Source: Fodinicola acaciae | GTDB taxonomy: Bacteria; Actinomycetota; Actinomycetes; Mycobacteriales; HKI-0501 | DNA: 64,000 bases | Assembly: GCF_010993745.1 (NCBI RefSeq) | Contig: NZ_WOTN01000002.1 | Span: 2,232,001 to 2,296,000 of the forward strand | Direction: 5' to 3' | In this document: piece after piece, positions 1 to 64,000 of the stretch | Layout of the letters: each line of letters opens with the position of its first letter | Position numbering within the stretch: the first letter of the stretch is position 1 | Position numbers and translations under genes: made by a program | The notes under the pieces: generated by a model | What the model was told of the DNA's origin: nothing | Databases searched by the model: none | The model's input: only the letters and a program-made list of their open reading frames with translations

Positions 1-1153
1 CTTCGATGGTCCGTTCTGGTGAATGCGTCGTGAACGAGAGCCGCAGCGTGCGCACATCGGGGTCGCGCACATAGAACGGCACGCCCGGCACGTACGCGAC
101 GTCGCGCGCCAGCGCGGCAGGCAGCAGCTCCGTGGCGTTGAAGCCGTCAGGCAGCCGGACCCAGACGAACATGCCGCCGCTCGGCGAGGTCCATCGGCTG
201 CCGGCTGGCAGCACCTCCGGCAGGGTTGCCTGCATGGCGTCGCGGCGGGATCGGTACGCGGCGCGGACGTGGTCGAGATGGCTGGCCAGGTCGGTGTGGG
301 CGAGGTAGTGCGCGGCGGCGGCCTGGTCGATGGTGGAGGTGTGCAGGTCCGCGGCCTGCTTGGCGATCACGAGCGCGGACCGGAGCGGAGCGGGCGCGCG
401 GAGCCAGCCGAGGCGCAGCCCGGGGGCGAGGATTTTCGAGAAGCTGCCGAGCAGAATCGTACGATCGGCGGCGGCCGGCTCGGCGGCGATCGGTGCCAGT
501 GTGGTGCCGTCATAGCGCAGCTCGGCGTACGGGTCGTCCTCGACGATCCAGATGCCTTCCCGTGAGGCTGCCTCGGCGATCGCGCGGCGGCGTGTGGCGG
601 TGATCGTGCGGCCGGTGGGGTTCTGGAACGTCGGCACCAGATAGAGCAGTTTCGGTTTTTCTTCGCGGATCAACGAAACCAGCGCGTCGACGTCGATGCC
701 GTCGTCGTCGCCGGGCACCGGCACGAGCCGCGCTCCGGCCAGCTGCAGGCACTGGATGGCGGCCAGATATGCCGGTGCTTCCACCAAGACCGTGTCGCCC
801 GGTGACACCAGTGCGGTCGCGACCAGCGTCAACGCCTGCTGAGAACCGGTCGTCACCAACACGTCCGCCGGATCGGTCGGCATCGGTGCGCGGGCCGCGA
901 TGGCCGTACGCAGCGCGAGATCGCCTTCGGTCGGCGAATACTGCAGCGCGCGCTGGCCGTCGTGTCGCAGCACGTGGTCGAAGGCGGCGGCCAGCCCGGC
1001 GGTGTCGAAGAACTCCGGCGCCGGCAGGCCACCGGAGAACGCGATCACCTCGGGACGGCTGGTCAGCGCGAGCAGGTCGCGGACCGGTGAGCTGGCAACG
1101 TTCGCAAGGCGAGCTGCGGGCGCCGGGGGACGGACGGAAAACGCGGCGGTCAC
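1..1153 (-). CDS. PLP-dependent aminotransferase, MocR/2-aminoadipate type (3' end outside window)
   Basis: A fold-type I PLP enzyme reads leftward off the window edge; 384 codons are present. Visible family hallmarks are the N-terminal segment VIAFSGGLPAPEFF, the LQYSPTEGDLALR stretch, the cofactor-binding VEDDPYAELRYDG and the Schiff-base lysine in GSFSKILAPGLRLGW. This pattern fits class I/II aminotransferases of the 2-aminoadipate/MocR-related group, without a GntR DNA-binding domain in front. The GTG start at 1153 has a GGAG seven bases upstream. It is divergent from an FAD amine oxidase, so a joint role in amino-acid or polyamine breakdown is plausible but inferred. The substrate cannot be read from the sequence. 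Confidence 0.88.
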   Translation of the reverse strand, partial: MTAAFSVRPPAPAARLANVASSPVRDLLALTSRPEVIAFSGGLPAPEFFDTAGLAAAFDHVLRHDGQRALQYSPTEGDLALRTAIAARAPMPTDPADVLVTTGSQQALTLVATALVSPGDTVLVEAPAYLAAIQCLQLAGARLVPVPGDDDGIDVDALVSLIREEKPKLLYLVPTFQNPTGRTITATRRRAIAEAASREGIWIVEDDPYAELRYDGTTLAPIAAEPAAADRTILLGSFSKILAPGLRLGWLRAPAPLRSALVIAKQAADLHTSTIDQAAAAHYLAHTDLASHLDHVRAAYRSRRDAMQATLPEVLPAGSRWTSPSGGMFVWVRLPDGFNATELLPAALARDVAYVPGVPFYVRDPDVRTLRLSFTTHSPERTIE

Positions 1154-1237
1154 GACAGGACTCCAAAACCAGAGGAAAGCCAGATGCGGTCGTGCCGCGC
1201 GGCGAGACAGGCCACGGTCGGTGGCGCCGGTCCTCAG

Positions 1238-1253
1238 CTTACCGATCGTTAAG
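1238..1253. promoter_or_regulatory. 16-bp imperfect palindrome between divergent genes
   Basis: CTTACCGATCGTTAAG is an inverted repeat centred on CGATCG, in the short gap between the divergent aminotransferase and oxidase genes. It lies just upstream of the oxidase -10-like hexamer, a typical place for an operator. The binding protein is unknown; this is an inference from symmetry and position. Confidence 0.4.
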
Positions 1254-1264
1254 GCGGCTGTCGT

Positions 1265-1270
1265 TATAAC
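1265..1270 (+). promoter_or_regulatory. Putative -10 hexamer of a leaderless promoter
   Basis: TATAAC lies eight bases before the GTG start of the FAD oxidase, so transcription would begin at or next to the start codon. The hexamer is part of the perfect palindrome GTTATAAC. No Shine-Dalgarno sequence precedes the GTG, which agrees with a leaderless mRNA. Confidence 0.5.
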
Positions 1271-1278
1271 CTCGGCCT

Positions 1279-2637
1279 GTGTTCAACGCCACCTCGGCGC
1301 TCGCCGCCGCAGCACCGGTGCCGTACTGGCTGGACAGCGCCGACCGGCCGGCGCCGCGACCGGCGTTACGCGGGTCGGTCAGCGCCGACCTGGCGATCGT
1401 CGGAGGCGGCTTCACCGGCCTCTGGGCGGCCGTACGCGCGAAGGAGCGCGATCCGGACCGCAACGTCGTGCTGGTCGAAGGAGCGCGGATCGGCTGGGCC
1501 GCGACCGGCCGCAACGGCGGCTTTTGCGAGGCCAGCCTCACGCACGGCGAGGCCAATGGACGCGAACGCTGGCCGGAGGAGTACGCCACGCTGGAGCGTC
1601 TCGGCCTGGAAAACCTGGACGCGATCGAGGAAACGCTCAAAAAGCACGACATCGACTGTGATTTCCGGCGCACCGGCGCACTGACCGTGGCGACCCAGCC
1701 ACATCAGATCGCCGACCTGGAAGGCGACGGTCACCTGGACCGGGAGGCCGTACGCGCCGAGCTCGACTCGCCGACTTTTCTGGCCGGTCACTGGGAAAAA
1801 CACGGCACGGCGATCGTCGATCCGGCGCGGCTGGCCTGGGGACTGGCGAGGGTCGCCGAGCAAGCCGGCGTCCGCATCTTCGAACGCTCGGTCGTACGCG
1901 GCCTGGCCGCCGACGGCACGCTGAGAATCAACGACGACGCGACCGTACGCGCCAACAGGATCGCCCTCGGCACCAACGTTTTCCGTTCTCCACTCAAGAG
2001 AATCCGGCCATACACGGTGCCGGTCTACGACTACGTGCTGATGACCGAGCCGCTGAGCCGGACCCAGCTGGACGAGATCGGCTGGCGTAACCGGCAGGGA
2101 GTTTCCGACTCCGGCAACCAGTTCCACTACTACCGGCTGACCGAGGACGACCGGATCCTCTGGGGCGGCTACGACGCGGTCTATTACTTCGGACGCAAGG
2201 TCCGCCGGAAATACGACCAGCGGCCGGCGACCTTCCACCGGCTCGCCGAGCACTTCGTCGAGACTTTTCCGCAGCTGGAAGGGATCGGCTTCACCCACAA
2301 GTGGGGTGGCGCGATCGACACGTGCAGCCGGTTCTGCGCGTTCTTCGGCACCGCGTACGCCGGTCGGGTCGCCTACGCCAGCGGCTACACCGGCCTCGGC
2401 GTCGGCGCGAGCCGGTTCGGCGCGGACGTGATGCTCGACCTGCTGGCCGGCGACCGAACGGAGCGCACCGAGCTGGAGATGGTGCGGACCAGGCCGATCC
2501 CGTTTCCGCCGGAGCCGGCCGCGTACGCCGGCATCCAGCTCACCCGCGCGGCGCTCGCCCGCGCCGACCGCGACGGCGGCCGCCGCAACCTCTGGCTGCG
2601 GAGCCTGGACGCGCTCGGTATGGGCTTCGACTCCTGA
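1279..2637 (+). CDS. NAD(P)/FAD-dependent oxidoreductase, DAO family
   Basis: A 452-residue protein of the D-amino-acid oxidase (DAO) superfamily. The FAD-binding Rossmann motif is near residues 36-45 (DLAIVGGGFTGLWAA), followed by VVLVEGARIGW and ATGRNGGFCE, a pattern seen in gamma-glutamylputrescine oxidase-like enzymes. The C-terminal FAD contact is the ASGYTGLGVG region. It most likely oxidises an amine or amino-acid substrate in the cytoplasm, giving an aldehyde or imine plus peroxide; the exact substrate is unknown. The divergent aminotransferase suggests a shared catabolic role. The GTG start is chosen because a -10-like TATAAC sits directly upstream. Confidence 0.85.
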   Translation: MFNATSALAAAAPVPYWLDSADRPAPRPALRGSVSADLAIVGGGFTGLWAAVRAKERDPDRNVVLVEGARIGWAATGRNGGFCEASLTHGEANGRERWPEEYATLERLGLENLDAIEETLKKHDIDCDFRRTGALTVATQPHQIADLEGDGHLDREAVRAELDSPTFLAGHWEKHGTAIVDPARLAWGLARVAEQAGVRIFERSVVRGLAADGTLRINDDATVRANRIALGTNVFRSPLKRIRPYTVPVYDYVLMTEPLSRTQLDEIGWRNRQGVSDSGNQFHYYRLTEDDRILWGGYDAVYYFGRKVRRKYDQRPATFHRLAEHFVETFPQLEGIGFTHKWGGAIDTCSRFCAFFGTAYAGRVAYASGYTGLGVGASRFGADVMLDLLAGDRTERTELEMVRTRPIPFPPEPAAYAGIQLTRAALARADRDGGRRNLWLRSLDALGMGFDS

Positions 2638-2704
2638 CCATCGGCCGGCCGGTAGACTCTCGTGGGTTAGCCAACCCCCACCTTCCAGTCCGGAGTGTAC
2701 GTAC

Positions 2705-4108
2705 GTGAAGAGCACCGTGGAGACCTTGAGCCCGACCAGGGTGAAGCTGTCGGTGGAGGTTCCGTTCGAGGAGCTGAAGCCCAGCCTGGACAAGGCCTAC
2801 CGGCAGATTGCCCAGCAGGTCGCGATCCCGGGTTTCCGGAAGGGGAAGGTGCCGCCGCGGCTGATCGACCAGCGGGTCGGCCGGGCCGCGGTGCTCAACG
2901 AGGCGATCAACGACGCGATCCCGCAGCAGTACTCCGCGGCCGTGCAGGAGCACGACGTGAAGGTGCTCGGCCAGCCGGAGTTCGACCTGAAGTCGCTGGA
3001 GGACGGCGACCTGCTGAGCTTCACCGCCGAGGTGGACGTGCGGCCGGAGATCACCCTGCCGGCGTACGAGGACCTCAAGGTCGACGTCACCGACCTGACC
3101 GTCACCGACGCCGACGTGGACGAGCAGCTCGACCTGCTGCGTGACCGGTTCGCGGTGCTCAAGGGAGTCGAGCGCGCCGCGCAGGAGAAGGACTTCGTGT
3201 CCATCGACCTGTCCGCCGCGATCGAGGGCAAGGAGCTGGAGGACGCGACCACCAAGGGGTTGTCGTACGAGGTCGGCACCAACCAGATGCTGGAGGGCCT
3301 GGACGAGGCGATCGTCGGCCTGTCCGCCGGCGAGTCCAAGACCTTCACCAGCAAGCTGGTCGGCGGCGAGCACGCCGGCGAGGAGGCCGAGGTCACCGTC
3401 ACGGTGCAGAGCGTCAAGACCAAGGACCTGCCGGCGCTGGACGACGACTTCGCGCAGACCGCCAGCGAGTTCGACACGCTCGAGGAGCTGCGCGACGACG
3501 CGCGGCAGCGGGCCGAGCGCAACAAGCGGCTGGAGCAGGTCGTCTCGGCGCGCGACCTGGTGCTCAAGACGCTGGTCGAGGCGGTCGAGGTGCCGCTGCC
3601 GGAGACCGTCGTGCAGACCGAGCAGGACTTCCGCAAGCAGAGCATCACCCGCCAGCTGGAGGCCGCCGGCGCCACCATCGCGCAGTATCTGGCCGCCGAG
3701 AGCAAGACCGAGGAGGACCTCGACGCCGAGCTGCACGAGGCCTCCGAGGACGCCGTACGCAACCAGCTCGTGCTGGACGCGGTGGCCGACCAGGAGGAGC
3801 TGGGGGTCAGCAACGAGGAGCTGACCACCGAGGTCGTCCAGCGCGCCGCGCAGACCGGCCGTGACCCGCAGCAGTACGCCGACGAGCTGGTCAACTCAGG
3901 CCAGCTGCCGTTCGTGATCGCCGACATCCGCCGCGGCAAGGCGCTCGCGCTGGTGCTGGACAAGGCGACGATCACCGACAGCGCCGGCGAGAAGGTGGAC
4001 ATCACCGCCGCGATGCGCGCCGCGCAGGCACCACACGACCATGACCATGACCATGACCACGACCATGACCACGGGGACGACCCGGACGGGGCCGAGGAGG
4101 AGGTCTGA
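2705..4108 (+). CDS. tig: Trigger factor with His-Asp tail
   Basis: Ribosome-associated chaperone and peptidyl-prolyl isomerase of 467 residues, the usual length. The N-terminal ribosome-binding domain carries the signature GFRKGKVPPRLIDQ at about residues 43-56. A central FKBP-type domain (about 155-240) and a helical C-terminal domain follow. The gene starts the tig-clpP1-clpP2-clpX order typical of actinobacteria, pairing folding with degradation. The protein ends in an unusual run of alternating His and Asp (about residues 440-452), encoded by near-perfect 6-bp repeats, then an acidic tail; this could bind metal ions. The GTG start at 2705 gives the canonical MKSTVETLSPTRVKL beginning. 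Confidence 0.97.
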   Translation: MKSTVETLSPTRVKLSVEVPFEELKPSLDKAYRQIAQQVAIPGFRKGKVPPRLIDQRVGRAAVLNEAINDAIPQQYSAAVQEHDVKVLGQPEFDLKSLEDGDLLSFTAEVDVRPEITLPAYEDLKVDVTDLTVTDADVDEQLDLLRDRFAVLKGVERAAQEKDFVSIDLSAAIEGKELEDATTKGLSYEVGTNQMLEGLDEAIVGLSAGESKTFTSKLVGGEHAGEEAEVTVTVQSVKTKDLPALDDDFAQTASEFDTLEELRDDARQRAERNKRLEQVVSARDLVLKTLVEAVEVPLPETVVQTEQDFRKQSITRQLEAAGATIAQYLAAESKTEEDLDAELHEASEDAVRNQLVLDAVADQEELGVSNEELTTEVVQRAAQTGRDPQQYADELVNSGQLPFVIADIRRGKALALVLDKATITDSAGEKVDITAAMRAAQAPHDHDHDHDHDHDHGDDPDGAEEEV

Positions 4109-4195
4109 CCTGCGCGAAAGCGCGGCGACGGCCGCCGGCCTGCGCTGACAGCGAAACCGCCGCCTGGCTCCGTCCCGGCGGCGGGATCCGAGCTA

Positions 4196-4217
4196 GGGTC
4201 TGTTTCGAAACAGACCC
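4196..4217. promoter_or_regulatory. 22-bp perfect palindrome upstream of clpP1
   Basis: The arms GGGTCTGTTTC and GAAACAGACCC are exact reverse complements. A -10-like TAGGGT (4194-4199) overlaps the left arm, so the site could be an operator over a clpP1 promoter. It could equally fold in RNA as a hairpin ending tig transcripts, although no T-run follows. It does not match the ClgR consensus as I know it. Confidence 0.45.
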
Positions 4218-4290
4218 CAGGGTCGCCAGCACGAGGGACAACCGTCCCAGTCAGTGAACGTCCAGGAGAGCATCGAAAGCGGGATGACCG

Positions 4291-4920
4291 GTGACTGACT
4301 TGCACACCCCAGACGGTCAGGTGGCCCGCGCCACCAGTCCGTCCGGCATGAACTTCGACGACTCCGTCTTCAACCGGCTGCTGCGTGAGCGCATCGTGTT
4401 CCTCGGCTCCGAGGTGAAGGACGAGAACGCCAACGCCATCTGCGCTCAGCTCCTGCTGCTGTCGGCCGAGGACCCGGAGTCCGATATCCATCTCTACATC
4501 AACTCGCCCGGCGGTTCGGTCAGCGCCGGCATGGCCATCTACGACACGATGCAGTTCGTCGAGTCCGACGTGGCCACGTACGCGATGGGGATGGCCGCGT
4601 CGATGGGCCAGTTGCTGCTGTGCGCCGGCGCGCCGGGCAAGCGGTACGCGCTGCCGCACGCTCGCGTGATGATGCACCAGCCGTCCGGTGGCATGGGTGG
4701 CACCGCCAGCGACATCGCGATCCAGGCCGAGCAGCTGCTTTACACCAAGCGGATGTTCCAGGAGCGCACCGCGTTCCACACCGGCCAGCCGTTCGAGCAG
4801 ATCGAGGCCGACTCCGACCGCGACCGCTGGTTCACCGCCGAGGAGGCCCGCGACTACGGCTTCGTCGACCACGTGATCGCCGGCGCTCGGCAGGTGCCTG
4901 CCGAAGGAGCCAGCCGATGA
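4291..4920 (+). CDS. clpP1: ATP-dependent Clp protease proteolytic subunit 1
   Basis: Serine peptidase subunit of 209 residues that forms the proteolytic barrel with ClpP2 and is fed by ClpX or ClpC. The catalytic triad is visible: Ser104 in GMAASMGQ, His129 in VMMHQPSGG and Asp178 in DSDRDRWF. Their spacing matches E. coli ClpP. The GTG start at 4291 follows a purine-rich stretch; an ATG at 4284 is out of frame and closes after four codons. The stop codon overlaps the clpP2 start (ATGA), indicating translational coupling and equal production of both subunits, as actinobacterial ClpP1P2 hetero-complexes require. Confidence 0.97.
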
Positions 4921-5585
4921 GCCAGCAGTTCGAGGGAGCCACTGCCATGAGCGGTTTCGCGCCGGTCACCAACCGGTACATCCTGCCGTCGTTCGTCGAG
5001 CGGACGTCGTACGGCATCAAGGAGACCAACCCGTACAACCAGCTGTTCGAGGACCGGATCATCTTCCTCGGCATGCCGATCGACGACAGCGCGGCCAACG
5101 ACATCATGGCCCAGCTGCTCAGCCTGGAGTCCCGCGAGCCGGACCGCGACATCCAGATCTACATCAACTCGCCCGGTGGCTCGTTCACCGCGATGACGGC
5201 GATCTACGACACCATCCAGTACGTGCGCCCCGACGTGGCGACGGTCTGCCTCGGCCAGGCCGCCTCGGCCGCCGCGGTGCTGCTCGCCGCCGGCACCCCC
5301 GGCAAGCGGATGGCGCTGGGTAACGCGCGGATGCTGATCCACCAGCCGGCCACCGAAGGCGGCTACGGCCAGGGGTCCGACATCGAGATCCAGGCCAAGG
5401 AGATCCTCCGGATGCGTACGCAGATGGAGTCGATCATCGCCAAGCACACCAACCGCACGCCCGAGCAGGTCCGCAAGGACATCGAGCGGGACCGGTTCCT
5501 CACCGCGGAGGAGGCCGTCGAGTACGGCCTGATCGACCAGATCCTGGAGCCGAGGAAGGCCAACCAGCTCACCGCGGCCAAATAA
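4917..5585 (+). CDS. clpP2: ATP-dependent Clp protease proteolytic subunit 2
   Basis: Second ClpP paralogue, 222 residues, partner of ClpP1. The active-site serine is in [13 protein letters not shown], the histidine in [11 protein letters not shown] and the aspartate in [13 protein letters not shown]. The ATG at 4917 overlaps the clpP1 stop and has GGAG upstream. A second in-frame ATG at 4947 also has a good ribosome site (GAGGGAG), so the mature N-terminus is uncertain; actinobacterial ClpP2 is also known to be processed. The duplicated clpP pair followed by clpX is a normal actinobacterial arrangement. Confidence 0.96.
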
Positions 5586-5587
5586 TC

Positions 5588-5624
5588 GCCGAGTCCCGAC
5601 GCGCGAGGCGAAGAAGGACTCGGC
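5588..5624 (+). terminator. Inverted repeat after clpP2
   Basis: GCCGAGTCC and GGACTCGGC form 9-bp arms with a 19-base loop, beginning two bases after the clpP2 stop codon. There is no T-run. It may end or slow clpP1P2 transcription, consistent with clpX having its own 190-bp upstream region. Confidence 0.4.
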
Positions 5625-5775
5625 CTACGGCGTCGGACGAGGTACGGTCTGTTAAAGGTTCGACACCGCGCCGGCCACCGGCCGCCGGTCCGCACGCCAG
5701 CGGACCGCCGGACGGACCGGCCCGGCATGACATCCGGCCTTGCCTGGCCGGCCACGACTGAGATGGGGTTCGTCA

Positions 5776-7053
5776 GTGGCACGCATCGGCGATGGCGGCG
5801 ATCTGCTCAAATGCTCGTTCTGCGGCAAGTCGCAGAAGCAGGTGAAGAAGCTGATCGCCGGCCCCGGTGTGTACATCTGCGACGAGTGCATCGACCTGTG
5901 CAACGAGATCATCGAGGAAGAGCTCTCCGAGTCCTCCGACCTCAAGTGGGACGAGCTGCCCAAGCCGATCGAGATCTGTGAGTTCCTCGACTCGTACGTG
6001 GTCGGCCAGGACAGCGCCAAGCGCGCGCTCGCGGTCGCGGTCTACAACCACTACAAGCGCGTACAGGCGGAGAGCTCGGCACACCGCACCAACGCCGAGC
6101 AGGTGGAGCTGGCCAAGTCCAACATCCTGCTGATCGGCCCGACCGGCTGCGGCAAGACGCACCTGGCGCAGACGCTGGCCAAGATGCTCAACGTGCCGTT
6201 CGCGATCGCCGACGCGACCGCGCTCACCGAGGCCGGCTATGTCGGTGAGGATGTCGAGAACATCCTGCTCAAGCTGATCCAGGCGGCCGACTACGACGTG
6301 AAGCGCGCCGAGACCGGCATCATCTACATCGACGAGGTCGACAAGATCGCCCGCAAGTCGGAGAACCCGTCGATCACTCGTGACGTGTCCGGCGAGGGCG
6401 TCCAGCAGGCGCTGCTGAAGATCCTGGAGGGCACCACCGCGAGCGTGCCGCCGCAGGGTGGCCGTAAGCATCCGCACCAGGAGTTCATCCAGATCGACAC
6501 CACCAACGTGCTGTTCATCGTCGGTGGTGCGTTCGCCGGCCTGGAGAAGATCATCGAGCAGCGGGTCGGCCGCAAGGGGATCGGCTTCGGCGCCGAGATC
6601 CGCTCCAAGACCGAGCTGGACGACGTGTACGCCGAGGTCATGCCGGAGGACCTGCTCAAGTTCGGGATGATCCCGGAGTTCATCGGCCGGCTGCCGGTCA
6701 TCACCAGCGTCCGCAACCTCGACCGCGACTCGCTGGTCAAGATCCTCACCGAGCCGCGCAACGCGCTGATCAAGCAGTACGCGCGGCTGTTCGAGCTGGA
6801 CGGCGTGGAGCTGGAGTTCAGCGACGACGCGCTGGAGTCGGTCGCCGACCAGGCGATCCTGCGCGGCACCGGCGCGCGTGGCCTGCGCGCCATCCTCGAA
6901 GAGGTGCTGCAGTCGGTGATGTACGAGATCCCGTCCCGGTCGGACGTGGCGCGCGTGGTGATCACCGGCGACGTGGTGCTGTCGCACGTGAACCCGACCA
7001 TCGTGCCGCGTGATCAGCTCAGCAAACGAGAGCGTCGCGACAAGTCCGCCTGA
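5776..7053 (+). CDS. clpX: ATP-dependent Clp protease ATP-binding subunit ClpX
   Basis: AAA+ unfoldase of 425 residues that recognises substrates and feeds them to ClpP1P2. The N-terminal zinc-binding domain has Cys13, Cys16, Cys35 and Cys38. Walker A is GPTGCGKT at about residues 121-128, Walker B is IIYIDEVDK, and the sensor/arginine region [13 protein letters not shown] is conserved. The GTG at 5776 gives the standard [16 protein letters not shown] start; an ATG 36 bases upstream would add a non-conserved leader. A 190-bp gap after clpP2 suggests a separate promoter. Confidence 0.97.
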
Positions 7054-7067
7054 GGAGGGCCGGTCCG

Positions 7068-7220
7068 ATGGCCCCACGCGGCGACAGCCGAGCCCAAACG
7101 GTCTCTGCCGGCACGGCGAACGCGACCGAAGACGTGCAGTCTGAGGCCGCGTCCGCCGCACCGGCAGAGACCGTTTGGATCTCGACTCTCATCCACGCGG
7201 GACCACCGGACCGGCCCTAG
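7068..7220 (+). CDS. Possible small protein downstream of clpX
   Basis: A 50-codon frame starts at ATG 7068 behind a strong ribosome-binding site (AGGAGG, about eight bases upstream) and ends directly before the first possible start of the MFS gene. No domain is recognised; the peptide is Ala/Ser/Thr-rich and its middle is encoded inside an 18-bp inverted repeat. The ribosome site argues for translation, but the frame is short and the inverted repeat may be the real feature. It could also act as a leader coupled to the MFS gene. Confidence 0.4.
   Translation: MAPRGDSRAQTVSAGTANATEDVQSEAASAAPAETVWISTLIHAGPPDRP
7094..7178. repeat. Perfect 18-bp inverted repeat, 49-bp spacer
   Basis: Positions 7094-7111 (CCAAACGGTCTCTGCCGG) are exactly complementary to 7161-7178. 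The stem would be long and GC-rich with a 49-base loop. It lies between clpX and the MFS gene and may act as a terminator or attenuator, or mark an inserted element. There is no T-run on either side. Confidence 0.6.
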
Positions 7221-8387
7221 GTGTCCTGCGATCTCGCGCCCGCGCGCACGCGGGTGATGCCTCCTGCGCCGCTGGTCGGCTGTTTCGCCACGATGGTGGC
7301 GATGGGGCTGCTGATCTCCGCGCTCGGTCCGCTGTTGCCGGTGATCCGGGGCGAGTTCCAGATCGGACCGCAACTGGCCGGCTTCCTGGTCGCCGGCAAC
7401 CCTCTCGGCTGCATCGCCGGCACTCTGCTCAGCATGCTGCTCAGCCACCGGATCGCGGCGCGCTGGCTGCTCGTCGGCACCGGCCTGACGCTCGCTCTGG
7501 GGTTGCTCGGCGCGGCGCTCGCGCCGGCCTGGTGGCTGCTGTTCGCGGCGTTCGTGGTGATGGGGATCGGTTACGGCGCGGGGACCAACCTGGTCAACGG
7601 TGTCGTCGCCGTCGCGTACGGTTCGCGCGCCGCCGGTGTGCTCAACCTGATGAACGGCGTCTTCGGTGTCGGCGCGGTGGTCGGTCCGTTCGTCGTCAGC
7701 CTGGTCGGCGGCTCGCGGCTGGCCTACCTCCCGTACGTGCTGGTGGCGCTGCTCGCCGCCGTGCTGATGTGGCGGCTGCCGTCGTCGTACGCGACCGCCG
7801 CCTCGCCTGAGCCCGATGCGCGCAGGGTGGCTCCGCGGCCGGCGTGGGGGAGGCTCGCGGCCACGGCCGCGATGCTCGGCGCGTACACGGCCACCGAGGT
7901 CTCCGCGAGCAGCTTCGCCACCACGCACGTGCTGGCCACCGGCGTGAGCGTCGACGCGGCCGTACGCGCGACCGCGATGTTCTACATCGGCCTGGCCGCC
8001 GGCCGGCTGCTGGTCTCACCGGTCGCCAGCCGGATAGGCTCCGGCCGGCTCATGCTCATCTGCGCGGCGCTGGCGTCGGGGTGCCTGGTGCTGGCCTGGG
8101 TCGCGCCGCTCGGCGGCCTCACGTACGTGCTGGTCGGTGCCGCGATGGGGCCGGTGTTTCCGACGGTGCTGGCGTGGGTGAGCGAGCAGGCGTTCGGTCG
8201 TAACGCGCTGCCGGTCGTACTCACCGCCGCCAACGTCGGTGGACTCATCCTGCCGCCGCTGATCGGAACGGTGATCGCCGCGGTCGGTGCTGCGGCCGCA
8301 CCTTTGCCGATGGCGGTATCTGTCGGCCTGTCGGCGGTGTTGATCGCCGTCGTCACGTCCGCACGTGGCCGCGTGGCGAACACCTGA
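7221..8387 (+). CDS. MFS transporter
   Basis: A 388-residue, very hydrophobic protein with about twelve predicted membrane segments and a central loop rich in Pro and charged residues (about 195-212), as in major facilitator transporters. It resembles the CynX/NimT and drug-efflux branches, but the substrate is not predictable. The GTG at 7221 abuts the stop of the small upstream frame. An in-frame ATG at 7257 would give a shorter, more typical N-terminus (MPPAPLVGCFATM). It lies directly before the lanthipeptide precursor in the same direction, so export or self-protection is possible but unproven. Confidence 0.85.
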   Translation: MSCDLAPARTRVMPPAPLVGCFATMVAMGLLISALGPLLPVIRGEFQIGPQLAGFLVAGNPLGCIAGTLLSMLLSHRIAARWLLVGTGLTLALGLLGAALAPAWWLLFAAFVVMGIGYGAGTNLVNGVVAVAYGSRAAGVLNLMNGVFGVGAVVGPFVVSLVGGSRLAYLPYVLVALLAAVLMWRLPSSYATAASPEPDARRVAPRPAWGRLAATAAMLGAYTATEVSASSFATTHVLATGVSVDAAVRATAMFYIGLAAGRLLVSPVASRIGSGRLMLICAALASGCLVLAWVAPLGGLTYVLVGAAMGPVFPTVLAWVSEQAFGRNALPVVLTAANVGGLILPPLIGTVIAAVGAAAAPLPMAVSVGLSAVLIAVVTSARGRVANT

Positions 8388-8406
8388 CGCACCGATATTT
8401 TTTAGC

Positions 8407-8423
8407 GCTCAACTATGTTGAGC
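8407..8423. promoter_or_regulatory. 17-bp palindrome upstream of the lanthipeptide genes
   Basis: GCTCAAC-TAT-GTTGAGC is a perfect inverted repeat in a locally AT-richer gap between the MFS gene and the precursor gene. A run of six T lies at its left side, so it could be a terminator for leftward RNA or, more likely, an operator for the precursor promoter. No regulator is encoded next to it. Confidence 0.45.
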
Positions 8424-8546
8424 TGCGGCAACGCTCGAGAAGTTTCCGCCGGCTCACGCTCTTCGCCAGATAGCATTGGCCAAATTCAGCCTGCCGCGCG
8501 TATCTTCGGCTGGTCCAGTCGGCATATGATGCGGAGGTAACGAAAA

Positions 8547-8726
8547 ATGAGTGTCGCGGAAATGGTGCGTGCGTGGAAGGACGAGGATTATCGTCTGAGC
8601 CTGCCGGCTGATGCGCTGCCTGAGCACCCCGCCGGGGTCGTCGAGTCGGAGCTTTACGCGAGCACCGGCAAGTCGCTGAACACCTGCGAACATCGGTCCA
8701 GCTGCGGCCGCATCTGCAGCGCCTGA
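8547..8726 (+). CDS. Class II lanthipeptide precursor, mersacidin-type leader
   Basis: A 59-residue peptide gene, too short for routine gene finding. The leader (residues 1-30) contains VRAWKDEDYRLSLPADALPE and ends in HPAG, the signature of mersacidin/lichenicidin-family precursors; cleavage is expected after Gly30. The 29-residue core has three Cys (core 17, 23 and 27) and eight Ser/Thr, mostly upstream of or between the Cys, so up to three lanthionine or methyllanthionine rings could form. The C-terminal part reads NTCEHRSSCGRICSA and lacks the CTxTxEC lipid II motif of mersacidin. GGAGG precedes the ATG by about nine bases. The LanM gene follows after 69 bp. No precursor with this core is known to me. 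Confidence 0.9.
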   Translation: MSVAEMVRAWKDEDYRLSLPADALPEHPAGVVESELYASTGKSLNTCEHRSSCGRICSA

Positions 8727-8795
8727 GTCCGGTGTCCGATCACCCGGCGCCGCGTCCCGGCGCCGGGTGGTTGGAATGAGCGCGAAAGGCGGAGG

Positions 8796-11700
8796 ATGGA
8801 TTTCCTGTCGCTGCGGTCGGCGGCCGCTCAGGCCGTACCGTTGGACGGTCGTACGGCCGTCGAGCCACCGGCCGAGGCTGACTGGAGTCGCGCGGACCGC
8901 CGGCTGGCGCGGTGGCGTGGCCAGGAGCCGTTCGCGCGCGACGACTGGTTCGACCGCCGGTTGGCGCAGGCCAACCTCGACCAGGCCGCGCTGCGAGCGC
9001 AACTCGCCGGTGCGCGACCGGCTGCCGGCGAGGCCTGGATCGACCGGCTGATCAGCTCGTTCGGTCACTCACCTGCGCCGATTCCGGCGGAGCACGCGTT
9101 TGCGACACCGGTCGCGCGGCTGGTGGCCATGGCCTGCGAACAGGTGCCGCGCGCCGAGCTCTTCGTGTCGGCGTTGACCGGTGAGCTGCATGCAATGGCG
9201 GCCCGCACGATGGTGCTGGAGCTCAACGTCGCCAGGGTGACCGGACAGCTGACCGCGGACACATCGCAGGGCCGGTTCGCCGAGTTCGTCGACTCGCTCG
9301 CGGATCCGCCGGTGGCCGTACGCCTGCTGACCGAATATCCGGTCCTGGCGCGGCAGCTGACCCTCGCGACCGATGCGTGGATACGCAACAGCCGGCTGCT
9401 GCTGGAGCGGCTGTCCGCCGATCTGCCGCGGCTGCGTGCCGCCTTCGGTGACCTCGGCAAACTGTCCACTGTGGACATCGGGCTCGGCGACCGGCACCGC
9501 GGTGGCCAGACCGTCGCGCGGCTTGGCTTCGACAGCGGAAAGCGGTTGATGTACAAGCCGCGTCCGGTCGACGTCGACGTACATTTCCAGCGATTGTTGG
9601 AATGGCTCAACGGACACCTGGATCTCCGGCTTCGTACGCTCGCCGTCGTGCCGCGCGACGGCTACGGCTGGGTCGAGCACGTGACCGCGTATCCGTGCAC
9701 GGACGACGCCGAGATTCACCGCTTCTACTGGCGCAGTGGTGCCTTGCTGGCCGCACTGCATCTGCTGGAGGCGACCGACATGCACGGACAGAACATGATC
9801 GCGGCTGGCGACCAGCCGGTGATCGTGGACCTGGAGACGTTGCTGCAGCCGGAGTTTCTGGACCCGCCGAAGCGGCTGTCGGAGGCCGAGCGGCTCGCGT
9901 ACGCCGACAACGCGCATTCGGTGCTGCGGATCGGAATCCTGCCGTATCGAGTGTGGGTGGAGGAGGGACACGACGGCGCTGACCTGTCGGCGCTGGGATG
10001 GACGCCAGGTGTCCGCGCGCCGCGCGACTCCGCCGAGCTGGTGGACGCACAGACCGACCGGATGCGGATCGACTATCTGGCGACCAAGCTGGAGGACACG
10101 CTTGCGCGACCGGTCGCCGATGGCGAGCCGATCGATCTGCTTGACCAGATTTCCGCTCTGGACAACGGCTTCACCACAACGTACGGCGTGTTTGCGGCTC
10201 ACCGCGAGGAAGTCCGCGCGTTGCTGCGGGTTTTCGCCGATGACGAGGTGCGGGTTTTGCGGCGCGACACGCTGGAATACGCGAGCCTGCTGCGCACCGG
10301 CTTCCATCCGGATCTGCTGCGCGACGCGTTGGACCGCGACCGGCATTTCGACCGGCTGTGGTCGGCGGCCGCCGCCGACACTGCGATGCTGCCGTTCGTG
10401 CCGTACGAACGACAGGACTTGTGGGACAACGACATTCCGGTGTTCACGATGCGGCCGGATGGCGTCCACGTACGCGCATCCGGTGGTGATGCCTTCGACA
10501 TGGTCTGTGAAGGGCCGCCGATGACGGCGGTGCTGGGAAAACTCGACCGGCTCGGTGACGCCGACCTGGACCGGCAGCGCCGCTATCTGCGGTCGGCGGT
10601 CGCCGCTGGTCGGCCTGGCGGCGCGGAGGAGGCGAACTCGCCGCATTACTTGTACCAGCCTGGAGATCCGGCGAAACTGGTCGAACGCGCTCTCGAGCAC
10701 GCACGCGGCGCGGCCGACGAACTGATGCACTGGGCCTATCGCGGCGCGGCCGACCTGGCGTGGACCGGTCCCAACCTGACACCGTCCGGTGGCTGGGTGG
10801 TCGCGCCACTCGGCCCGGATTTCTACAGTGGCACCAGCGGAATCGCGCTGTTCCTCGACAGTTTCGCGCGCGTCACAGGTGATGGCGCGGACGCGGCTTC
10901 GGCCGCGCTGGTCACCCTCGACCTGCAGATCCGCCGGCGGCTTGACCGGATGATCTCCGGATTTTCCTCGGCCGGCGGGGTTCTCTACGCCCTCGCCCGG
11001 TTGGCCGGCCGGTGGCCGGTCGCGGACGAGTTGGCCGGCCTGGTGTTGGAGCGGATCGCCGAGCTGATCGACGACGACGAGACCTACGACCTCATGGGCG
11101 GCTGCGCGGGAAACATCGGCGGTCTGGCCGCCTGGCACGCGGTGCGTCCGGATGACCGGGTGGTCGCGCTCGTACGCGCGTGTGCCGACCACCTCGCCGC
11201 GACAGCGGTTGCGCAACAGACCGGAGTCGGTTGGATCCCGGCACCGCTGCGTGAGCGCGTTTCGCGGCCGTTGGCGGGATTCGGGCACGGCGCCGCCGGC
11301 ATCGCCTGGTCGCTGGACAAGGCGGCCGGCCTCCTCGGCGACCCGCGCTGTCGAGAGCTCGCGGCCGACGCGCTGGCGTACGAGCGGACGCTTTTCCTGC
11401 CGGAGTCGGGAAACTGGCTGGACGTACGGGATGAGGGCGACCGGCGGCCGCTGGTCGCCTGGTGCCACGGTGCCGCCGGCATCGGACTGTCCAAAGTGGA
11501 CATGGCGATGGACGGCCCGGAGCTCGAGGCCGCGGCGGCGTCCGTACGCGGCTCGTTCGGGCGCAACTTTTCCCTGTGCCACGGCGATCTCGGCAACCTC
11601 GACCTGCTGTTGTCGATGCCCGGCGCGGACTGGCGGCCAGCGGCCGCCGGCGTACTCGACGGACTGGACCGCGAGGGCTTCCTGACCGGCATGCCGCGCG

Positions 11701-11807
11701 GCGTGGCGACCCCGTCGCTGATGACCGGCCTCGCCGGGATCGGCTATGGATTGCTCCGGATCGCCGCACCTGACGTGGTGCCTTCGGTGCTGCGGATGGA
11801 GATCTGA
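8796..11807 (+). CDS. lanM: Class II lanthionine synthetase LanM
   Basis: A 1003-residue bifunctional enzyme that dehydrates Ser/Thr in the precursor core and cyclises them with Cys. The N-terminal dehydratase (DUF4135) is seen in LMYKPRPVDVDVHFQ (about 249-263) and TDMHGQNMIAAGDQPVIVDL (about 327-346). The C-terminal LanC-like cyclase starts at the GTSGIALFLD region (about 679). It has the repeated GG motifs GGCAGN and GHGAAGI and the zinc-site motifs WCHGAAGIGLS (about 888) and LCHGDLGN (about 927). Both halves appear intact. The ATG at 8796 follows AAAGGCGGAGG. The precursor lies immediately upstream, so they are expected to be co-transcribed. Confidence 0.96.
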   Translation: MDFLSLRSAAAQAVPLDGRTAVEPPAEADWSRADRRLARWRGQEPFARDDWFDRRLAQANLDQAALRAQLAGARPAAGEAWIDRLISSFGHSPAPIPAEHAFATPVARLVAMACEQVPRAELFVSALTGELHAMAARTMVLELNVARVTGQLTADTSQGRFAEFVDSLADPPVAVRLLTEYPVLARQLTLATDAWIRNSRLLLERLSADLPRLRAAFGDLGKLSTVDIGLGDRHRGGQTVARLGFDSGKRLMYKPRPVDVDVHFQRLLEWLNGHLDLRLRTLAVVPRDGYGWVEHVTAYPCTDDAEIHRFYWRSGALLAALHLLEATDMHGQNMIAAGDQPVIVDLETLLQPEFLDPPKRLSEAERLAYADNAHSVLRIGILPYRVWVEEGHDGADLSALGWTPGVRAPRDSAELVDAQTDRMRIDYLATKLEDTLARPVADGEPIDLLDQISALDNGFTTTYGVFAAHREEVRALLRVFADDEVRVLRRDTLEYASLLRTGFHPDLLRDALDRDRHFDRLWSAAAADTAMLPFVPYERQDLWDNDIPVFTMRPDGVHVRASGGDAFDMVCEGPPMTAVLGKLDRLGDADLDRQRRYLRSAVAAGRPGGAEEANSPHYLYQPGDPAKLVERALEHARGAADELMHWAYRGAADLAWTGPNLTPSGGWVVAPLGPDFYSGTSGIALFLDSFARVTGDGADAASAALVTLDLQIRRRLDRMISGFSSAGGVLYALARLAGRWPVADELAGLVLERIAELIDDDETYDLMGGCAGNIGGLAAWHAVRPDDRVVALVRACADHLAATAVAQQTGVGWIPAPLRERVSRPLAGFGHGAAGIAWSLDKAAGLLGDPRCRELAADALAYERTLFLPESGNWLDVRDEGDRRPLVAWCHGAAGIGLSKVDMAMDGPELEAAAASVRGSFGRNFSLCHGDLGNLDLLLSMPGADWRPAAAGVLDGLDREGFLTGMPRGVATPSLMTGLAGIGYGLLRIAAPDVVPSVLRMEI

Positions 11808-11876
11808 CACCTTCGCCGCACGAGTGCGCTACGGTCGGTGTCGACGCGGTGGCCACTGGTGCGGGGAGGTGTCGGC

Positions 11877-13769
11877 ATGGGATCGCCGGTGTCGTACTTC
11901 GTCGACCGGCAGGAGTTGCTGGACCAGGTCGAGCGCATCATGGACGACGCGGTGGCGGCTGGCGAATGTGCGTACGTGCATTTGTACGGTCCGAGCGGCA
12001 TCGGCAAGACCGAGTTCACTCGTGAGCTGGAGAAGCGGCTGCGCCCTCGTTTCGCCGGCCCTGCCGTCCGGGTTGAGCTCGCCACGGTCACCGGACCGGA
12101 CCGGCACGCCGAATATCTGCGCGCCGCGCTGCTCTGCCTCGGCGCCGATCCCGCGGACCTGACCGACAACGTCCCCATCCTGGTCAGCCGGCTGCACACG
12201 GCCATGCACGGCAGTCGCCGGCTGCTGGTGCTCGACGGCGTGGCCGGTGCGGCAATCGCCGAGATGTTGCGATTCGACGCGCCAGGCAGCCTCATTGTGC
12301 TGGTCAGTCAGGAGAGGTGGGAACATCCGCCGGCCTGGTTCCACCAGATCGCTGTGCCGGAGCTGAAACCGGTCGACTCGGCCGAGTTGTTGACCCGGCG
12401 GCTGGCGTGGCATGGCCGCAGCTGCCCCGACGGCGTACGCACCGCGCTGCTCTCGCGCGCCGCCGGTTTTCCGCTGCTGGTCGGCATCGGCGCCGAAACG
12501 CTTGCCAGCATGGGAAACCGGGACGCCGAGCGGCTTTTCGACACGGTGTTCGAGGGGGCCGTGCGAGCCAGTTTCGAGAAAATCTACGGTGATGCGTACG
12601 ACCGGCTGGCCGCCGAGGAGCAGCGAGCCTATCGGCTGTTGTCGGTGCATCCCGTCCGGCTGATGCCGACCGAGGCGGCGGCGGTGTTGTTCGACCGCGA
12701 CCTGGCCACCAGCTTTGGCCTGCTCAGGCGGCTCGAGGACAAGAGCCTGCTGACCCGATCCGGCAACGATTGGCTCTTTCTCAGCAGTGCCTGGCAGGAC
12801 GCCGACGCGCGGCGGAAGGCCGAGGACGACGAAGCACCGGTCGTCCGTCGGATGATCGAGTGGTATCTGCGGACCACCGCGTCGTACGAGCTGGTGCTTT
12901 CCGCGCGCTGGCGAGTGGCAGCGATTTTCGCCGCGATCCAGGCGGCGGCGGTCACCCGGCAGGAAGCGATGGACCGGCTGGAGGAGAGCCGGCCGGCGTT
13001 GTCTTTGTTGGTACGAAAGGCAGTCGAGCACGACTGGCCGGAGTTGGCGGCGGCTCTGTGCGAGGCCATGTGGAGCCTGCTGAGCCTGCGTAACCACACC
13101 GACGACTGGTTGGCCACACACGAAATGGCGCTGTCGGCTGTCGGAGAGACGGCCCTGGCCGCACATCTGCATCTTCAGCTTGTCGCACTTTTCGTACGAT
13201 CGCACGAGCTTGACCGCGCGGAGCGCAGCCTCGAGCGAGCGGAGCGCATCACTCGCCAGACCGGTCACGTATTCTGCGCGCAGAGCTGCCTGGAATGGCG
13301 CGCACGCCTGCAGCGCGAGCGCGGCGATTTCGCCGATGCCGCGCGGCTTTACCGTGACTGCCTGGCGTTCACCGAGCAGCACATCACCGACCCTGCCGCA
13401 CGGGCGCGAGCTGTCGCGATGGTGCATTTCCACCTCGGCCGGCTGTACAAGGCCTGGCCCGGCCATGCGGTCGAGGCGCTGGCCGAGTTCGCCGCCGCGG
13501 ACGGCTTCTTCAGCAACAGCACGGACCGCGACAACCACGCCAACATCCGGTTGGAGGTGGCGGAGTCCCACGCCGAGACCGGCCGGGAATTCGAGGCGTA
13601 CCAGGCGGCTCAGGAAGCGCTGTCGATTTTTGTCGAGCAGAAGGCTGTCGACCTGGTGAAACGGACGCTGAGCTTGCTGATCCGGCTGGCCGCCGCGCTT
13701 GGCGATCACCAGGCCGAAGTGGAATATCGGCGCCAGCTCAGAGATCTCGAAGGATCAGCTGGCAGCTGA
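11877..13769 (+). CDS. NB-ARC-like ATPase with C-terminal helical (TPR-like) repeats
   Basis: A 630-residue cytoplasmic STAND-type ATPase. Walker A is GPSGIGKT (residues 38-45) and a Walker B-like RRLLVLDG lies near 113. The second half is rich in helical repeats like those of TPR regulators (for example LERAERITRQTGHVF and RDCLAFTEQHITDPA). No DNA-binding domain is visible, unlike LuxR or SARP relatives. The ATG at 11877 is preceded by GGGGAGG; upstream GTG codons lack a ribosome site. It starts 70 bp after lanM on the same strand, so it may sense a signal for, or assist, lanthipeptide production; that role is inferred. Its last 32 bp overlap the convergent gene. Confidence 0.8.
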   Translation: MGSPVSYFVDRQELLDQVERIMDDAVAAGECAYVHLYGPSGIGKTEFTRELEKRLRPRFAGPAVRVELATVTGPDRHAEYLRAALLCLGADPADLTDNVPILVSRLHTAMHGSRRLLVLDGVAGAAIAEMLRFDAPGSLIVLVSQERWEHPPAWFHQIAVPELKPVDSAELLTRRLAWHGRSCPDGVRTALLSRAAGFPLLVGIGAETLASMGNRDAERLFDTVFEGAVRASFEKIYGDAYDRLAAEEQRAYRLLSVHPVRLMPTEAAAVLFDRDLATSFGLLRRLEDKSLLTRSGNDWLFLSSAWQDADARRKAEDDEAPVVRRMIEWYLRTTASYELVLSARWRVAAIFAAIQAAAVTRQEAMDRLEESRPALSLLVRKAVEHDWPELAAALCEAMWSLLSLRNHTDDWLATHEMALSAVGETALAAHLHLQLVALFVRSHELDRAERSLERAERITRQTGHVFCAQSCLEWRARLQRERGDFADAARLYRDCLAFTEQHITDPAARARAVAMVHFHLGRLYKAWPGHAVEALAEFAAADGFFSNSTDRDNHANIRLEVAESHAETGREFEAYQAAQEALSIFVEQKAVDLVKRTLSLLIRLAAALGDHQAEVEYRRQLRDLEGSAGS

Positions 13770-15414
13770 GATCGCCGGCCGAGACCGTCACGCCGTCTCG
13801 CGCCGTGTCGAACCACAGTGCCGAAACGGCCGCCTCGGCCGGAAACGGTGCCGGCACATCGATCGCGACCGTCTTTTCACGCGTACGCACAAAACATCGG
13901 CCGCCGCCGACAACGGCTGTGGCGAAGCTGCCAGGATGTGCCGCGCGCAGGCGATCGAGAGCATCCTCGACGGAGCCGGTGAGATCTTCGGCGTGACAGA
14001 AGACAATGTCGGCGTTGTCGACCAGTGCGCGTACCGGATGGTCGGCGTGGCACACGAGGTGAGCGGCCTGCGGCGGTTGCGCTGCCAATGGCAGTCCACT
14101 GTAGACATCGGCCGGACGACGGACCAGCTGGATGCGATTGCCGGTCATGGTGCCGGTGACGTACGTCGCGGTGACGCCAGGACGATCCGAGGTGCTCGGC
14201 ACTGGCAGCAGGTGCAGTGGCGGATCGGCGGCCGGCTCGTCCAGCTCCATCAGTCGATATGCCGTCGCCCGGAGCCGGCGCAGGGCCGCACCCGGCGCCG
14301 AGGTGATCATCTCGGCGAGATCTTTCCATTGTCCAGGTCGAAAGTCGGCGATCGTACGCTCGATCTGATCAGCCAGCGAGTGGCCGGCGTGCAGGCGTGG
14401 TGCGTTGCGTCCCAGCAATTCGACTGGTGTGCCAGCGGCGACGTCCTCGGCCGGAAAGGCGGCCAGTGCCAGTGGTTTGTCGAGGGCCGTCGCGTACGTC
14501 GTGACCGCTCCGTGGTCACCGACGACACAGTCGGCGGCGATCAGCGCGGCCCGCCAACCTTCCAGCGGTGGCACCAAAATCAGGCCGGCGCGCTGGCAGT
14601 CGGCCAGCCAGCTGCGTAACTGGACATGGCCGTGCGCGTACCAGACATGTGGATGCATCACCGCGGCCACTCGATCGCGGTCGAGGTCGAGCTCGGCCAG
14701 CAGCTGGCGGAAAAACTCCGGCCACGTACCGAAAAGTGAGCGTTCCCACCACGTCGAGGAGACGACGATCAGGCGTTGTCCCCTGGTCACGCCAAACGCG
14801 CGGCGAAACCGGTCGCGGTGTCCGGCGCTGGCGATGATGCGGTCATGGCACGGATCGCCGACGACGACCGCCGAGTCGACGGCCTGCGGCACCGCCTCGG
14901 CGAGTCGGGCCAGGTCAGCGGAATGCGGAAGTGCGATGGCCGCCGCGTACGGCTGGCCGTCGTGCAGCAGCCACTGCGGAGAAAGGCCATAGGTCGCGCG
15001 GTTGCCGGTTGCCGGTTGCCGGTTGCCGGTTGCCGGTTGCCGGTTGCCGGGAGAATTCTTAGTATATCCTATTCCGTGCGATAACAGGACAACTGGCGCG
15101 TTGATCTCGTGCAGATTTCCGCTGTGTGCGGCCGCGATCGCCAGGTCGAATTCGGAATGCAATGCCTGCGTCCAAGGAATGACCGCGGCGCCGAGATCGG
15201 CGAGCACGGTGTCGACTCCGGCGCTGACCGCCGAGTGGCCCGGTGTCGTGAAGACCACCTGGACGCGCAGGTCCGACTCGAAGATCGGCAGCACGTCCAG
15301 AAGCCTGGTCGCCGTGGTCACCGTGTGGACGACGACCAGCACGGTGCGTTTCGGCTGGATCGTCCGCCAGCGCGCCGCCTGCAGGCCCACCGGCACCTTG
15401 GTCCAGGTGTCCAC
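13738..15414 (-). CDS. GT-B / CDP-glycerol-transferase-like protein with an in-frame heptanucleotide repeat
   Basis: A 558-residue protein. The region from about 30 to 420 resembles GT-B-fold glycosyl or glycerophosphotransferases, with NAPVVLLSHGIGYTKN, VVGDPCHDRI, VVSSTWWERSLFGTW, VMHPHVWYAHG and a C-terminal nucleotide-site-like VVGDHGAVTTYATALDKP. No signal peptide is seen. Codons about 122-138 are made of seven 7-bp repeats that encode a GNRQPAT repeat. A change of one or two copies would truncate the protein, so expression may be phase variable. The GTG start at 15414 follows AGAAAGG. The gene faces the lanthipeptide operon and overlaps its last gene. The molecule it modifies is unknown. 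Confidence 0.65.
   Translation of the reverse strand: MDTWTKVPVGLQAARWRTIQPKRTVLVVVHTVTTATRLLDVLPIFESDLRVQVVFTTPGHSAVSAGVDTVLADLGAAVIPWTQALHSEFDLAIAAAHSGNLHEINAPVVLLSHGIGYTKNSPGNRQPATGNRQPATGNRATYGLSPQWLLHDGQPYAAAIALPHSADLARLAEAVPQAVDSAVVVGDPCHDRIIASAGHRDRFRRAFGVTRGQRLIVVSSTWWERSLFGTWPEFFRQLLAELDLDRDRVAAVMHPHVWYAHGHVQLRSWLADCQRAGLILVPPLEGWRAALIAADCVVGDHGAVTTYATALDKPLALAAFPAEDVAAGTPVELLGRNAPRLHAGHSLADQIERTIADFRPGQWKDLAEMITSAPGAALRRLRATAYRLMELDEPAADPPLHLLPVPSTSDRPGVTATYVTGTMTGNRIQLVRRPADVYSGLPLAAQPPQAAHLVCHADHPVRALVDNADIVFCHAEDLTGSVEDALDRLRAAHPGSFATAVVGGGRCFVRTREKTVAIDVPAPFPAEAAVSALWFDTARDGVTVSAGDLSCQLILRDL
15001..15049. repeat. Heptanucleotide tandem repeat, 7 copies
   Basis: GTTGCCG is repeated seven times without interruption, inside the glycosyltransferase-like gene. 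The unit is not a multiple of three, so only gain or loss of three units keeps the frame. Seven copies keep the gene open here. Such repeats act as slipped-strand contingency loci in other bacteria; that function is inferred here. A short AT-rich stretch follows (around 15050-15075). Confidence 0.95.
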
Positions 15415-15517
15415 GGCGGTGCCTTTCTGCTGGTCGGAGGTTGCCTCCACCCTAGCCTCGCAGTGGCCGGGCGCGGCGAGGGTACGGTGAGGCAACCGGA
15501 CGATTTGGGGGGAACAC

Positions 15518-16090
15518 ATGAGGAATCGCCTCGCGCTGAGCGCGGTGGCCGCGCTGGCGGCGATGACGATGCTGGTCAGTGGCTGTGGACCAAGCAAGAC
15601 GACGGCATCCGGGACGACCGTGACACCCAGCGTGGCCTCGACCGCGGCTGGTGCGGGCTGCCGGAGCGTCGGCACGATCAAGTTCGACAAGACCAAGTTC
15701 GTGCTGCACGCCGGTCTGGCCTTCGGCGCCTTTCATCACTGGGTCTGGAAGCCGTTCAAGAACCACGCGTTCCAGAAAGGCCAGAAGGGCCGGATCACCG
15801 CGCTGGTCAAGGCCGCGCTGGCGACCGCGTTCACCATCCACGAGCTGAAGGTCGCCAAGGCCGACGCCGAGTCCAGTCCGACGTTGTGCAAGCTCGTCGC
15901 GCCGCTGGACAACGCCGGCGCGTACCTGTCCGGCCTGGCCGGCAAGGTGCGCAACGGCAGTGTCAGCGACGCGGAGCTGAGCTCGGCGAACAGCCAGATC
16001 AACGGCGCGCAGACCGGCGCGGCGGCGGACGGCGCCGCGGCTCCCGACCAGGTGCCGACCGACCGGCAGCTGGCCAGCGGCGGCGCCTGA
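15518..16090 (+). CDS. Putative lipoprotein
   Basis: A 190-residue exported protein with a lipoprotein signal peptide: positive MRNR, a hydrophobic stretch and the lipobox LVSGC with the modified Cys at residue 23. The mature part begins with a Ser/Thr-rich linker and contains two further Cys (CRSVGT and LCKLVAP), which could pair outside the cell. No catalytic family is recognised. The ATG follows GGGGGG. It is divergent from the glycosyltransferase-like gene and close to the next small membrane protein on the same strand. Confidence 0.8.
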   Translation: MRNRLALSAVAALAAMTMLVSGCGPSKTTASGTTVTPSVASTAAGAGCRSVGTIKFDKTKFVLHAGLAFGAFHHWVWKPFKNHAFQKGQKGRITALVKAALATAFTIHELKVAKADAESSPTLCKLVAPLDNAGAYLSGLAGKVRNGSVSDAELSSANSQINGAQTGAAADGAAAPDQVPTDRQLASGGA

Positions 16091-16119
16091 CCGTCGGCGC
16101 TGCCGGTACGGTGCGGCCT

Positions 16120-16536
16120 ATGGAGATCTGGGTCGCCGTGATCACCGGCGCGACAGCGCTGCTCGCCGCATTCGTCGGTGTGGTCGCCACGCTCATCGGC
16201 GCGTTGGTCACCGACCGCGGCGCGCAGCGTCGGGAGGAGGACGCTCGCGCCGAGCGCCGCAACCACACCGCACGCGAGGCATACGTACGCTTTCTCGCCG
16301 CGCTGGGCGATCCGCGCGACCTCGACGCGCTCAACCGCGCCGCCGCGGACGTCGAGCTGCTCGCGCCCGCGCCGGTGATCGACGCCGTACGCGCGACCAT
16401 CGGCAAGGCGCAGCGCCTCAACCACCTCCTGGCCGTCGACGACTCGTCGAGCCGCGCCGTAGAGGAGGCATCCACGGACCTCGACGCCGCTCGTGCGACG
16501 GTCCGCGACGCCATGCGCGGCGACCTCGGCAGGTGA
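16120..16536 (+). CDS. Small membrane-anchored helical protein
   Basis: A 138-residue protein with one N-terminal membrane segment (residues 3-26, WVAVITGATALLAAFVGVVA) followed by a basic, then strongly charged helical region likely to form a coiled coil (QRREEDARAERRNHTAREAY). Alternating charged and Ala-rich stretches continue to the end. This is common for actinobacterial proteins of unknown function. It starts 30 bp after the lipoprotein gene and may share its transcript. Confidence 0.7.
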   Translation: MEIWVAVITGATALLAAFVGVVATLIGALVTDRGAQRREEDARAERRNHTAREAYVRFLAALGDPRDLDALNRAAADVELLAPAPVIDAVRATIGKAQRLNHLLAVDDSSSRAVEEASTDLDAARATVRDAMRGDLGR

Positions 16537-17393
16537 ACCCGCACTTATCACACCCCCGCGGATTTCGTCGTTTTCCCGCAGTTCACCAGGCTGGCGTACG
16601 GAAAATACGCGCTGCGCGACGATGTCACGGATCAGTTGAGCGCGATACGCGCGCTGCTGGCCACACGGCCGGCGGACACGACGGTCAGCCATGGATCGGC
16701 GTTGCGCCTCCTGGGGTGTTTGCTGCCATGGGAGCTGGACAACGACAAGACATTGCATGTCGCGGTCCCGCCTGGTGTCAGCTATCCGAAGGTGTCCAGT
16801 GTGACCGCGCATTGGCAGCGCATCGAGCCATGCGACCGCTGCGTCGTTCGCGGCATTCCGATCACCGGCCCGGCGCGCACATTCCTCGACGTCGCGCGGC
16901 ACGTACAGCCGGAATCGCTTGTCGTCGTCGGCGACGCCCTTCTCAGCGCCGGCTTGACAACGGTTGAGGATCTGGCCACGGCCGTCCAAGCGGCGTATCG
17001 GCGGCGTGGTGCCTGGCTTGCCAGAACAACCGTGCCGTTGTTGGACAGGGGTGGTCAGTCGCCGCCGGAAGCGTTTTGCGGTTTCGCATCGTGATGGCTG
17101 GTCTGCCTGCGCCGCAAGCGCAGTGTCCGGTCTACACCGGGTCGGGACAGCTGCTGGCCCATGTCGATCTCGGCTGGCCGCAGTGGCGGGTCGCGGTCGA
17201 ATACGAAGGTCGCCAGCACGCGGAGGACGGGCAGTTCGGCTACGACGTGGGGCGCTACACGCGGCTCCCCGCAGAGGGCTGGTTGGTCCTGCGCGCCAGC
17301 CGGGCCGATCTCGCCGGCGGAAGTCAGCGCTTTCTCGCGCTGGTACGGCGCACGCTCGTCAGCCGAGGCGCGTCGTCCATTGACGTCCGCTAG
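16537..17393 (+). pseudogene. Decayed DUF559-domain (endonuclease-like) protein
   Basis: Two frames together spell a typical actinobacterial AbiEi-like/DUF559 protein. The first part (to the stop at 17094) has YGKYALRDDV, TVSHGSALRLLG and ITGPARTFLDVARH, ending in GGQSPPE. The second part, in another frame from about 17076 to 17393, continues LRFRIVMAGLPAPQ and VDLGWPQWRVAVEYEGRQH, the DUF559 vsr-like core. A frameshift near 17075 separates them. No ATG or GTG start precedes the N-terminus, which abuts the previous gene's stop; only a TTG at 16636 is available. The gene is most likely broken, although a sequencing error at the frameshift cannot be excluded. Confidence 0.75.
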
Positions 17394-17457
17394 TAGGCCC
17401 GCCAAATGTCCGATTTGCCGCGTCTCGGCGGGCCAACTAAACGACCTCAACGAGCGG

Positions 17458-18291
17458 CTACCGCAACGACCATTCGCCGGCGTCCATGACCGGGTGGTAG
17501 CCGACCTCCTGATAGATCTTGTTCGACGTCGGGTTGGCCAGGTCGGTGAACAGGCAGCACGCCTTCGCGCCACCGGCCAGGGTGTCGGCCGACACCGCGG
17601 CCACCAGCGCACCGGCATAGCCGCGCCGCCGCCGCGACGGCGGCGTGTAGACGAAGCCGATGCGGGACACGCCGGCGGCCAACGGAGTACGGCTGGCGCT
17701 CGCCACCGGTTCGCCGTCGTCCTGCCACAGCCAGATCAGGCCACCGGCCTCGATTCGCCGCCGCAGGCTTTCGGCCGGCTGGCCCTCCGCGTCGAGCTCG
17801 GTGGCAAAGGCGGCCTGCCAGTCGACGACCAGCTCGAGGTCGTCCGCGCCGGCCAGCCGCGCGTGACCTGGTACGCCGACCGGCGCGGTGACCGCGTCCA
17901 GCTGGTAAAGCCTCAGCTCGCGCGTCTGCGACGACCGGCGGCCGGCGGCGGTCCAGGCCTCGATGAACGCGGACCCGGACAGCACCGAGCCGGTGAGAGC
18001 CGGCGGATCGACCTCGGAGCGTACGCACCAGTCGGCGACGGCGGCCGCCGCGGCGGGCGACATGAAGGACAGGCCAAGCCGGTGTGGCGGCGTACGCCAG
18101 GCGACACCGGCGAGCGAGCCGTCGTCAGCGAGCACACGCAGCCACAACGCGTCGTCAGGACACGGCATGAGGCCGGTGGCGGCGGCGGAGATCACCGTGT
18201 ACGCAACGGTGTTGCGAACGGGGTCAGCGGCGAGCCAGTCCAGCACGAGGTCGGCGTGTGCGGTCACGTCCTCGTCTCGGATGCAGTGCAT
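17458..18291 (-). CDS. GNAT family N-acetyltransferase
   Basis: A 277-residue protein. Its C-terminal half is a GNAT fold: the acetyl-CoA loop region is [20 protein letters not shown] and the last strands are [20 protein letters not shown], then YHPV. The N-terminal half is a diverged partner domain, as in two-domain actinobacterial GNATs. The acceptor substrate is not predictable. The ATG start at 18291 lies 14 bp after the stop of a small membrane protein gene on the same strand; no strong ribosome site is seen, so coupling to that gene is likely. Confidence 0.82.
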
Positions 18292-18305
18292 ACGGTCAAG
18301 GATCG

Positions 18306-18557
18306 TCAGCGCCGCAGGATCTCCGCCACCGGTTTTCCGCTGCCGGTCGAGTGCGTGCCGGCGCTGTGGTCCGGGCCGCTCAGCCAGCTGACCAGCAACC
18401 CGACCAGGGTGACGGTGAGAATGCCGCCGGCCAGCACGAACAGTGTCCTGGTCATCCGGGACGGTCCGCGAAGGAACAGCCGCCACGACATCACGCCGAT
18501 CGCGGCGACCAGCAGCACGGCGATCGCTGCGTTTTGCATGGGGTAGATGCCCTGCAT
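18306..18557 (-). CDS. Small two-segment membrane protein
   Basis: An 83-residue protein with two membrane segments (about residues 9-22, [15 protein letters not shown], and 37-57, [20 protein letters not shown]) joined by a basic loop LRGPSRM. A hydrophilic tail ends in PVAEILRR. The function is unknown. Two starts are possible, ATG 18557 and ATG 18539; the second has AGGG nine bases upstream. It is divergent from valS, with only 33 bp between them, and precedes the GNAT gene. Confidence 0.6.
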
Positions 18558-18577
18558 TGTCTGCTCGCGGTTCTCCG

Positions 18578-18583
18578 TAGACT
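18578..18583 (+). promoter_or_regulatory. Putative -10 of a leaderless valS promoter
   Basis: TAGACT lies seven bases before the GTG start of valS; a TTGTCT at 18557-18562 is a possible -35 with a short 15-bp spacer. There is no convincing Shine-Dalgarno sequence, so the mRNA is probably leaderless. No T-box is present upstream of valS, in contrast to ileS. Confidence 0.5.
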
Positions 18584-18590
18584 TCAAGGT

Positions 18591-21212
18591 GTGACAACCA
18601 CGGCCGACACCAGCGCGCGCACCGACCTCCCGCCACAGTATTCTCCCACGGCGGTAGAAGGACCTGCTTATGAGCGCTGGGTAACAGCCGGCTACTTCCA
18701 TGCCGACGAGAAATCCGACCGCGAGCCATACTGCATCGTCCTGCCGCCACCGAACGTGACCGGCAGCCTGCACATCGGCCACGCGCTCGACCACACCCTG
18801 CAGGACGTGCTGATCCGCCGCCGGCGGATGCAGGGCTACGAGGCGCTCTGGCAGCCCGGCATGGACCACGCCGGCATCGCCACCCAGAACGTGGTGGAGA
18901 AGCAGCTCGCCCAGGAGGGCAAGTCCCGCCACGACCTCGGCCGCGAAGCGTTCGTACGCCGCGTCTGGGAGTGGAAGCAGGAGTACGGCGGCCGGATCCT
19001 CGGCCAGATGCGCCGGCTCGGCGACTCGGTCGACTGGGAACGCGAGCGGTTCACCATGGACGAGGGCCTGTCCCGCGCCGTGCTGACGATCTTCAAGCGG
19101 CTGTACGAGGACGGCCTGATCTATCGCGCCGAGCGCATCATCAACTGGTGCCCGCGCTGCATGACGGCGCTGAGCGACATCGAGGTCGAGCACAGCGACG
19201 ACGACGGCGAGCTGGTCTCCATCCGGTACGGCGACGGCGACGCGTCGATTGTCGTCGCCACAACCCGAGCCGAGACGATGCTCGGTGACACGGCCGTCGC
19301 CGTACACCCCGACGACGAGCGTTACCAGCACCTGGTCGGCACCGAGGTCGAGCTGCCGCTCACCGGCCGCCGCATCCCGGTCGTCGCCGACGCGCACGTC
19401 GACCCGAGTTTCGGCACCGGTGCGGTGAAAGTCACGCCAGCGCACGATCCCAACGACTTCGAGATCGGCCAGCGGCACGACCTGCCGGCGCTGGCGATCA
19501 TGGACGAGCGCGGCATCATCACCGCCAAGGGGACGTTCGAGGGCCTGGACCGGTTCGAGGCGCGGCCGGCGGTGGTCGCCGCACTGCGCGAGGACGGCCG
19601 GATCGTCGCCGAGAAGCGGCCATACGTGCACGCCGTCGGCCACTGCTCGCGCTGCGGCACGGTCGTCGAGCCGCGGCTTTCCAAGCAGTGGTTCGTGAAA
19701 ACCGAGCCGCTGGCGCGAGCCGCCGGCGACGCCGTGCGCGACGGCCGGGTGACGATCCACCCACAGTCGCTGGAAAAGCGGTACTTCGACTGGGTCGACA
19801 ACATGCACGACTGGTGCATCTCGCGGCAGCTGTGGTGGGGTCACCGGATCCCGGTCTGGTACGGACCGGACGGCACGATGCGCTGCGTCGGCCCCGACGA
19901 GGAGCCGCCGGGCGACGGCTGGACGCAGGACGCGGACGTACTCGACACCTGGTTCTCCTCGGCGCTCTGGCCGTTCTCGACGCTCGGCTGGCCGGACGAG
20001 ACCGCCGCGCTGGAGAAGTTCTATCCCAACTCGGTGCTGGTCACCGGCTACGACATCCTGTTCTTCTGGGTCGCCCGGATGATGATGTTCGGCCTGTACG
20101 CGATGAAAGACCAGACGAGCAGCCCTGCCGTGCCTTTCAGGCACATCGCGCTGCACGGGCTCGTACGCGACCAGTACGGCAAGAAAATGTCGAAGTCGCG
20201 CGGAAACGTCGTCGATCCGATGGAGTGGATCGAGGAGTACGGCGCGGACGCGCTGCGGTTTTCGTTGGCGCGCGGCGCGAATCCCGGCGCCGACCAGGCG
20301 ATCAGCGCCGACTGGGTCGGTGGTGCGAGAAACTTCTGCAACAAGATCTGGAACGCGACCCGGTTCGCGATCGCCAACGGTGCCACCGTCGGCGACATCC
20401 CGGCCGAGCTGTCCACAGTGGACCGTTGGATCCTTTCCCGGCTGCACAAGACAATCGCCGAGGTCGACGCGATGCTGGAGGACTTCCAGTTCGCCAAGGC
20501 GTCCGAGGCGCTCTATCACTTCGCCTGGGACGAGGTCTGCGACTGGTATCTGGAGCTGGCCAAGCCGGCCTTGCAGGGTCCGACCGCCGACGCGACTCGC
20601 GCGGTGCTCGGCAATGTGCTGGACACGCTGCTGCGCGTGCTGCATCCGGTCATCCCGTTCGTCACCGAGGAGCTGTGGCGCGCGCTGACCGGCGGCGAGA
20701 GCGTGGTGGTCGCCGCGTGGCCGCAGCCTGACCCGGGGACGTACGCCGATGCCGGCGCCGAGGCGAGAGTGGCGGCGCTGCAGGAGATCGTCACCGAGGT
20801 CCGCCGCTTCCGCGCGGAGCAGGGGCTCAAGCCCGGTCAGCGGGTCGCCGCCCGGCTGGTCGGCATCGAGGACAGCGACCTGGCCGACCAGGTCGGCGCG
20901 CTGCGCGCGTTGCTGCGGCTGACCGAGCCGGAGGACGGCTTCCACGCGACGGCCGCGCTGCCCGTACGCGGGCTGAAGGTCGAGCTCGACCTGTCCGGCG
21001 CCATCGACGTCGCGGCCGAGCGTGCCCGCCTCGGCAAGGACCTGGCGGCGGCGGAGAAGGAGCAGAAGCAAAACTCGGCCAAGCTGGCCAACGCGTCGTT
21101 CATCGAGAAGGCGCCGGACGCGGTGGTGGCCAAGGTGAAGGACCGGCTGGCCACCGCGGAGGCCGACATCGCGCGGATCACCGCGCAGCTGGAGGGGTTG
21201 CCGTCAGCGTGA
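18591..21212 (+). CDS. valS: Valyl-tRNA synthetase
   Basis: Class I aminoacyl-tRNA synthetase of 873 residues, normal for the family, charging tRNA-Val in the cytoplasm. The HIGH motif is [15 protein letters not shown] (HIGH at about 62-65) and the KMSKS loop is [13 protein letters not shown] (about 530). The editing domain lies between (about 195-335). The C-terminal coiled-coil arm ([19 protein letters not shown]) is typical of ValRS. The GTG at 18591 gives the usual short actinobacterial N-terminus; a longer upstream frame is not conserved-looking. folC begins inside the stop codon region, so the two genes are coupled. Confidence 0.97.
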
Positions 21213-22570
21213 TGGCAAAACGCAAGGACGACGCCCGGAAGGCCTCCGAGCAGCTGGAAGAGGTGCTGGCCGCGCTGCAGGCACGCGGCCAGGGCCGGAT
21301 GCTGCCGGACCGGACGCGGATCGTCGAGCTGCTCGACCTGCTCGGCAACCCGCAGAAGGCGTATCCGGCGATCCACCTGACCGGCACGAACGGCAAGACC
21401 TCGACGGCGCGGATCATCGACTCGCTGTTGCGCGCGCAGGGCCTGCGGGTCGGCCGCTACACCAGCCCGCACCTGGACAGCCCGGCCGAACGGATCAGCC
21501 TGGACGGCGAGCCGATCGACCCGGAGCGGTTCGTCGCCGCCTATCGCGACGTCGCGCCGTACGTGCAGCTGATGGACGAGCGCAACGCCGACCCGGTCAC
21601 CTACTTCGAGCTGATGACCGCGATGGCCTTCGCCGCCTTCGCCGACGCGCCGGTCGACGTGGCCGTCGTCGAGGTGGGGCTCGGCGGCACCTGGGACGCC
21701 ACCAACGTCATCGACGCCGGCGTCGCGGTCGTCACGCCGATCGGCCTCGACCACGTGGAGCTGCTCGGTCCGACGATCGCCGACATCGCCAAGGAGAAGG
21801 CCGGCATCATCCACGAAGGCGCGACCGTCGTGACCGCCGTACAGCCGGCCGAGGCCGCCGAGCCACTGCTGCGCCGCGCGGTCGACGTCGGCGCGACCGT
21901 CGCGCGCGAGGGCCAGGAGTTCGGCGTCGTCGAGCGGCAGATCGCGGTCGGCGGCCAGATGCTGTGGCTGCAGGGCCTGTCGGCGCGATACGAGGAGATT
22001 TTCCTGCCGCTGCAGGGCGCTCACCAGGCGCAGAACGCGGCGCTCGCGCTGGCCGCCGTCGAGGCGTTCCTCGGCGCCGGCCGCGAGCGGTCGCTGGACG
22101 CCGACGGCGTACGCGAGGGCTTCGCCGAGGTCAGCTCGCCCGGTCGGCTGGAGCGCGTACGGACCAGTCCGACCGTGCTGCTGGACGCGGCGCACAACAC
22201 GGCTGGCATGCAGGCGCTGGTCGACGCGCTTCGCGAGGAGTTCGCCTTCAGCCGGCTGGTCGCGGTGCTCGGCGTGCTGGCCGACAAGGACACCAACGGC
22301 ATGCTCGAGCTGCTCGAGCCGTACGTCGACGCCGTGGTCGTCACGCAGAACAGCTCGCCGCGGGCGCTGCCGGCCGACGACCTGGCCGCGGTCGCCGTCG
22401 AGATCTTCGGCGCCGACCGGGTCGACGTGGAGCTGCGGCTCGACGACGCGATCGAGGCGGCCGTACGCCGCGTCGAGGAGGACCCGGACGCGCCGCTGGG
22501 CGGTCAGGGGGTCATCATCACCGGCTCCGTCGTGACGGTCGCCGACGCGCGGAGGCTGCTGGCCCGATGA
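21209..22570 (+). CDS. folC: Folylpolyglutamate synthase / dihydrofolate synthase
   Basis: A Mur-ligase-like enzyme of about 453 residues that adds glutamate to dihydropteroate and folates using ATP. The ATP-binding loop [15 protein letters not shown] is at about residues 55-69, followed by [15 protein letters not shown]. The conserved [14 protein letters not shown] and [11 protein letters not shown] are present. Translation starts at GTG 21209 or ATG 21212, both overlapping the valS stop; AGGGG lies 12-15 bases upstream. Its stop overlaps the next gene (ATGA), giving a tight valS-folC-DUF4233 operon as in other actinobacteria. Confidence 0.96.
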
Positions 22571-22998
22571 CCGACCCGGACCAGCCGCCGACGCAATCGG
22601 ATTCCGATTGTAAAGACTCGTCTACTGTAGACAATCCACCGCCGACCTCCGGCCTGCGCAACCCGGCGGCCGCCGCGCGCGGTGTGGGTGCGGCGACGCT
22701 GCTGCTGGAAGCGCTGGTGCTGCTGCTCGCGCTCGTACCGCTGGTGAAGCTCTCCGGCCGCGTCTCCGGCGCGCAGATCGGCATCCTGCTCGGCCTGGTC
22801 GCGCTGTGCGTGCTGACCTGCGCGGTGCTCAAGCGCGCGTGGGGCTGGCATGTCGGCACGGTCATCCAGGTCGCGGTGATGGCGACCGGCTTCTTCAACT
22901 GGGCGCTGTTGGTGCTCGGCGTGGTGTTCCTGGCGATCTGGCTTTACGTCCTCCACGTGCGTCGCACGCTCACCCGGCCGGCCCGTTTCACGCACTGA
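22567..22998 (+). CDS. DUF4233 membrane protein
   Basis: A 143-residue protein with a hydrophilic N-terminal part (about 1-45) and four membrane segments, ending in a short basic tail. Proteins with this layout directly after folC are known in actinobacteria as DUF4233; their function is unknown. It overlaps the folC stop by ATGA. An unusual feature is that codons 10-15 (QSDSDC) are formed by a copy of the 17-bp palindrome that recurs in this window, so a repeat has been taken into the coding sequence near the start. Confidence 0.85.
   Translation: MTDPDQPPTQSDSDCKDSSTVDNPPPTSGLRNPAAAARGVGAATLLLEALVLLLALVPLVKLSGRVSGAQIGILLGLVALCVLTCAVLKRAWGWHVGTVIQVAVMATGFFNWALLVLGVVFLAIWLYVLHVRRTLTRPARFTH
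22594..22610. repeat. 17-bp palindrome (copy inside DUF4233 gene)
   Basis: CAATCGGATTCCGATTG, a perfect odd palindrome, lies inside the first codons of the DUF4233 gene. The same 17 bases occur at 42242, 46624, 46826 and 59066. This copy keeps the ACG before the core but its right flank differs (TAAAG), so the symmetry stops at the core. Confidence 0.85.
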
Positions 22999-23077
22999 CC
23001 TGCCTGTACGGGCAGAAACGCCGAGATAACGGGAAATACGGCACTCGCGGCAGGAGAACCGGAAATAGGCTGCGGCC

Positions 23078-23872
23078 ATGAACGCCGAAGATCCGGGTGG
23101 CTTCAGCACGATCGTGGGCCGGCCGCAGTACTACATCGACTTCCTCGATGCGCGTACGGAGATCCCGGACGAGAGCGTGGTCAAGGAAACCATTCTCCGC
23201 CTGCTCGATCTGCGTGACGGCCTCGCGGTGCTGGACGTCGGCTCGGGGATCGGCGCGGACACGATCGAAGTCGCGAAGCGGGTTGGCCCGGCCGGACGGG
23301 TCGTCGGTCTCGACCGGAGCGCCGAGATGGTCGCGGAGGCCCGCGGCCGGGCCGACCGGCCGGTCGAGTTCGTCGAGGGCGACGCTCACCGTCTGGAGTT
23401 CGACGACGCGACCTTCGACCGCTGCCGCAGCGAACGAATGCTCATCCACGTCGCCGACCCGGTCACGGCCGTAGGCGAGATGGTGCGGGTCACCCGACCT
23501 GGCGGGCTCGTCGTGCTGTCCGACATCGACGCCGGCACGATGTTTCTCAACAGCACGAACGTCAAGCTCGCGACCGCGCTCGCGCAGCGGACCTCGGACG
23601 CGTTGGCGCACGGCTGGCTGGGTCGTCGGCAGCAGCGCTATCTGGTCGAGGCGGGTCTGGAGGACGTACGCTGCGTCGCTCAGGTGATCCAGAACAGCGT
23701 CAGCTTCATGCGGATCGTGTTCGCCGGTCCGCTGCGTGCCATGGTCGCGGACGGCGTCGCGACCGCCGGCGAGGTGGACGACTTCTGGGCCGAGCTGGCA
23801 CAGGGTGAGCGGGACGGCTGGCTCTGCTCGGGTGTCGTGTGCTTCACCGTGGTCGGCCGGCGTCCACGCTAG
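23078..23872 (+). CDS. SAM-dependent methyltransferase (UbiE/class I type)
   Basis: A 264-residue class I methyltransferase. Motif I is VLDVGSGIGADTIE (about 51-64), followed by the acidic residue in GRVVGLDRSAEMV, then FVEGDAHRLEFDDATFD and MVRVTRPGGLVVLSD. The overall pattern is that of small-molecule methyltransferases; the substrate is unknown. It sits with an RHH gene between DUF4233 and ndk, positions usually adjacent in actinobacteria, so the pair looks like a local insertion. Its 3' end overlaps the convergent RHH gene by 29 bp. Confidence 0.88.
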   Translation: MNAEDPGGFSTIVGRPQYYIDFLDARTEIPDESVVKETILRLLDLRDGLAVLDVGSGIGADTIEVAKRVGPAGRVVGLDRSAEMVAEARGRADRPVEFVEGDAHRLEFDDATFDRCRSERMLIHVADPVTAVGEMVRVTRPGGLVVLSDIDAGTMFLNSTNVKLATALAQRTSDALAHGWLGRRQQRYLVEAGLEDVRCVAQVIQNSVSFMRIVFAGPLRAMVADGVATAGEVDDFWAELAQGERDGWLCSGVVCFTVVGRRPR

Positions 23873-24032
23873 GACTCCCGCTGTCTGTCTGGTGTGTCCG
23901 CAGGTCGAGCGTGCGGACCTGGCTGGCGACCGCCTCGCGGAGCCAGCGGGACAGGCTCATGCCGCGCCGGACGGCCTCCTCGCGAGCCCTGGCGTCGAGG
24001 TCGTCCGGCAGTTTCACCGTTCTCCTCTTCAT
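23844..24032 (-). CDS. Ribbon-helix-helix (CopG/Arc-like) protein
   Basis: A 62-residue protein. Residues 3-36 form an RHH DNA-binding fold: the strand [13 protein letters not shown] and two helices, [18 protein letters not shown]. Such proteins are often antitoxins that repress their own promoter, but no toxin gene lies next to it, so it may be an orphan or a stand-alone regulator. The ATG at 24032 has no clear ribosome site; TACGCT seven bases upstream could be the -10 of a leaderless transcript. The tail overlaps the methyltransferase gene. Confidence 0.72.
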
Positions 24033-24145
24033 GCCGCACAGCGTACGCAGTTCGCAAACCAGGGCAAATGCATGCGCGTACTCTCCGCGTGTCGCCGGCC
24101 GCTAAAGTTCGTGCAGGTCAACGTTGGCAGACAGGAGACAAGCAG

Positions 24146-24556
24146 GTGTCGGAGCGTACGCTCGTGCTGCTCAAGCCGGACGCGGTGCGCCGCGGCCTGG
24201 TCGGCGAGATCCTCGGCCGGTTCGAGCGCAAGGGCCTGACCATCGAGGCGCTGGAGCTGCGCAATCTGGACGGCGAGACCGCCGACCAGCACTACGCCGA
24301 ACACGTCGAGAAGGCCTTCTATCCGCCGCTGCGCGAGTTCATCACCTCGGGTCCGCTGGTGGCGCTGGTGCTGTCCGGCGACACGGCGATCGAGGTCGTA
24401 CGTGGCCTGATCGGCAGCACCGACGGCCGCAAGGCCGCCGCCGGCACGATCCGCGGCGACCTGTCGCTGTCCAACCGGGAAAACCTGGTGCACGCGTCCG
24501 ATTCGCCGGAGTCGGCGTCCCGTGAGCTCAAGCTCTTCTTCCCCGAGCTGGCCTGA
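24146..24556 (+). CDS. ndk: Nucleoside diphosphate kinase
   Basis: A 136-residue enzyme that moves the gamma-phosphate from ATP to other nucleoside diphosphates. It starts with the conserved [20 protein letters not shown], has the Kpn-loop region, and carries the phospho-histidine in [12 protein letters not shown] near the C-terminus. The GTG at 24146 is preceded by ACAGGAGAC. Length and motifs are normal. It closes the valS-folC-DUF4233-ndk neighbourhood, here interrupted by two extra genes. Confidence 0.97.
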
Positions 24557-24673
24557 CGTAACGGTGATGGCGCATTTTGGGGATATCCAGGGTGGCGCAC
24601 CGCACGTACCGTTCATTCCAGTGAAGGCAGCAGCTCAGCGACACTGACTGTCGCTGCAGGAGAGGACCTCGAC

Positions 24674-25198
24674 ATGAGCGACGACTACCACGCCAACGTT
24701 GACGTCGACGGCGACGGACACTACGACGACGTCGACTACACGACGAACTCCGACGGCAGTGTCACCATCACCGACGACTTCAACCACGACGGCAAGGTCG
24801 ACTTCGTCGCGCATGACTACAACCACGACGGCATCGTGGACGACGCCAAGTACGACACGAACTATGACGGCACGTACGACCAGTACTGGAAAGACACCAA
24901 CGGTGACGGTTACCTCGACCGGGTGAACGGCGACGGCAACCAGGACGGTCACACCGACTACAAGGGGACCGACTCCAACGAGGACGGCCGCATCGACCAC
25001 GTCACCAGCGACACGAACTACGACGGCAAATACGACACGTACCAGCAGGACACCAACTACGACGGCCGGTTCGACTACGCGCAGCACGACACCAACGAGG
25101 ACGGCAAGGTCGACACCGTCGACTACGACAGCAACCACAACGGCCACTTCGACACGAAGTACACGCCGGAAGGCGACGTTCCGCTGCACAACGTCTGA
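24674..25198 (+). CDS. Asp-rich DxDxDG repeat protein (calcium-binding-like), paralogue 1
   Basis: A 174-residue, very acidic protein built almost entirely of short repeats of the type DxNxDGxxDxxxxD, for example DVDGDGHYDDVDY, DFNHDGKVDFVAHDY and DTNEDGKVDTVDYD. About ten to eleven copies occur. Each looks like the calcium-binding loop of EF-hand, dockerin or thrombospondin-3 proteins. No signal peptide or membrane segment is present. The ATG at 24674 follows GGAGAGG. The next gene encodes a paralogue with the same first 85 or so residues, and both end in LH(N/D)V. Function unknown; calcium binding is inferred. Confidence 0.8.
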   Translation: MSDDYHANVDVDGDGHYDDVDYTTNSDGSVTITDDFNHDGKVDFVAHDYNHDGIVDDAKYDTNYDGTYDQYWKDTNGDGYLDRVNGDGNQDGHTDYKGTDSNEDGRIDHVTSDTNYDGKYDTYQQDTNYDGRFDYAQHDTNEDGKVDTVDYDSNHNGHFDTKYTPEGDVPLHNV

Positions 25199-25219
25199 TC
25201 CGGTAGAGCAGTGCACGCA

Positions 25220-25249
25220 ACGGCCCGGCCGGTCATCTGGCCGGGCCGT
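25220..25249 (+). terminator. Hairpin terminator after repeat protein 1
   Basis: ACGGCCCGGCC and GGCCGGGCCGT pair perfectly across an 8-base loop, 22 bp after the stop codon. No T-run follows, as is common in high-GC actinobacteria. It separates the two paralogous genes. Confidence 0.7.
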
Positions 25250-25300
25250 CGCGTATGCCGGCAATGAGAACACGTCCGAAACCGAGAGGCTTTTCGATCA

Positions 25301-26107
25301 ATGAGTGACGATTACTCGACCAATGTCGACGTCGACGGCGACGGCGACTGGGACCATGTCGACTACCACGAGAACTCCGACGGCAGCGTGACGATCACCG
25401 CCGACGAGAACGGCGACGGCAAGACCGACTTCATCGCGTACGACTACGACCACGACGGCACCGTCGACCAGGCGTATTACGACGTCAACCACGACGGCAC
25501 ATACGACGAGCACTGGACCGACACCAACGGCGACGGCTATCTGGACGTCAAGCAGGACGGCAACTTTGGCACTCACCCCGGCAGCGACGGCGGGAGTGGC
25601 CACAGCAGCTCGGCGCCGGCCAGCGGCGAGACGCAGCCGACCACCGGCAGCGGTGGCGAGCATGGTGGTGGTGGTGGTGGCGGCGGCGAACACGGCGGCA
25701 GCGCGCCGACCGGTGGTGCCGACCACCAGTCCGGCGGTACGACCGGCGGCCAGCCGTCCGCCACCGGCTCCGAGCCGCACACCGGCCAAGGTGCCGGCCA
25801 GGGCGCTGGTGGTCAGGCCTCGGGTGGCCAGGACTCCGGTCACTCCGGCGGCCAAGGCGCAGGTCACGACGCTGGTGGCCAGGGTGCTGGTCACGACTCC
25901 GGCGGTCAGGCGGACGGCCACGACTCCGGCCAGGGTTCGGGCTCCTCGGCCGGCGGCGGCAGCGGATCGAGCCAGGGTTCTGGTAGCAGCGGCGGCCAGG
26001 CCTCTGGCGGCGACACCGGTTCCTTCGCGCCGGCCGACGGCGGCTCAGGCAGTGGGTCCGGAGCCGGCAGCAGCGCCACCGGCAGCTACGGCCTCCACGA
26101 CGTCTAG
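25301..26107 (+). CDS. Asp-rich DxDxDG repeat protein with Gly/Ser/His/Gln-rich tail, paralogue 2
   Basis: A 268-residue protein. Residues 1-88 repeat the acidic calcium-loop pattern of the previous gene (DVDGDGDWDHVDYHE, DENGDGKTDFIAYDYDHDG, DTNGDGYLDV). The rest is a low-complexity tail of Gly, Ser, Gln and His, with runs of Gly and repeated GQGAGHD-like units, ending in SYGLHDV. No signal peptide is seen. The tail may be disordered or adhesive. The shared start and C-terminal LH(D/N)V show the two genes arose by duplication. The gene borders the 28-bp repeat array. Confidence 0.78.
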   Translation: MSDDYSTNVDVDGDGDWDHVDYHENSDGSVTITADENGDGKTDFIAYDYDHDGTVDQAYYDVNHDGTYDEHWTDTNGDGYLDVKQDGNFGTHPGSDGGSGHSSSAPASGETQPTTGSGGEHGGGGGGGGEHGGSAPTGGADHQSGGTTGGQPSATGSEPHTGQGAGQGAGGQASGGQDSGHSGGQGAGHDAGGQGAGHDSGGQADGHDSGQGSGSSAGGGSGSSQGSGSSGGQASGGDTGSFAPADGGSGSGSGAGSSATGSYGLHDV

Positions 26108-26157
26108 AAATCCGCGTGCTCGCGCCCGGCTCGTCGCCCGGCGAGCGCCGAGCACAT

Positions 26158-26843
26158 GGCGGCACTCGGCGAGCACCGAGCGCATGGCGGCACTCGGCGA
26201 GCGCCGGGAAAGTTGCGTCGCTCGGCGACCGCTGGCCGGATGGCGTCGCTCGGCGAGTGCCGGGAAAGCTGCGTCGCTCGGCGAGTGCCGGGAAAGTTGC
26301 GTCGCTCGGCGACCGCTGGCCGGATGGCGTCGCTCGGCGAGTGCCGGGAAAGCTGCGTCGCTCGGCGAGCGCCGGGAATTGTGTGGCGTTGACCGCTCAA
26401 TGTCGTGGAAAAGGCGTCGCTCGGCGAGTGCCGTGAATTGTCCGGCATTGATCGTTCAATGTCGTGGAAAGGGCGTCGTTCGGCGAGTGCCGCGCGAAAG
26501 GCGGCGCTCAGTGAGTGCCGGCGAAATTGCGGCGCTCAGTGAGTGCCGCCAAATGTACGCCGTTCGACGCTCAGTGCTGCCAATATGCCGGCTCTGGTCG
26601 GCTGCCGCAGAAATGGCGTCGTTGGGCGAGTGCCGCGCGAAAGGCGGCGCTCAGTGAGCGCCGGCGAAATTGCGGCGCTGGGTAGGTGTCGGCAAATGGG
26701 CGACGTTCGACGTTCAGCGGCGCGGGAAGGTCGGTTCTGGCCGGCTGCCGCGGGGATGGCGGCGTTCGGTGAGGGCCGCGGGGATGGCGGCGTTCGGTGA
26801 GTGCCGCGGAAATCGCGGCGTTCGGCGACGGCTGGGACAGGCC
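26158..26843. repeat. Degenerate 28-bp tandem repeat array (about 24 units)
   Basis: The whole gap between two convergent genes is filled by direct repeats with a 28-bp period; a typical unit contains CGTCGCTCGGCGAGTGCCGG. Units near the left are almost identical. An 84-bp block (26214-26297) is repeated at 26298-26381, a 59-bp block (26354-26412) at 26413-26471, and a block of about 143 bp starting at 26472 recurs at 26615. Units drift towards the right, and some are 27 or 31-32 bp. Each has a small palindrome (CTCGGCGAG). There are no unique spacers, so it is not a CRISPR. The period is not a multiple of three, so it is not a protein repeat. Confidence 0.9.
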
Positions 26844-27686
26844 TCACGCGAGGCGGGTGACCTCGACGGAGACGTCCAGGGCCGACGCGGCGCCGCCGGA
26901 GTAGATGCCTTTCAGCGGCGCCACGTCGGCGTAGTCGCGGCCGAGCGCCACCCAGATGTGCCGCGGCCCCACCGGGATGTCGTTGGTCGGGTCATAGCCC
27001 CACCAGTCGCCGGTCCACGCCTCGATCCACGCGTGGCTCTCGCCGCGTACGACCTCACGCAGCGCCGCGTCGCGCTTGGTGTGCAGATAGCCGGACACAT
27101 AGCGCGACGGGATCCCCATCAGCCGCAGCAACACCAGCGTCAGGTGCGCGAAGTCCTGGCAGACGCCTTCGCGCGCTCGCCACGCGTCGGTCGCGGTGCT
27201 GTGTACGCCGGTCGCGCCGCGGTGATAGGCGAGCTGCTCGTGGACCCATTTCGACGCCGCCAGCACCGCCTCCGCCGGCCGTACGCCGCGGCGCAGGTCG
27301 CGTGCGACGGCGGCCAGCTCGCGGTCACGTGGCGTGTACGCGGTCGGCTCCAGCACCTCGGTGTAGCGGTCCAGCACCGCGGGCTCGCGCAGCTCCGACC
27401 ACGCGGCCTTGTCGATCGGCTCGGAGTCGTCGCCGGTCTCCACGACCGAGGACGACACGACCTTCAGCTCCTTGTGCGGCGCGTGCAGGTCGAAGGCGGT
27501 GACGACCGTCCCCCAGTAGTCGGTGTAGCGGTACGACCGCGTCGCCGGCGCGGTCTCCACGCGCGCGACCACCACGTTCTGCCGGCGGTCGCTGCGCGGC
27601 GTCAACCGTGCCTCGTTGTACGACTGGGTCACCGGCGCCTCGTAACGGTAGCCGGTGGAATGGACGACCCGGATCCGCCAGCTCAT
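26844..27686 (-). CDS. Transglutaminase-like protein of the ATP-grasp/alpha-E cassette
   Basis: A 280-residue protein with the bacterial transglutaminase N-terminal beta domain (RVVHSTGYRYEAPVTQSYNE) and a transglutaminase-like cysteine protease core. The catalytic triad is seen as Cys in GVCQDFAHL, His in GESHAWIEAW and Asp in WGYDPTND. The ATG at 27686 overlaps the stop of the alpha-E gene and has GGAGG upstream. Such three-gene cassettes have been proposed to make or process peptide-like conjugates; the substrate is not known. It is the last gene of the operon and borders the 28-bp array. Confidence 0.9.
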   Translation of the reverse strand: MSWRIRVVHSTGYRYEAPVTQSYNEARLTPRSDRRQNVVVARVETAPATRSYRYTDYWGTVVTAFDLHAPHKELKVVSSSVVETGDDSEPIDKAAWSELREPAVLDRYTEVLEPTAYTPRDRELAAVARDLRRGVRPAEAVLAASKWVHEQLAYHRGATGVHSTATDAWRAREGVCQDFAHLTLVLLRLMGIPSRYVSGYLHTKRDAALREVVRGESHAWIEAWTGDWWGYDPTNDIPVGPRHIWVALGRDYADVAPLKGIYSGGAASALDVSVEVTRLA

Positions 27687-28630
27687 CCCCGCACCTCCGC
27701 GTTTGTCCAGGCGACCCACGGTGCCGAGTGGAAATACTGCAGGGAAACCGCTTCGCCAACGTCGCGTACGCACTCCTGCAGGCCCCGCAGCCGCCGGGGG
27801 AGGTCGTCGAAAAGCTCGTCAGGACGCAGAAACTCCAGGTCGCTGCGCGACTTTCCAAGCAACCGCAACGCTTCCGCGCGTGCGCCGACGCGTACGCTCG
27901 GCTGGTTGTCCAGCTGCTCCAGGCACGCCTCCGCCTGCCGTAACGCGTGGAACACCGACCGCGGGAAAAGCCTGTCCAGCAACAGAAACTGTACGACCCG
28001 GGTGGCGTCGAGCGCGCCGCGATACGTACGCAGGAAGGTGTCCTGAGCGCCGGCCGACCGCAGCACGGTGACCCAGCCAGGTGAGGACGCGCGGTCGGCG
28101 ACGCGTGACATCAGCAGCCGGACGATCATGTCGACGCGCTCGACCGACCGGCCGAGCACCAGAAACCGCCAGCCGTCGTCGCGGCTCATGGTGGAGTCGG
28201 CGAGACCGGCGAACATGGCCGCTCTTTCCTCCACGAAAGAGAAAAACGCGTGCGGACCGACTCGCCGCGCGTATCGCTGCCGGTCGGGGACCGCGTTCCA
28301 CATCGCGTTCAGGCATTCCCACATCTGCGCCGACACCACCTCTCGCGCGCCGCGGGTGTTCTCTCGCGCGCTGGTGATCGACGAGACGATCGAACCGGCC
28401 TGGTCCTTGGAGTACGCGACCAGCTCGGTCAGCGACCACACGTCGAAGGTGGCCTCCAGCGGCGCGACGATGCCGAGTACGTTGAGCAGCCGGCGGCTGA
28501 TCTGGTCGGGGTCGACGGTCGCGTCCTCCAGCAGCTGGTGGACCGACACGTCGAGGATGCGCGCGGTGTCGTCGGCGCGTTCGACGTATCGGCCGATCCA
28601 GTAGAGCGACTCGGCGTTGCGTGCCAGCAT
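27683..28630 (-). CDS. Alpha-E domain protein
   Basis: A 315-residue, mostly helical protein of the alpha-E (DUF403) family. It starts with the conserved MLARNAESLYWIGRYVERAD and contains the Glu/Arg-rich motifs NARGA-like NTRGAREVVSAQMWE and DDGWRFLVLGRSVERVDM. The family always travels with an ATP-grasp and a transglutaminase and is thought to act with them in peptide-bond chemistry; no catalytic mechanism is proven. It lies 10 bp after the ATP-grasp gene and overlaps the transglutaminase gene by ATGA. Confidence 0.93.
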   Translation of the reverse strand: MLARNAESLYWIGRYVERADDTARILDVSVHQLLEDATVDPDQISRRLLNVLGIVAPLEATFDVWSLTELVAYSKDQAGSIVSSITSARENTRGAREVVSAQMWECLNAMWNAVPDRQRYARRVGPHAFFSFVEERAAMFAGLADSTMSRDDGWRFLVLGRSVERVDMIVRLLMSRVADRASSPGWVTVLRSAGAQDTFLRTYRGALDATRVVQFLLLDRLFPRSVFHALRQAEACLEQLDNQPSVRVGARAEALRLLGKSRSDLEFLRPDELFDDLPRRLRGLQECVRDVGEAVSLQYFHSAPWVAWTNAEVRG

Positions 28631-28640
28631 CGCGCTCTCC

Positions 28641-30275
28641 CTACTGCTGTTGTTGCTGTTGCTGGGAAGTCGTCAGCTCCGGACCCTGCTCGGAGTCCAG
28701 CTGCTCGACCGTGGAGATCTTGGCCAGTTCCGGATCGGCCAGCTCTCTGTCCACTGTGGACGACCGGGCCGCCAGGACCCAGGTGTCCTTCGAGCCACCG
28801 CCCTGCGAGGAGTTGACCACCAGGCTGCCCTTGGGCAGCGCGACCCTGGTCAAACCGCCTGGCAGCACGAAAACCGAGTTGCCGTCGTTGACCGCGAACG
28901 GCCGCAGGTCGACGTGCCGGGGCACCAGCCGGTCGGCGATCTTGGTCGGTACGGTCGACAGCTGCACCACCGGCTGAGCGATCCAGCCGCGCGGGTTGGC
29001 GCGGATTTTCCTCTTGAGCGACGCCAACTCCGTCGGTGCCGCGTTCGGTCCGAAGACGATTCCGTAACCGCCGGAGCCCTCGACAGGTTTGACCACCAGC
29101 TCATCCACGTGTTCCAGCACGTACGCCCGCTCGTCCGGCAGCCAGCACCGGTAGGTGTCCACATTGGGCAGGAGCGGCTTCTCGTTGAGGTAGTACTTCA
29201 GGATGTCCGGCAGATAGGTGTAAATCAGCTTGTCGTCGCCGACGCCGTTGCCGACCGCGTTGGCGATCACGACGTTGCCGGCGCGCGCCGCGTTCAGCAC
29301 GCCGGCGACGCCGAGCACCGAGTCGGGCCGGAAATGCAGCGGATCCAGGAAATCGTCGTCGATCCGCCGATAGATCACGTCGACCTGCCGCTCGCCCTCG
29401 GTCGTACGGATGTAGACCACGTTGTCCCGGACGAAAAGATCGCGGCCCTCGACCAGCTCGACCCCCATCTGCCTGGCCAGCAACGAATGTTCGAAGTACG
29501 CCGAGTTGTAGACGCCCGGCGTCAGCACGACGACGTTCGGGTCGGCCGCGTTTGGCGCGGCGGCCGCTCGCAACGCGCGCAGCAGGTGCACGCCATAGTC
29601 GGCGACCGCGCGTACGCGGTGGCGGGCGAACAGGTCGGGGAAGACACGCGCCATCGTCCGGCGGTTTTCCATCACGTACGAGACACCGGATGGACAGCGC
29701 AGATTGTCCTCCAGTACGCGAAAAGTGCCTTGTTCGTCGCGGACCAGGTCGATGCCGGCGACGTGGATGCGTACGCCGTTCGGCGGCGAGAAACCGGCCG
29801 CCTCGCGGTGGAAATGCGCGCAGGAGGAGATCAGCCGGCGGGGCAGGACACCGTCGCGCAGGATCTCGGCGTCGCCGTACACGTCGGCGAGAAACATCTC
29901 CAGGGCCTTGACCCGCTGCACGATGCCGCGCTCCAGCCGGGACCACTCACCGGCCGGAATGACCCGCGGGATCAGGTCGAGCGGAAACGGACGCTCCTGG
30001 CCGGACAGCGAAAAGGTGATGCCCTGGTCGACGAACGCGCGGCCGAGTGCTTCGGCTCGCGCGCCGAGATCGCCGACCTCGGTCGGCGCCAGTGCCTCGT
30101 ACAGCGTCCGGTAGGCCGACCGTACGGAGTCGGTGTCGGCGAACATCTCGTCGTACGCGCCGGCGTGCGGCCTGGCCGGGTCGAGGTAGCCGTCGAAGAG
30201 CGCGCTCGGCGGCGACCCGTTCAACGACGGCGTACCCGGCCGCCGGCTCGCGCGCTGGACTGATGTCGGCGTCAT
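28641..30275 (-). CDS. Circularly permuted ATP-grasp protein with poly-Gln tail
   Basis: A 544-residue CP_ATPgrasp (DUF404/DUF407) protein. Landmarks are FDGYLDPARPHAGAYDEMF near the N-terminus, RVLEDNLRCPSGVSYVMENR in the middle, and the ATP-binding stretch VVKPVEGSGGYGIVFGP towards the C-terminus. It probably forms an amide bond through an acyl-phosphate. The ATG at 30275 is preceded by GCGGGG. An unusual feature is the C-terminus, which ends in a run of Gln after TTS, encoded by CAG/CAA codons. It is the first gene of the cassette; a 19-codon Cys-containing frame overlaps its start. Confidence 0.92.
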   Translation of the reverse strand: MTPTSVQRASRRPGTPSLNGSPPSALFDGYLDPARPHAGAYDEMFADTDSVRSAYRTLYEALAPTEVGDLGARAEALGRAFVDQGITFSLSGQERPFPLDLIPRVIPAGEWSRLERGIVQRVKALEMFLADVYGDAEILRDGVLPRRLISSCAHFHREAAGFSPPNGVRIHVAGIDLVRDEQGTFRVLEDNLRCPSGVSYVMENRRTMARVFPDLFARHRVRAVADYGVHLLRALRAAAAPNAADPNVVVLTPGVYNSAYFEHSLLARQMGVELVEGRDLFVRDNVVYIRTTEGERQVDVIYRRIDDDFLDPLHFRPDSVLGVAGVLNAARAGNVVIANAVGNGVGDDKLIYTYLPDILKYYLNEKPLLPNVDTYRCWLPDERAYVLEHVDELVVKPVEGSGGYGIVFGPNAAPTELASLKRKIRANPRGWIAQPVVQLSTVPTKIADRLVPRHVDLRPFAVNDGNSVFVLPGGLTRVALPKGSLVVNSSQGGGSKDTWVLAARSSTVDRELADPELAKISTVEQLDSEQGPELTTSQQQQQQQ

Positions 30276-30331
30276 CCCCGCATCTTGTCGCAGAGACCAG
30301 CCGGAATGCACGCGACCCGGCAGTGACACAC
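30272..30331 (-). CDS. Possible Cys-containing leader peptide before the ATP-grasp gene
   Basis: A 19-codon frame from GTG 30331 encodes a peptide with four Cys (MCHCRVACIPAGLCDKMRG) and ends in ATGA overlap with the ATP-grasp start. Such overlap would couple translation. Cys-rich upstream peptides control cysteine-responsive genes in some actinobacteria, but here the Cys codons are scattered and no ribosome site is clear. This could be chance. Confidence 0.25.
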   Translation of the reverse strand: MCHCRVACIPAGLCDKMRG

Positions 30332-30357
30332 GTCCTGACCACAACCGGACCGCGTCG

Positions 30358-30867
30358 CTAGAACCGCCAGCGGGTGGCGCTGAACCCCTTCTCCTTGCCG
30401 AACGCGAACACCCGCACGGGCTCGACCGCGTAGACGTGCCGCGGCTCCTCGAGCGCCGTGTCGGCCGGATCGTAGAGCTCGCCATCCCTGACGAACGGAT
30501 GCCACCACGGATACTTGGCCGGGAACAGGTCCGCGATGTTCTGCAGCCGAGGCGCGTCCCGTACGAGCTGCGCGGTGCCGTCGATGACCACGTCGACGTC
30601 CGGTCCGGGGACGGTGACCGTACAACCGTTGTCGCGGGTGAGATTGCGGGTCTTGCGGCTGTGCCGGAAGGTGACGAAACAGACCGCTCCGTCATGCCAC
30701 ACGGCCAGCACCGGCACCACGTGCGGCCGTGCGTCCTGGTTGGTGGTGGCGAGCAGGAAGTCGTGCGCCTCGGCCACTCTGGTCCGTGCGTCCGCCCAGT
30801 CGAGTGTCGTGAGGGGTGTGCCGCTGGGGCTGGACAATGGCTCGGCGGTCGGATCCAACGCGGTCAT
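30358..30867 (-). CDS. Pyridoxamine 5'-phosphate oxidase-fold protein
   Basis: A 169-residue protein with the split-barrel FMN-binding fold: LLATTNQDARPHVVPVLAVW and the downstream DGAVCFVTFRHSRKTRNLTRDN match small actinobacterial PPOX/F420-related flavoproteins. It may bind FMN, F420 or haem; no specific reaction can be assigned. The ATG at 30867 follows GGGAGCG. It lies upstream of the ATP-grasp cassette on the same strand with an 82-bp gap, and is divergent from the serine hydrolase. Confidence 0.85.
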   Translation of the reverse strand: MTALDPTAEPLSSPSGTPLTTLDWADARTRVAEAHDFLLATTNQDARPHVVPVLAVWHDGAVCFVTFRHSRKTRNLTRDNGCTVTVPGPDVDVVIDGTAQLVRDAPRLQNIADLFPAKYPWWHPFVRDGELYDPADTALEEPRHVYAVEPVRVFAFGKEKGFSATRWRF

Positions 30868-30992
30868 CTATCGCTCCCTTGGTGGACGAGCGGGAATCTG
30901 TGGAGTTGACGCTAGGTGCGTTGGCGTGCCGCTGAAAAGCGACGGTTTCCGATCAACATGATCGCCGTGGGCAATCTGTCTCTGGCGTGCCC

Positions 30993-31024
30993 TTGACCCT
31001 GCCCCAGGGGCAACCTTCGACGAT
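30993..31024 (+). promoter_or_regulatory. MerR-type promoter with 13-bp operator
   Basis: TTGACC (30993-30998) is a good -35. It is followed by the perfect palindrome TGCCCCAGGGGCA (31000-31012) and a -10-like GACGAT (31019-31024), leaving a long 20-bp spacer. An overlong spacer with a dyad inside it is the hallmark of promoters that MerR regulators untwist. The MerR gene is the second gene of this operon, so autoregulation is likely. Confidence 0.65.
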
Positions 31025-31031
31025 GCTCGGC

Positions 31032-32414
31032 ATGACAGACAACGAGCTCCGCGAGCAGATCGCCACTTATTGCGAGTCCAACAACGTCCCGGGCTTCGTC
31101 GCCGGTGTTTACCACGCCGGCGAGCAGACCGTCGTCGCTCACGGCATCGCGAACGTCGCCACCGGCGCCGCGATGCGCGAGGACACCGGCTTCCTGTTCG
31201 GATCGGTCACCAAGGTCCTGACCACGACACTGGTCCTGCGGCAGGTCGAGCGCGGTGTCCTCGACCTCGACGCGCCGGTGGTGGAACACCTCCCCGACTT
31301 CACCGCCGGCGACCGGATCCTGGTTCGCCACCTCGTCACCCACACCAACGGCATCGACGCCGACCTCTACTTCCCGGACGAGAAGGGCCGCGACGCGTTG
31401 AGGACGTACGTCGACGGCCTCGGCTCCGACACCCTGTTCGAGCCCGGTGAGCAGCTCAGCTACTCCAACGGCGGCATGATCGTCGCGGGCCGCCTGCTGG
31501 AGGTGGTGACCGGCACGCCGTTCCCCGACCTGCTCCAACGCGAGGTCTACGCGCCGGTCGGCATGACCAACTCCAGTACGTCGGCCGAGCAGGCCATCCT
31601 GCGCAGCACCGCGATCGGCCATTTCCCCGACCCGCGGACGCGCAGGCCCCGGCCGACCGGCGTGTTCATGCTGCCGGACACCTGGGGACCGGCCGGCGGC
31701 ACGCCGATCGGCACTGTCGCCGACCTGCTCGCCTTCGGACGAACACACCTCGCGAACGGCGTTTCGCCGACCGGCGAACGCGTGCTGTCGGCCGCCTCCG
31801 TCGCGTCCATGCGGCAGGTCTGGCACGACATGCGGACCCCGAACGTGCCGCCGATGGGGATGGGGTGGGTGCTCTATCCGTTCGGTGACACGACCGTGCT
31901 GGCCATGTCCGGCGCGTCACCCGGTGGCGTGTCCATCCTGTGCGTCGTGCCCGAACACGATCTGGTTTTCACCGCCTTCGGCAACACCTCAGGAGCGATC
32001 ATGCTGCAGGACCAGCTCCTGCGGTGGCTGCTGACCGAGCGGCTCGGCGTACGGATCTCGACGATGATCGCCGACCTCGATCCGGACGTGGACCTCACGC
32101 CGTACGTCGGCACCTACCGCTCCAACCAGCTGCGCATCGACGTTGGCATCGCCGACGGTCAGCTCGAGGAAAGTGTCACGTACGAGCCGGCGGACGAGTC
32201 GCAGGAGCGGATCTTCACCAACTTCGCCGGCGGCGCGACACAGGCTCCGCCGCAGCGGTACGTGCCGGTCCGGCCGGGACTGTTCGCACCGGCCGGCTAT
32301 CCGCTGGACACATTCGACGGCTACCTGCGGCTGCTGCTGGTCTCCTTCCACGACGTACGCGACGGCCAGGCGCGCTTCCGCAACGGCGGCGGCCGGCTGA
32401 CCCGCCGGGCCTGA
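31032..32414 (+). CDS. Serine hydrolase, beta-lactamase/class C family
   Basis: A 460-residue protein of the beta-lactamase-related (EstB/PBP4*-type) family. The nucleophile motif SxxK is SVTK in FLFGSVTKVLTT, the Tyr motif YSN is in QLSYSNGGM, and the third motif region is GASPGG. No signal peptide is evident, so it is probably cytoplasmic and may be an esterase or peptidase. ATG 31032 sits eight bases after the -10, fitting a leaderless start; ATG 31023 is an alternative. The MerR gene follows after 13 bp, so the enzyme is probably induced by the MerR ligand. Confidence 0.85.
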   Translation: MTDNELREQIATYCESNNVPGFVAGVYHAGEQTVVAHGIANVATGAAMREDTGFLFGSVTKVLTTTLVLRQVERGVLDLDAPVVEHLPDFTAGDRILVRHLVTHTNGIDADLYFPDEKGRDALRTYVDGLGSDTLFEPGEQLSYSNGGMIVAGRLLEVVTGTPFPDLLQREVYAPVGMTNSSTSAEQAILRSTAIGHFPDPRTRRPRPTGVFMLPDTWGPAGGTPIGTVADLLAFGRTHLANGVSPTGERVLSAASVASMRQVWHDMRTPNVPPMGMGWVLYPFGDTTVLAMSGASPGGVSILCVVPEHDLVFTAFGNTSGAIMLQDQLLRWLLTERLGVRISTMIADLDPDVDLTPYVGTYRSNQLRIDVGIADGQLEESVTYEPADESQERIFTNFAGGATQAPPQRYVPVRPGLFAPAGYPLDTFDGYLRLLLVSFHDVRDGQARFRNGGGRLTRRA

Positions 32415-32427
32415 CCGAACTGGCAGG

Positions 32428-33156
32428 ATGGCCCGCATGATCACGATCGGCCAGCTCGCCGGCTACGCCGGCGTGACCATCAAGGCCGTCCGTCACTACC
32501 ACCAGCGCGGTCTGCTCGACGAGCCCGAGCGGGACTCGTCGGGCTACCGGCGCTACACCGCCAAGGACGCGGTCGAATTGGTCAAGATCAGGACCCTGGC
32601 CACCGCCGGCGTGCCGCTGGCCCGCATCAGGGACCTGCTGGACGCCGACCCGGAGACGCTCGCGGCGGCCATCGCCGAGATCGACCACGATGTGCGGGAA
32701 CGCATCGCGCAGCTGCGGCGGACCCGCGACCAGCTCGCGCAGCTGCGCACCGGCGACCGGCTCTTCGTCTCCGCCGAGGTCGCCGACTATCTCGACGAGC
32801 TACGCAAGCTCGGCGTCAGCGACCGGACCATCCGGCTGGAACGCGACGGCTGGATCCTGATGCGGACGGCGTCACCCGGGGACGCCGCCGCCTGGGTCTC
32901 GGAGAAGCGCGAGCTGATCGCCGATCCAGAATTCCGCGCGATCTATCTCGACCACGACGCCGCGTACGACTGGTCGCCGGACGACCCACGGTTGGCCGGC
33001 ATCGCCGACCGTACGCGCGAGTGGGTCGCGCGGCGTCAGAGCCGATCCGAGGCGCGTCCGATCCAGAACCCGACGATGGCGAGGCTGGCCGCCGAGTCAC
33101 TGCCGGGTGCCTCGTCGCCGGCGTGGGACCGGCTCGCGCAGCTCCTGACCGGCTGA
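32428..33156 (+). CDS. MerR family transcriptional regulator
   Basis: A 242-residue regulator. Residues about 4-70 form the winged helix-turn-helix MITIGQLAGYAGVTIKAVRHY with HQRGLLDEPERDSSGYRRY. A coiled-coil dimer helix and a C-terminal ligand domain follow. No Cys-based metal site is obvious, so a small organic ligand is more likely. The start is ATG 32428 or ATG 32437; the latter has GCAGG at good distance. It probably binds the dyad in the promoter of its own operon, upstream of the serine hydrolase. Confidence 0.9.
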   Translation: MARMITIGQLAGYAGVTIKAVRHYHQRGLLDEPERDSSGYRRYTAKDAVELVKIRTLATAGVPLARIRDLLDADPETLAAAIAEIDHDVRERIAQLRRTRDQLAQLRTGDRLFVSAEVADYLDELRKLGVSDRTIRLERDGWILMRTASPGDAAAWVSEKRELIADPEFRAIYLDHDAAYDWSPDDPRLAGIADRTREWVARRQSRSEARPIQNPTMARLAAESLPGASSPAWDRLAQLLTG

Positions 33157-33169
33157 CCGCGGAATATTC

Positions 33170-33405
33170 GCTGTACGTGGTTCGCTACCCTGGATGCACA
33201 GGCTTCGACCCGGCTATCACCGGCGAGCCTCCGGAAGAACGGGCATCGGCCCAAGTAGAACCGGACGGGATCGGCCCGTCACAGCCGACACGAGCGGGTG
33301 TCAGCCGCCGCGGCCAGCGGTGGATGGCGCCAAGCGAGGTGGTACCGCGGTGGCGCATGAGCATGCGCCGTCGTCCTCGCGTACGAGCACTGAGTACGTG
33401 AGGAC
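33170..33405 (+). ncRNA. T-box riboswitch of ileS, translational type
   Basis: The leader carries the conserved T-box core AGGTGGTACCGCGG (about 33337-33350), enclosed by GCGCCA/TGGCGC arms (33327-33332, 33351-33356). An AGTAGA motif is at 33254-33259. ATC (isoleucine) triplets that could serve as specifier are at 33245-33247 and 33270-33272. The last hairpin (33373-33384 with 33394-33405, one G-U pair) buries the sequence GAGGAC just before the ileS ATG. Binding of uncharged tRNA-Ile would free this ribosome site, so control is at translation, as known for actinobacterial ileS. A further hairpin (33352-33358 with 33363-33369) competes with the T-box stem. Confidence 0.9.
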
Positions 33406-33410
33406 TTGAG

Positions 33411-36400
33411 ATGGCCTATCCGAGGCACCGCGATGACCAGAGTGTCGTGGCCGCGCCGTCGTTTCCACAGCTGGAAAACCAGGTGCTGGACCACTGGGAC
33501 GCCGACGGCACCTTCCAGGCCAGCATCGACGCGCGTCCGGCCGGTGACAACGGCGCCAACGAGTTCGTCTTCTATGACGGTCCGCCGTTCGCCAACGGCC
33601 TGCCGCACTACGGCCATCTGCTGACCGGTTACGTCAAGGACCTGGTGCCGCGCTACCAGACCATGCGCGGCAAGCACGTCGAGCGCCGGTTCGGCTGGGA
33701 CACGCACGGCCTGCCGGCCGAGGTGGAGACCGAGAAGCAGCTCGGCATCACCACCAAGGCCGAGATCCTCCGGCTCGGCATCGAGAAGTTCAACACGGCG
33801 ACCAAAGAGTCCGTGCTGCGTTACACCCACGAGTGGGAACGCTATGTCCGGCGGCAGGCTCGCTGGGTCGACTTCGAAAACGACTACAAGACGCTCGACC
33901 TGCCGTTCATGGAAAGCGTCATGTGGGCCTTCAAGCAGCTCCACGACAAGGGCCTGATCTACGAGGGTTTCAAGGTGCTGCCGTACTGCTGGCGCTGCGA
34001 AACCCCGTTGTCCAACAACGAAATCCGGATGGACGACACCTACCGCGACCGGCAGGACCCGGCGGCGACCGTGTGGGTGGAGCTGGTGGACACCGGTGAG
34101 CGGCTGCTGACCTGGACCACCATGCCGTGGACCTGGGTCCCCAACAGCAACCTTGTGGTGGACCCCGAGGTCGACTACGCGGTGGTGGAGCTGGACGGGC
34201 ACCGTTACGTCATCGCAAAGGCGCGCCTTGCCGCGTACGAGAAGGAGCTCGGCGCCGCCACCTTGGTCGACACCGTCAAGGGCAGTGTTTTCGTTGGCCG
34301 CAAATACAAGCCGGTCTTCGACTTCCTGGTGGAGGCGTACGCGGACGTGCCGGCGGCGTTCACCGTGCTGGCCGGAGATTTCGTCTCGACCGAGGACGGC
34401 ACCGGTCTGGTCGAGGTCGGTCCGGCACACGGTGAGGACGACTTCAACATCACCACGGCGGCCGGCGTGCCGACGATCCTGACCGTCGACGACCGTACGC
34501 GTTTCACCTCGATAGCACCGCGTTTCGAGGGCCTGCAGGTCTTCGAGGCCAACCGGCCGATCCTGCGCGAGCTGCGCGAGCGCGGCCTGCTGCTGCGCGA
34601 AGAGTCGTACGTGCACTCGTATCCGCACTGCTGGCGCTGCGACACTCCGTTGGTCTACAAGGCATTGTCGTCGTGGTTCGTCAGCGTGACGAAGTTCAAG
34701 GCGCGCGCGTCCGAGCTCAACCAGCAGATCACCTGGACGCCGGCGCATGTCAAGGACGGCTCTTTCGGGAAATGGCTGGAAAACGCGATCGACTGGCCGA
34801 TCTCGCGCAACCGGTTCTGGGGTTCGCCGATCCCGGTGTGGAAGTCGGACAGCGAGGAATACCCGCGCGTCGACGTGTACGGCTCGCTCGACCAGTTGGA
34901 GGCGGACTTCGGCGTACGCCTGGAAGATCTGCACCGGCCAGGCATCGACGAGCTGACCCGGCCCAACCCGGACGACCCGACCGGCAAGTCCACCATGCGG
35001 CGCGTGCCGGAAGTTTTGGACTGCTGGTTCGAGTCCGGGTCGATGCCGTTCGCGCAGGTGCACTATCCCTTCGAGAACGCCGAATGGTTCGAGCATCACT
35101 TCCCCGGTGACTTCATCGTGGAGTACATCGGCCAGACCCGCGCGTGGTTCTACTTCATGCAGGTCATCGCGACCGCGCTGTTCGACCGGCCGGCGTTCCT
35201 GACCGCGATCAGCCACGGCATCGTGCTCGGCGACGACGGCAAGAAGATGTCGAAGAGCCTGCGCAACTATCCGGACGTGTACGAGATGTTCGACACGTAC
35301 GGCTCGGACGCCATGCGCTGGTCGCTGATGTCCTCGCCGATCCTGCGTGGCGGCGACATGTCGGTCAGCGAGCCGGTGATCCGCGACGCCGTACGGCAGG
35401 CCATCAACCCGCTGTGGAACGCCTGGTATTTCTTCTCGCTCTATGCCAACGCGGCGAAGTACGAGGCGAAGTGGCGGACCGACTCGCGGCACGTGCTCGA
35501 CCGGTATGTGCTGGCCAAGCTCTCCGACGCGGTGGAGTCGGTGACCGAGTCGCTGGACGTCTACGACATCTCCGGTGCCTGCGCATCGGTGCGCTCTTTC
35601 CTCGACGTACTGACAAACTGGTACGTCCGCCGGTCGCGGGACCGGTTCTGGAACGAGGACACCGACGCCTTCGACACGCTCTACACGGTGTTGGAGGTGC
35701 TGACACGAGTGGCCGCGCCGCTGCTGCCGATGGTCACCGAGGAGGTCTGGCGCGGGCTGACCGGCGGCCGGTCCGTACACCTGCAGGACTGGCCGGAGGC
35801 GTCCGCGCTGCCGTCCGACGCGGCGCTGGTGGCCAGCATGGACGAGGTGCGCGCGGTGTGCTCGGCGGCCCTTTCGCTGCGAAAGGCACGAAAACTACGC
35901 GTACGGCTGCCGCTCGCCTCGCTCACCGTCGCGGTGGCCGACGCGCAGGCGCTGGAGCCGTTCATCGACCTGATCGCCGACGAGGTGAACGTGAAGGAGG
36001 TGCGGCTCACCACCGACGTCGAAGGCTATTGCCAGCGCGTCCTGTCGCTGGTGCCGCGCGTCCTCGGGCCGCGGCTCGGCAAGGACGTGCAGAAGGTCAT
36101 CAAGGCGGTCAAGGCCGGTGACTGGTCGGTCTCCGGTGGCCTGGTGACCGCCGGTGGTGTCGAGCTGACGGAAGGCGAGTACGACCTGCGGCTGGTGCCG
36201 ACCGACGCCGACTCCTCGGCGCCGCTGCCCGGCGACGCCGGTGTCGTCGTCCTGGACGTGAAGGTCACGCCGGAGCTGGCCGCCGAGGGCCTGGCCAAGG
36301 ACGTGATCCGCGCGGTCCAGCAGGCCCGCCGTGACGCCGGCCTGGACGTGGCCGACCGGATCCACCTCACCCTGGAGCCGTCGTCCGACGACGTACGCGC

Positions 36401-36539
36401 CGCCGTCGAGGCACACCACGAGCTGGTGACCGCCGAGACGCTGGCCGCCTCGCTCACCTTCGGCACGCTGAGCGGCGACGTGCCGGCCACCGAGCTGGCC
36501 GACGGCCACTCCGTACGCGTCGCCGTCGCCAAGGCGTAG
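33411..36539 (+). CDS. ileS: Isoleucyl-tRNA synthetase
   Basis: Class I aminoacyl-tRNA synthetase of 1042 residues, the long actinobacterial/eukaryote-like form. The HIGH-like motif is [15 protein letters not shown] (about 63-77) and the KMSKS loop is [15 protein letters not shown] (about 607-621). Between them lies the CP1 editing domain with [14 protein letters not shown]. The ATG at 33411 follows the ribosome site hidden by the T-box hairpin. The enzyme charges tRNA-Ile in the cytoplasm and is induced when isoleucyl-tRNA is scarce. A terminator lies directly after it. Confidence 0.97.
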
Positions 36540-36550
36540 GCGGGCACAGC

Positions 36551-36581
36551 AAAAGGCCCCGGCGTTTCTGCCGGGGCTTTT
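36551..36581 (+). terminator. Intrinsic terminator of ileS
   Basis: GCCCCGGC and GCCGGGGC form a stem with a short TTTC-containing loop, preceded by AAAA and followed by TTTT. The A-run and T-run allow action in both directions, between the convergent ileS and the membrane protein gene. Confidence 0.85.
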
Positions 36582-36592
36582 CGCTGAGTGGA

Positions 36593-37582
36593 TCAGACCG
36601 TACGGTTCAGGGCGGTCTGCGCGAGCGTGGTGATCGCGTCCTGGAAGTCCTTGCCCTGGCTCACCGCGTGGTCGGAGCCGGCGTTGAAGTACTCGACGTG
36701 GACGACCGTGTTGCCGTCGAGGACGTACAGGTGCAGCGCGCCGCTGCTGGACTTGTAGCCGGTGGCCTTCTGGCCGATGCCGGTGACGTTGATCGGGTTG
36801 CCGTAGACCCGGTCGCTGGACTGCTTCTCGCGGTCGTAGTCCGACGACGCGTCGGCGGTCGGGTTGGAGCCGGTCTGGATGGTCATCTCCAGCTCGATCT
36901 CCGGGTTGAGGTTGCCCTGGACGTAATAGCCCTTGCAGTCGGTCTCGGTGGAGTCGCCGTAGCGGTTGATCTCACCCTTGGGGTTGGGGCTGTGGCCGCT
37001 GTCCGGCGCGAACTGGAACTTGCTGGAGAAGGTCTGCAGGTCGACCGGCGCGCAGGCGTCGGCCGGTGCCTTGTGGGTCGAGCCGACCGAGGCGTTCGGG
37101 CCGGAGCCGCCGCCCTGGTTGGTGCCGCCACTGGCCTGCGGAGCGCCGCCACCGCCACCTCCGCCGCCGCTGGAGCTGGGGCTGGGGTTGCTGCCCGGCT
37201 TGAAGTAGAAGAACGCGCCGACACCGCCACCGACGCACAGCAGCAGCACGACGACGCCGATCACGATGCCGATGATCAGGCCGGTGCTGCTCTTTTTCGG
37301 CGGCGGAGGAGGCGGCGGGGTGCCGAAACCGGGGTCGCCGTAACCGGGGCCGCCGGGGCCGTATCCGGGAGGCGCCGAGTTGGGGTCGGCATAGCCGGGA
37401 GCGCCGTATCCGGGTGGCGCCGAGTTGGGGTCGGCGTAGCCACCCGGCTGCCCCTGGTAGGTCGGGTCGCCGTAGCCGCCACCCTGGTAGGTCGGGTCGC
37501 CGGGCTGAGAGCCGTACGGATCCCCACCGTAGCCGCCCTGGCCGCCCTGCTGCCCGTAATTGGGATCTCCGTAGTTTGACAC
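36593..37582 (-). CDS. Pro/Gly/Tyr-rich single-pass membrane protein, paralogue C
   Basis: A 329-residue protein. Residues 1-95 are a disordered Gly/Tyr/Pro-rich tail with GYGDP-like repeats and a run of seven Pro. A membrane segment spans about 101-127 (GLIIGIVIGVVVLLLCVG). A Ser/Gly linker leads to an external domain with two conserved Cys (ACAPVDL and TDCKGYY) and the shared strand YVLDGNTVVHVEY. The topology is N-inside. The same layout occurs in the next two genes, so the three arose by duplication. The GTG start at 37582 lies 102 bp after the previous gene. The function is unknown; a cell-envelope role is inferred. Confidence 0.8.
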   Translation of the reverse strand: MSNYGDPNYGQQGGQGGYGGDPYGSQPGDPTYQGGGYGDPTYQGQPGGYADPNSAPPGYGAPGYADPNSAPPGYGPGGPGYGDPGFGTPPPPPPPKKSSTGLIIGIVIGVVVLLLCVGGGVGAFFYFKPGSNPSPSSSGGGGGGGGAPQASGGTNQGGGSGPNASVGSTHKAPADACAPVDLQTFSSKFQFAPDSGHSPNPKGEINRYGDSTETDCKGYYVQGNLNPEIELEMTIQTGSNPTADASSDYDREKQSSDRVYGNPINVTGIGQKATGYKSSSGALHLYVLDGNTVVHVEYFNAGSDHAVSQGKDFQDAITTLAQTALNRTV

Positions 37583-37684
37583 CTCGTTACCCTTCAGCTG
37601 CCGTGTACATCTGGTTCCGGTATTGCATTATTGGCCGCCGAGCCGGCCGGCCAGATCCCCGATTAGTGCCACTGTGACCGGTGT

Positions 37685-38464
37685 CTACTTCTGCGCGGTT
37701 CTGGACAGCGCGGTCTTGGCCAGCACGATCAGCGCCGCCTCGTACGCCTTTCCTGCCTTCGGGTCGACGATCCCCAGGCCGTTGTACTGCAGGTCGATGA
37801 TCGCGTTGCCGTCCAGCACGTAGAGCTCGTAGTTGCCGACCTTGCTCAGGAACCGGGTCGCCTTCTGCCCGATGCCCGGCACCTGCACCGGCGGTCCGTA
37901 CGTCGAGGACTTCGTGTCGCTGGCGAAGGCCTTGAGCGCCAACCCCTTGGGATCGCTGGAGGTCGGCTGGTAGATCGTGATGTCCAGGTTGACGTCGACC
38001 GGGAACGGGTTGTTCGGGTCGCCCGAGTCGTAGGTGGCACGGCAGCTGGCGTCGATCAGCGTCGTGCCGTACTTCTCCACCTTGCCGGCCGGGTTGGGCG
38101 AGGTGGCGGTGTCCTTCTTCAGCTTCAGCGTGGCCTCGAACGACGCGAAGTCGACCGGCGCGCAGCCGTCGGTCGGCGCCACGTGCGTCGCGCCGACCGT
38201 GCCGCCGCCACTGGTGGAAACCACGCTCGGCACCGGCTGGCTCGGTGCCGCGGACGGGCCGGTCACCGGGTTGGCGCGCAGCCAGAGAAACGACGTGGCC
38301 GCGACGATGCCGAGCAGCACGACCACGACACCGGCGACGGTCAGGACGACCAGGCCGGTGCGCGGCTTCTGCGGCGGTGGCGGGCCCGGTGGCGGCCCGT
38401 AGCCCGGTGGACCGGGAAATGGCTGTCCACCATACGGCGACGGCGGTCCGTACTGTCCTGACAC
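37685..38464 (-). CDS. Pro/Gly-rich single-pass membrane protein, paralogue B
   Basis: A 259-residue member of the tandem trio. The cytoplasmic tail is shorter and Pro-rich (GPPPGPPPPQKPRTG), followed by a membrane segment at about 38-60 (LVVLTVAGVVVVLLGIVA). The external domain keeps the paired Cys (GCAPVDF and ASCRATY) and the YVLDGNAIIDLQYNG strand. It starts with GTG three bases after the stop of paralogue A, so they are translationally coupled. No enzymatic motif is present. Confidence 0.8.
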   Translation of the reverse strand: MSGQYGPPSPYGGQPFPGPPGYGPPPGPPPPQKPRTGLVVLTVAGVVVVLLGIVAATSFLWLRANPVTGPSAAPSQPVPSVVSTSGGGTVGATHVAPTDGCAPVDFASFEATLKLKKDTATSPNPAGKVEKYGTTLIDASCRATYDSGDPNNPFPVDVNLDITIYQPTSSDPKGLALKAFASDTKSSTYGPPVQVPGIGQKATRFLSKVGNYELYVLDGNAIIDLQYNGLGIVDPKAGKAYEAALIVLAKTALSRTAQK

Positions 38465-38467
38465 CGC

Positions 38468-39490
38468 CTACCCCGCTGTCTTTCGCATCGCGCCCTGGGT
38501 CAGGGTCAGCAACGCCGCCTCGTTGCTGGCCTGCAACGAGCTCTGGTCGGAGTCGGGGCCGGAGTATTCGGTGTCGAAGACCGAGTTGCCGTCCAGCACC
38601 AGCAGGACCAACCGGCCGGCCGGCGTACGGTATTTGCGCGCCTTCTCGCCGGTGCCGGGCACCTCGACGCCGTTGCTCGCGCCGTACACCTTGTCGGCCG
38701 CGTTGATCTCGATGTTGTAGTCGCTCTGCGCGTCGGCCTTGTCGTTGAAAAACGACATCTCGACGGTGAGCTTGTTGGTCCCGGAGCTGCTCGACTTGGC
38801 CGAGTAGTTGGCCGTGCAGGTCGTCTTGGTCGAGCTGCCGTAGGAGTTTTTCTCCGGGTTGGGGTTGGGACTGGTGTCGCCCGCCAGCGAGCCGCCGATC
38901 GCGGCGGCGAAGGTGGTCAGGTCCAGCGCCGAGCAGCCGTCGGCCGGCGCGGTGTGGTTGCTGCCGGCCGGTCCGGCGCCGCCGCCACCGGTGTTGCCGC
39001 CGCCGCTGGCCGTCGGGCCGGTGGTCGGCGTGGTGGTCGGCCGGAGCAGGAAGTATCCGCCGATGGCGCCGGCGCACAGCAGCACCACCAGCACGCCGGC
39101 GACGATCGCGACGATCAGGCCGACGTTGCTCTTCTTCGGCGGCGGGGGAGGCGGGGCGCCAAAGCCCGGCTGGCCGTACGGCGGCGCCGATCCAGGCGGC
39201 GCGGACGCCGGGTATCCGGGTGGAGCCGAGGCCGGATAGCCGGGCTGGCCCGGCTGGCCGTAGCCCTGCTGGCCCTGCTGGCCATAGCCGGGCTGGCCGT
39301 AGTTGGTCGGCTGGCCGTACGGCTGGCCGGTGGTCGGATAGCCGGTCTGGTCGCCGGTCGCCTCCGGGCCACCGGGATGGCCGCCACCGGGCACGTCGAA
39401 GTCGTCGAGCCGGTATTCGGTGGGGCCTGGCTCGGCGCCGTAGTCGTCCTTACGGTACGGGTCCGCGCCACCCCCGCTAGGCGTCGACAT
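38468..39490 (-). CDS. Pro/Gly/Gln-rich single-pass membrane protein, paralogue A
   Basis: First gene of the trio, 340 residues. Its long N-terminal tail (about 1-145) has GYGQPGQ-like repeats and a Pro run, similar to proteins in which such tails hold the DUF4190 or type VII-associated architecture. The membrane segment is VGLIVAIVAGVLVVLLCAGA. The external domain has the two conserved Cys (GCSALDL and TTCTANY) and LLVLDGNSVFDTEYSG. The ATG at 39490 follows GAGAAGGGG; a longer upstream frame lacks a ribosome site. Likely the promoter-proximal gene of the operon. Confidence 0.8.
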   Translation of the reverse strand: MSTPSGGGADPYRKDDYGAEPGPTEYRLDDFDVPGGGHPGGPEATGDQTGYPTTGQPYGQPTNYGQPGYGQQGQQGYGQPGQPGYPASAPPGYPASAPPGSAPPYGQPGFGAPPPPPPKKSNVGLIVAIVAGVLVVLLCAGAIGGYFLLRPTTTPTTGPTASGGGNTGGGGAGPAGSNHTAPADGCSALDLTTFAAAIGGSLAGDTSPNPNPEKNSYGSSTKTTCTANYSAKSSSSGTNKLTVEMSFFNDKADAQSDYNIEINAADKVYGASNGVEVPGTGEKARKYRTPAGRLVLLVLDGNSVFDTEYSGPDSDQSSLQASNEAALLTLTQGAMRKTAG

Positions 39491-39817
39491 CCGATCCCCT
39501 TCTCCACCGCCGGCCCGGCCGTCCGCCGAGACCGAGACAGTACATCGCCACTGCACTCCCTGCCTGTCGTGCCGGCCTCGTACTGGCATCGTTCACAGCC
39601 GGGGCCGGCGCGACCCCCTCACCCATGGTGACGACAGCTCTTGTCGCGGCGTCGCCGTAGAAACGTCGGTCCCTATCCTGGCAGAACGTGTCTCGTCCAG
39701 GCGTTGCGGGCAGGCCTGCGGACAGCCGGCGAGGCGACGTGACGGTCAGTGATCGCCGGCTGGCCGGACGTGCTGGTAAGGGGTGTACTGGAGCGGGTCG
39801 GCCGCAGGCCCGGCGGG

Positions 39818-39823
39818 TACGCT
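39818..39823 (+). promoter_or_regulatory. Putative -10 of a leaderless promoter for the radical SAM gene
   Basis: TACGCT lies eight bases before ATG 39832 and no ribosome-binding site is present between them. This fits a leaderless transcript. Confidence 0.45.
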
Positions 39824-39831
39824 GGCACATC

Positions 39832-41778
39832 ATGAGCGTCACGCGCGAATCCACCGTCCAGTCGGTGTTTCCGGCACTGGAGCCGCTGCTCAGCCGGGTG
39901 CAGAAGCCGATCCAGTATGTCGGCGGCGAGCAGGGTGCGACCAGCAAGCCGTGGGAAGCGGCGGCGGTGCGCTGGGCCCTGATGTATCCGGACGCGTACG
40001 AGGTCGGCCTGCCCAACCAGGGGATCCAGATCCTCTACGAGATCCTCAACGAGCAGCCGGACGTGCTGGCCGAGCGGACGTACTCGGTGTGGCCCGATCT
40101 GGAAGCGCTGATGCGCGAGCACGGCGTGCCGCAGTTCACCGTCGACACGCATCGGCCGGTCGGCGCCTTCGACGTGCTCGGTGTGTCCTTCGCCACCGAG
40201 CTCGGCTACACCAACCTGCTGACCGCGCTGGACCTGGCCGGCATCCCGCTGCACGCGGCCGACCGGGGGATCGACGACCCGGTCGTGCTGGCCGGTGGCC
40301 ACGCCGCCTTCAACCCGGAGCCGATCGCCGACTTCGTCGACGCCGCCGTGCTCGGCGACGGCGAGGAGGCGGTGCTGGAGATCTCCGCGATCGTCCGTGT
40401 CTGGAAGGCCGAGGGCCGGCCCGGTGGCCGCGACGAGCTGCTGATGCGGATGGCGCGTACGGAGAACATCTACGTGCCGCGGTTCTATGACGTCGACTAC
40501 GCCGACAACGGCGAGATCTATCGGGTCGCGCCCAACCGCGCCGGTGTGCCGCACCGGATCTACAAGCGCACCACGATGGACCTGGACAAGTGGCCGTATC
40601 CGAAGACGCCGCTCGTACCGCTGGCCGAAACGGTGCACGAGCGCGCCAGCGTGGAGATCTTCCGCGGCTGCACGCGCGGCTGCCGGTTCTGCCAGGCCGG
40701 CATGATCACCCGGCCGGTGCGCGAGCGGTCCATCACCGGCATTGGCGACATGGTGCAGCAGAGCCTCTCGGCCAGTGGTTTCGAGGAGGTCGGCCTGCTG
40801 TCGCTGTCGTCGGCCGACCACTCCGAGATCGGCGACATCGTCACCGGCCTGGCCGACCGCTACGAGGGCACCACGACCTCGCTGTCGCTGCCGTCGACGC
40901 GTGTGGACGCCTTCAACGTGACGCTGGCCAACGAACTTTCCCGTAACGGCAGGCGTTCCGGACTGACCTTCGCGCCGGAGGGCGGCAGCGAGAGGCTCCG
41001 CCAGGTGATCAACAAGATGGTCTCCAAGGACGACCTGATCCGCACGGTCACCACCGCGTACGAGAACGGCTGGCGGCAGGTGAAGCTCTATTTCATGTGC
41101 GGCCTGCCGACCGAAACACTCGACGACGTGCTGGAAATCGCCGAGATGGCGCACGACGTCATCCGCGCCGGCCGCAAGGCCACCGGCCGGACGGACATCC
41201 GCTGCACCGTGTCGATCGGCGGTTTCGTACCGAAGCCGCACACGCCGTTCCAGTGGGCCGGCCAGACCTCGCCCGAGGTGGTGGACGAGCGGCTTTTGGC
41301 TCTGCGTAAGGCGATCAACGCCGACCGGTCGCTCGGCAAGGCGATCGGCTATCGCTATCACGACGGACAGCCGAGCCTGATCGAAGGCCTGCTGTCCCGC
41401 GGCGACCGGCGGATCGGCCGGGTCATCGAGAAGGTCTGGCGCGACGGCGGCCGCTTCGACGGCTGGAACGAGCATTTTTCGTACGAGCGCTGGGTTTGCG
41501 CCGCCGACTCGGAGCTGCCGCCGCTCGGTGTCGACCTGGCCTGGTTCACCACCCGCGAGCGCGGCGAGCACGAGGTGTTGCCCTGGGACCACCTCGACTC
41601 CGGCCTGGACCGCAGCTGGCTGTGGGAGGACTGGCAGGACGCGCTGAAGGAGTACGAGGTCGAGGACTGCCGCTGGACGCCCTGCTATGACTGCGGCGTC
41701 TGCCCGGCCATGGGGACCGACATCCAGATCGGCCCCACCGGCCAGAAACTCCTGCCGCTGTCCGTCGTCAACCGCTAG
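39832..41778 (+). CDS. TIGR03960-family radical SAM protein
   Basis: A 648-residue protein with an N-terminal B12-binding-like region and a radical SAM core. The iron-sulfur cluster Cys are in RGCTRGCRFCQAGM (CxxxCxxC, about residues 277-290). Other landmarks are EVGLPNQGIQILYEILN, FDVLGVSFATELGYTN and LTFAPEGGSERLRQVINK. The C-terminal part has the Cys-rich DCRWTPCYDCGVCP. The family nearly always pairs with the TIGR03936/DUF2344 gene found 1.1 kb downstream and lies near rne and ribosomal genes, suggesting a tRNA or ribosome modification role that remains unproven. Confidence 0.93.
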   Translation: MSVTRESTVQSVFPALEPLLSRVQKPIQYVGGEQGATSKPWEAAAVRWALMYPDAYEVGLPNQGIQILYEILNEQPDVLAERTYSVWPDLEALMREHGVPQFTVDTHRPVGAFDVLGVSFATELGYTNLLTALDLAGIPLHAADRGIDDPVVLAGGHAAFNPEPIADFVDAAVLGDGEEAVLEISAIVRVWKAEGRPGGRDELLMRMARTENIYVPRFYDVDYADNGEIYRVAPNRAGVPHRIYKRTTMDLDKWPYPKTPLVPLAETVHERASVEIFRGCTRGCRFCQAGMITRPVRERSITGIGDMVQQSLSASGFEEVGLLSLSSADHSEIGDIVTGLADRYEGTTTSLSLPSTRVDAFNVTLANELSRNGRRSGLTFAPEGGSERLRQVINKMVSKDDLIRTVTTAYENGWRQVKLYFMCGLPTETLDDVLEIAEMAHDVIRAGRKATGRTDIRCTVSIGGFVPKPHTPFQWAGQTSPEVVDERLLALRKAINADRSLGKAIGYRYHDGQPSLIEGLLSRGDRRIGRVIEKVWRDGGRFDGWNEHFSYERWVCAADSELPPLGVDLAWFTTRERGEHEVLPWDHLDSGLDRSWLWEDWQDALKEYEVEDCRWTPCYDCGVCPAMGTDIQIGPTGQKLLPLSVVNR

Positions 41779-42367
41779 GTGGCTGGCTTGAGCGCCGGCC
41801 AGGGCCGACGTGCAAGTCAACCCGCTTGAGTCACGACAGCATTGCTCGCCCCGCCAGTCGCACTCGTCACAGCGACTGGCGCTCATGTGGGGGTGAAAGC
41901 CGTTTTCTTGCGTCTAGCGCTAGTAGATCGGCTTTCGCCCCATCCACAAACATCGCAGGCCGGACATTCAGCGCTCCATGTGCTTGTGGTCTCACAGAGT
42001 GGTCCTTCTCGCCACCTACCAGGACGCCGTCGAACGCCGTGGGCTCCTTCGGCGGCCACCAGGCAAACCGGACCACGCGCGGCAGCCGACCCAGCTACAA
42101 ACAGACCTGCGCCCTTCCAGTTGCCGCCGGCATCCCCTGGATAGATCGTCTCGGGCACGACCGGGACCCGATTGTTGCGGCGCGGTTTTTGTCGTACCGG
42201 GCGAGGACTCTGGTTTGGGGGCGGCGCATTTCGCCTCGTGACAATCGGATTCCGATTGTCACGGCATGGTTTGTCGAAGGCGGCTGAGATCCTGGTTCGG
42301 GGGCGGCAGAACGGGTTGTCCCAATCGGGTCCCGATTGTCCCCGGCCGGATTTTGGGCCCCCGAATA
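41779..42367. other. 589-bp intergenic region with hairpins and repeats
   Basis: No convincing gene is seen. Two structured elements stand at the left: a perfect 10-bp hairpin (41852-41861 with 41872-41881), and a longer one (41888-41902 with 41929-41942) whose loop holds the perfect palindrome CTAGCGCTAG. The right part (from 42163) consists of 80-bp tandem repeats containing the CAATCGG palindromes. A 69-codon leftward frame at 41867-42076 has no recognisable family. The region may hold decayed mobile DNA. Confidence 0.6.
42163..42338. repeat. 80-84 bp tandem repeats carrying the CAATCGG palindrome
   Basis: A unit with CCGATTG, then GGTTT-TGTCG, then CTGGTT(T/C)GGGGGCGGC and CAATC is present about 2.2 times, beginning at 42163, 42247 and 42327. 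At the unit junctions are palindromes: 42237-42263 (27 bp, containing the 17-bp core found elsewhere) and 42322-42338 (CAATCGGGTCCCGATTG, a variant with compensating changes). Confidence 0.75.
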
Positions 42368-42826
42368 TCAAGCCTTCCGTGCGCCACCGACATTTCGGCG
42401 ATGGCGCAGGGCCAGCGTGATCAGTGCGGGCAGGCCGGCGATGGTCCACGGGATGACGGCGCCGAGGGTCGGTGCGACGACCAGCGCGCCGAGCGGACAG
42501 AAGCCGGCGGTCGAGCCCTTGCAGACCAGCCAGCCGTACGGCGCGACCGACGCGTACACAAACACCGGCACGACGATGACCAGCAACAACCCGGTCAGGG
42601 CCGCGCCGCCGACGGCCCACCGACCGTCGCTGGCCAGCGGGCGCCAGCTCCACGCCAGCAGCGCCAGGCAGCCGACGACACCGGTGAGGCCGACGAGCGC
42701 GCCGGCCACGCCGAGATTTGGCTGCGTACCGACCAGGAAGCCGAGAAACGCGACGCCACCGGCGACTACGCCGGTCACGAGCAACCCGGCGATCGCCAGC
42801 GGCAGTGGTCTGATATGGGTGCTCAT
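42368..42826 (-). CDS. Four-segment membrane protein of unknown function
   Basis: A 152-residue protein with four predicted membrane segments (for example LPLAIAGLLVTGVVAGGVAF and LGAVIPWTIAGLPALITLAL) and two Cys in the third loop (LVCKGSTAGFCPLG) that may form a disulfide. The last residues are basic, so the C-terminus is probably inside. No family is recognised. It is divergent from the DUF2344 gene, with 73 bp between the starts. Confidence 0.7.
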   Translation of the reverse strand: MSTHIRPLPLAIAGLLVTGVVAGGVAFLGFLVGTQPNLGVAGALVGLTGVVGCLALLAWSWRPLASDGRWAVGGAALTGLLLVIVVPVFVYASVAPYGWLVCKGSTAGFCPLGALVVAPTLGAVIPWTIAGLPALITLALRHRRNVGGARKA

Positions 42827-42899
42827 GCGTCCATTGTCGGCCAGCTGGTCAGGGTTGTCCTGAGCTGAACTGCTCAGCCCGCCGGCTATCCTGACGCCG

Positions 42900-43685
42900 T
42901 TGACCACCGTTCGTGAGGAGGCGACCCTGCCCCGTACGCCTGACGGCCCGCCGCCGCCACCGGTCGTGCAGAAGCTGCGCATCCGGTATGCCAAGCGCGG
43001 CCGGCTCCGGTTCACCTCGCACCGCGACATCGCGCGCGCCTTCGAGCGCGCGCTGCGCCGTGCGTCCGTACCCATCGGCTACTCCGCCGGCTTCAGCCCG
43101 CACCCGAAGGTGTCCTGGCTGGGGGCCGCACCGACCGGCATGGCCAGCGAGGCCGAGTACGTCGAGATCGGCCTGACCACCGAGGTCGACCCCGCCGAGC
43201 TTGCCGACCGGCTCGACACCGCGCTGCCGGCCGGCATCGACGTGTGCGCCGCGGCCGTCGCCGGCGGCCGGCCACTGGCCGAGCAGATCGACGCGTCCCG
43301 CTGGCGGATCGAGCTGCTGGACCTGTCCGTCGATGCCGGCCGCGACCTGGTCGGACAGTTCATGGCCGCCGCCGAGGTGCCGGTGAGCAAACTCACCAAG
43401 TCCGGCCGCAAGACGGTGGACGTACGCGGCGCGGTCGCCCGTTGTGAGCTGTCCGCCGACGGCTCCGGCGCGCCTGGACCGGTCCGCGACACGGAGTATG
43501 CGATACTGGACGTCGTCGTACGGCATGTGACGCCGGCCGTACGGCCCGATGACATTCTCACCGGTATGTGCGCAGTAGCCGGCCTGTCGCCGCCGTCGTC
43601 CGTACGGATGACCCGGCTGGCGCAGGGTGTGCTGACCCCGGACGGGGACCTGATCGAGCCGCTCGCGCACGACCGGGCCGGGTGA
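42900..43685 (+). CDS. TIGR03936-family radical SAM-associated protein (DUF2344)
   Basis: A 261-residue protein of the DUF2344 family. The conserved start KLRIRYAKRGRLRFTSHRDI is followed by RAFERALRRASVPIGYSAG and FSPHPKVSWLGAAP. In many bacteria this domain is fused to, or adjacent to, the TIGR03960 radical SAM enzyme and probably acts with it. The frame is open from a TTG at 42900, eight bases after a -10-like TATCCT; no better start lies before the conserved region, so the start is uncertain. It is followed by rne, as in other actinobacteria. Confidence 0.9.
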   Translation: MTTVREEATLPRTPDGPPPPPVVQKLRIRYAKRGRLRFTSHRDIARAFERALRRASVPIGYSAGFSPHPKVSWLGAAPTGMASEAEYVEIGLTTEVDPAELADRLDTALPAGIDVCAAAVAGGRPLAEQIDASRWRIELLDLSVDAGRDLVGQFMAAAEVPVSKLTKSGRKTVDVRGAVARCELSADGSGAPGPVRDTEYAILDVVVRHVTPAVRPDDILTGMCAVAGLSPPSSVRMTRLAQGVLTPDGDLIEPLAHDRAG

Positions 43686-43754
43686 TGTCGTCGGGGTGTT
43701 GCGGACACGGGGTTCCCTGGTGGGGACGCGCAGCACCGCCCTACGAGACTTGCG

Positions 43755-43772
43755 CGGCCCATCCGTGGGCCG
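43755..43772 (+). terminator. Hairpin between DUF2344 and rne genes
   Basis: CGGCCCA and TGGGCCG pair over a 4-base loop in the 166-bp gap before rne. It may be a weak terminator or a structured part of the rne 5' UTR, which is a control point of RNase E in other bacteria. Confidence 0.4.
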
Positions 43773-43851
43773 TCTAACTGAAAGTAGAAGTTGACACGCC
43801 TCTGAGCGGCCGCGTCACACGCGCCCGGAGGCGGGACGGAGATATGCCTGC

Positions 43852-46587
43852 ATGCCAACGAGGAAACGCAGCGGCTCATCTGGCGATGAAGCCGCGGCCA
43901 CGCCTGCCGAGACCGAGGAAGCGGTAGCCAAGCCGGTCAAGAAGACGGCACGACCGCGTAAGACCGCGAAACCGAAGGCCGCCGTCGAGGCGCCACCGGT
44001 CGAGCTCGAGCCGGTCGAGCCGGCGCCGCCGGCCAAGAAGGTGACCCGCAAGCGCGCCGCAAAGAAGGCGGCGGTCGCCGCCGTCGAGGCCGACGTGCTG
44101 ATCGAGCCGGAGGTCGCTCCGGAGGTCAGTGAGGCGCCGGCGCCGCGCAAGCGGACGCGCCGGGCCGCGACCCGCGCCGCCGCGCCGCCGGCCGAGCCGG
44201 AGCTGACGCTCGTACCGGACGAGGAGACAGCGCCGGCGCCGCAGCCGGAGCCCGAGCCGGCGGAGAAGCCGGCCGCGAAGAACGGCCGGTCGAGCCGCCG
44301 TGCGCCGGCGCCGATGGCCCTGTTCATGGCGCCCGAGCTGCCGGAGCCGGTCCCGGCGGTGACCGTCGAGGTCGTCGTCGACGCCGCCAAGGGGGCCGCC
44401 AAGGGGGCCGCCAAGGCTCCGGAAGCGGCCGAGGAGCCGGCCGAGGACGATGACACCGGGGAGACCGACGAGTCCGCCGAGGCGGAGAGCGGCGCGGAGA
44501 GCCGGCGTCGCCGCCGTGGTCGTCGTGGCCGTGGCCGTGGCCGCGGCGCCAGCGACGACGCGAGCGAGTCCACCGAGACGGGGGACCAGCAGCCGGCCGC
44601 CGAGCAGTCGGGACAGTCCGAGCCATCTGAGCAGCCCGAACAGGCCGCCGAGGCCGAGTCCGAGGAGTCCGACGACTCGGATGACTCCGACGACGCGGCA
44701 GCCGGCACGACCCGTCGCCGGCGGCGTCGTCGCCGGCGCGGCAACGAGACCGGCGACGGCGACCAGGACGACGACGTCGCCACCGAGGTGCACGTACGTG
44801 AGCCGCGCCACGAGACCGCCGAGAGCGACGACGGCGTCCGCGGCGTCAAGGGCTCGACCCGGCTGGAGGCCAAGCGCCAGCGCCGCCGTGACGGCCGTGA
44901 CCAGGGCCGTCGTCGGCCGCCGGTGCTCACCGAGGCGGAGTTCCTGGCGCGCCGGGAGGCCGTCGAGCGCACCATGGTCGTGCGGCAGCGCGGCGAGCGT
45001 ACGCAGATCGCCGTGCTTGAGGACAACGTGCTCGTCGAGCATTACGTGACCAAGGCGTCGTCGACGTCGTACGCGGGCAACGTCTATCTCGGCCGCGTGC
45101 AGAACGTGCTGCCGAGCATGGAGGCCGCCTTCGTCGACATCGGCAAGGGCCGTAACGCGGTGCTCTACGCCGGCGAGGTCAACTGGGACCTGGCCGGCAT
45201 GGACGGCAAGCCGCGCAAGATCGAGCAGGCGCTCAAGTCCGGCGACTCGGTGCTGGTGCAGGTCACCAAGGACCCGGTCGGCCACAAAGGCGCGCGGCTG
45301 ACCTCGCAGGTGAGCCTGCCGGGCCGGTTCCTGGTGTACGTGCCGGAAAACGACATGACCGGGATCAGCCGCAAGCTGCCGGACAACGAGCGCAAGCGGC
45401 TCAAGTCGATCCTGAAGAAGGTGGTGCCGGAAAACGCCGGCGTCATCGTGCGTACGGCCGCCGAAGGTGCCAGCGAGGAGGAGCTGCGCCGCGACGTGGC
45501 CCGCCTGGAGGCGCAGTGGCAGGCCATCCAGAAGGCGCAGCAGAGCGCGTCCGCGCCGGCGCTGCTCTACGCCGAGCCCGACCTGGTCATCCGGGTCATC
45601 CGGGACATCTTCAACGAGGACTTCGCGTCGCTGGTCGTCTCCTCCGACGGTTCCAAGGACGACGCCTGGGAGACGGTACGCGAGTACGTCGGCCACGTGT
45701 CGCCCGACCTGGTCGAACGGCTGTCGCACCACGTCGCGGAGACCGACGTGTTCACCGCCCACCGGGTCGACGAGCAGCTGGCCAAGGCGCTGGACCGCAA
45801 GGTCTGGCTGCCCTCCGGCGGCTCGCTGGTCATCGACCGCACCGAGGCGATGACGGTGATCGACGTGAACACCGGCCGGTTCACCGGCCAGGGCGGCAAC
45901 CTGGAGGAGACCGTCACCAGGAACAACCTGGAGGCGGCCGAGGAGATCGTCCGGCAGCTGCGGCTGCGCGACATCGGCGGCATCATCGTCATCGACTTCA
46001 TCGACATGGTGCTGGAGAGCAACCGTGAGCTGGTGCTGCGCCGGCTGACCGAGTGCCTCGGCCGCGACCGTACGAAGCACCAGGTCGCCGAGGTCACCTC
46101 GCTCGGACTCGTACAGATGACCCGCAAGCGGGTCGGTCAGGGCCTGCTGGAGGCCTTCAGCGAGACCTGTGAGGTGTGTCATGGCCGCGGCCTGATCATC
46201 CACACCGAGCCGGTCGACAAGGACAACAAGCAGCAGGTGTCCAGCGCGGAAGGCAGTGGCCGGCGCAAGCGCAACCGCGGCAAGGACTCCGCCGAGAGCG
46301 CGCCCAAGCCGCGTCCGCCGGTCGAGGACGCCGACGACGTGGTCACCGCCGAGGACGCCTCGCCGATCGACGACGTGAGCGACAACAGCCTGGTCGTGGA
46401 GCCGGTCGAGCCTGTGTCCGCCTCGCCGGCCGCCGAGCCCGCTGTCGCTGAGGCCGAGCCCGAGCCTCCGGCCGCCGAGGTCGAGGAGCCGACGGTGTCG
46501 GTGGCGCAGCCGACACGCGCGCGGCGCACTCGCCGCGCCGCCTCCCGCCCAGCCGGTCCGCCGCCCCAGGTCGCCGTCGGCAGCTGA
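43852..46587 (+). CDS. rne: Ribonuclease E/G
   Basis: A 911-residue endoribonuclease for RNA decay and rRNA processing. As in other actinobacteria, the catalytic core is flanked by long disordered arms: an N-terminal region (about 1-360) of Pro/Ala/Glu and Arg-rich blocks, and a shorter acidic C-terminal arm. The core contains the S1 domain (SYAGNVYLGRVQNVLPSMEA, from about 403). The metal-binding aspartates are in VIDVNTGRFTG (about 670) and VIDFIDMVLE (about 713), and the Zn-link is CEVCHGRGL (about 773). The arms probably bind RNA and degradosome partners. The palindromic terminator after the stop is part of a MITE-like repeat. Confidence 0.95.
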   Translation: MPTRKRSGSSGDEAAATPAETEEAVAKPVKKTARPRKTAKPKAAVEAPPVELEPVEPAPPAKKVTRKRAAKKAAVAAVEADVLIEPEVAPEVSEAPAPRKRTRRAATRAAAPPAEPELTLVPDEETAPAPQPEPEPAEKPAAKNGRSSRRAPAPMALFMAPELPEPVPAVTVEVVVDAAKGAAKGAAKAPEAAEEPAEDDDTGETDESAEAESGAESRRRRRGRRGRGRGRGASDDASESTETGDQQPAAEQSGQSEPSEQPEQAAEAESEESDDSDDSDDAAAGTTRRRRRRRRRGNETGDGDQDDDVATEVHVREPRHETAESDDGVRGVKGSTRLEAKRQRRRDGRDQGRRRPPVLTEAEFLARREAVERTMVVRQRGERTQIAVLEDNVLVEHYVTKASSTSYAGNVYLGRVQNVLPSMEAAFVDIGKGRNAVLYAGEVNWDLAGMDGKPRKIEQALKSGDSVLVQVTKDPVGHKGARLTSQVSLPGRFLVYVPENDMTGISRKLPDNERKRLKSILKKVVPENAGVIVRTAAEGASEEELRRDVARLEAQWQAIQKAQQSASAPALLYAEPDLVIRVIRDIFNEDFASLVVSSDGSKDDAWETVREYVGHVSPDLVERLSHHVAETDVFTAHRVDEQLAKALDRKVWLPSGGSLVIDRTEAMTVIDVNTGRFTGQGGNLEETVTRNNLEAAEEIVRQLRLRDIGGIIVIDFIDMVLESNRELVLRRLTECLGRDRTKHQVAEVTSLGLVQMTRKRVGQGLLEAFSETCEVCHGRGLIIHTEPVDKDNKQQVSSAEGSGRRKRNRGKDSAESAPKPRPPVEDADDVVTAEDASPIDDVSDNSLVVEPVEPVSASPAAEPAVAEAEPEPPAAEVEEPTVSVAQPTRARRTRRAASRPAGPPPQVAVGS

Positions 46588-46614
46588 CCCCCCTCTCCAC
46601 CGCAGCCGCCTGGT

Positions 46615-46649
46615 CAGAGGACGCAATCGGATTCCGATTGCGTCCTCTG
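46615..46649. terminator. 35-bp perfect palindrome after rne
   Basis: The sequence from 46615 to 46649 is a perfect odd palindrome with 17-bp arms, centred on T46632 and built on the recurrent CAATCGG core. It starts 28 bp after the rne stop, so it probably terminates rne transcripts; there is no T-run. It also forms the left end of the MITE-like element. Confidence 0.65.
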
Positions 46650-46845
46650 TTGGCTCTTGACCTGCGGGTTTCCCGGCTGGGGTGACATTCGGACCCGCGA
46701 TCCGGCGCCCGAATGTCACCCTGTCGCCCAGGGTCGCCGGAAAACCGGTCAAGAAAGTTGCGATCGGACCTAAGGCCTTCATCCCCGGTCCGGCATATCC
46801 GCAGGTCAGTGCGCCACAGACGATGCAATCGGATTCCGATTGCGT
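46621..46845. mobile_element. MITE-like element, 225 bp, with 49-bp terminal inverted repeats
   Basis: The first 49 bases (46621-46669) and the reverse complement of the last 49 (46797-46845) align without gaps at 39 of 49 positions. Each end carries the 17-bp palindrome followed, 26 bases from its centre, by TGACCTGCGG. The interior has a 12-bp hairpin (46681-46692 with 46709-46720). It encodes no protein. The same left module plus the interior hairpin recurs at 59063. No target duplication is obvious. A non-autonomous transposon is the simplest reading; a structured regulatory RNA is an alternative. Confidence 0.6.
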
Positions 46846-46901
46846 CGTCGGTCGAGCGGCCGTTTGCCGTACGCGGAAAACAGGTTACGGTGTGAGTTAG
46901 T

Positions 46902-46981
46902 GACGGCGGGGTGCCTCGTCTGGCGAGGCTGAGATCAGACCCGTCGAACCTGATCTAGCTAACACTAGCGAAGGGACCGTC
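46902..46981 (+). ncRNA. TPP riboswitch (THI element)
   Basis: The conserved segments are all present: CGGGGTGCC, GGCTGAGATCAGACCC, GAACCTGATCTAGCTAAC and ACTAGCGAAGGGA. The closing helix is GACGG (46902-46906) with CCGTC (46977-46981). The GAAGGGA at the 3' edge is also the ribosome site of thiD, 12 bases before its ATG, so thiamine pyrophosphate binding should block translation directly. It controls thiD-tenA. Confidence 0.95.
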
Positions 46982-46987
46982 GCGGCC

Positions 46988-47788
46988 ATGATTCCGCATG
47001 TGTTGACCATCGCCGGCACCGATCCGACCGGCGGCGCCGGCATCCAGGCAGATCTCAAGACGTTCTCGGCGCTCGGCGGCTATGGCATGACCGTCGTGAC
47101 GGCGGTCGTCGCGCAGAACACGCGAGGCGTGCGGTCGATCCACCCGGTCCCGGCGGATTTCGTCGGCGAGCAGCTCGACGCGGTGTTCCAGGACGTACGC
47201 GTCGACGCGGTGAAGACCGGAATGCTCGGCGACGCCGGCCTGATTCGGACGGTCGCCGCGAAAATCGCCGTCTACAAGCCGAAATACCTGATCGTCGACC
47301 CGGTCATGGTCGCCAAGAGCGGCCACCGGCTGCTGCCGGAGGACGCCGTACGCGCACTCCGCGACGACCTGCTGCCGCTGGCCGACCTGATCACGCCCAA
47401 TCTGCCGGAGGCGGCGGATCTGTTGGAGGACAAGGAAACCGACGATCTCGCCGGCATGCACGAACAGGCCGGCCGGCTGCGCGCGTACGGTCCGGTGGTG
47501 CTGCTCAAAGGCGGTCATCTGGCCGGCAGCGACAGCGTCGACATCCTGCTCGACCGCGAACCGGTGGAGTTTTCCGCGCCACGCGTGGAAACGCGCAACA
47601 CGCACGGCACCGGCTGCACGCTGTCCTCGGCGATAACGACGTTGCGGCCGATGCGGGACGACTGGTTTTCGGCCGTACGAGAGGCAAAAGACTATCTGAC
47701 CGCCGCGCTGACCGCCGCCGACGATCTGGACATCGGCACCGGACACGGTCCGCCACACCATTTTCACGCGATCTGGAAGGAAAGCTGA
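46988..47788 (+). CDS. thiD: Hydroxymethylpyrimidine/phosphomethylpyrimidine kinase
   Basis: A 266-residue ribokinase-fold enzyme that phosphorylates HMP and HMP-phosphate for thiamine synthesis. It has the substrate loop IAGTDPTGGAGIQADLKTFS at the N-terminus and the anion-hole motif NTHGTGCTLSSAI near the C-terminus, with the catalytic Cys/Gly region intact. It is controlled by the TPP riboswitch just upstream. The tenA gene starts inside its stop codon (TGATG), so both are made together. Confidence 0.95.
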   Translation: MIPHVLTIAGTDPTGGAGIQADLKTFSALGGYGMTVVTAVVAQNTRGVRSIHPVPADFVGEQLDAVFQDVRVDAVKTGMLGDAGLIRTVAAKIAVYKPKYLIVDPVMVAKSGHRLLPEDAVRALRDDLLPLADLITPNLPEAADLLEDKETDDLAGMHEQAGRLRAYGPVVLLKGGHLAGSDSVDILLDREPVEFSAPRVETRNTHGTGCTLSSAITTLRPMRDDWFSAVREAKDYLTAALTAADDLDIGTGHGPPHHFHAIWKES

Positions 47789-48459
47789 TGTTCTGCGAGC
47801 AGGTGTGGAGCCGGATCCAGCCGCTGCTCAAGGAAACGCTCAACCATCCGTTCAACCGGGAGTTGTCCGCCGGCACGCTCGACCAGGACGTTTTTCGTTT
47901 CTATCTCGTCCAGGACGCGCGTTATCTGGCCGATTTCGCCAAGGCCCTGGCGCATGCCGCGGCGATCGCGCCGGCGCCGGACGACGCCGCTTTTCTGGCC
48001 GGCAGCTCGGCAAATGTCATCGTCGTCGAGCGCGGCCTGCACGAGCGTTATTTCGCGCGATACGGACTGACCGGCCTCGATGACATCCCGACCTCGCCGA
48101 GCGCCACCGCCTACAACAACCACCTGCTGGCGGCCGTCGCGCGCGGCGGCTTCGGTCCGCTGATGGCGACCGTGTTGCCGTGCTTCTGGATCTACGAGTA
48201 CGTCGGCAACGCGATCCACACCGAGCAGACCGGCGCGGCCAACCCGTATGCGGACTGGATCGAGACGTACGCCGACCCCGGCTTCGCCGAGTCGGTGGCC
48301 AGGGCCAAGGACATCACCGACCGCGCGGCCGCCACCGCGAGCCCGGCCGAGCGACGGCGGATGGTCGACGCGTTCGTACGATCCTCGGAGTACGAGTGGC
48401 TGTTCTGGGACTCCGCCTACCGGCGAGAACGCTGGCCGACGGTGAGTTTGACCGCATAA
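47788..48459 (+). CDS. tenA: TenA family thiaminase II / aminopyrimidine hydrolase
   Basis: A 223-residue all-helical protein that salvages HMP from thiamine breakdown products. It keeps the features of class C TenA: the active-site Cys in TVLPCFWIYEYVGN, the RYLADFAKALAHAA helix and the terminal acidic YEWLFWDSAYR. Its start overlaps thiD. Placing salvage and phosphorylation steps in one TPP-controlled operon makes biochemical sense. A GC-rich hairpin follows the stop. Confidence 0.93.
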   Translation: MFCEQVWSRIQPLLKETLNHPFNRELSAGTLDQDVFRFYLVQDARYLADFAKALAHAAAIAPAPDDAAFLAGSSANVIVVERGLHERYFARYGLTGLDDIPTSPSATAYNNHLLAAVARGGFGPLMATVLPCFWIYEYVGNAIHTEQTGAANPYADWIETYADPGFAESVARAKDITDRAAATASPAERRRMVDAFVRSSEYEWLFWDSAYRRERWPTVSLTA

Positions 48460-48484
48460 CCGGCGACGACGTACCCTCGATGGT

Positions 48485-48505
48485 CGGCGCGCCTCGGGCG
48501 CGCCG
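48485..48505 (+). terminator. Hairpin after tenA
   Basis: CGGCGCGCC and GGCGCGCCG form a perfect 9-bp stem with a 3-base loop, 26 bp after tenA. There is no T-run. A TATCAT just after it (48506-48511) could be the -10 of the rplU operon. Confidence 0.65.
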
Positions 48506-48571
48506 TATCATGTAACGAGTCAATCAGCACGCCACCCCAACGCCGTGAGCAGCTAGGAGCACGATCTCGAG

Positions 48572-48898
48572 ATGTACGCCATCGTCAAGACCGGCGGCAA
48601 GCAGTACAAGGTCGCCGAAGGGGACGTGATCGAGGTCGAGAAGCTCGAGGCAGCTCCTGGCGACGCGGTCACGCTGCCGGCGGTGCTGGTGGTCGACGGC
48701 GAGGGTGACTCGGTCACCGTGACGCACGACTCCGCCGCGCTCGCCGGTTACACGGTCAGCGGCGAGGTGGTCAGCCACGGCCGCGGCCCGAAGATCAAGA
48801 TCCACAAGTTCAAGAACAAGACCGGCTACCACAAGCGCCAGGGTCACCGTCAGAACCTGACCCAGGTCAAGGTCACCGGCATCGCGAGCGGGAAGTAG
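48572..48898 (+). CDS. rplU: 50S ribosomal protein L21
   Basis: A 108-residue ribosomal protein, normal length. It starts [20 protein letters not shown] and ends with the L21 signature [20 protein letters not shown] followed by [11 protein letters not shown]. It binds 23S rRNA near L20. The ATG has an upstream AGGAG. rpmA follows after 12 bp, forming the standard rplU-rpmA pair that in actinobacteria is joined by obgE and proB. Confidence 0.98.
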
Positions 48899-48910
48899 GA
48901 GCTAGCAGAT

Positions 48911-49165
48911 ATGGCGCACAAGAAAGGCGCATCGTCCTCGCGGAACGGTCGCGACTCCAACGCACAGCGGCTCGGCGTGAAGCGGTTCGGCGGCCAGGTG
49001 GTGAAGGCCGGCGAGATCCTGGTCCGCCAGCGCGGCACCCACTTCCACCCCGGTGAGCTGGTCGGCCGGGGCGGCGACGACACCCTGTTCGCGCTGGCCG
49101 CCGGCCACGTGCAGTTCGGCAGCAAGCGCGGTCGCAAGACCGTCAACATCGTGCCGTCGGCCTGA
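48911..49165 (+). CDS. rpmA: 50S ribosomal protein L27
   Basis: An 84-residue ribosomal protein whose N-terminus reaches the peptidyl-transferase centre. It starts [20 protein letters not shown] without the extra N-terminal processing peptide of Firmicutes, followed by [17 protein letters not shown] and [10 protein letters not shown]. The upstream AGGAG is well placed. A strong terminator lies between it and obgE, which may lower obgE transcription. Confidence 0.98.
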
Positions 49166-49189
49166 GGCCAGGCCACCCCAGCAACTTTC

Positions 49190-49227
49190 CGCGAGGCGGG
49201 CCGGAGCTTTGTCCGGCCCGCCTCGCG
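49190..49227 (+). terminator. Strong hairpin between rpmA and obgE
   Basis: A perfect 16-bp GC-rich stem (49190-49205 with 49212-49227) encloses the loop GCTTTG. It begins 25 bp after the rpmA stop. It probably acts as a partial terminator, separating the abundant ribosomal proteins from obgE-proB. Confidence 0.85.
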
Positions 49228-49248
49228 TGCGTGTAGAAGGAGGACGAC

Positions 49249-50682
49249 GTGGCCGGCGGTCATTTCGTGGACCGTGTCGTGCTGCACGTCGCGGCGGGCA
49301 ACGGGGGGCACGGGTGCGCTTCGGTGCACCGCGAGAAGTTCAAGCCGCTCGGCGGCCCGGACGGCGGCAACGGTGGCCGCGGCGGTGACGTCGTGCTCGT
49401 GGTGGACTCCGGCGTCCACACGCTGCTCGACTTCCGGTTCCGTCCGCACGCGTCGGCCGGCAACGGGAAACCAGGTCAGGGCAGCAACAAGGACGGCGCC
49501 GACGGCACCGACCTGCTGCTCAAGGTGCCCAGCGGCACGGTCGTACTCGACGCCGACGGCCAGCTGTTGGCGGATCTGGTCGGCGAGGGTACGCGGTTCG
49601 TCGCGGCCGCCGGCGGCCGCGGCGGCCTCGGCAACGCGGCGCTGGCCTCGACCCGCCGCAAGGCACCCGGCTTCGCGCTGCTCGGCGAGCCGGGGGAGAT
49701 GCACGACCTCACGCTGGAGCTCAAGAGCGTGGCCGACGTCGGCCTGGTCGGGTTTCCGTCGGCCGGCAAGTCGTCGCTGATCGCGGCGCTTTCCGCGGCC
49801 CGGCCGAAGATCGCCGACTATCCGTTCACCACGCTGGTGCCCAACCTCGGCGTCGTGACCGCCGGCGAAGAGGTCTTCACCATCGCCGACGTGCCCGGCC
49901 TGATCCCCGGCGCGGCCGAAGGCAAGGGCCTCGGCATGCAGTTTCTCCGCCACATCGAGCGCTGCTCGGTGCTCGTACACGTCGTCGACCTCGCCACCGA
50001 GGAGCCCGGCCGCGATCCGCTGACCGACATCGACGCGCTGGAGGACGAGCTGTCCGCGTACGGCGGCCTGGCCGACCGGCCGCGGATGGTGGTGCTCAAC
50101 AAGATCGACATCCCGCACGGCCGCGAGCTCGCCGACATCGTCGAGGACGATCTGGCCGAGCGCGGCTGGCCGGTGCACCGGGTCAGCGCGGTGAGCCGTG
50201 AGGGCCTGCGCGAGCTGTCGTTCGCGCTGGCCAGGGTGGTGGCCGACGACCGTGCCTCGCGGCCGGCGCCGGAGCCGGCGCGGCTGGTGATCAGGCCCAT
50301 GGCGGTCGACGAGAGCGGCTTCACGGTGACCGCCGACAAGGAGGTCGAGGGCGGTTTCGTCGTACGCGGCGCGCGGCCCGAGCGGTGGATCCGGCAGACC
50401 GACTTTTCCAACGACGAGGCGGTCGGTTATCTGGCCGACCGGCTGGCCCGGCTCGGTGTCGAGGAGGCCTTGGCCAAGGCCGGAGCGGTGCCTGGTGCCG
50501 CGGTGACCATCGGCGAGGTGACCTTCGACTGGGAGCCGGTCGGCACCGAGCTGGTGCTCGGCCGGCGGGGCCAGGACAACCGGCTCGACCGGCCGGCGCG
50601 GGTCAGCGCGGCCGAGCGGCTGGCGGCCCGCAAGATCCGGCGCATGCACACCGACGATGACTTTTTCGAGGATGACGAGTGA
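49249..50682 (+). CDS. obgE: GTPase Obg/CgtA
   Basis: A 477-residue ribosome-assembly and stress GTPase. The glycine-rich Obg fold covers about 1-160 ([20 protein letters not shown]). The G domain has G1 [11 protein letters not shown] (about 167), the G3 [16 protein letters not shown] and the NKID motif. A C-terminal OCT domain (about 350-430) with [15 protein letters not shown] and a basic/acidic tail follow, typical of actinobacteria. The GTG at 49249 follows AGAAGGAGG. proB starts inside its stop codon (GTGA overlap). Confidence 0.97.
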
Positions 50683-51785
50683 TCCACGGCATCCGGCCCG
50701 CCGTCGCGCACGCCGAGCGGATGGTGGTGAAGGTCGGTTCGTCGTCGCTGACCGACAAACCGACAGGACTCTCGCAGCAACGACTCGATGCTCTCGTGGA
50801 GGCGGTCGCCGCGCGGCGGCTGGCCGGCCGCCAGGTCGTACTCGTTTCCTCCGGTGCGATCGCAGCCGGCCTCGCGCCGCTGCGGCTGCGCCGGCGGCCG
50901 CGTGACCTGGCCACTCAGCAGGCGGCGGCGAGCGTCGGCCAGTCGCTGCTGGTGCACGCGTACGCGCTGTCCTTCGGCCGCTATGGACTGACCGTCGGCC
51001 AGGTGCTGCTGACCGCCGAAGACCTGATCCGGCGCTCGCACTACCGAAACGCTCAGCGAAACCTGGACAGGCTGCTCGACCTCGGCGTGGTGCCGGTGGT
51101 CAACGAGAACGACGCGGTCGCCACCGCCGAGATTCGCTTCGGTGACAACGATCGGCTGGCCGCGCTGGTCGCGCACGTGCTGCACGCCGACGCGCTCGTC
51201 CTCCTGTCCGATGTGGACGGTCTGTACGACGGCGACCCGCGCCGGCCCGGCGCGCAGCTCGTGCCGCAGGTCTCCGGCGCCGACGACTTGGACGGCGTCA
51301 AGGCCGGAAAGACCGGCAGCGGCGTCGGAACCGGTGGCATGGCAAGCAAAGTCGACGCCGCGACGGTGGCGACCTCGGCCGGCGTACACGTCGTGCTGGC
51401 GTCCGCCGCGCAGGCTCCGGCGGCGATGGCCGGTGCGCCGGTGGGTACGTGGTTCACGCCGACCGGCCGGCGGCTGCCGACGCGGTTGCTGTGGCTGAAA
51501 CACGCGTCCACGCCGCACGGTCGGCTGACGATCGACGCCGGTGCCGTACGAGCCGTGGTGGAGCGGCGGATGTCACTGCTGTCGGTCGGCGTGACCGGTG
51601 TGGACGGTGAGTTCGAGGCCGGCGATCCGGTGGACGTGTGCGACCCGGCCGGCCAGCCGGTCGCGCGCGGCCTGGTCGGCTATGCCGCCGACGAGCTGCC
51701 GCCGCTGCTCGGCCGGCCCAGCCACGAGCTGGCCGACCGCTATCGCCGCGAGGTCGTCCATCGCGACGACCTCGTCCTGCTCTGA
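50679..51785 (+). CDS. proB: Glutamate 5-kinase
   Basis: A 368-residue enzyme for the first step of proline synthesis, phosphorylating glutamate. The amino-acid kinase domain (1-260) has [26 protein letters not shown] and [11 protein letters not shown], with [15 protein letters not shown] at the nucleotide site. A C-terminal PUA domain (about 275-360) is present, as in E. coli ProB. The GTG start at 50679 overlaps obgE. The next-step enzyme ProA is encoded 3.4 kb downstream, separated by an accessory insert. Confidence 0.96.
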
Positions 51786-51843
51786 CCGGTTTATCCCCGC
51801 CGTCGCGGTGCATAACCGTGGCGTGAGCGGGTAAAGCCACAGG

Positions 51844-52251
51844 ATGGCGTATCGCGATTACGAACCCACCCGGCCCTATCCTCCGGCGGAGAGCGAGGAG
51901 GTCGTCGAGGAGGGTTACACCAGAATCCGCGTCGTACGGGTCATCTGCACGATTATCAGTGCTGTCTGTGCGATTTTCGCGATCGTACTGCTGATTCACA
52001 TCTTCCTGGTGATCGGCTCGGCCAACCCGGACAACGGTTTCGCGCAGCTCATCGGCGCATGGGCTTCGGGCATCACCCTGGGCCTGAGCAATCTTTTCAC
52101 CGCTGGCGGCGAAAAAGTCCAGACCTTCCTGAACGAGGGCCTGGCGGCGCTGCTGTGGCTGGCGATCGGTGGCGGCCTGACCGCGATCATCGGCCGGATC
52201 TTCCTGCCGGGTCCGGCGCGGCGGATCCGTTATCGGCGTACGGTCCGGTGA
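51844..52251 (+). CDS. Small two-segment membrane protein
   Basis: A 135-residue protein. An acidic, Pro-rich N-terminus (about 1-28) leads to a membrane segment at about 33-58 (VICTIISAVCAIFAIVLLIH). A loop with SANPDNGFAQLIGAWASG follows, then a second membrane segment at about 108-124 and a basic tail, so both ends are probably cytoplasmic. Similar small proteins of unknown role are common in actinobacteria. The ATG is 58 bp after proB. Confidence 0.72.
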   Translation: MAYRDYEPTRPYPPAESEEVVEEGYTRIRVVRVICTIISAVCAIFAIVLLIHIFLVIGSANPDNGFAQLIGAWASGITLGLSNLFTAGGEKVQTFLNEGLAALLWLAIGGGLTAIIGRIFLPGPARRIRYRRTVR

Positions 52252-52315
52252 CGGCTGGATCGGTACGGCGCGGCCTGGACGCGTGCGACCGGTCCGGTTG
52301 AGGCACTGTTGAACC

Positions 52316-52618
52316 ATGAGGACGAACTCGCCACGTACGCAGTGTCCGGTCTGCGCCGGCATCGGCCGGCCAGGCGTGGTCGGGACCGAGCGGATCAGCT
52401 TCGGTCCGCGCAAGCTGCTCGGCCTGCCGGCGCCGACGGTGTCGCCGCTGGTCGACTCGGTCGGCAACATGCCCTACGCCGGCACCGGCCTGCGGATCCG
52501 CCGCGCCGAGCCGACCGTCGCCAGCTTCTGTCCTGAGCACGCCGAGCGCGCGCGTACGCTCGCCGCCGACGGCCTCACCCTCGCCGAGACCGTCCGCCGC
52601 CTCACCCACCACCCATGA
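52316..52618 (+). CDS. Small protein with Cys/His residues
   Basis: A 100-residue protein of unknown function. It has CPVC near the start and CPEH near the end, which could bind a zinc ion together. The C-terminal helix HAERARTLAADGLTLAETVR may form a dimer surface. No family is recognised. It faces the XRE regulator gene convergently, with 19 bp between the two stops. Confidence 0.6.
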   Translation: MRTNSPRTQCPVCAGIGRPGVVGTERISFGPRKLLGLPAPTVSPLVDSVGNMPYAGTGLRIRRAEPTVASFCPEHAERARTLAADGLTLAETVRRLTHHP

Positions 52619-52637
52619 TTTCGCGGCAAAAACGCGG

Positions 52638-53477
52638 TCAGGAGGCGTTGGCGTCGAGTTTGGCGAGCTTGAGCCGGGTCTCCTCGGTGGCCGGTGCGTA
52701 GGTGACCATCCGCGTGCCGAGCCGCTGGTCGAGCCACAGCTGCGTGTAGTTGAGCTCCAGCAACCCGTGCTCGGCGTGCAGCAGCTGCTTGGACCGGCTG
52801 CTCGACCAGGCCACGTCGTGCCGTTCCCACAGCTCGACGAACTCCGGTGAGGCCTGCCGCAGCCGGGTGACCAGGCATTTCCAGGTCGGCTCTGCGATGT
52901 GGTCGGTCATCGCGGCGCGATACTGGCCGACCATCTGCTGGACGCTCTCCTCCCAGTTGACCATCGTCGCGCGCCACGCCGGGTGGGTGAACGCCAACCA
53001 CAGCGTGTTGCGCTCCTCGAACGGCATCGCGTCCAGGTCGCAGACCCAGGTCGCGTAGACGCGGTTGTACGCGAGCAGGTCATAGCGCGCGTTCACGATC
53101 GACGCGGGGAAGGGCCGCAGCTGCTCCAGCACCAGCTCCATCTCCGGCGGGATGGCGCCGCACGACTTGGCGAAGTCCGGTGGCGTGGCGCCGGCCAGCC
53201 GGAACAGGTGCGCGCGCTCGTGCCGGTCGAAGCGCAGCGTACGGCTGACCGCTTCCAGCACCTGCTCGGAAGCGTGGATGTCGCGTCCCTGTTCCAGCCA
53301 GGTGTACCAGGTCACCCCGACACCGGCGAGCTGCGCGACCTCCTCGCGGCGCAGTCCCGGCGTACGACGGCGGCCGGACGGCGGCAGGCCGACCTGCTCC
53401 GGCGAGATGCGCTCGCGCCGGCTGCGCAGAAACTCGGCCAGCTCGCGGCGGCGGAGCTGTTCGGCGGGATCGGTCAC
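52638..53477 (-). CDS. XRE family regulator with MmyB-like ligand domain
   Basis: A 279-residue regulator. The helix-turn-helix spans about 25-75 (RTPGLRREEVAQLAGVGVTW and YTWLEQGRDIHASEQVLEAV). The C-terminal MmyB-like domain (about 100-260) probably binds a fatty-acid-like or other hydrophobic ligand (AYNRVYATWVCDLD, RNTLWLAFTHPAWRATMVNW). The GTG at 53477 gives the usual length; a CATCCT seven bases upstream may be the -10 of a leaderless mRNA. It is divergent from an MFS exporter and most likely represses it through the operator between them. Confidence 0.9.
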   Translation of the reverse strand: MTDPAEQLRRRELAEFLRSRRERISPEQVGLPPSGRRRTPGLRREEVAQLAGVGVTWYTWLEQGRDIHASEQVLEAVSRTLRFDRHERAHLFRLAGATPPDFAKSCGAIPPEMELVLEQLRPFPASIVNARYDLLAYNRVYATWVCDLDAMPFEERNTLWLAFTHPAWRATMVNWEESVQQMVGQYRAAMTDHIAEPTWKCLVTRLRQASPEFVELWERHDVAWSSSRSKQLLHAEHGLLELNYTQLWLDQRLGTRMVTYAPATEETRLKLAKLDANAS

Positions 53478-53510
53478 GAATACCAGGATGGCGCGTCGCC
53501 GATGCTGTTG

Positions 53511-53554
53511 CCAGGTAGCGCTTATACCTGGATAAGCAGGCTCTCGGTACCTGG
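53511..53554. promoter_or_regulatory. Interleaved operator between regulator and exporter genes
   Basis: CCAGGTA (53511-53517) and TACCTGG (53525-53531) form one dyad; GCTTAT (53520-53525) and ATAAGC (53532-53537) form another, overlapping it. A further TACCTGG lies at 53548-53554. This is a likely binding region for the divergent XRE regulator. Confidence 0.6.
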
Positions 53555-53579
53555 CTCGGAATCGATGCACAGTCGCCTC

Positions 53580-55043
53580 ATGACCGTACGACCAATCGAT
53601 GTCCGCGCTGTGCAGGTGACGCGGAAGGCGGCCGCGCCGGAGCTCACCGGCGTGGGTCTGCTGACTCTCTACATGGGTGCGTTTCTGTCCATCGGCGACT
53701 TCTTCATCGTCAACGTCGCGCTGCCGACGATCGGTGCCGACCTGCATGCTTCCGCGGCGCTGCTGGAGCTTGTGGTGGCCGGCTATGGCATCGCGTACGC
53801 GCTGCTGCTGGTGCTCGGTGGCCGGCTCGGCGACGCCTTTGGCCGCCGCCGGCTGTTCATCGCCGGCATCGTCGCCTTCACCGTCACCTCACTGGCCTGC
53901 GGCTTGGCCCCGGACGCCGCGACACTGGTGGTGGCGCGGGTGCTGCAGGGCGCGTCGGCGGCGATGATGGTGCCGCAGGTGCTGTCCACGATCCAGGCGG
54001 CGACGAGCGTACGCACGCGTGGCCGCGCCATCGCGATGTATGGCGCTGTCGGCGGTGTCGGCAGCCTGGCCGGTCAGCTGGCCGGTGGCCTGCTGGTCGC
54101 GGCCAACCTGGCCGGCACCGGCTGGCGGCCGATCTTCCTGGTCAACGTGCCGATCGGTGTCATCGCGCTGGTGCTGGCGCTGCGTACGGTCCCGCCGACG
54201 CGGTCGCACGATCCGGCGCGGGTCGACGTGCCGGGGACGGTGTTGCTCGGTCTGGCGGTGCTGCTGCTGATGGTGCCGCTGACGACCGGTCGTACGTTTG
54301 GTTGGCCGGTGTGGAGCATCGCGATGCTGGTCGCGTTTCCGGTTGCCGCCGTCGCTTTCGTGCTGTTGGAACGACGGCAGGAGCGCTCCGGCCGGCTGCC
54401 GCTGGTGCCGCCGTCGCTGATGCGGGTCGCCAGCATGCGCCGCGGCCTGCTCGTGTCCGTGCCATTCTTCGTCGGCTTCGGCGGTTTCATGTTCTGCTTC
54501 GCGGTGACGCTGCAGACGGACCTGCACATGACCGCGTTGCAGGCCGGCCTGACGCTGGCGCCGCTCGGCATCGCGTACCTGTTCACGTCGCTGTCCTCGG
54601 CCTGGCTGGTCGACCGCTTCGGCCGCGTGGTGCTGTCGATCGGCGGTGCCGGCATGGCCGTCGGTTTCACCGTGCTGGCGGTGTCCGCGTACGCCGACTG
54701 GTCGCACCTGACACCGCTGGCGCTCGCGCCGGGGATGGTGATCATCGGCGCGAGCCAGGGCGTGGTGATGAGTCCGATCTTCCGCGTCGTGTTGTCCGAC
54801 GTACCGGCCGACCGCGCCGGCGCCGGCAGCGGCGTACTCATCACGACGCAGCAGACCGCGCTGGCCGTCGGCGTGGGGATCATCGGCGGCGTTTTCCTCG
54901 CGCTGTCGGCGATCGACGCCGGGCGAACGGCGTTTGCCGTGGTCCTCGGCGTGGACGTCGCTGTCGGCCTGGTGGTCGCGGTCGGCAGCCACTGGCTCCC
55001 CAACCCCTCCAGCCGACCCGCCCGAGTCCTCGCCGAGTCCTAG
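53580..55043 (+). CDS. MFS transporter, DHA2 (EmrB/QacA) family
   Basis: A 487-residue exporter with 14 predicted membrane segments, the number for DHA2 drug:H+ antiporters. Motif A is LGGRLGDAFGRRRLFIAG and motif C-like AGQLAGGLLVAAN is present. A first segment near GAFLSIGDFFIVNVALPTIG is typical of the family. It probably exports toxic compounds such as drugs or dyes under control of the divergent XRE regulator. The ATG at 53580 was chosen because the upstream frame overlaps the regulator gene. A 55-bp palindrome terminates it. Confidence 0.92.
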   Translation: MTVRPIDVRAVQVTRKAAAPELTGVGLLTLYMGAFLSIGDFFIVNVALPTIGADLHASAALLELVVAGYGIAYALLLVLGGRLGDAFGRRRLFIAGIVAFTVTSLACGLAPDAATLVVARVLQGASAAMMVPQVLSTIQAATSVRTRGRAIAMYGAVGGVGSLAGQLAGGLLVAANLAGTGWRPIFLVNVPIGVIALVLALRTVPPTRSHDPARVDVPGTVLLGLAVLLLMVPLTTGRTFGWPVWSIAMLVAFPVAAVAFVLLERRQERSGRLPLVPPSLMRVASMRRGLLVSVPFFVGFGGFMFCFAVTLQTDLHMTALQAGLTLAPLGIAYLFTSLSSAWLVDRFGRVVLSIGGAGMAVGFTVLAVSAYADWSHLTPLALAPGMVIIGASQGVVMSPIFRVVLSDVPADRAGAGSGVLITTQQTALAVGVGIIGGVFLALSAIDAGRTAFAVVLGVDVAVGLVVAVGSHWLPNPSSRPARVLAES

Positions 55044-55050
55044 GGTCTGA

Positions 55051-55105
55051 TGTCCGCATGGCCACCATGCGTGCGTCAGACGCACGCATGGTGGCCATGC
55101 GGACA
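55051..55105 (+). terminator. 55-bp perfect palindrome after the MFS gene
   Basis: Positions 55051-55077 are the exact reverse complement of 55079-55105, around a single A at 55078. The arm includes the smaller palindrome GCATGGCCACCATGC, so alternative hairpins exist. It starts seven bases after the MFS stop and ends 45 bp before proA. A terminator is the simplest role; in DNA it could extrude as a cruciform. Confidence 0.8.
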
Positions 55106-55150
55106 GTCGTGCGGAAGGCTGCTGACCGAGCTGGACGATAAAGTTGACGG

Positions 55151-56410
55151 ATGAGCGGGATCGCTGAGCAGGTCAGGGACGTTGCGGCACGCGCGAAGGT
55201 GGCGGCCGCCGATCTGGCGCCGATGACGCGCGCGAGCAAGGACGCGGTCCTGCACGCGATGGCCGACGCGTTGGTCGAGCGCGCCGAGGAGATCCTGGCC
55301 GCCAACGCCGTCGACCTCGAAAACGGCGAGGCCAACGGACTGTCCACCTCGCTGCTGGATCGGCTGCGGCTCGACCAGCAGCGGATCGAGCAGATGGCGA
55401 CCGGCCTGCGCGATGTCGCCGCTCTGCCCGACCCGGTCGGCGAGGTGATCCGCGGCTACACGCTGCCCAACGGTCTGGAGGTCCGGCAGGTACGCGTGCC
55501 GATGGGAGTCATCGGCATCGTGTACGAGGCACGGCCGAACGTGACGGTCGACGCCGCCGGTCTCTGCCTGAAAAGCGGCAACGCGGTGTTGCTGCGCGGG
55601 TCGGCGTCCGCGTACCGGTCCAACACCGTGCTGGTCGAGGTTTTGGCCGCGGCGGCCGAAAAAGCCGGCGCGCCTGCCGGCAGCATCCAGCTGGTGCCGG
55701 GCGTCGACCGCGAGTCGGTGACGCACCTGCTGCACGCCCGCGGTCTGGTCGACCTGGTGATCCCGCGCGGCGGCGCCAGCCTGATCGCGCACGTGGTCGA
55801 GACCGCGACCGTGCCGGTGATCGAGACCGGGGTCGGCAATTGTCACGTGTACGTGGACGCGGCCGCCGATCTCGACATGGCCGAGCGGATCGTCATGAAC
55901 GCCAAGGTGCAGCGGCCGAGCGTCTGCAACGCGGCGGAGACGCTGCTGGTCCACCGCGACGTGGCCGAGGTTTTCCTGCCGCGCGTGGTGAAAGCACTGG
56001 CGGAGGCGGGCGTACGCATTCACGGGGACGCGCGCGTCGCGTCCATTGTGGACAGTGAGGTCATCCCGGCGACCGACGACGACTGGGCCAGGGAATACAT
56101 CGACCTCGACCTGGCCGTCGGCGTGGTGGACACGGTCGACGACGCCATCGCGCACATCCGGAAATGGACCTCCGGCCACACCGAGGCGATCGTGTCCGGC
56201 AGCGCGACCGCGATCCGCCGGTTCGTGTCGCGGATGGACAGCGCGGCGGTGATGGTCAACGCCTCGACCCGGTTCACCGACGGCGGCGAGCTCGGCTTCG
56301 GCGCGGAAATCGGCATTTCCACCCAGAAACTGCACGCGCGCGGTCCGATGGGGCTGCCGGAGATGACCAGCACCACGTTCGTGATCACCGGGGACGGTCA
56401 GACGCGCTGA
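55151..56410 (+). CDS. proA: Gamma-glutamyl phosphate reductase
   Basis: A 419-residue NADPH-dependent enzyme, second step of proline synthesis after ProB. The aldehyde dehydrogenase-like fold shows [20 protein letters not shown] in the N-terminal part, the [16 protein letters not shown] cofactor region, and the catalytic Cys in [14 protein letters not shown] (about 260). The C-terminal [15 protein letters not shown] is conserved. The ATG start is normal. In many actinobacteria proB and proA are close; here four genes lie between them. Confidence 0.97.
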
Positions 56411-56433
56411 CCGGTGTGCTGCATCATCGTGGG

Positions 56434-57612
56434 GTGCGAACTTTCCTGCGTACGTACTGGACGCGCGGCGAGCCCGGTCGTGAGCTGCCGGCGCGTACGA
56501 CCGTGCGGATCTACCAGCTGTGGCTGCTGGCCTTCCTGCTGAAGTCGCTCGGCGCCGCCTGGGACATTTCCTGGCATTTCCAGTCGTTGCGGGACAGTGC
56601 CTTCATCCCGCCGCACGACCTGAACCTGCTCGGTGACGCGCTGGCCATCGCGCTGATCGTTTTCCACACCTACACCGGCTATGGCATCGACAAGGCGTCG
56701 CTGCGGCTGACCCAGACCGGCATGATCACGTTTCTGGTGGCGGCGCCGCTGGACGAGATCAACCACCGGATCAACGGCCTGGACATCACCACCTGGAGCC
56801 CGTCGCATTTCCTGCTGTTTCTCGGCACCGGCATCTGCATGGCCGGCGTCACCCGTGGTGCGATGGTCAACCTGGCGGCTGGCCGGTTTCGCGTTTTCGC
56901 CTTGCTGGCGATGTTTTTCTTCATCTTCGAAGACGCGATGTTTCCCAACGGCCAGCAGGAGTATGGCATTTTCGAGATCATGGCCTGGGACGCCGGCCGG
57001 ATCGAGGCCAAGTCCGACCTGCTTGCCTTTCTCGCCAACGAAATCCACCGCGCGCCGGATCGCGCCGCGATCCTCCAGTTCGCGCTGCCGATCCCGGACT
57101 GGTTCTATCCGCTGTGGGGGATGGTCTCGGCAGCGCTGATCCTGATCGTGGCGCGGCGGGTGATCGGCCTGCGCTGGGCCGCCACCTCGATCGTCGGGAT
57201 TTATCTGGCGTACAAAAGCATTCTCTGGGTCGTGCTGGTCGCGACCGGCTTCACCAAGTCGGCGGTGCCGTTCTGGCTGATCGTGATCGGCCTGGCGATC
57301 GACGCCGCATACCGATGGCCGCTGCCGTGGCTGGTGCGCGTCGTCGGCGGGTCGGCCCTTGCGATCGGCCTCGGTCATGCCGCGATGCTCGTACAGGACT
57401 CGGTCGGCGTGCTGCCGCCGGTCGGACACTTCATCGCACCGGTGAGTTTCGTTGTGCTCGCGGTGTTGTGGGGACTCGGTGAGCGCTGGTGGCCGCCGTA
57501 CCAACGGCGGCTGATGGACCGACTCGGCCGCAGGTCGACATCCGGCGCGACGGGGGTCGCCGATGTCGAAAGCAGGCATCCGCTGGCCGATAGTGGAGGA
57601 GCCGCCGGTTGA
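56434..57612 (+). CDS. Polytopic membrane protein of unknown function
   Basis: A 392-residue protein with about nine to ten predicted membrane segments. Conserved-looking stretches include AWDISWHFQSLRD and PLDEINHRINGLDITTWSPSHF, rich in His, Asp and Trp near the membrane face, which may hold a metal or act as an active site. The family is not identified. The GTG at 56434 follows a -10-like CATCAT by six bases, suggesting a leaderless mRNA. It starts 24 bp after proA. Confidence 0.75.
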   Translation: MRTFLRTYWTRGEPGRELPARTTVRIYQLWLLAFLLKSLGAAWDISWHFQSLRDSAFIPPHDLNLLGDALAIALIVFHTYTGYGIDKASLRLTQTGMITFLVAAPLDEINHRINGLDITTWSPSHFLLFLGTGICMAGVTRGAMVNLAAGRFRVFALLAMFFFIFEDAMFPNGQQEYGIFEIMAWDAGRIEAKSDLLAFLANEIHRAPDRAAILQFALPIPDWFYPLWGMVSAALILIVARRVIGLRWAATSIVGIYLAYKSILWVVLVATGFTKSAVPFWLIVIGLAIDAAYRWPLPWLVRVVGGSALAIGLGHAAMLVQDSVGVLPPVGHFIAPVSFVVLAVLWGLGERWWPPYQRRLMDRLGRRSTSGATGVADVESRHPLADSGGAAG

Positions 57613-57670
57613 CGACTCACCGTGGATGCGAAGCCGCGGCAACGCGCGGCGCATACCGAAAAGGTGAGAC

Positions 57671-59092
57671 ATGTTCGACGTGATCGTGGTCGGCGCCGGT
57701 CCGACCGGACTCTTCCTGGCCAGCGAGCTGCGGTTGTACGGCCTGTCCGTCGTCGTGCTGGAGGCACTGGCGCAACGCAGCCCGTTCGCGCGTGCCGGCG
57801 GCATCCAGCCGCGTACGGCCGAAATCCTCGACCAGCGGGGTGTTCTGGAACCGTTGCTGGCGACCGGTGACTATCCAGCGTACGGCGGTGGCCATTTCGC
57901 TGGCCTGTCGGTGGACTTCCGGTCGTGGGGCAGCCGGCAGCCGGCGCGGATCATCGTGCAGGACCGCATCGAGGAGTTTTTGGAGCGGCGGCTCGCAAAC
58001 GTCGTACGACGCGAGCACCGGCTGGTCTCCGTGGTGCCGGCTGACGACCACGTGACCGCGGTCGTCGACAGTCCACAAGGGACAGTCGAGCTGCGAGGTC
58101 GCTATCTGGTCGCTGCCGACGGCGCGCACAGCGCCGTACGCAAGACGCTCGGCATCGAGTTTCCCGGCCGTGACAGCAGCGCGACCGCGGTGGCCGCGGA
58201 CGTACGGATGACCGGTCCGGCGCTCAGCGCGCGGCGCCATGCCGAGGTCAGCCGGGCGAGCGACGGCCGCTGGGGGATGATTTTCGAGCTGCGAGAGGGA
58301 GAAGTCCGGCTGGCGCTCGGCGGCGGAGGCCACGACCGGCAGGAGCCGGTGACCGCGGCGGAGGTGCGGGATGCGGTCGCGGCGATTTTCGGCGACGGCA
58401 ACGACGTGCACGAGGTGATCCGTGCGGTGCGGATCGGCGACGCGGCTCGCCAGGTCGAGAACTATCGGCACGGCCGCGTTTTCCTGGCCGGCGACGCCGC
58501 GCACGTCCATCTGCCGATGGGCGGACAGGGCCTCAACCTCGGCGTCCAGGACGCGGCCAACCTCGGCTGGAAGCTGGCGCGTGGCGACGATGAGCTGCTG
58601 GACACCTACTCGACCGAGCGGCATCCGGTCGCCGCGCGCGTGCTGCAGAACACGCAGGCGCAGAGCCTGCTGGTGGACTTCGCCGGCACCGGCACGCCGG
58701 ACCTCACCGCGATGCGCGCGATCTTCCAGTCGATGCTGGACATTCCGGAGACCATGCACTTCTTCGCCGGCATGCTGTCGGGGCTGGACCTGCGCTACGA
58801 GATGCCGGACCAGCCGGAGCATCCGCTGCTGGGCCGCCGGATCCCGGACGTGGACCTGAGAAACGGCATGCGCGCGCACGAACTTCTGCGCTCCGGCAAC
58901 GGATTGCTCCTTGGCCTGGCGGCCACGGATCATACCGACATCAGCTGCGTCGAGGACGTCGGCGGCCTCGACGCCGAGCTGCTCCTCGTACGTCCGGATG
59001 GCTATGTCTGCGCCACGTCCTTCGCCGGCCTCGACAAAGCCCTGGCGCGCTGGTTTCCGACGACGCAATCGGATTCCGATTGCGTCGTCTGA
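57671..59092 (+). CDS. FAD-dependent aromatic-ring monooxygenase
   Basis: A 473-residue class A flavoprotein monooxygenase, similar to those that hydroxylate phenols, rifamycin or polyketides. The FAD-binding motif is VIVVGAGPTGLFLASELRL (about 4-22), the DG motif is YLVAADGAHSAVRKTLG, and the second FAD motif is FLAGDAAHVHLPMGGQGLN. A thioredoxin-like C-terminal domain follows. The substrate is unknown. The last residues, QSDSDCVV, are encoded by a 31-bp palindrome of the recurrent family that also overlaps the stop codon, so the repeat has been taken into the gene end. Confidence 0.9.
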   Translation: MFDVIVVGAGPTGLFLASELRLYGLSVVVLEALAQRSPFARAGGIQPRTAEILDQRGVLEPLLATGDYPAYGGGHFAGLSVDFRSWGSRQPARIIVQDRIEEFLERRLANVVRREHRLVSVVPADDHVTAVVDSPQGTVELRGRYLVAADGAHSAVRKTLGIEFPGRDSSATAVAADVRMTGPALSARRHAEVSRASDGRWGMIFELREGEVRLALGGGGHDRQEPVTAAEVRDAVAAIFGDGNDVHEVIRAVRIGDAARQVENYRHGRVFLAGDAAHVHLPMGGQGLNLGVQDAANLGWKLARGDDELLDTYSTERHPVAARVLQNTQAQSLLVDFAGTGTPDLTAMRAIFQSMLDIPETMHFFAGMLSGLDLRYEMPDQPEHPLLGRRIPDVDLRNGMRAHELLRSGNGLLLGLAATDHTDISCVEDVGGLDAELLLVRPDGYVCATSFAGLDKALARWFPTTQSDSDCVV

Positions 59093-59159
59093 GGTGGCCT
59101 GACCTGCGGGTCTGCTCGGCACCGTGACATTCGGACACGCGAATCCGCGTCCGAATGTC
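59059..59159. repeat. Second copy of the MITE-like left module
   Basis: The palindrome 59059-59089 (31 bp, perfect, with the 17-bp core at 59066-59082) is followed by TGACCTGCGGGT at 59100 and a hairpin (59126-59141 with 59146-59159). All sit at the same offsets as in the rne-thiD copy at 46621. The right-hand inverted repeat is missing. The left end lies inside the monooxygenase gene. Confidence 0.75.
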
Positions 59160-59160
59160 G

Positions 59161-59200
59161 CCTTCTTGACCGGCTGGATCGCTCCAGCCGGTCAAGAAGG
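59161..59200. terminator. Bidirectional terminator between convergent genes
   Basis: Seventeen-base arms (59161-59177 and 59184-59200) are perfectly complementary around a 6-base loop. The hairpin lies 68 bp after the monooxygenase stop and 12 bp after the trpS stop on the other strand, so it can end both transcripts. Part of the arm (CCGGTCAAGAA) is shared with the MITE-like copy at 46745. Confidence 0.88.
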
Positions 59201-59211
59201 TGCCAATCGGA

Positions 59212-60228
59212 TCAGGCCGGCAGCAGGCCGATGGCCGTACGCGCGCGGTTGAGCGTACGGTCGGCACGCTCGGCGACCCGGTGGGCGCCGTCGGCGAGGA
59301 TGCCGCGTACGGTCGTCGGGTCGGCGGACAGCTCGGCATAGCGGACCTGCAGCGGCCGCAGCGCCTCGACCACGATGTCGGTGACACCGGATTTCAGTGC
59401 GCCATAGCCGGCGAAATCGCCGGCGATCAGCTCCGGGTCGGTGCCGGTCAGCGCCGCCGCGATGGACAGCAGGTTGGACACGCCCGGCTGGTTGTCCGGG
59501 TCGTACGCGACCGAGTTGCGCGAGTCGGTGACCGCCCGGCTGATCTTCTTGCGGATCTCGTCCGGCCGGTCCAGCAGGAAGATCACGCCGGCGCCACCGG
59601 CATTGGTCTTGCCCATCTTGCGGGTCGGGTCGGTGAGGTCCATGATCCGCGCGGCCACCTCGGGCAGCACCACTTTCGGCACGGTGAAGACATCGCCGTA
59701 GGTGCGGTTGAAGCGGATGGCTATGTCGCGCGCCAGCTCCACGTGCTGGCGCTGGTCCTCACCGACCGGCACCTCGTCGGTGTCGTACAACAGAATGTCG
59801 CTGGCCATCAACACCGGATAGGTCAGCAGCGCCAGCCGTACGGTCTCCTGCTTGGCCGATTTTTCCTTGAACTGGATCATTCTGTGCGCCTCGCCGTAAT
59901 GAGTCGCGGCCTCCAGCAAATAATGCAGGCCGGTGTGCGCGCTCACGTGGCTTTGCGCGTAAAGCGGCGCCTGCCTGGTGTCGAGGCCGGCGGCGAGGAT
60001 CACGGTGGCGAAACGAAGCGTACGCTCGGCGAGCTGGCGGGCGTCGTGTTCGACGGTCAACGCGTGCAGGTCGACGATCGCGACCACGGTCTCGGTGCTG
60101 TCGGCGTCGGCGATCGCCGGCCGGATGGCGCCGATCAGGTTGCCCAGCTGCGGGTTGCCGCTCGGGGTCAGGCCGGTGTAGCGGCGGGTACAGGTCAGCA
60201 GCTGGGTGGCAAGCGTGTCGGGGGTCAT
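59212..60228 (-). CDS. trpS: Tryptophanyl-tRNA synthetase
   Basis: A 338-residue class I synthetase of normal length. The HIGH-like motif is GLTPSGNPQLGNLIGAI (SGNPQLGN, about 17-24), with the Trp-site region FKEKSAKQ. The flexible loop is the variant RKMGKTNAG instead of KMSKS. The ATG at 60228 follows CAGGAGGACGCC. Its 5' region holds a leader peptide with two adjacent Trp codons and an attenuator hairpin, so expression should rise when tryptophanyl-tRNA is low. The variant loop may indicate a TrpRS of the indolmycin-resistance-like type, but that is speculative. Confidence 0.95.
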   Translation of the reverse strand: MTPDTLATQLLTCTRRYTGLTPSGNPQLGNLIGAIRPAIADADSTETVVAIVDLHALTVEHDARQLAERTLRFATVILAAGLDTRQAPLYAQSHVSAHTGLHYLLEAATHYGEAHRMIQFKEKSAKQETVRLALLTYPVLMASDILLYDTDEVPVGEDQRQHVELARDIAIRFNRTYGDVFTVPKVVLPEVAARIMDLTDPTRKMGKTNAGGAGVIFLLDRPDEIRKKISRAVTDSRNSVAYDPDNQPGVSNLLSIAAALTGTDPELIAGDFAGYGALKSGVTDIVVEALRPLQVRYAELSADPTTVRGILADGAHRVAERADRTLNRARTAIGLLPA

Positions 60229-60276
60229 GGCGTCCTCCTGGGTGGGGCTCGCGGAGGCCGGCCGGAGACACGAAAG

Positions 60277-60298
60277 CGGCCGCCTCATCGAGCGGCCG
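60277..60298 (-). terminator. Attenuator terminator before trpS
   Basis: On the minus strand CGGCCGC and GCGGCCG form a stem with an 8-base loop, followed by CTTTC. It lies 33 bases after the leader peptide stop codon and 48 bases before trpS. A second hairpin (60325-60340) covers the leader stop and could be the competing stem. Confidence 0.65.
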
Positions 60299-60330
60299 AA
60301 ATGTGATTTACGCAATAATGCGGGGCCGCG

Positions 60331-60402
60331 TCAGCGCGGCCACCAGCAGACGACGCTGCGCGTGACCCGCGCGGCGCCGGAGGAGGCGGTCCTCATCTGC
60401 AT
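60331..60402 (-). CDS. Trp leader peptide of trpS
   Basis: A 23-codon frame from ATG 60402 (a second ATG is at 60396) ends in SVVCWWPR and stop. Two adjacent Trp codons just before a set of alternative hairpins are the classic sign of ribosome-mediated attenuation: stalling at the Trp codons would allow the anti-terminator form. TAGTCT (60415-60410) lies seven bases upstream of ATG 60402, fitting a leaderless transcript. Attenuation of trpS genes is known in actinobacteria. Confidence 0.8.
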   Translation of the reverse strand: MQMRTASSGAARVTRSVVCWWPR

Positions 60403-60431
60403 GGACAGGAGACTACCGCAAAACCGAGACG

Positions 60432-60437
60432 TAGTGT
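60432..60437 (+). promoter_or_regulatory. Putative -10 of the MoxR gene
   Basis: TAGTGT lies six bases before ATG 60444 and no ribosome site is seen, fitting a leaderless mRNA. It is only 17 bp from the divergent -10 of the trpS leader, so the two promoters overlap and may compete. Confidence 0.45.
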
Positions 60438-60443
60438 GACCGC

Positions 60444-61305
<862 letters not shown>

Positions 61306-61313
<8 letters not shown>

Positions 61314-62712
61314 CGTCGGCGCGCACCAGGTGGGCGAGGGACTTTTCGGTCTGCTCGTCCAGTTCGCACGCGCTCTGCGAAACTCCGGCATTCCGGTGTC
61401 GGCGTCGGAGGAGATCGACGCCACCGCCGTGACCGCCGCGGTCGACCTGACGCAGCGCTGGCAGCTGCGCGAAGGCCTCGCCGCGGCCATGGTCAAGAAT
61501 CCCCAGCATCGCAGGACTTTCGACGTCATCTTCGACATCTGGTTTCCGTCCGCGTCCGGCGCTCCATCCACTGTGGACAGACAGTTGCGCGGCGACGAGT
61601 CCGATGTGGACGAGCTGCGCCGGCGGCTCACCGAGGCATTGTTGCGCGGCGACGAGGACGATCTGCGGCGGGTCGCCGAGCAGGCGGTGGCGAGCCTCGG
61701 CCGGCAGTCCGCCGGGCCGGGACGGCAGTCGTGGTTTTCCTACCGCGTGATGCGGCAGATGTCGCCGGAGACGCTGATTTCCACGCTGCTGGCCGACATG
61801 CTGCGCCGGCCGGACACCGACGAGCCGCCGTCTGCGATGGACGAGATGGTCGCGCGCGCGACGATTTCCGACCGTACGGCGCGTTTTCGCAGGCAGGTCG
61901 AGGCGGAGACGCGGCGGCGGCTGGTCGAGGAGCGTGGCGCCGACACGGTGGCGCGGCACGCGGTGCCGGCGCTGGCCGACCAGGTCGATTTTCTCCGCGC
62001 CACCAGGGACGATCTGGCCGAGCTGCGGCGTACGGTGCAGCCGCTGGCGCGCCGGCTGGCGGCGCGGTTGGCGATCCGCCGCCGGCATCCGCGCCGCGGC
62101 CGCCTCGACATCCGCCGCACCGTACGCGCGTCGCTCGCGACCGGTGGCGCGCCGGTCGTCACGCATTTCCGTCCACGCCGTCCGCACAAGCCCGAACTCG
62201 TCGTCCTGTGCGATGTTTCCGGCTCGACCGCGTCCTTCGCGCATTTCACGCTGTTGCTGACCCGTGCTTTGCGCGAGCAGTTCGCGAAACTCCGCGCCTT
62301 CGCCTTTGTCGACGGCTGCGACGAGATCACCCGCTTTCTGGGACCTGACATCGAGCTGCCGGACGCGGTGAGCCGGTTGATGTCCGAAGCGCGGGTCGTC
62401 CAGTTTGACGGCCACAGCGACTATGGCCGCGCGTTCGAGACGTTCGAGGACAACTGGCCGGACGCCGTCGGACCGAACACCTCGTTGCTGATTCTCGGTG
62501 ACGCGCGTACGAACTTCCGCGATCCTGGCCTGGCATCGCTGAAAAACCTGGTCTCCTCGGCTCGCCAGGCATTCTGGCTGAATCCGGAGCCGCGCCGGCA
62601 CTGGGACAGTGGTGACTCGGTGGCCGGCCAGTACGCCGAAGTCCTACCAATGGTGGAATGCCGTAACGCGTCGCAGCTGGCGCATTTCGTCCAACAGCTC
62701 CTGCCACACTAG
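61306..62712 (+). CDS. VWA domain protein (CoxE-like), partner of MoxR
   Basis: A 468-residue protein with a C-terminal von Willebrand A domain (DUF1800-unrelated CoxE type). The metal-binding MIDAS motif is LCDVSGSTASF (about 303-313), with downstream GHSDYGRAFE and LLILGDARTN. The N-terminal half is helical and basic (RRRHPRRGRLDIRRTVR), perhaps for binding the target complex. The TTG start at 61306 lies inside the MoxR gene. MoxR-VWA pairs work together in maturation of metalloenzymes such as CO dehydrogenase; no such enzyme is seen in this window. Confidence 0.88.
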
Positions 62713-62828
62713 CCGGCGCATGCTCGTGCATCTGCAGGTGCAATGCAGTGTATGGCAATCGCGGTGAGTGGCCGCGAGTCGTGCGACGATGCTGGTTCGG
62801 CACCAGCGACGGGGGCAGGTGATCGGCG

Positions 62829-63398
62829 ATGTCGGACGACGCGGCACGTGGTCAGAGACTTTTCGCGCGTGCGCAGCTGGCCGCGGACAAGGCGCGAGCC
62901 AGGATGGCCGTACGCCAGGTGCAGCGGCTGGTCCCGGACGACTCCTCGGAGTGTTACTCGATAAGTGTCGTCGCCGACAAGGCGGAAAATCGACACCTGC
63001 TGCTGTCGACAAGCCGCCGTGGCGGCAACATCCTGCCGAGCGTCCAGGCATGGATCAACGCGCAGGAGGAGAAAATCGAGGTCGCGTCGCATCCGGGCCT
63101 GGCGGACGCGGAAGTACGCAGTATCCGCCACCTGGAGCGGCGCCGCCAAACCGATCCGAAAGCGCGAGACGCCGAATTGCGTATCACCGCTATCGCGGCT
63201 GGCAGGCTCATCTGTCCGCCATGCGAAGATGAGATGCTGGCGGAGGGGATCGCGCCAGCCTCGCGGACGTGGCGAGAGTGGCAGAGAACGCAGGGCGGAC
63301 ACGCACCTCCGCCTGCCGGTCCCGATCCGCGCGCGTCGCGCGCGGCGCGGGAAACCCAAAACTGGCATGACCGGAGAAAGCAGGGCCCGAAGAAATGA
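62829..63398 (+). CDS. Possible deaminase-fold protein
   Basis: A 189-residue protein of no assigned family. Its middle part can be read as a cytidine-deaminase-like fold: strands CYSISVVADK and RHLLLSTSRRGGNILP, a helix starting LADAEVRSIRHLE, then LRITAIAAGRLICPPCEDEM. The (H)AE and CxxC spacing recalls bacterial toxin deaminases, but the first zinc ligand (His) is replaced by Asp in DAE, so activity is uncertain. A basic, Pro-rich tail follows. The next gene overlaps it by ATGA, as toxin-immunity pairs often do. This assignment is an inference from motif spacing only. Confidence 0.5.
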   Translation: MSDDAARGQRLFARAQLAADKARARMAVRQVQRLVPDDSSECYSISVVADKAENRHLLLSTSRRGGNILPSVQAWINAQEEKIEVASHPGLADAEVRSIRHLERRRQTDPKARDAELRITAIAAGRLICPPCEDEMLAEGIAPASRTWREWQRTQGGHAPPPAGPDPRASRAARETQNWHDRRKQGPKK

Positions 63399-63814
63399 GC
63401 CGATCCCGACTGGCGATGACCAACGAGGCGCTCGCGACCGCGCTCGCGGCCGCCGACGACGGCACGAAGCGTGCCGTCGGAGTGTCGATGGTGGAGTGGA
63501 TAAACCAGCTCGCTCAGGTCGGCGAGGTCGAGGCGGCGCTTGTGCAGCTTCGTGCCGGCAAAGTGGCCAACCAGGCCGTACGCGCCGAGTTGCGGCGGCT
63601 GGCGTACGCGGCGGACAAGCTCGGCACCGATGCCGACGATGCCGGCGACGAGCAGGCCGGTGAGGTGTATTTCCATCGGGCGCGAGCGCTGTTCGCAGCG
63701 TTTTTCGCGGCGTCGGAGGACGTCGAGGAAGCCAGCCAGGAGCCGGCGTACGAAGCGTTCACCATCGATCCCGAGCACACCGAGCGCGCGGTGAGGTCAC
63801 GGCTCAAACCGTGA
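63395..63814 (+). CDS. Small helical protein coupled to the deaminase-like gene
   Basis: A 139-residue, acidic, mostly helical protein without a recognised domain (for example VGVSMVEWINQLAQVGEVEA and RAELRRLAYAADKLGTDADD). Its ATG overlaps the stop of the previous gene, so the two are translated together. Size, charge and coupling would fit an immunity or partner protein for the upstream gene; nothing proves it. Its 3' end overlaps the convergent gene by 11 bp. Confidence 0.6.
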   Translation: MSRSRLAMTNEALATALAAADDGTKRAVGVSMVEWINQLAQVGEVEAALVQLRAGKVANQAVRAELRRLAYAADKLGTDADDAGDEQAGEVYFHRARALFAAFFAASEDVEEASQEPAYEAFTIDPEHTERAVRSRLKP

Positions 63815-64000
63815 GCTCCTCTGGAAAGCCGGTCCAGCGCAGGTCGACGGTCAGGTGGTTCATGTCGTTGAAGACGATCAGCGACGGCGGCCGGTCCGGC
63901 CGGTAGAGGATCACGGTGAGGCCGCAGTTGGCCTGGTTGAGGCCCATCCAGCGGGCCGGCGGCGCGTCCAGCGCCTGGCTGACGAACCAGGCCACCAGGA
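63804..64000 (-). CDS. Histidine phosphatase-like protein, C-terminal end (continues beyond window)
   Basis: The last 64 codons of a leftward gene are present; its start lies to the right of the window. The end NQANCGLTVILYRPDRPPSL followed by IVFNDMNHL resembles the C-terminal strands of histidine phosphatase (phosphoglycerate mutase-type) proteins, in which NC.LT and FND..HL are common. The catalytic RHG motif would lie outside. Confidence is limited by the partial sequence. Confidence 0.6.
   Translation of the reverse strand, partial: LVAWFVSQALDAPPARWMGLNQANCGLTVILYRPDRPPSLIVFNDMNHLTVDLRWTGFPEELTV

Follow-up and report, generated by a model that had tools for sequence, protein, structure and literature searches.

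What is the block of inverted palindromes that lies between rne and a TPP riboswitch in Fodinicola acaciae, and how did it come to be there? We analyzed a 64,000-nucleotide stretch of the genome (the window), in which the block, a mirrored element at 46615-46851, is found between the end of the rne ORF (46587) and the riboswitch (46897-46993). The original prediction described a MITE-like element with palindrome-tipped inverted ends that might have been co-opted as the terminator of rne. Both the location and the inverted ends hold up. The element appears to belong to a large family of gene-less intergenic repeats in one genus of soil actinomycetes, Fodinicola. The family is non-coding, modular, and dispersed; the original prediction was right about this but understated it.

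The modules of the element (Table 1) are, in order, H1, the T motif, H2, H3, a diverged E motif, a reversed T motif, and a reversed H1 (H1'). The inverted arms (46610-46676 and 46790-46856) are 67 nt long with 76% complementarity, and there are 36-nt direct copies starting at 46615 and 46817, of which the second is 89% identical to the first. The arms of H1 are 17 nt long and fully complementary, with one central base between them. H3 is a third hairpin that was absent from the original prediction. As RNA, the element has a predicted fold of -144 kcal/mol (z of -11 versus shuffles), which is expected because its arms are inverted.

Table 1. Modules of the rne element and related features in the window.
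Feature	Position	Strand	Details
H1, left palindrome	46615..46649	+	17-bp core CAATCGGATTCCGATTG at 46624-46640
T motif TGACCTGCGG	46658..46667	+	18 nt past 15-bp core
H2: E-type motif and its reverse complement	46680..46721	+	13-nt arms, 16 nt between
H3 stem-loop, TTGTTGACC...GGTCAACAA type, diverged in window copy	46722..46757	+	within R1 match 46658-46770
Terminal E motif, diverged; usual end of one-ended copies	46757..46770	+	within R1 match 46658-46770
T motif, mirrored half	46799..46808	-	motif match
H1', right palindrome, arms imperfect	46817..46851	-	inverted-arm/direct-copy comparison
H1 of second, one-ended copy	59056..59092	+	palindrome search, module scan
T, H2, H3, and terminal E of second copy	59100..59213	+	R1 match, 106 bits
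Solo core palindrome, GTGAC/GTCAC arms, in another repeat array	42238..42262	+	core and motif scan
Core palindrome within coding sequence, N-terminal codons of DUF4233 gene (22567-22998)	22593..22611	+	core scan, domain match

Cores with up to two mismatches occur six times in the window, versus 0.04 expected from shuffles. The further copy that had been reported at 59063 is real: it has H1, TGACCTGCGG, H2, and H3, and it spans 59055-59214 as a one-ended copy. R1, a covariance model made from 27 rows, all of them picked by their core and with H1 excluded, scored this copy at 106 bits and the rne element at 79.4 bits; note that the 59100 copy is itself one of the 27 rows. Two more places were absent from the original prediction. 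One is an array (42150-42350) in which the GTGAC-armed solo core, at 42242, is accompanied by a degenerate second core (42323-42337) and by repeated GGTTTGTCG / CTGGTTCGGGGGCGGC-like pieces, a composite unlike the 225-bp element. The other is the core at 22594, within the coding sequence of a DUF4233 gene. This palindrome encodes part of the protein's N-terminal tail (TQSDSDC), and the orthologue in G002, a genome from the same family, has a shorter and different tail with no core palindrome. We considered a DNA uptake sequence and rejected it: in the window, 10 of the 11 matches to CAATCGGA are in core palindromes, and the other is in the E motif at 59204.

Some neighboring genes directly adjoin these copies. 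The thiD-tenA region (46988-48459) adjoins the rne element and is missing at the rne-rplU junction in G002. An ORF of the FAD-binding, aromatic-ring hydroxylase type (57671-59092) terminates within the H1 of the second copy, which forms its last codons and stop codon (59063-59092). A class I tRNA-synthetase (W/Y) gene at 59212-60315 adjoins the same copy on the other side, and both the gene and the element (59055-60315) are absent at the corresponding junction in G001, the sole genome from the same genus that we searched.

The exact core, AATCGGATTCCGATT, is present in 66 copies in the host genome (G000; 8.86 Mb in 4 contigs), versus 0 for a reversed control, and in 58 copies in G001. It is absent from 59 genomes of the family and order (G002 and 58 order members; 61 genomes were searched in all). 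Across 394 genomes of the class, a draw that was separate from G001, CAATCGGANTCCGATTG was found only in the host (65 copies), with none in the other 393. In a collection of 84,980 species, which may leave out the host itself, GCAATCGGANTCCGATTGC was found in 9 stretches: two from Fodinicola feengrottensis and seven single ones in unrelated genomes. One stretch from F. feengrottensis (L200) has a T-like motif and then an exact GTGACAATCGGACA after the core. Running R1 on the seven palindromes from unrelated genomes gave nothing significant (best 14.1 bits, E = 0.1). This is the opposite of a sequence that is fixed at the rne-thiD site of distant genera and has no other genomic copies. Rather, a dispersed miniature element, as originally proposed, is borne out by the many genomic copies and by differences in presence at orthologous sites (see below), with just those seven single palindromes found outside the genus in the genomes searched.

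With an E-value limit of 1, R1 matched G000 116 times and G001 45 times (an element may be counted once on each strand). There were 44 matches in G000 with E < 1e-10, and 36 of these have a core within one mismatch (with the central base free). The other eight have no core within two mismatches; we inspected seven of them, and in all seven, H1 was missing or cut off. A strict pattern for the H3 module had 2 matches, which reflects a pattern that was too strict.

The oriented copies have a fixed order: H1 with its core CAATCGGAnTCCGATTG, 18 nt, T (TGACCTGCGG), 13 nt, and E (GGTGACAATCGGACA). Longer copies continue with a loop, the reverse complement of E (rcE), TTGTTGACC, another loop, GGTCAACAA, and E (that is, rcE-H3-E). 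A few copies, including the one by rne, are mirrored. Copies are about 83 to 240 bp long and non-coding. The arms of H1, on either side of a single central base, have a median of 14.5 pairs (with one mismatch allowed); they are mostly GACGACGC/GCGTCGTC in G000 and often of the GCTGCA or GTCGTGA types in G001. Among 43 units with a T motif (within one mismatch), the core and T are 18 nt apart in all but two, in which the gap is 19 nt. Forty of these units have a recognized E; the gap from T to E measures 13 nt in 37 of them and 12 nt in the other three. In the 35 units with both of the commonest spacings, the mean pairwise identity is 0.93 for the core (a value that is inflated because the copies were first gathered by their core), 0.93 for T, and 0.79 for E, while the spacers have identities of 0.40-0.48 versus a random expectation of 0.27.

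To compare the family between sister species, we typed 11 sites from 39 candidate rows in G000 and 8 of 14 sites from G001. Both samples are small, and the sites were chosen for their well-called flanking genes. From G000 to G001, 10 of the 11 sites could be mapped, and the core was present at three of these and at none of the other seven. The three shared sites differ in what is shared. At C2:1538638, both genomes have H1-T-H2-H3-E, but the two H1 arms differ and the core in G001 has one mismatch; at C1:2127566, both have the core; and at C4:700730, the solo core is identical and the arms are different. At C4:132009, where G000 has an element, G001 has a compact empty junction, with genes 6 bp apart (from our own gene calls). 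There was no synteny in G002 that would let it serve as an outgroup at this site, and at the rne-rplU region, the G001 contig stops 222 bp short of the rplU match.

In the other direction, all eight sites from G001 could be mapped in G000; the repeat is retained at three and was not seen at five, of which two (L119 and L124) could be aligned on just one flank. Both genomes have the same S unit (described below) at L195/L211. The hairpin is still there in G000 at L122/L213, but its arms are new (and complementary) and its core has two mismatches. At L130/L209, a single core lies inside a carotenoid-biosynthesis ORF (Caroten_synth, PF04240) in G000, and G001 has core-S-core along with a second repeat. 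This ORF is open in G000 (L209) and is interrupted in G001 by the core-S-core and the second repeat family (L130, 1973-2400). Overall, in the samples taken, 12 of the 18 mapped sites are unshared between the sister species. Absence at an orthologous site can mean loss; still, we infer that copies have been gained rather than only lost.

We think it likely that the rne element is a mirrored member of a modular, REP/MITE-like family that lacks a RAYT, is tolerated at the 3' ends of genes, and is spread by a putative enzyme. The short units would carry fixed recognition motifs: the 17-bp core, T, E, and the TTGACC arms of H3. An enzyme encoded elsewhere in the genome, presumably a transposase or recombinase, would recognize these motifs and copy the units into new intergenic places. 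Most surviving copies would be those that lie shortly after a stop codon or far upstream of a start codon, the places of least harm, and some solo palindromes may now serve as hairpins at 3' ends.

The distribution of cores around genes bears on this explanation and also on its strongest rival, which is that the palindromes are bidirectional terminators or 3'-end stabilizers that are maintained by selection on the hairpin, with the rest of the element as baggage. We classified 86 cores (up to two mismatches), which are those in 77 stretches around known copies, among the matches listed. (Four further cores with one mismatch turned up later, in L183, L187, L188, and L190, so the number of one-mismatch cores is at least that counted.) Gene calls were from a simple codon model that was trained on ten ORFs in the window, and its start codons are unreliable. 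By these calls, 29 cores are between convergent genes, 42 are between tandem genes, and 6 are between divergent genes, so that 77 of the 86 are intergenic; eight are within a called ORF and one is at an edge. The distance from the center of the core to the nearest gene 3' end has a median of 33 bp (43 of 71 are within 50 bp), and the distance to a 5' end has a median of 129 bp (5 of 48 are within 50 bp). The proximity to 3' ends is what a terminator or stabilizer would predict. At five sites (C1:2747716, C1:3109202, C4:160152, C4:584289, and C4:700730), the palindrome fills a convergent gap of 21-57 bp. By eye, the alignments show an unrelated hairpin in G001 at the junctions C1:3109202 and C1:1321926, and the hairpin in G000 at L122/L213 has been retained with wholly different complementary arms of 14 nt.

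However, the palindromes do not look like intrinsic terminators, in which a run of T comes after a GC-rich hairpin: a T-run (five or more T within 8 nt, on either strand) is found beside just 4 of the 86 palindromes. Within 46500-47000, no site resembles a terminator with a T-run, so co-option as the rne terminator was not borne out. A hairpin of conventional appearance, with tails of A and T, is found between convergent genes elsewhere in the window (36551-36582). Selection on the hairpin alone also leaves the 66 identical 15-bp cores and the T and E motifs at fixed spacings unexplained. We therefore view a primary role as terminator or stabilizer as a genuine possibility, but one that we lean against.

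If the family were instead a classical MITE, mobilized by a DDE transposase and ending at the H1 palindromes, then copies with two ends would be expected. A few of these were found (C2:2278625, which is the window copy, C3:1086664, and C3:1759907), and C4:132009 is a partial case, with T but no recognizable core at its second end; the filled and empty pair at C4:132009 also fits. But most of the oriented copies are one-ended, with H1 on one side and E on the other, and no autonomous copy was seen. By eye, we found no consistent target-site duplication at the three two-ended copies (the window copy has GGTC at each end, overlapping the palindromes, and there is no duplication at C3:1086664 or C3:1759907), and none was recognized at the empty site at C4:132009. 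TGTCCGATTGTCACC occurs 34 times with up to one mismatch, and by eye, no inverted pair of TGTCCGATTGTCACC/E (up to one mismatch) surrounds a gene-sized stretch. A transposase with matching ends was not found, either by this route or by searching for PF01797. So the original label of MITE stands in the sense of a dispersed miniature element but is not established in the strict sense, and a classical DDE-type MITE seems unlikely to us.

The motifs themselves seem to be conserved as sequence. On a 28-row alignment (A2), the pairs of H1, H2, and H3 had a covariation of 0.073, versus 0.067 when shuffled, and 103 of 500 shuffles were as high. When rcE was instead paired with the last E, there was a slight excess (0.093 versus 0.078; 8 of 500 shuffles were as high). 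In both structures, 83-84% of cells pair, versus 25-43% for slid versions, as expected of inverted motifs. We thus rejected an RNA structure that is maintained by compensatory change. The blocks CA-TCGG, CCGA-TG, and TTGACC are almost invariant, and adjoining positions vary independently. Invariant blocks, together with diverged spacers that rarely change in length, suggest that a protein may recognize the DNA sequence of the motifs, rather than their pairing.

Such a protein need not move the repeats. The core could be the operator of a host DNA-binding protein (a nucleoid organizer or a regulator), and the composites could be arrays of half-sites, CAnTCGGA. The fixed spacing, the conservation of half-sites without an excess of compensatory change in H2, and the unchanged core at C4:700730 despite different arms are all consistent with this. 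But a housekeeping set of sites should be more stable than one in which two-thirds of the mapped sites differ between sister species, sites are also found inside genes, the composite elements share descent, and we identified no candidate protein. We consider an operator rather improbable. A regulatory leader of rne or of the TPP-thiD unit, which the location and the strong fold might suggest, is highly improbable given that exact cores occur across the genome in varied gene contexts and that the fold follows from the inverted arms; because of the genome-wide copies, we also rejected the idea that the element is an RNA that regulates rne or thiD.

Returning to our preferred explanation, a mobile repeat family without a RAYT, the closest known relatives in form are REPs, BIMEs, and REPINs. 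According to the excerpted text of PMC3733652, these are also short, many-copy palindromes in tandem or convergent gaps that are often oppositely paired and sometimes intragenic; REPs carry GTAG or CGTC tags and occur downstream of genes, as opposite dimers, or as intragenic units. As short, high-copy palindromes that are mostly intergenic, the cores are REP-like. Excerpts of PMC3733652 and PMC3116915 describe some REP families as species-specific, and the former names untagged REP-like repeats in Mycobacterium tuberculosis, although the word Actinobacteria is absent from that text. Unlike REPs, the family is found without a RAYT gene and is a longer composite with the extra fixed motifs T, E, and H3. 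No RAYT (Y1_Tnp, PF01797) was found in G000, G001 (74% complete), or G002, and on this basis we rejected a RAYT-driven REP; 5 of 14 control genomes were positive. The same excerpt describes a class of CGTC-tagged REPs with no dedicated transposase, which the family resembles in being palindromic repeats of this kind. Those REPs have stems of 8-9 bp and loops of 4-5 nt (PMC3733652), versus the longer arms, single central base, and different sequence here. By eye, no unpaired GTAG or CGTC tag is conserved beside H1 in the 28 rows of A2, and GCGTCGTC, which contains CGTC, lies in the stem.

The family also resembles the structured MITEs NEMIS and ERIC, which are described in part of PMC3733652 as non-coding, 100-250 bp, dispersed, gene-adjacent, and foldable. 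At about 83 to 240 bp, non-coding, and in many copies, it is well within the size of MITEs (under about 600 bp). Unlike those MITEs, its copies are mostly one-ended and have no consistent target duplication by eye, and we identified no parent transposon. RUP is another MITE with strong secondary structure. As judged from titles and the openings of abstracts, the papers that we found to contain both Fodinicola and "repeat" are not about such repeats. The best-understood palindromic repeats are those that a RAYT copies, so a large family in an actinomycete genus, in genomes where no RAYT was found, raises the question of what else can spread repeats. This family combines rigid spacing with conservation at the level of sequence rather than of pairing, in genomes in which we found no Y1 transposase, and the filled, shared, and empty sites in two species make the question of its spread testable.

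A more specific form of this explanation is that the 17-bp palindrome forms the end of each unit and is also where units preferably land, and that composites grow as units insert into palindromes through a putative sequence-recognizing enzyme; we hold this to be quite doubtful. It was raised by the S units (52-61 bp; TCCGATTG...CAATCGGA), which are flanked by two cores in G001 (L119, L126, L130, and L195). Insertion of an S unit into the center of a palindrome is weakly supported. In the six bases beside the core, the outer arms pair at 6 positions in L119, 5 in L195, 4 in L130, and 3 in L126. An alternative pairing is just as good in L195 and L130, and L126 favors pairing between the two ends of the unit itself (4). 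Both genomes also carry copies of a second dispersed family of repeats, CCCCCCACCC..GGGTGGGGG..GGTACGACAGTTTCG (L024, L022, L146, L065, and L075 in G000; L119, L125, L131, and L161 in G001). In the core-centered stretches that we examined, it is often near a core palindrome or an E end and sometimes forms inverted pairs.
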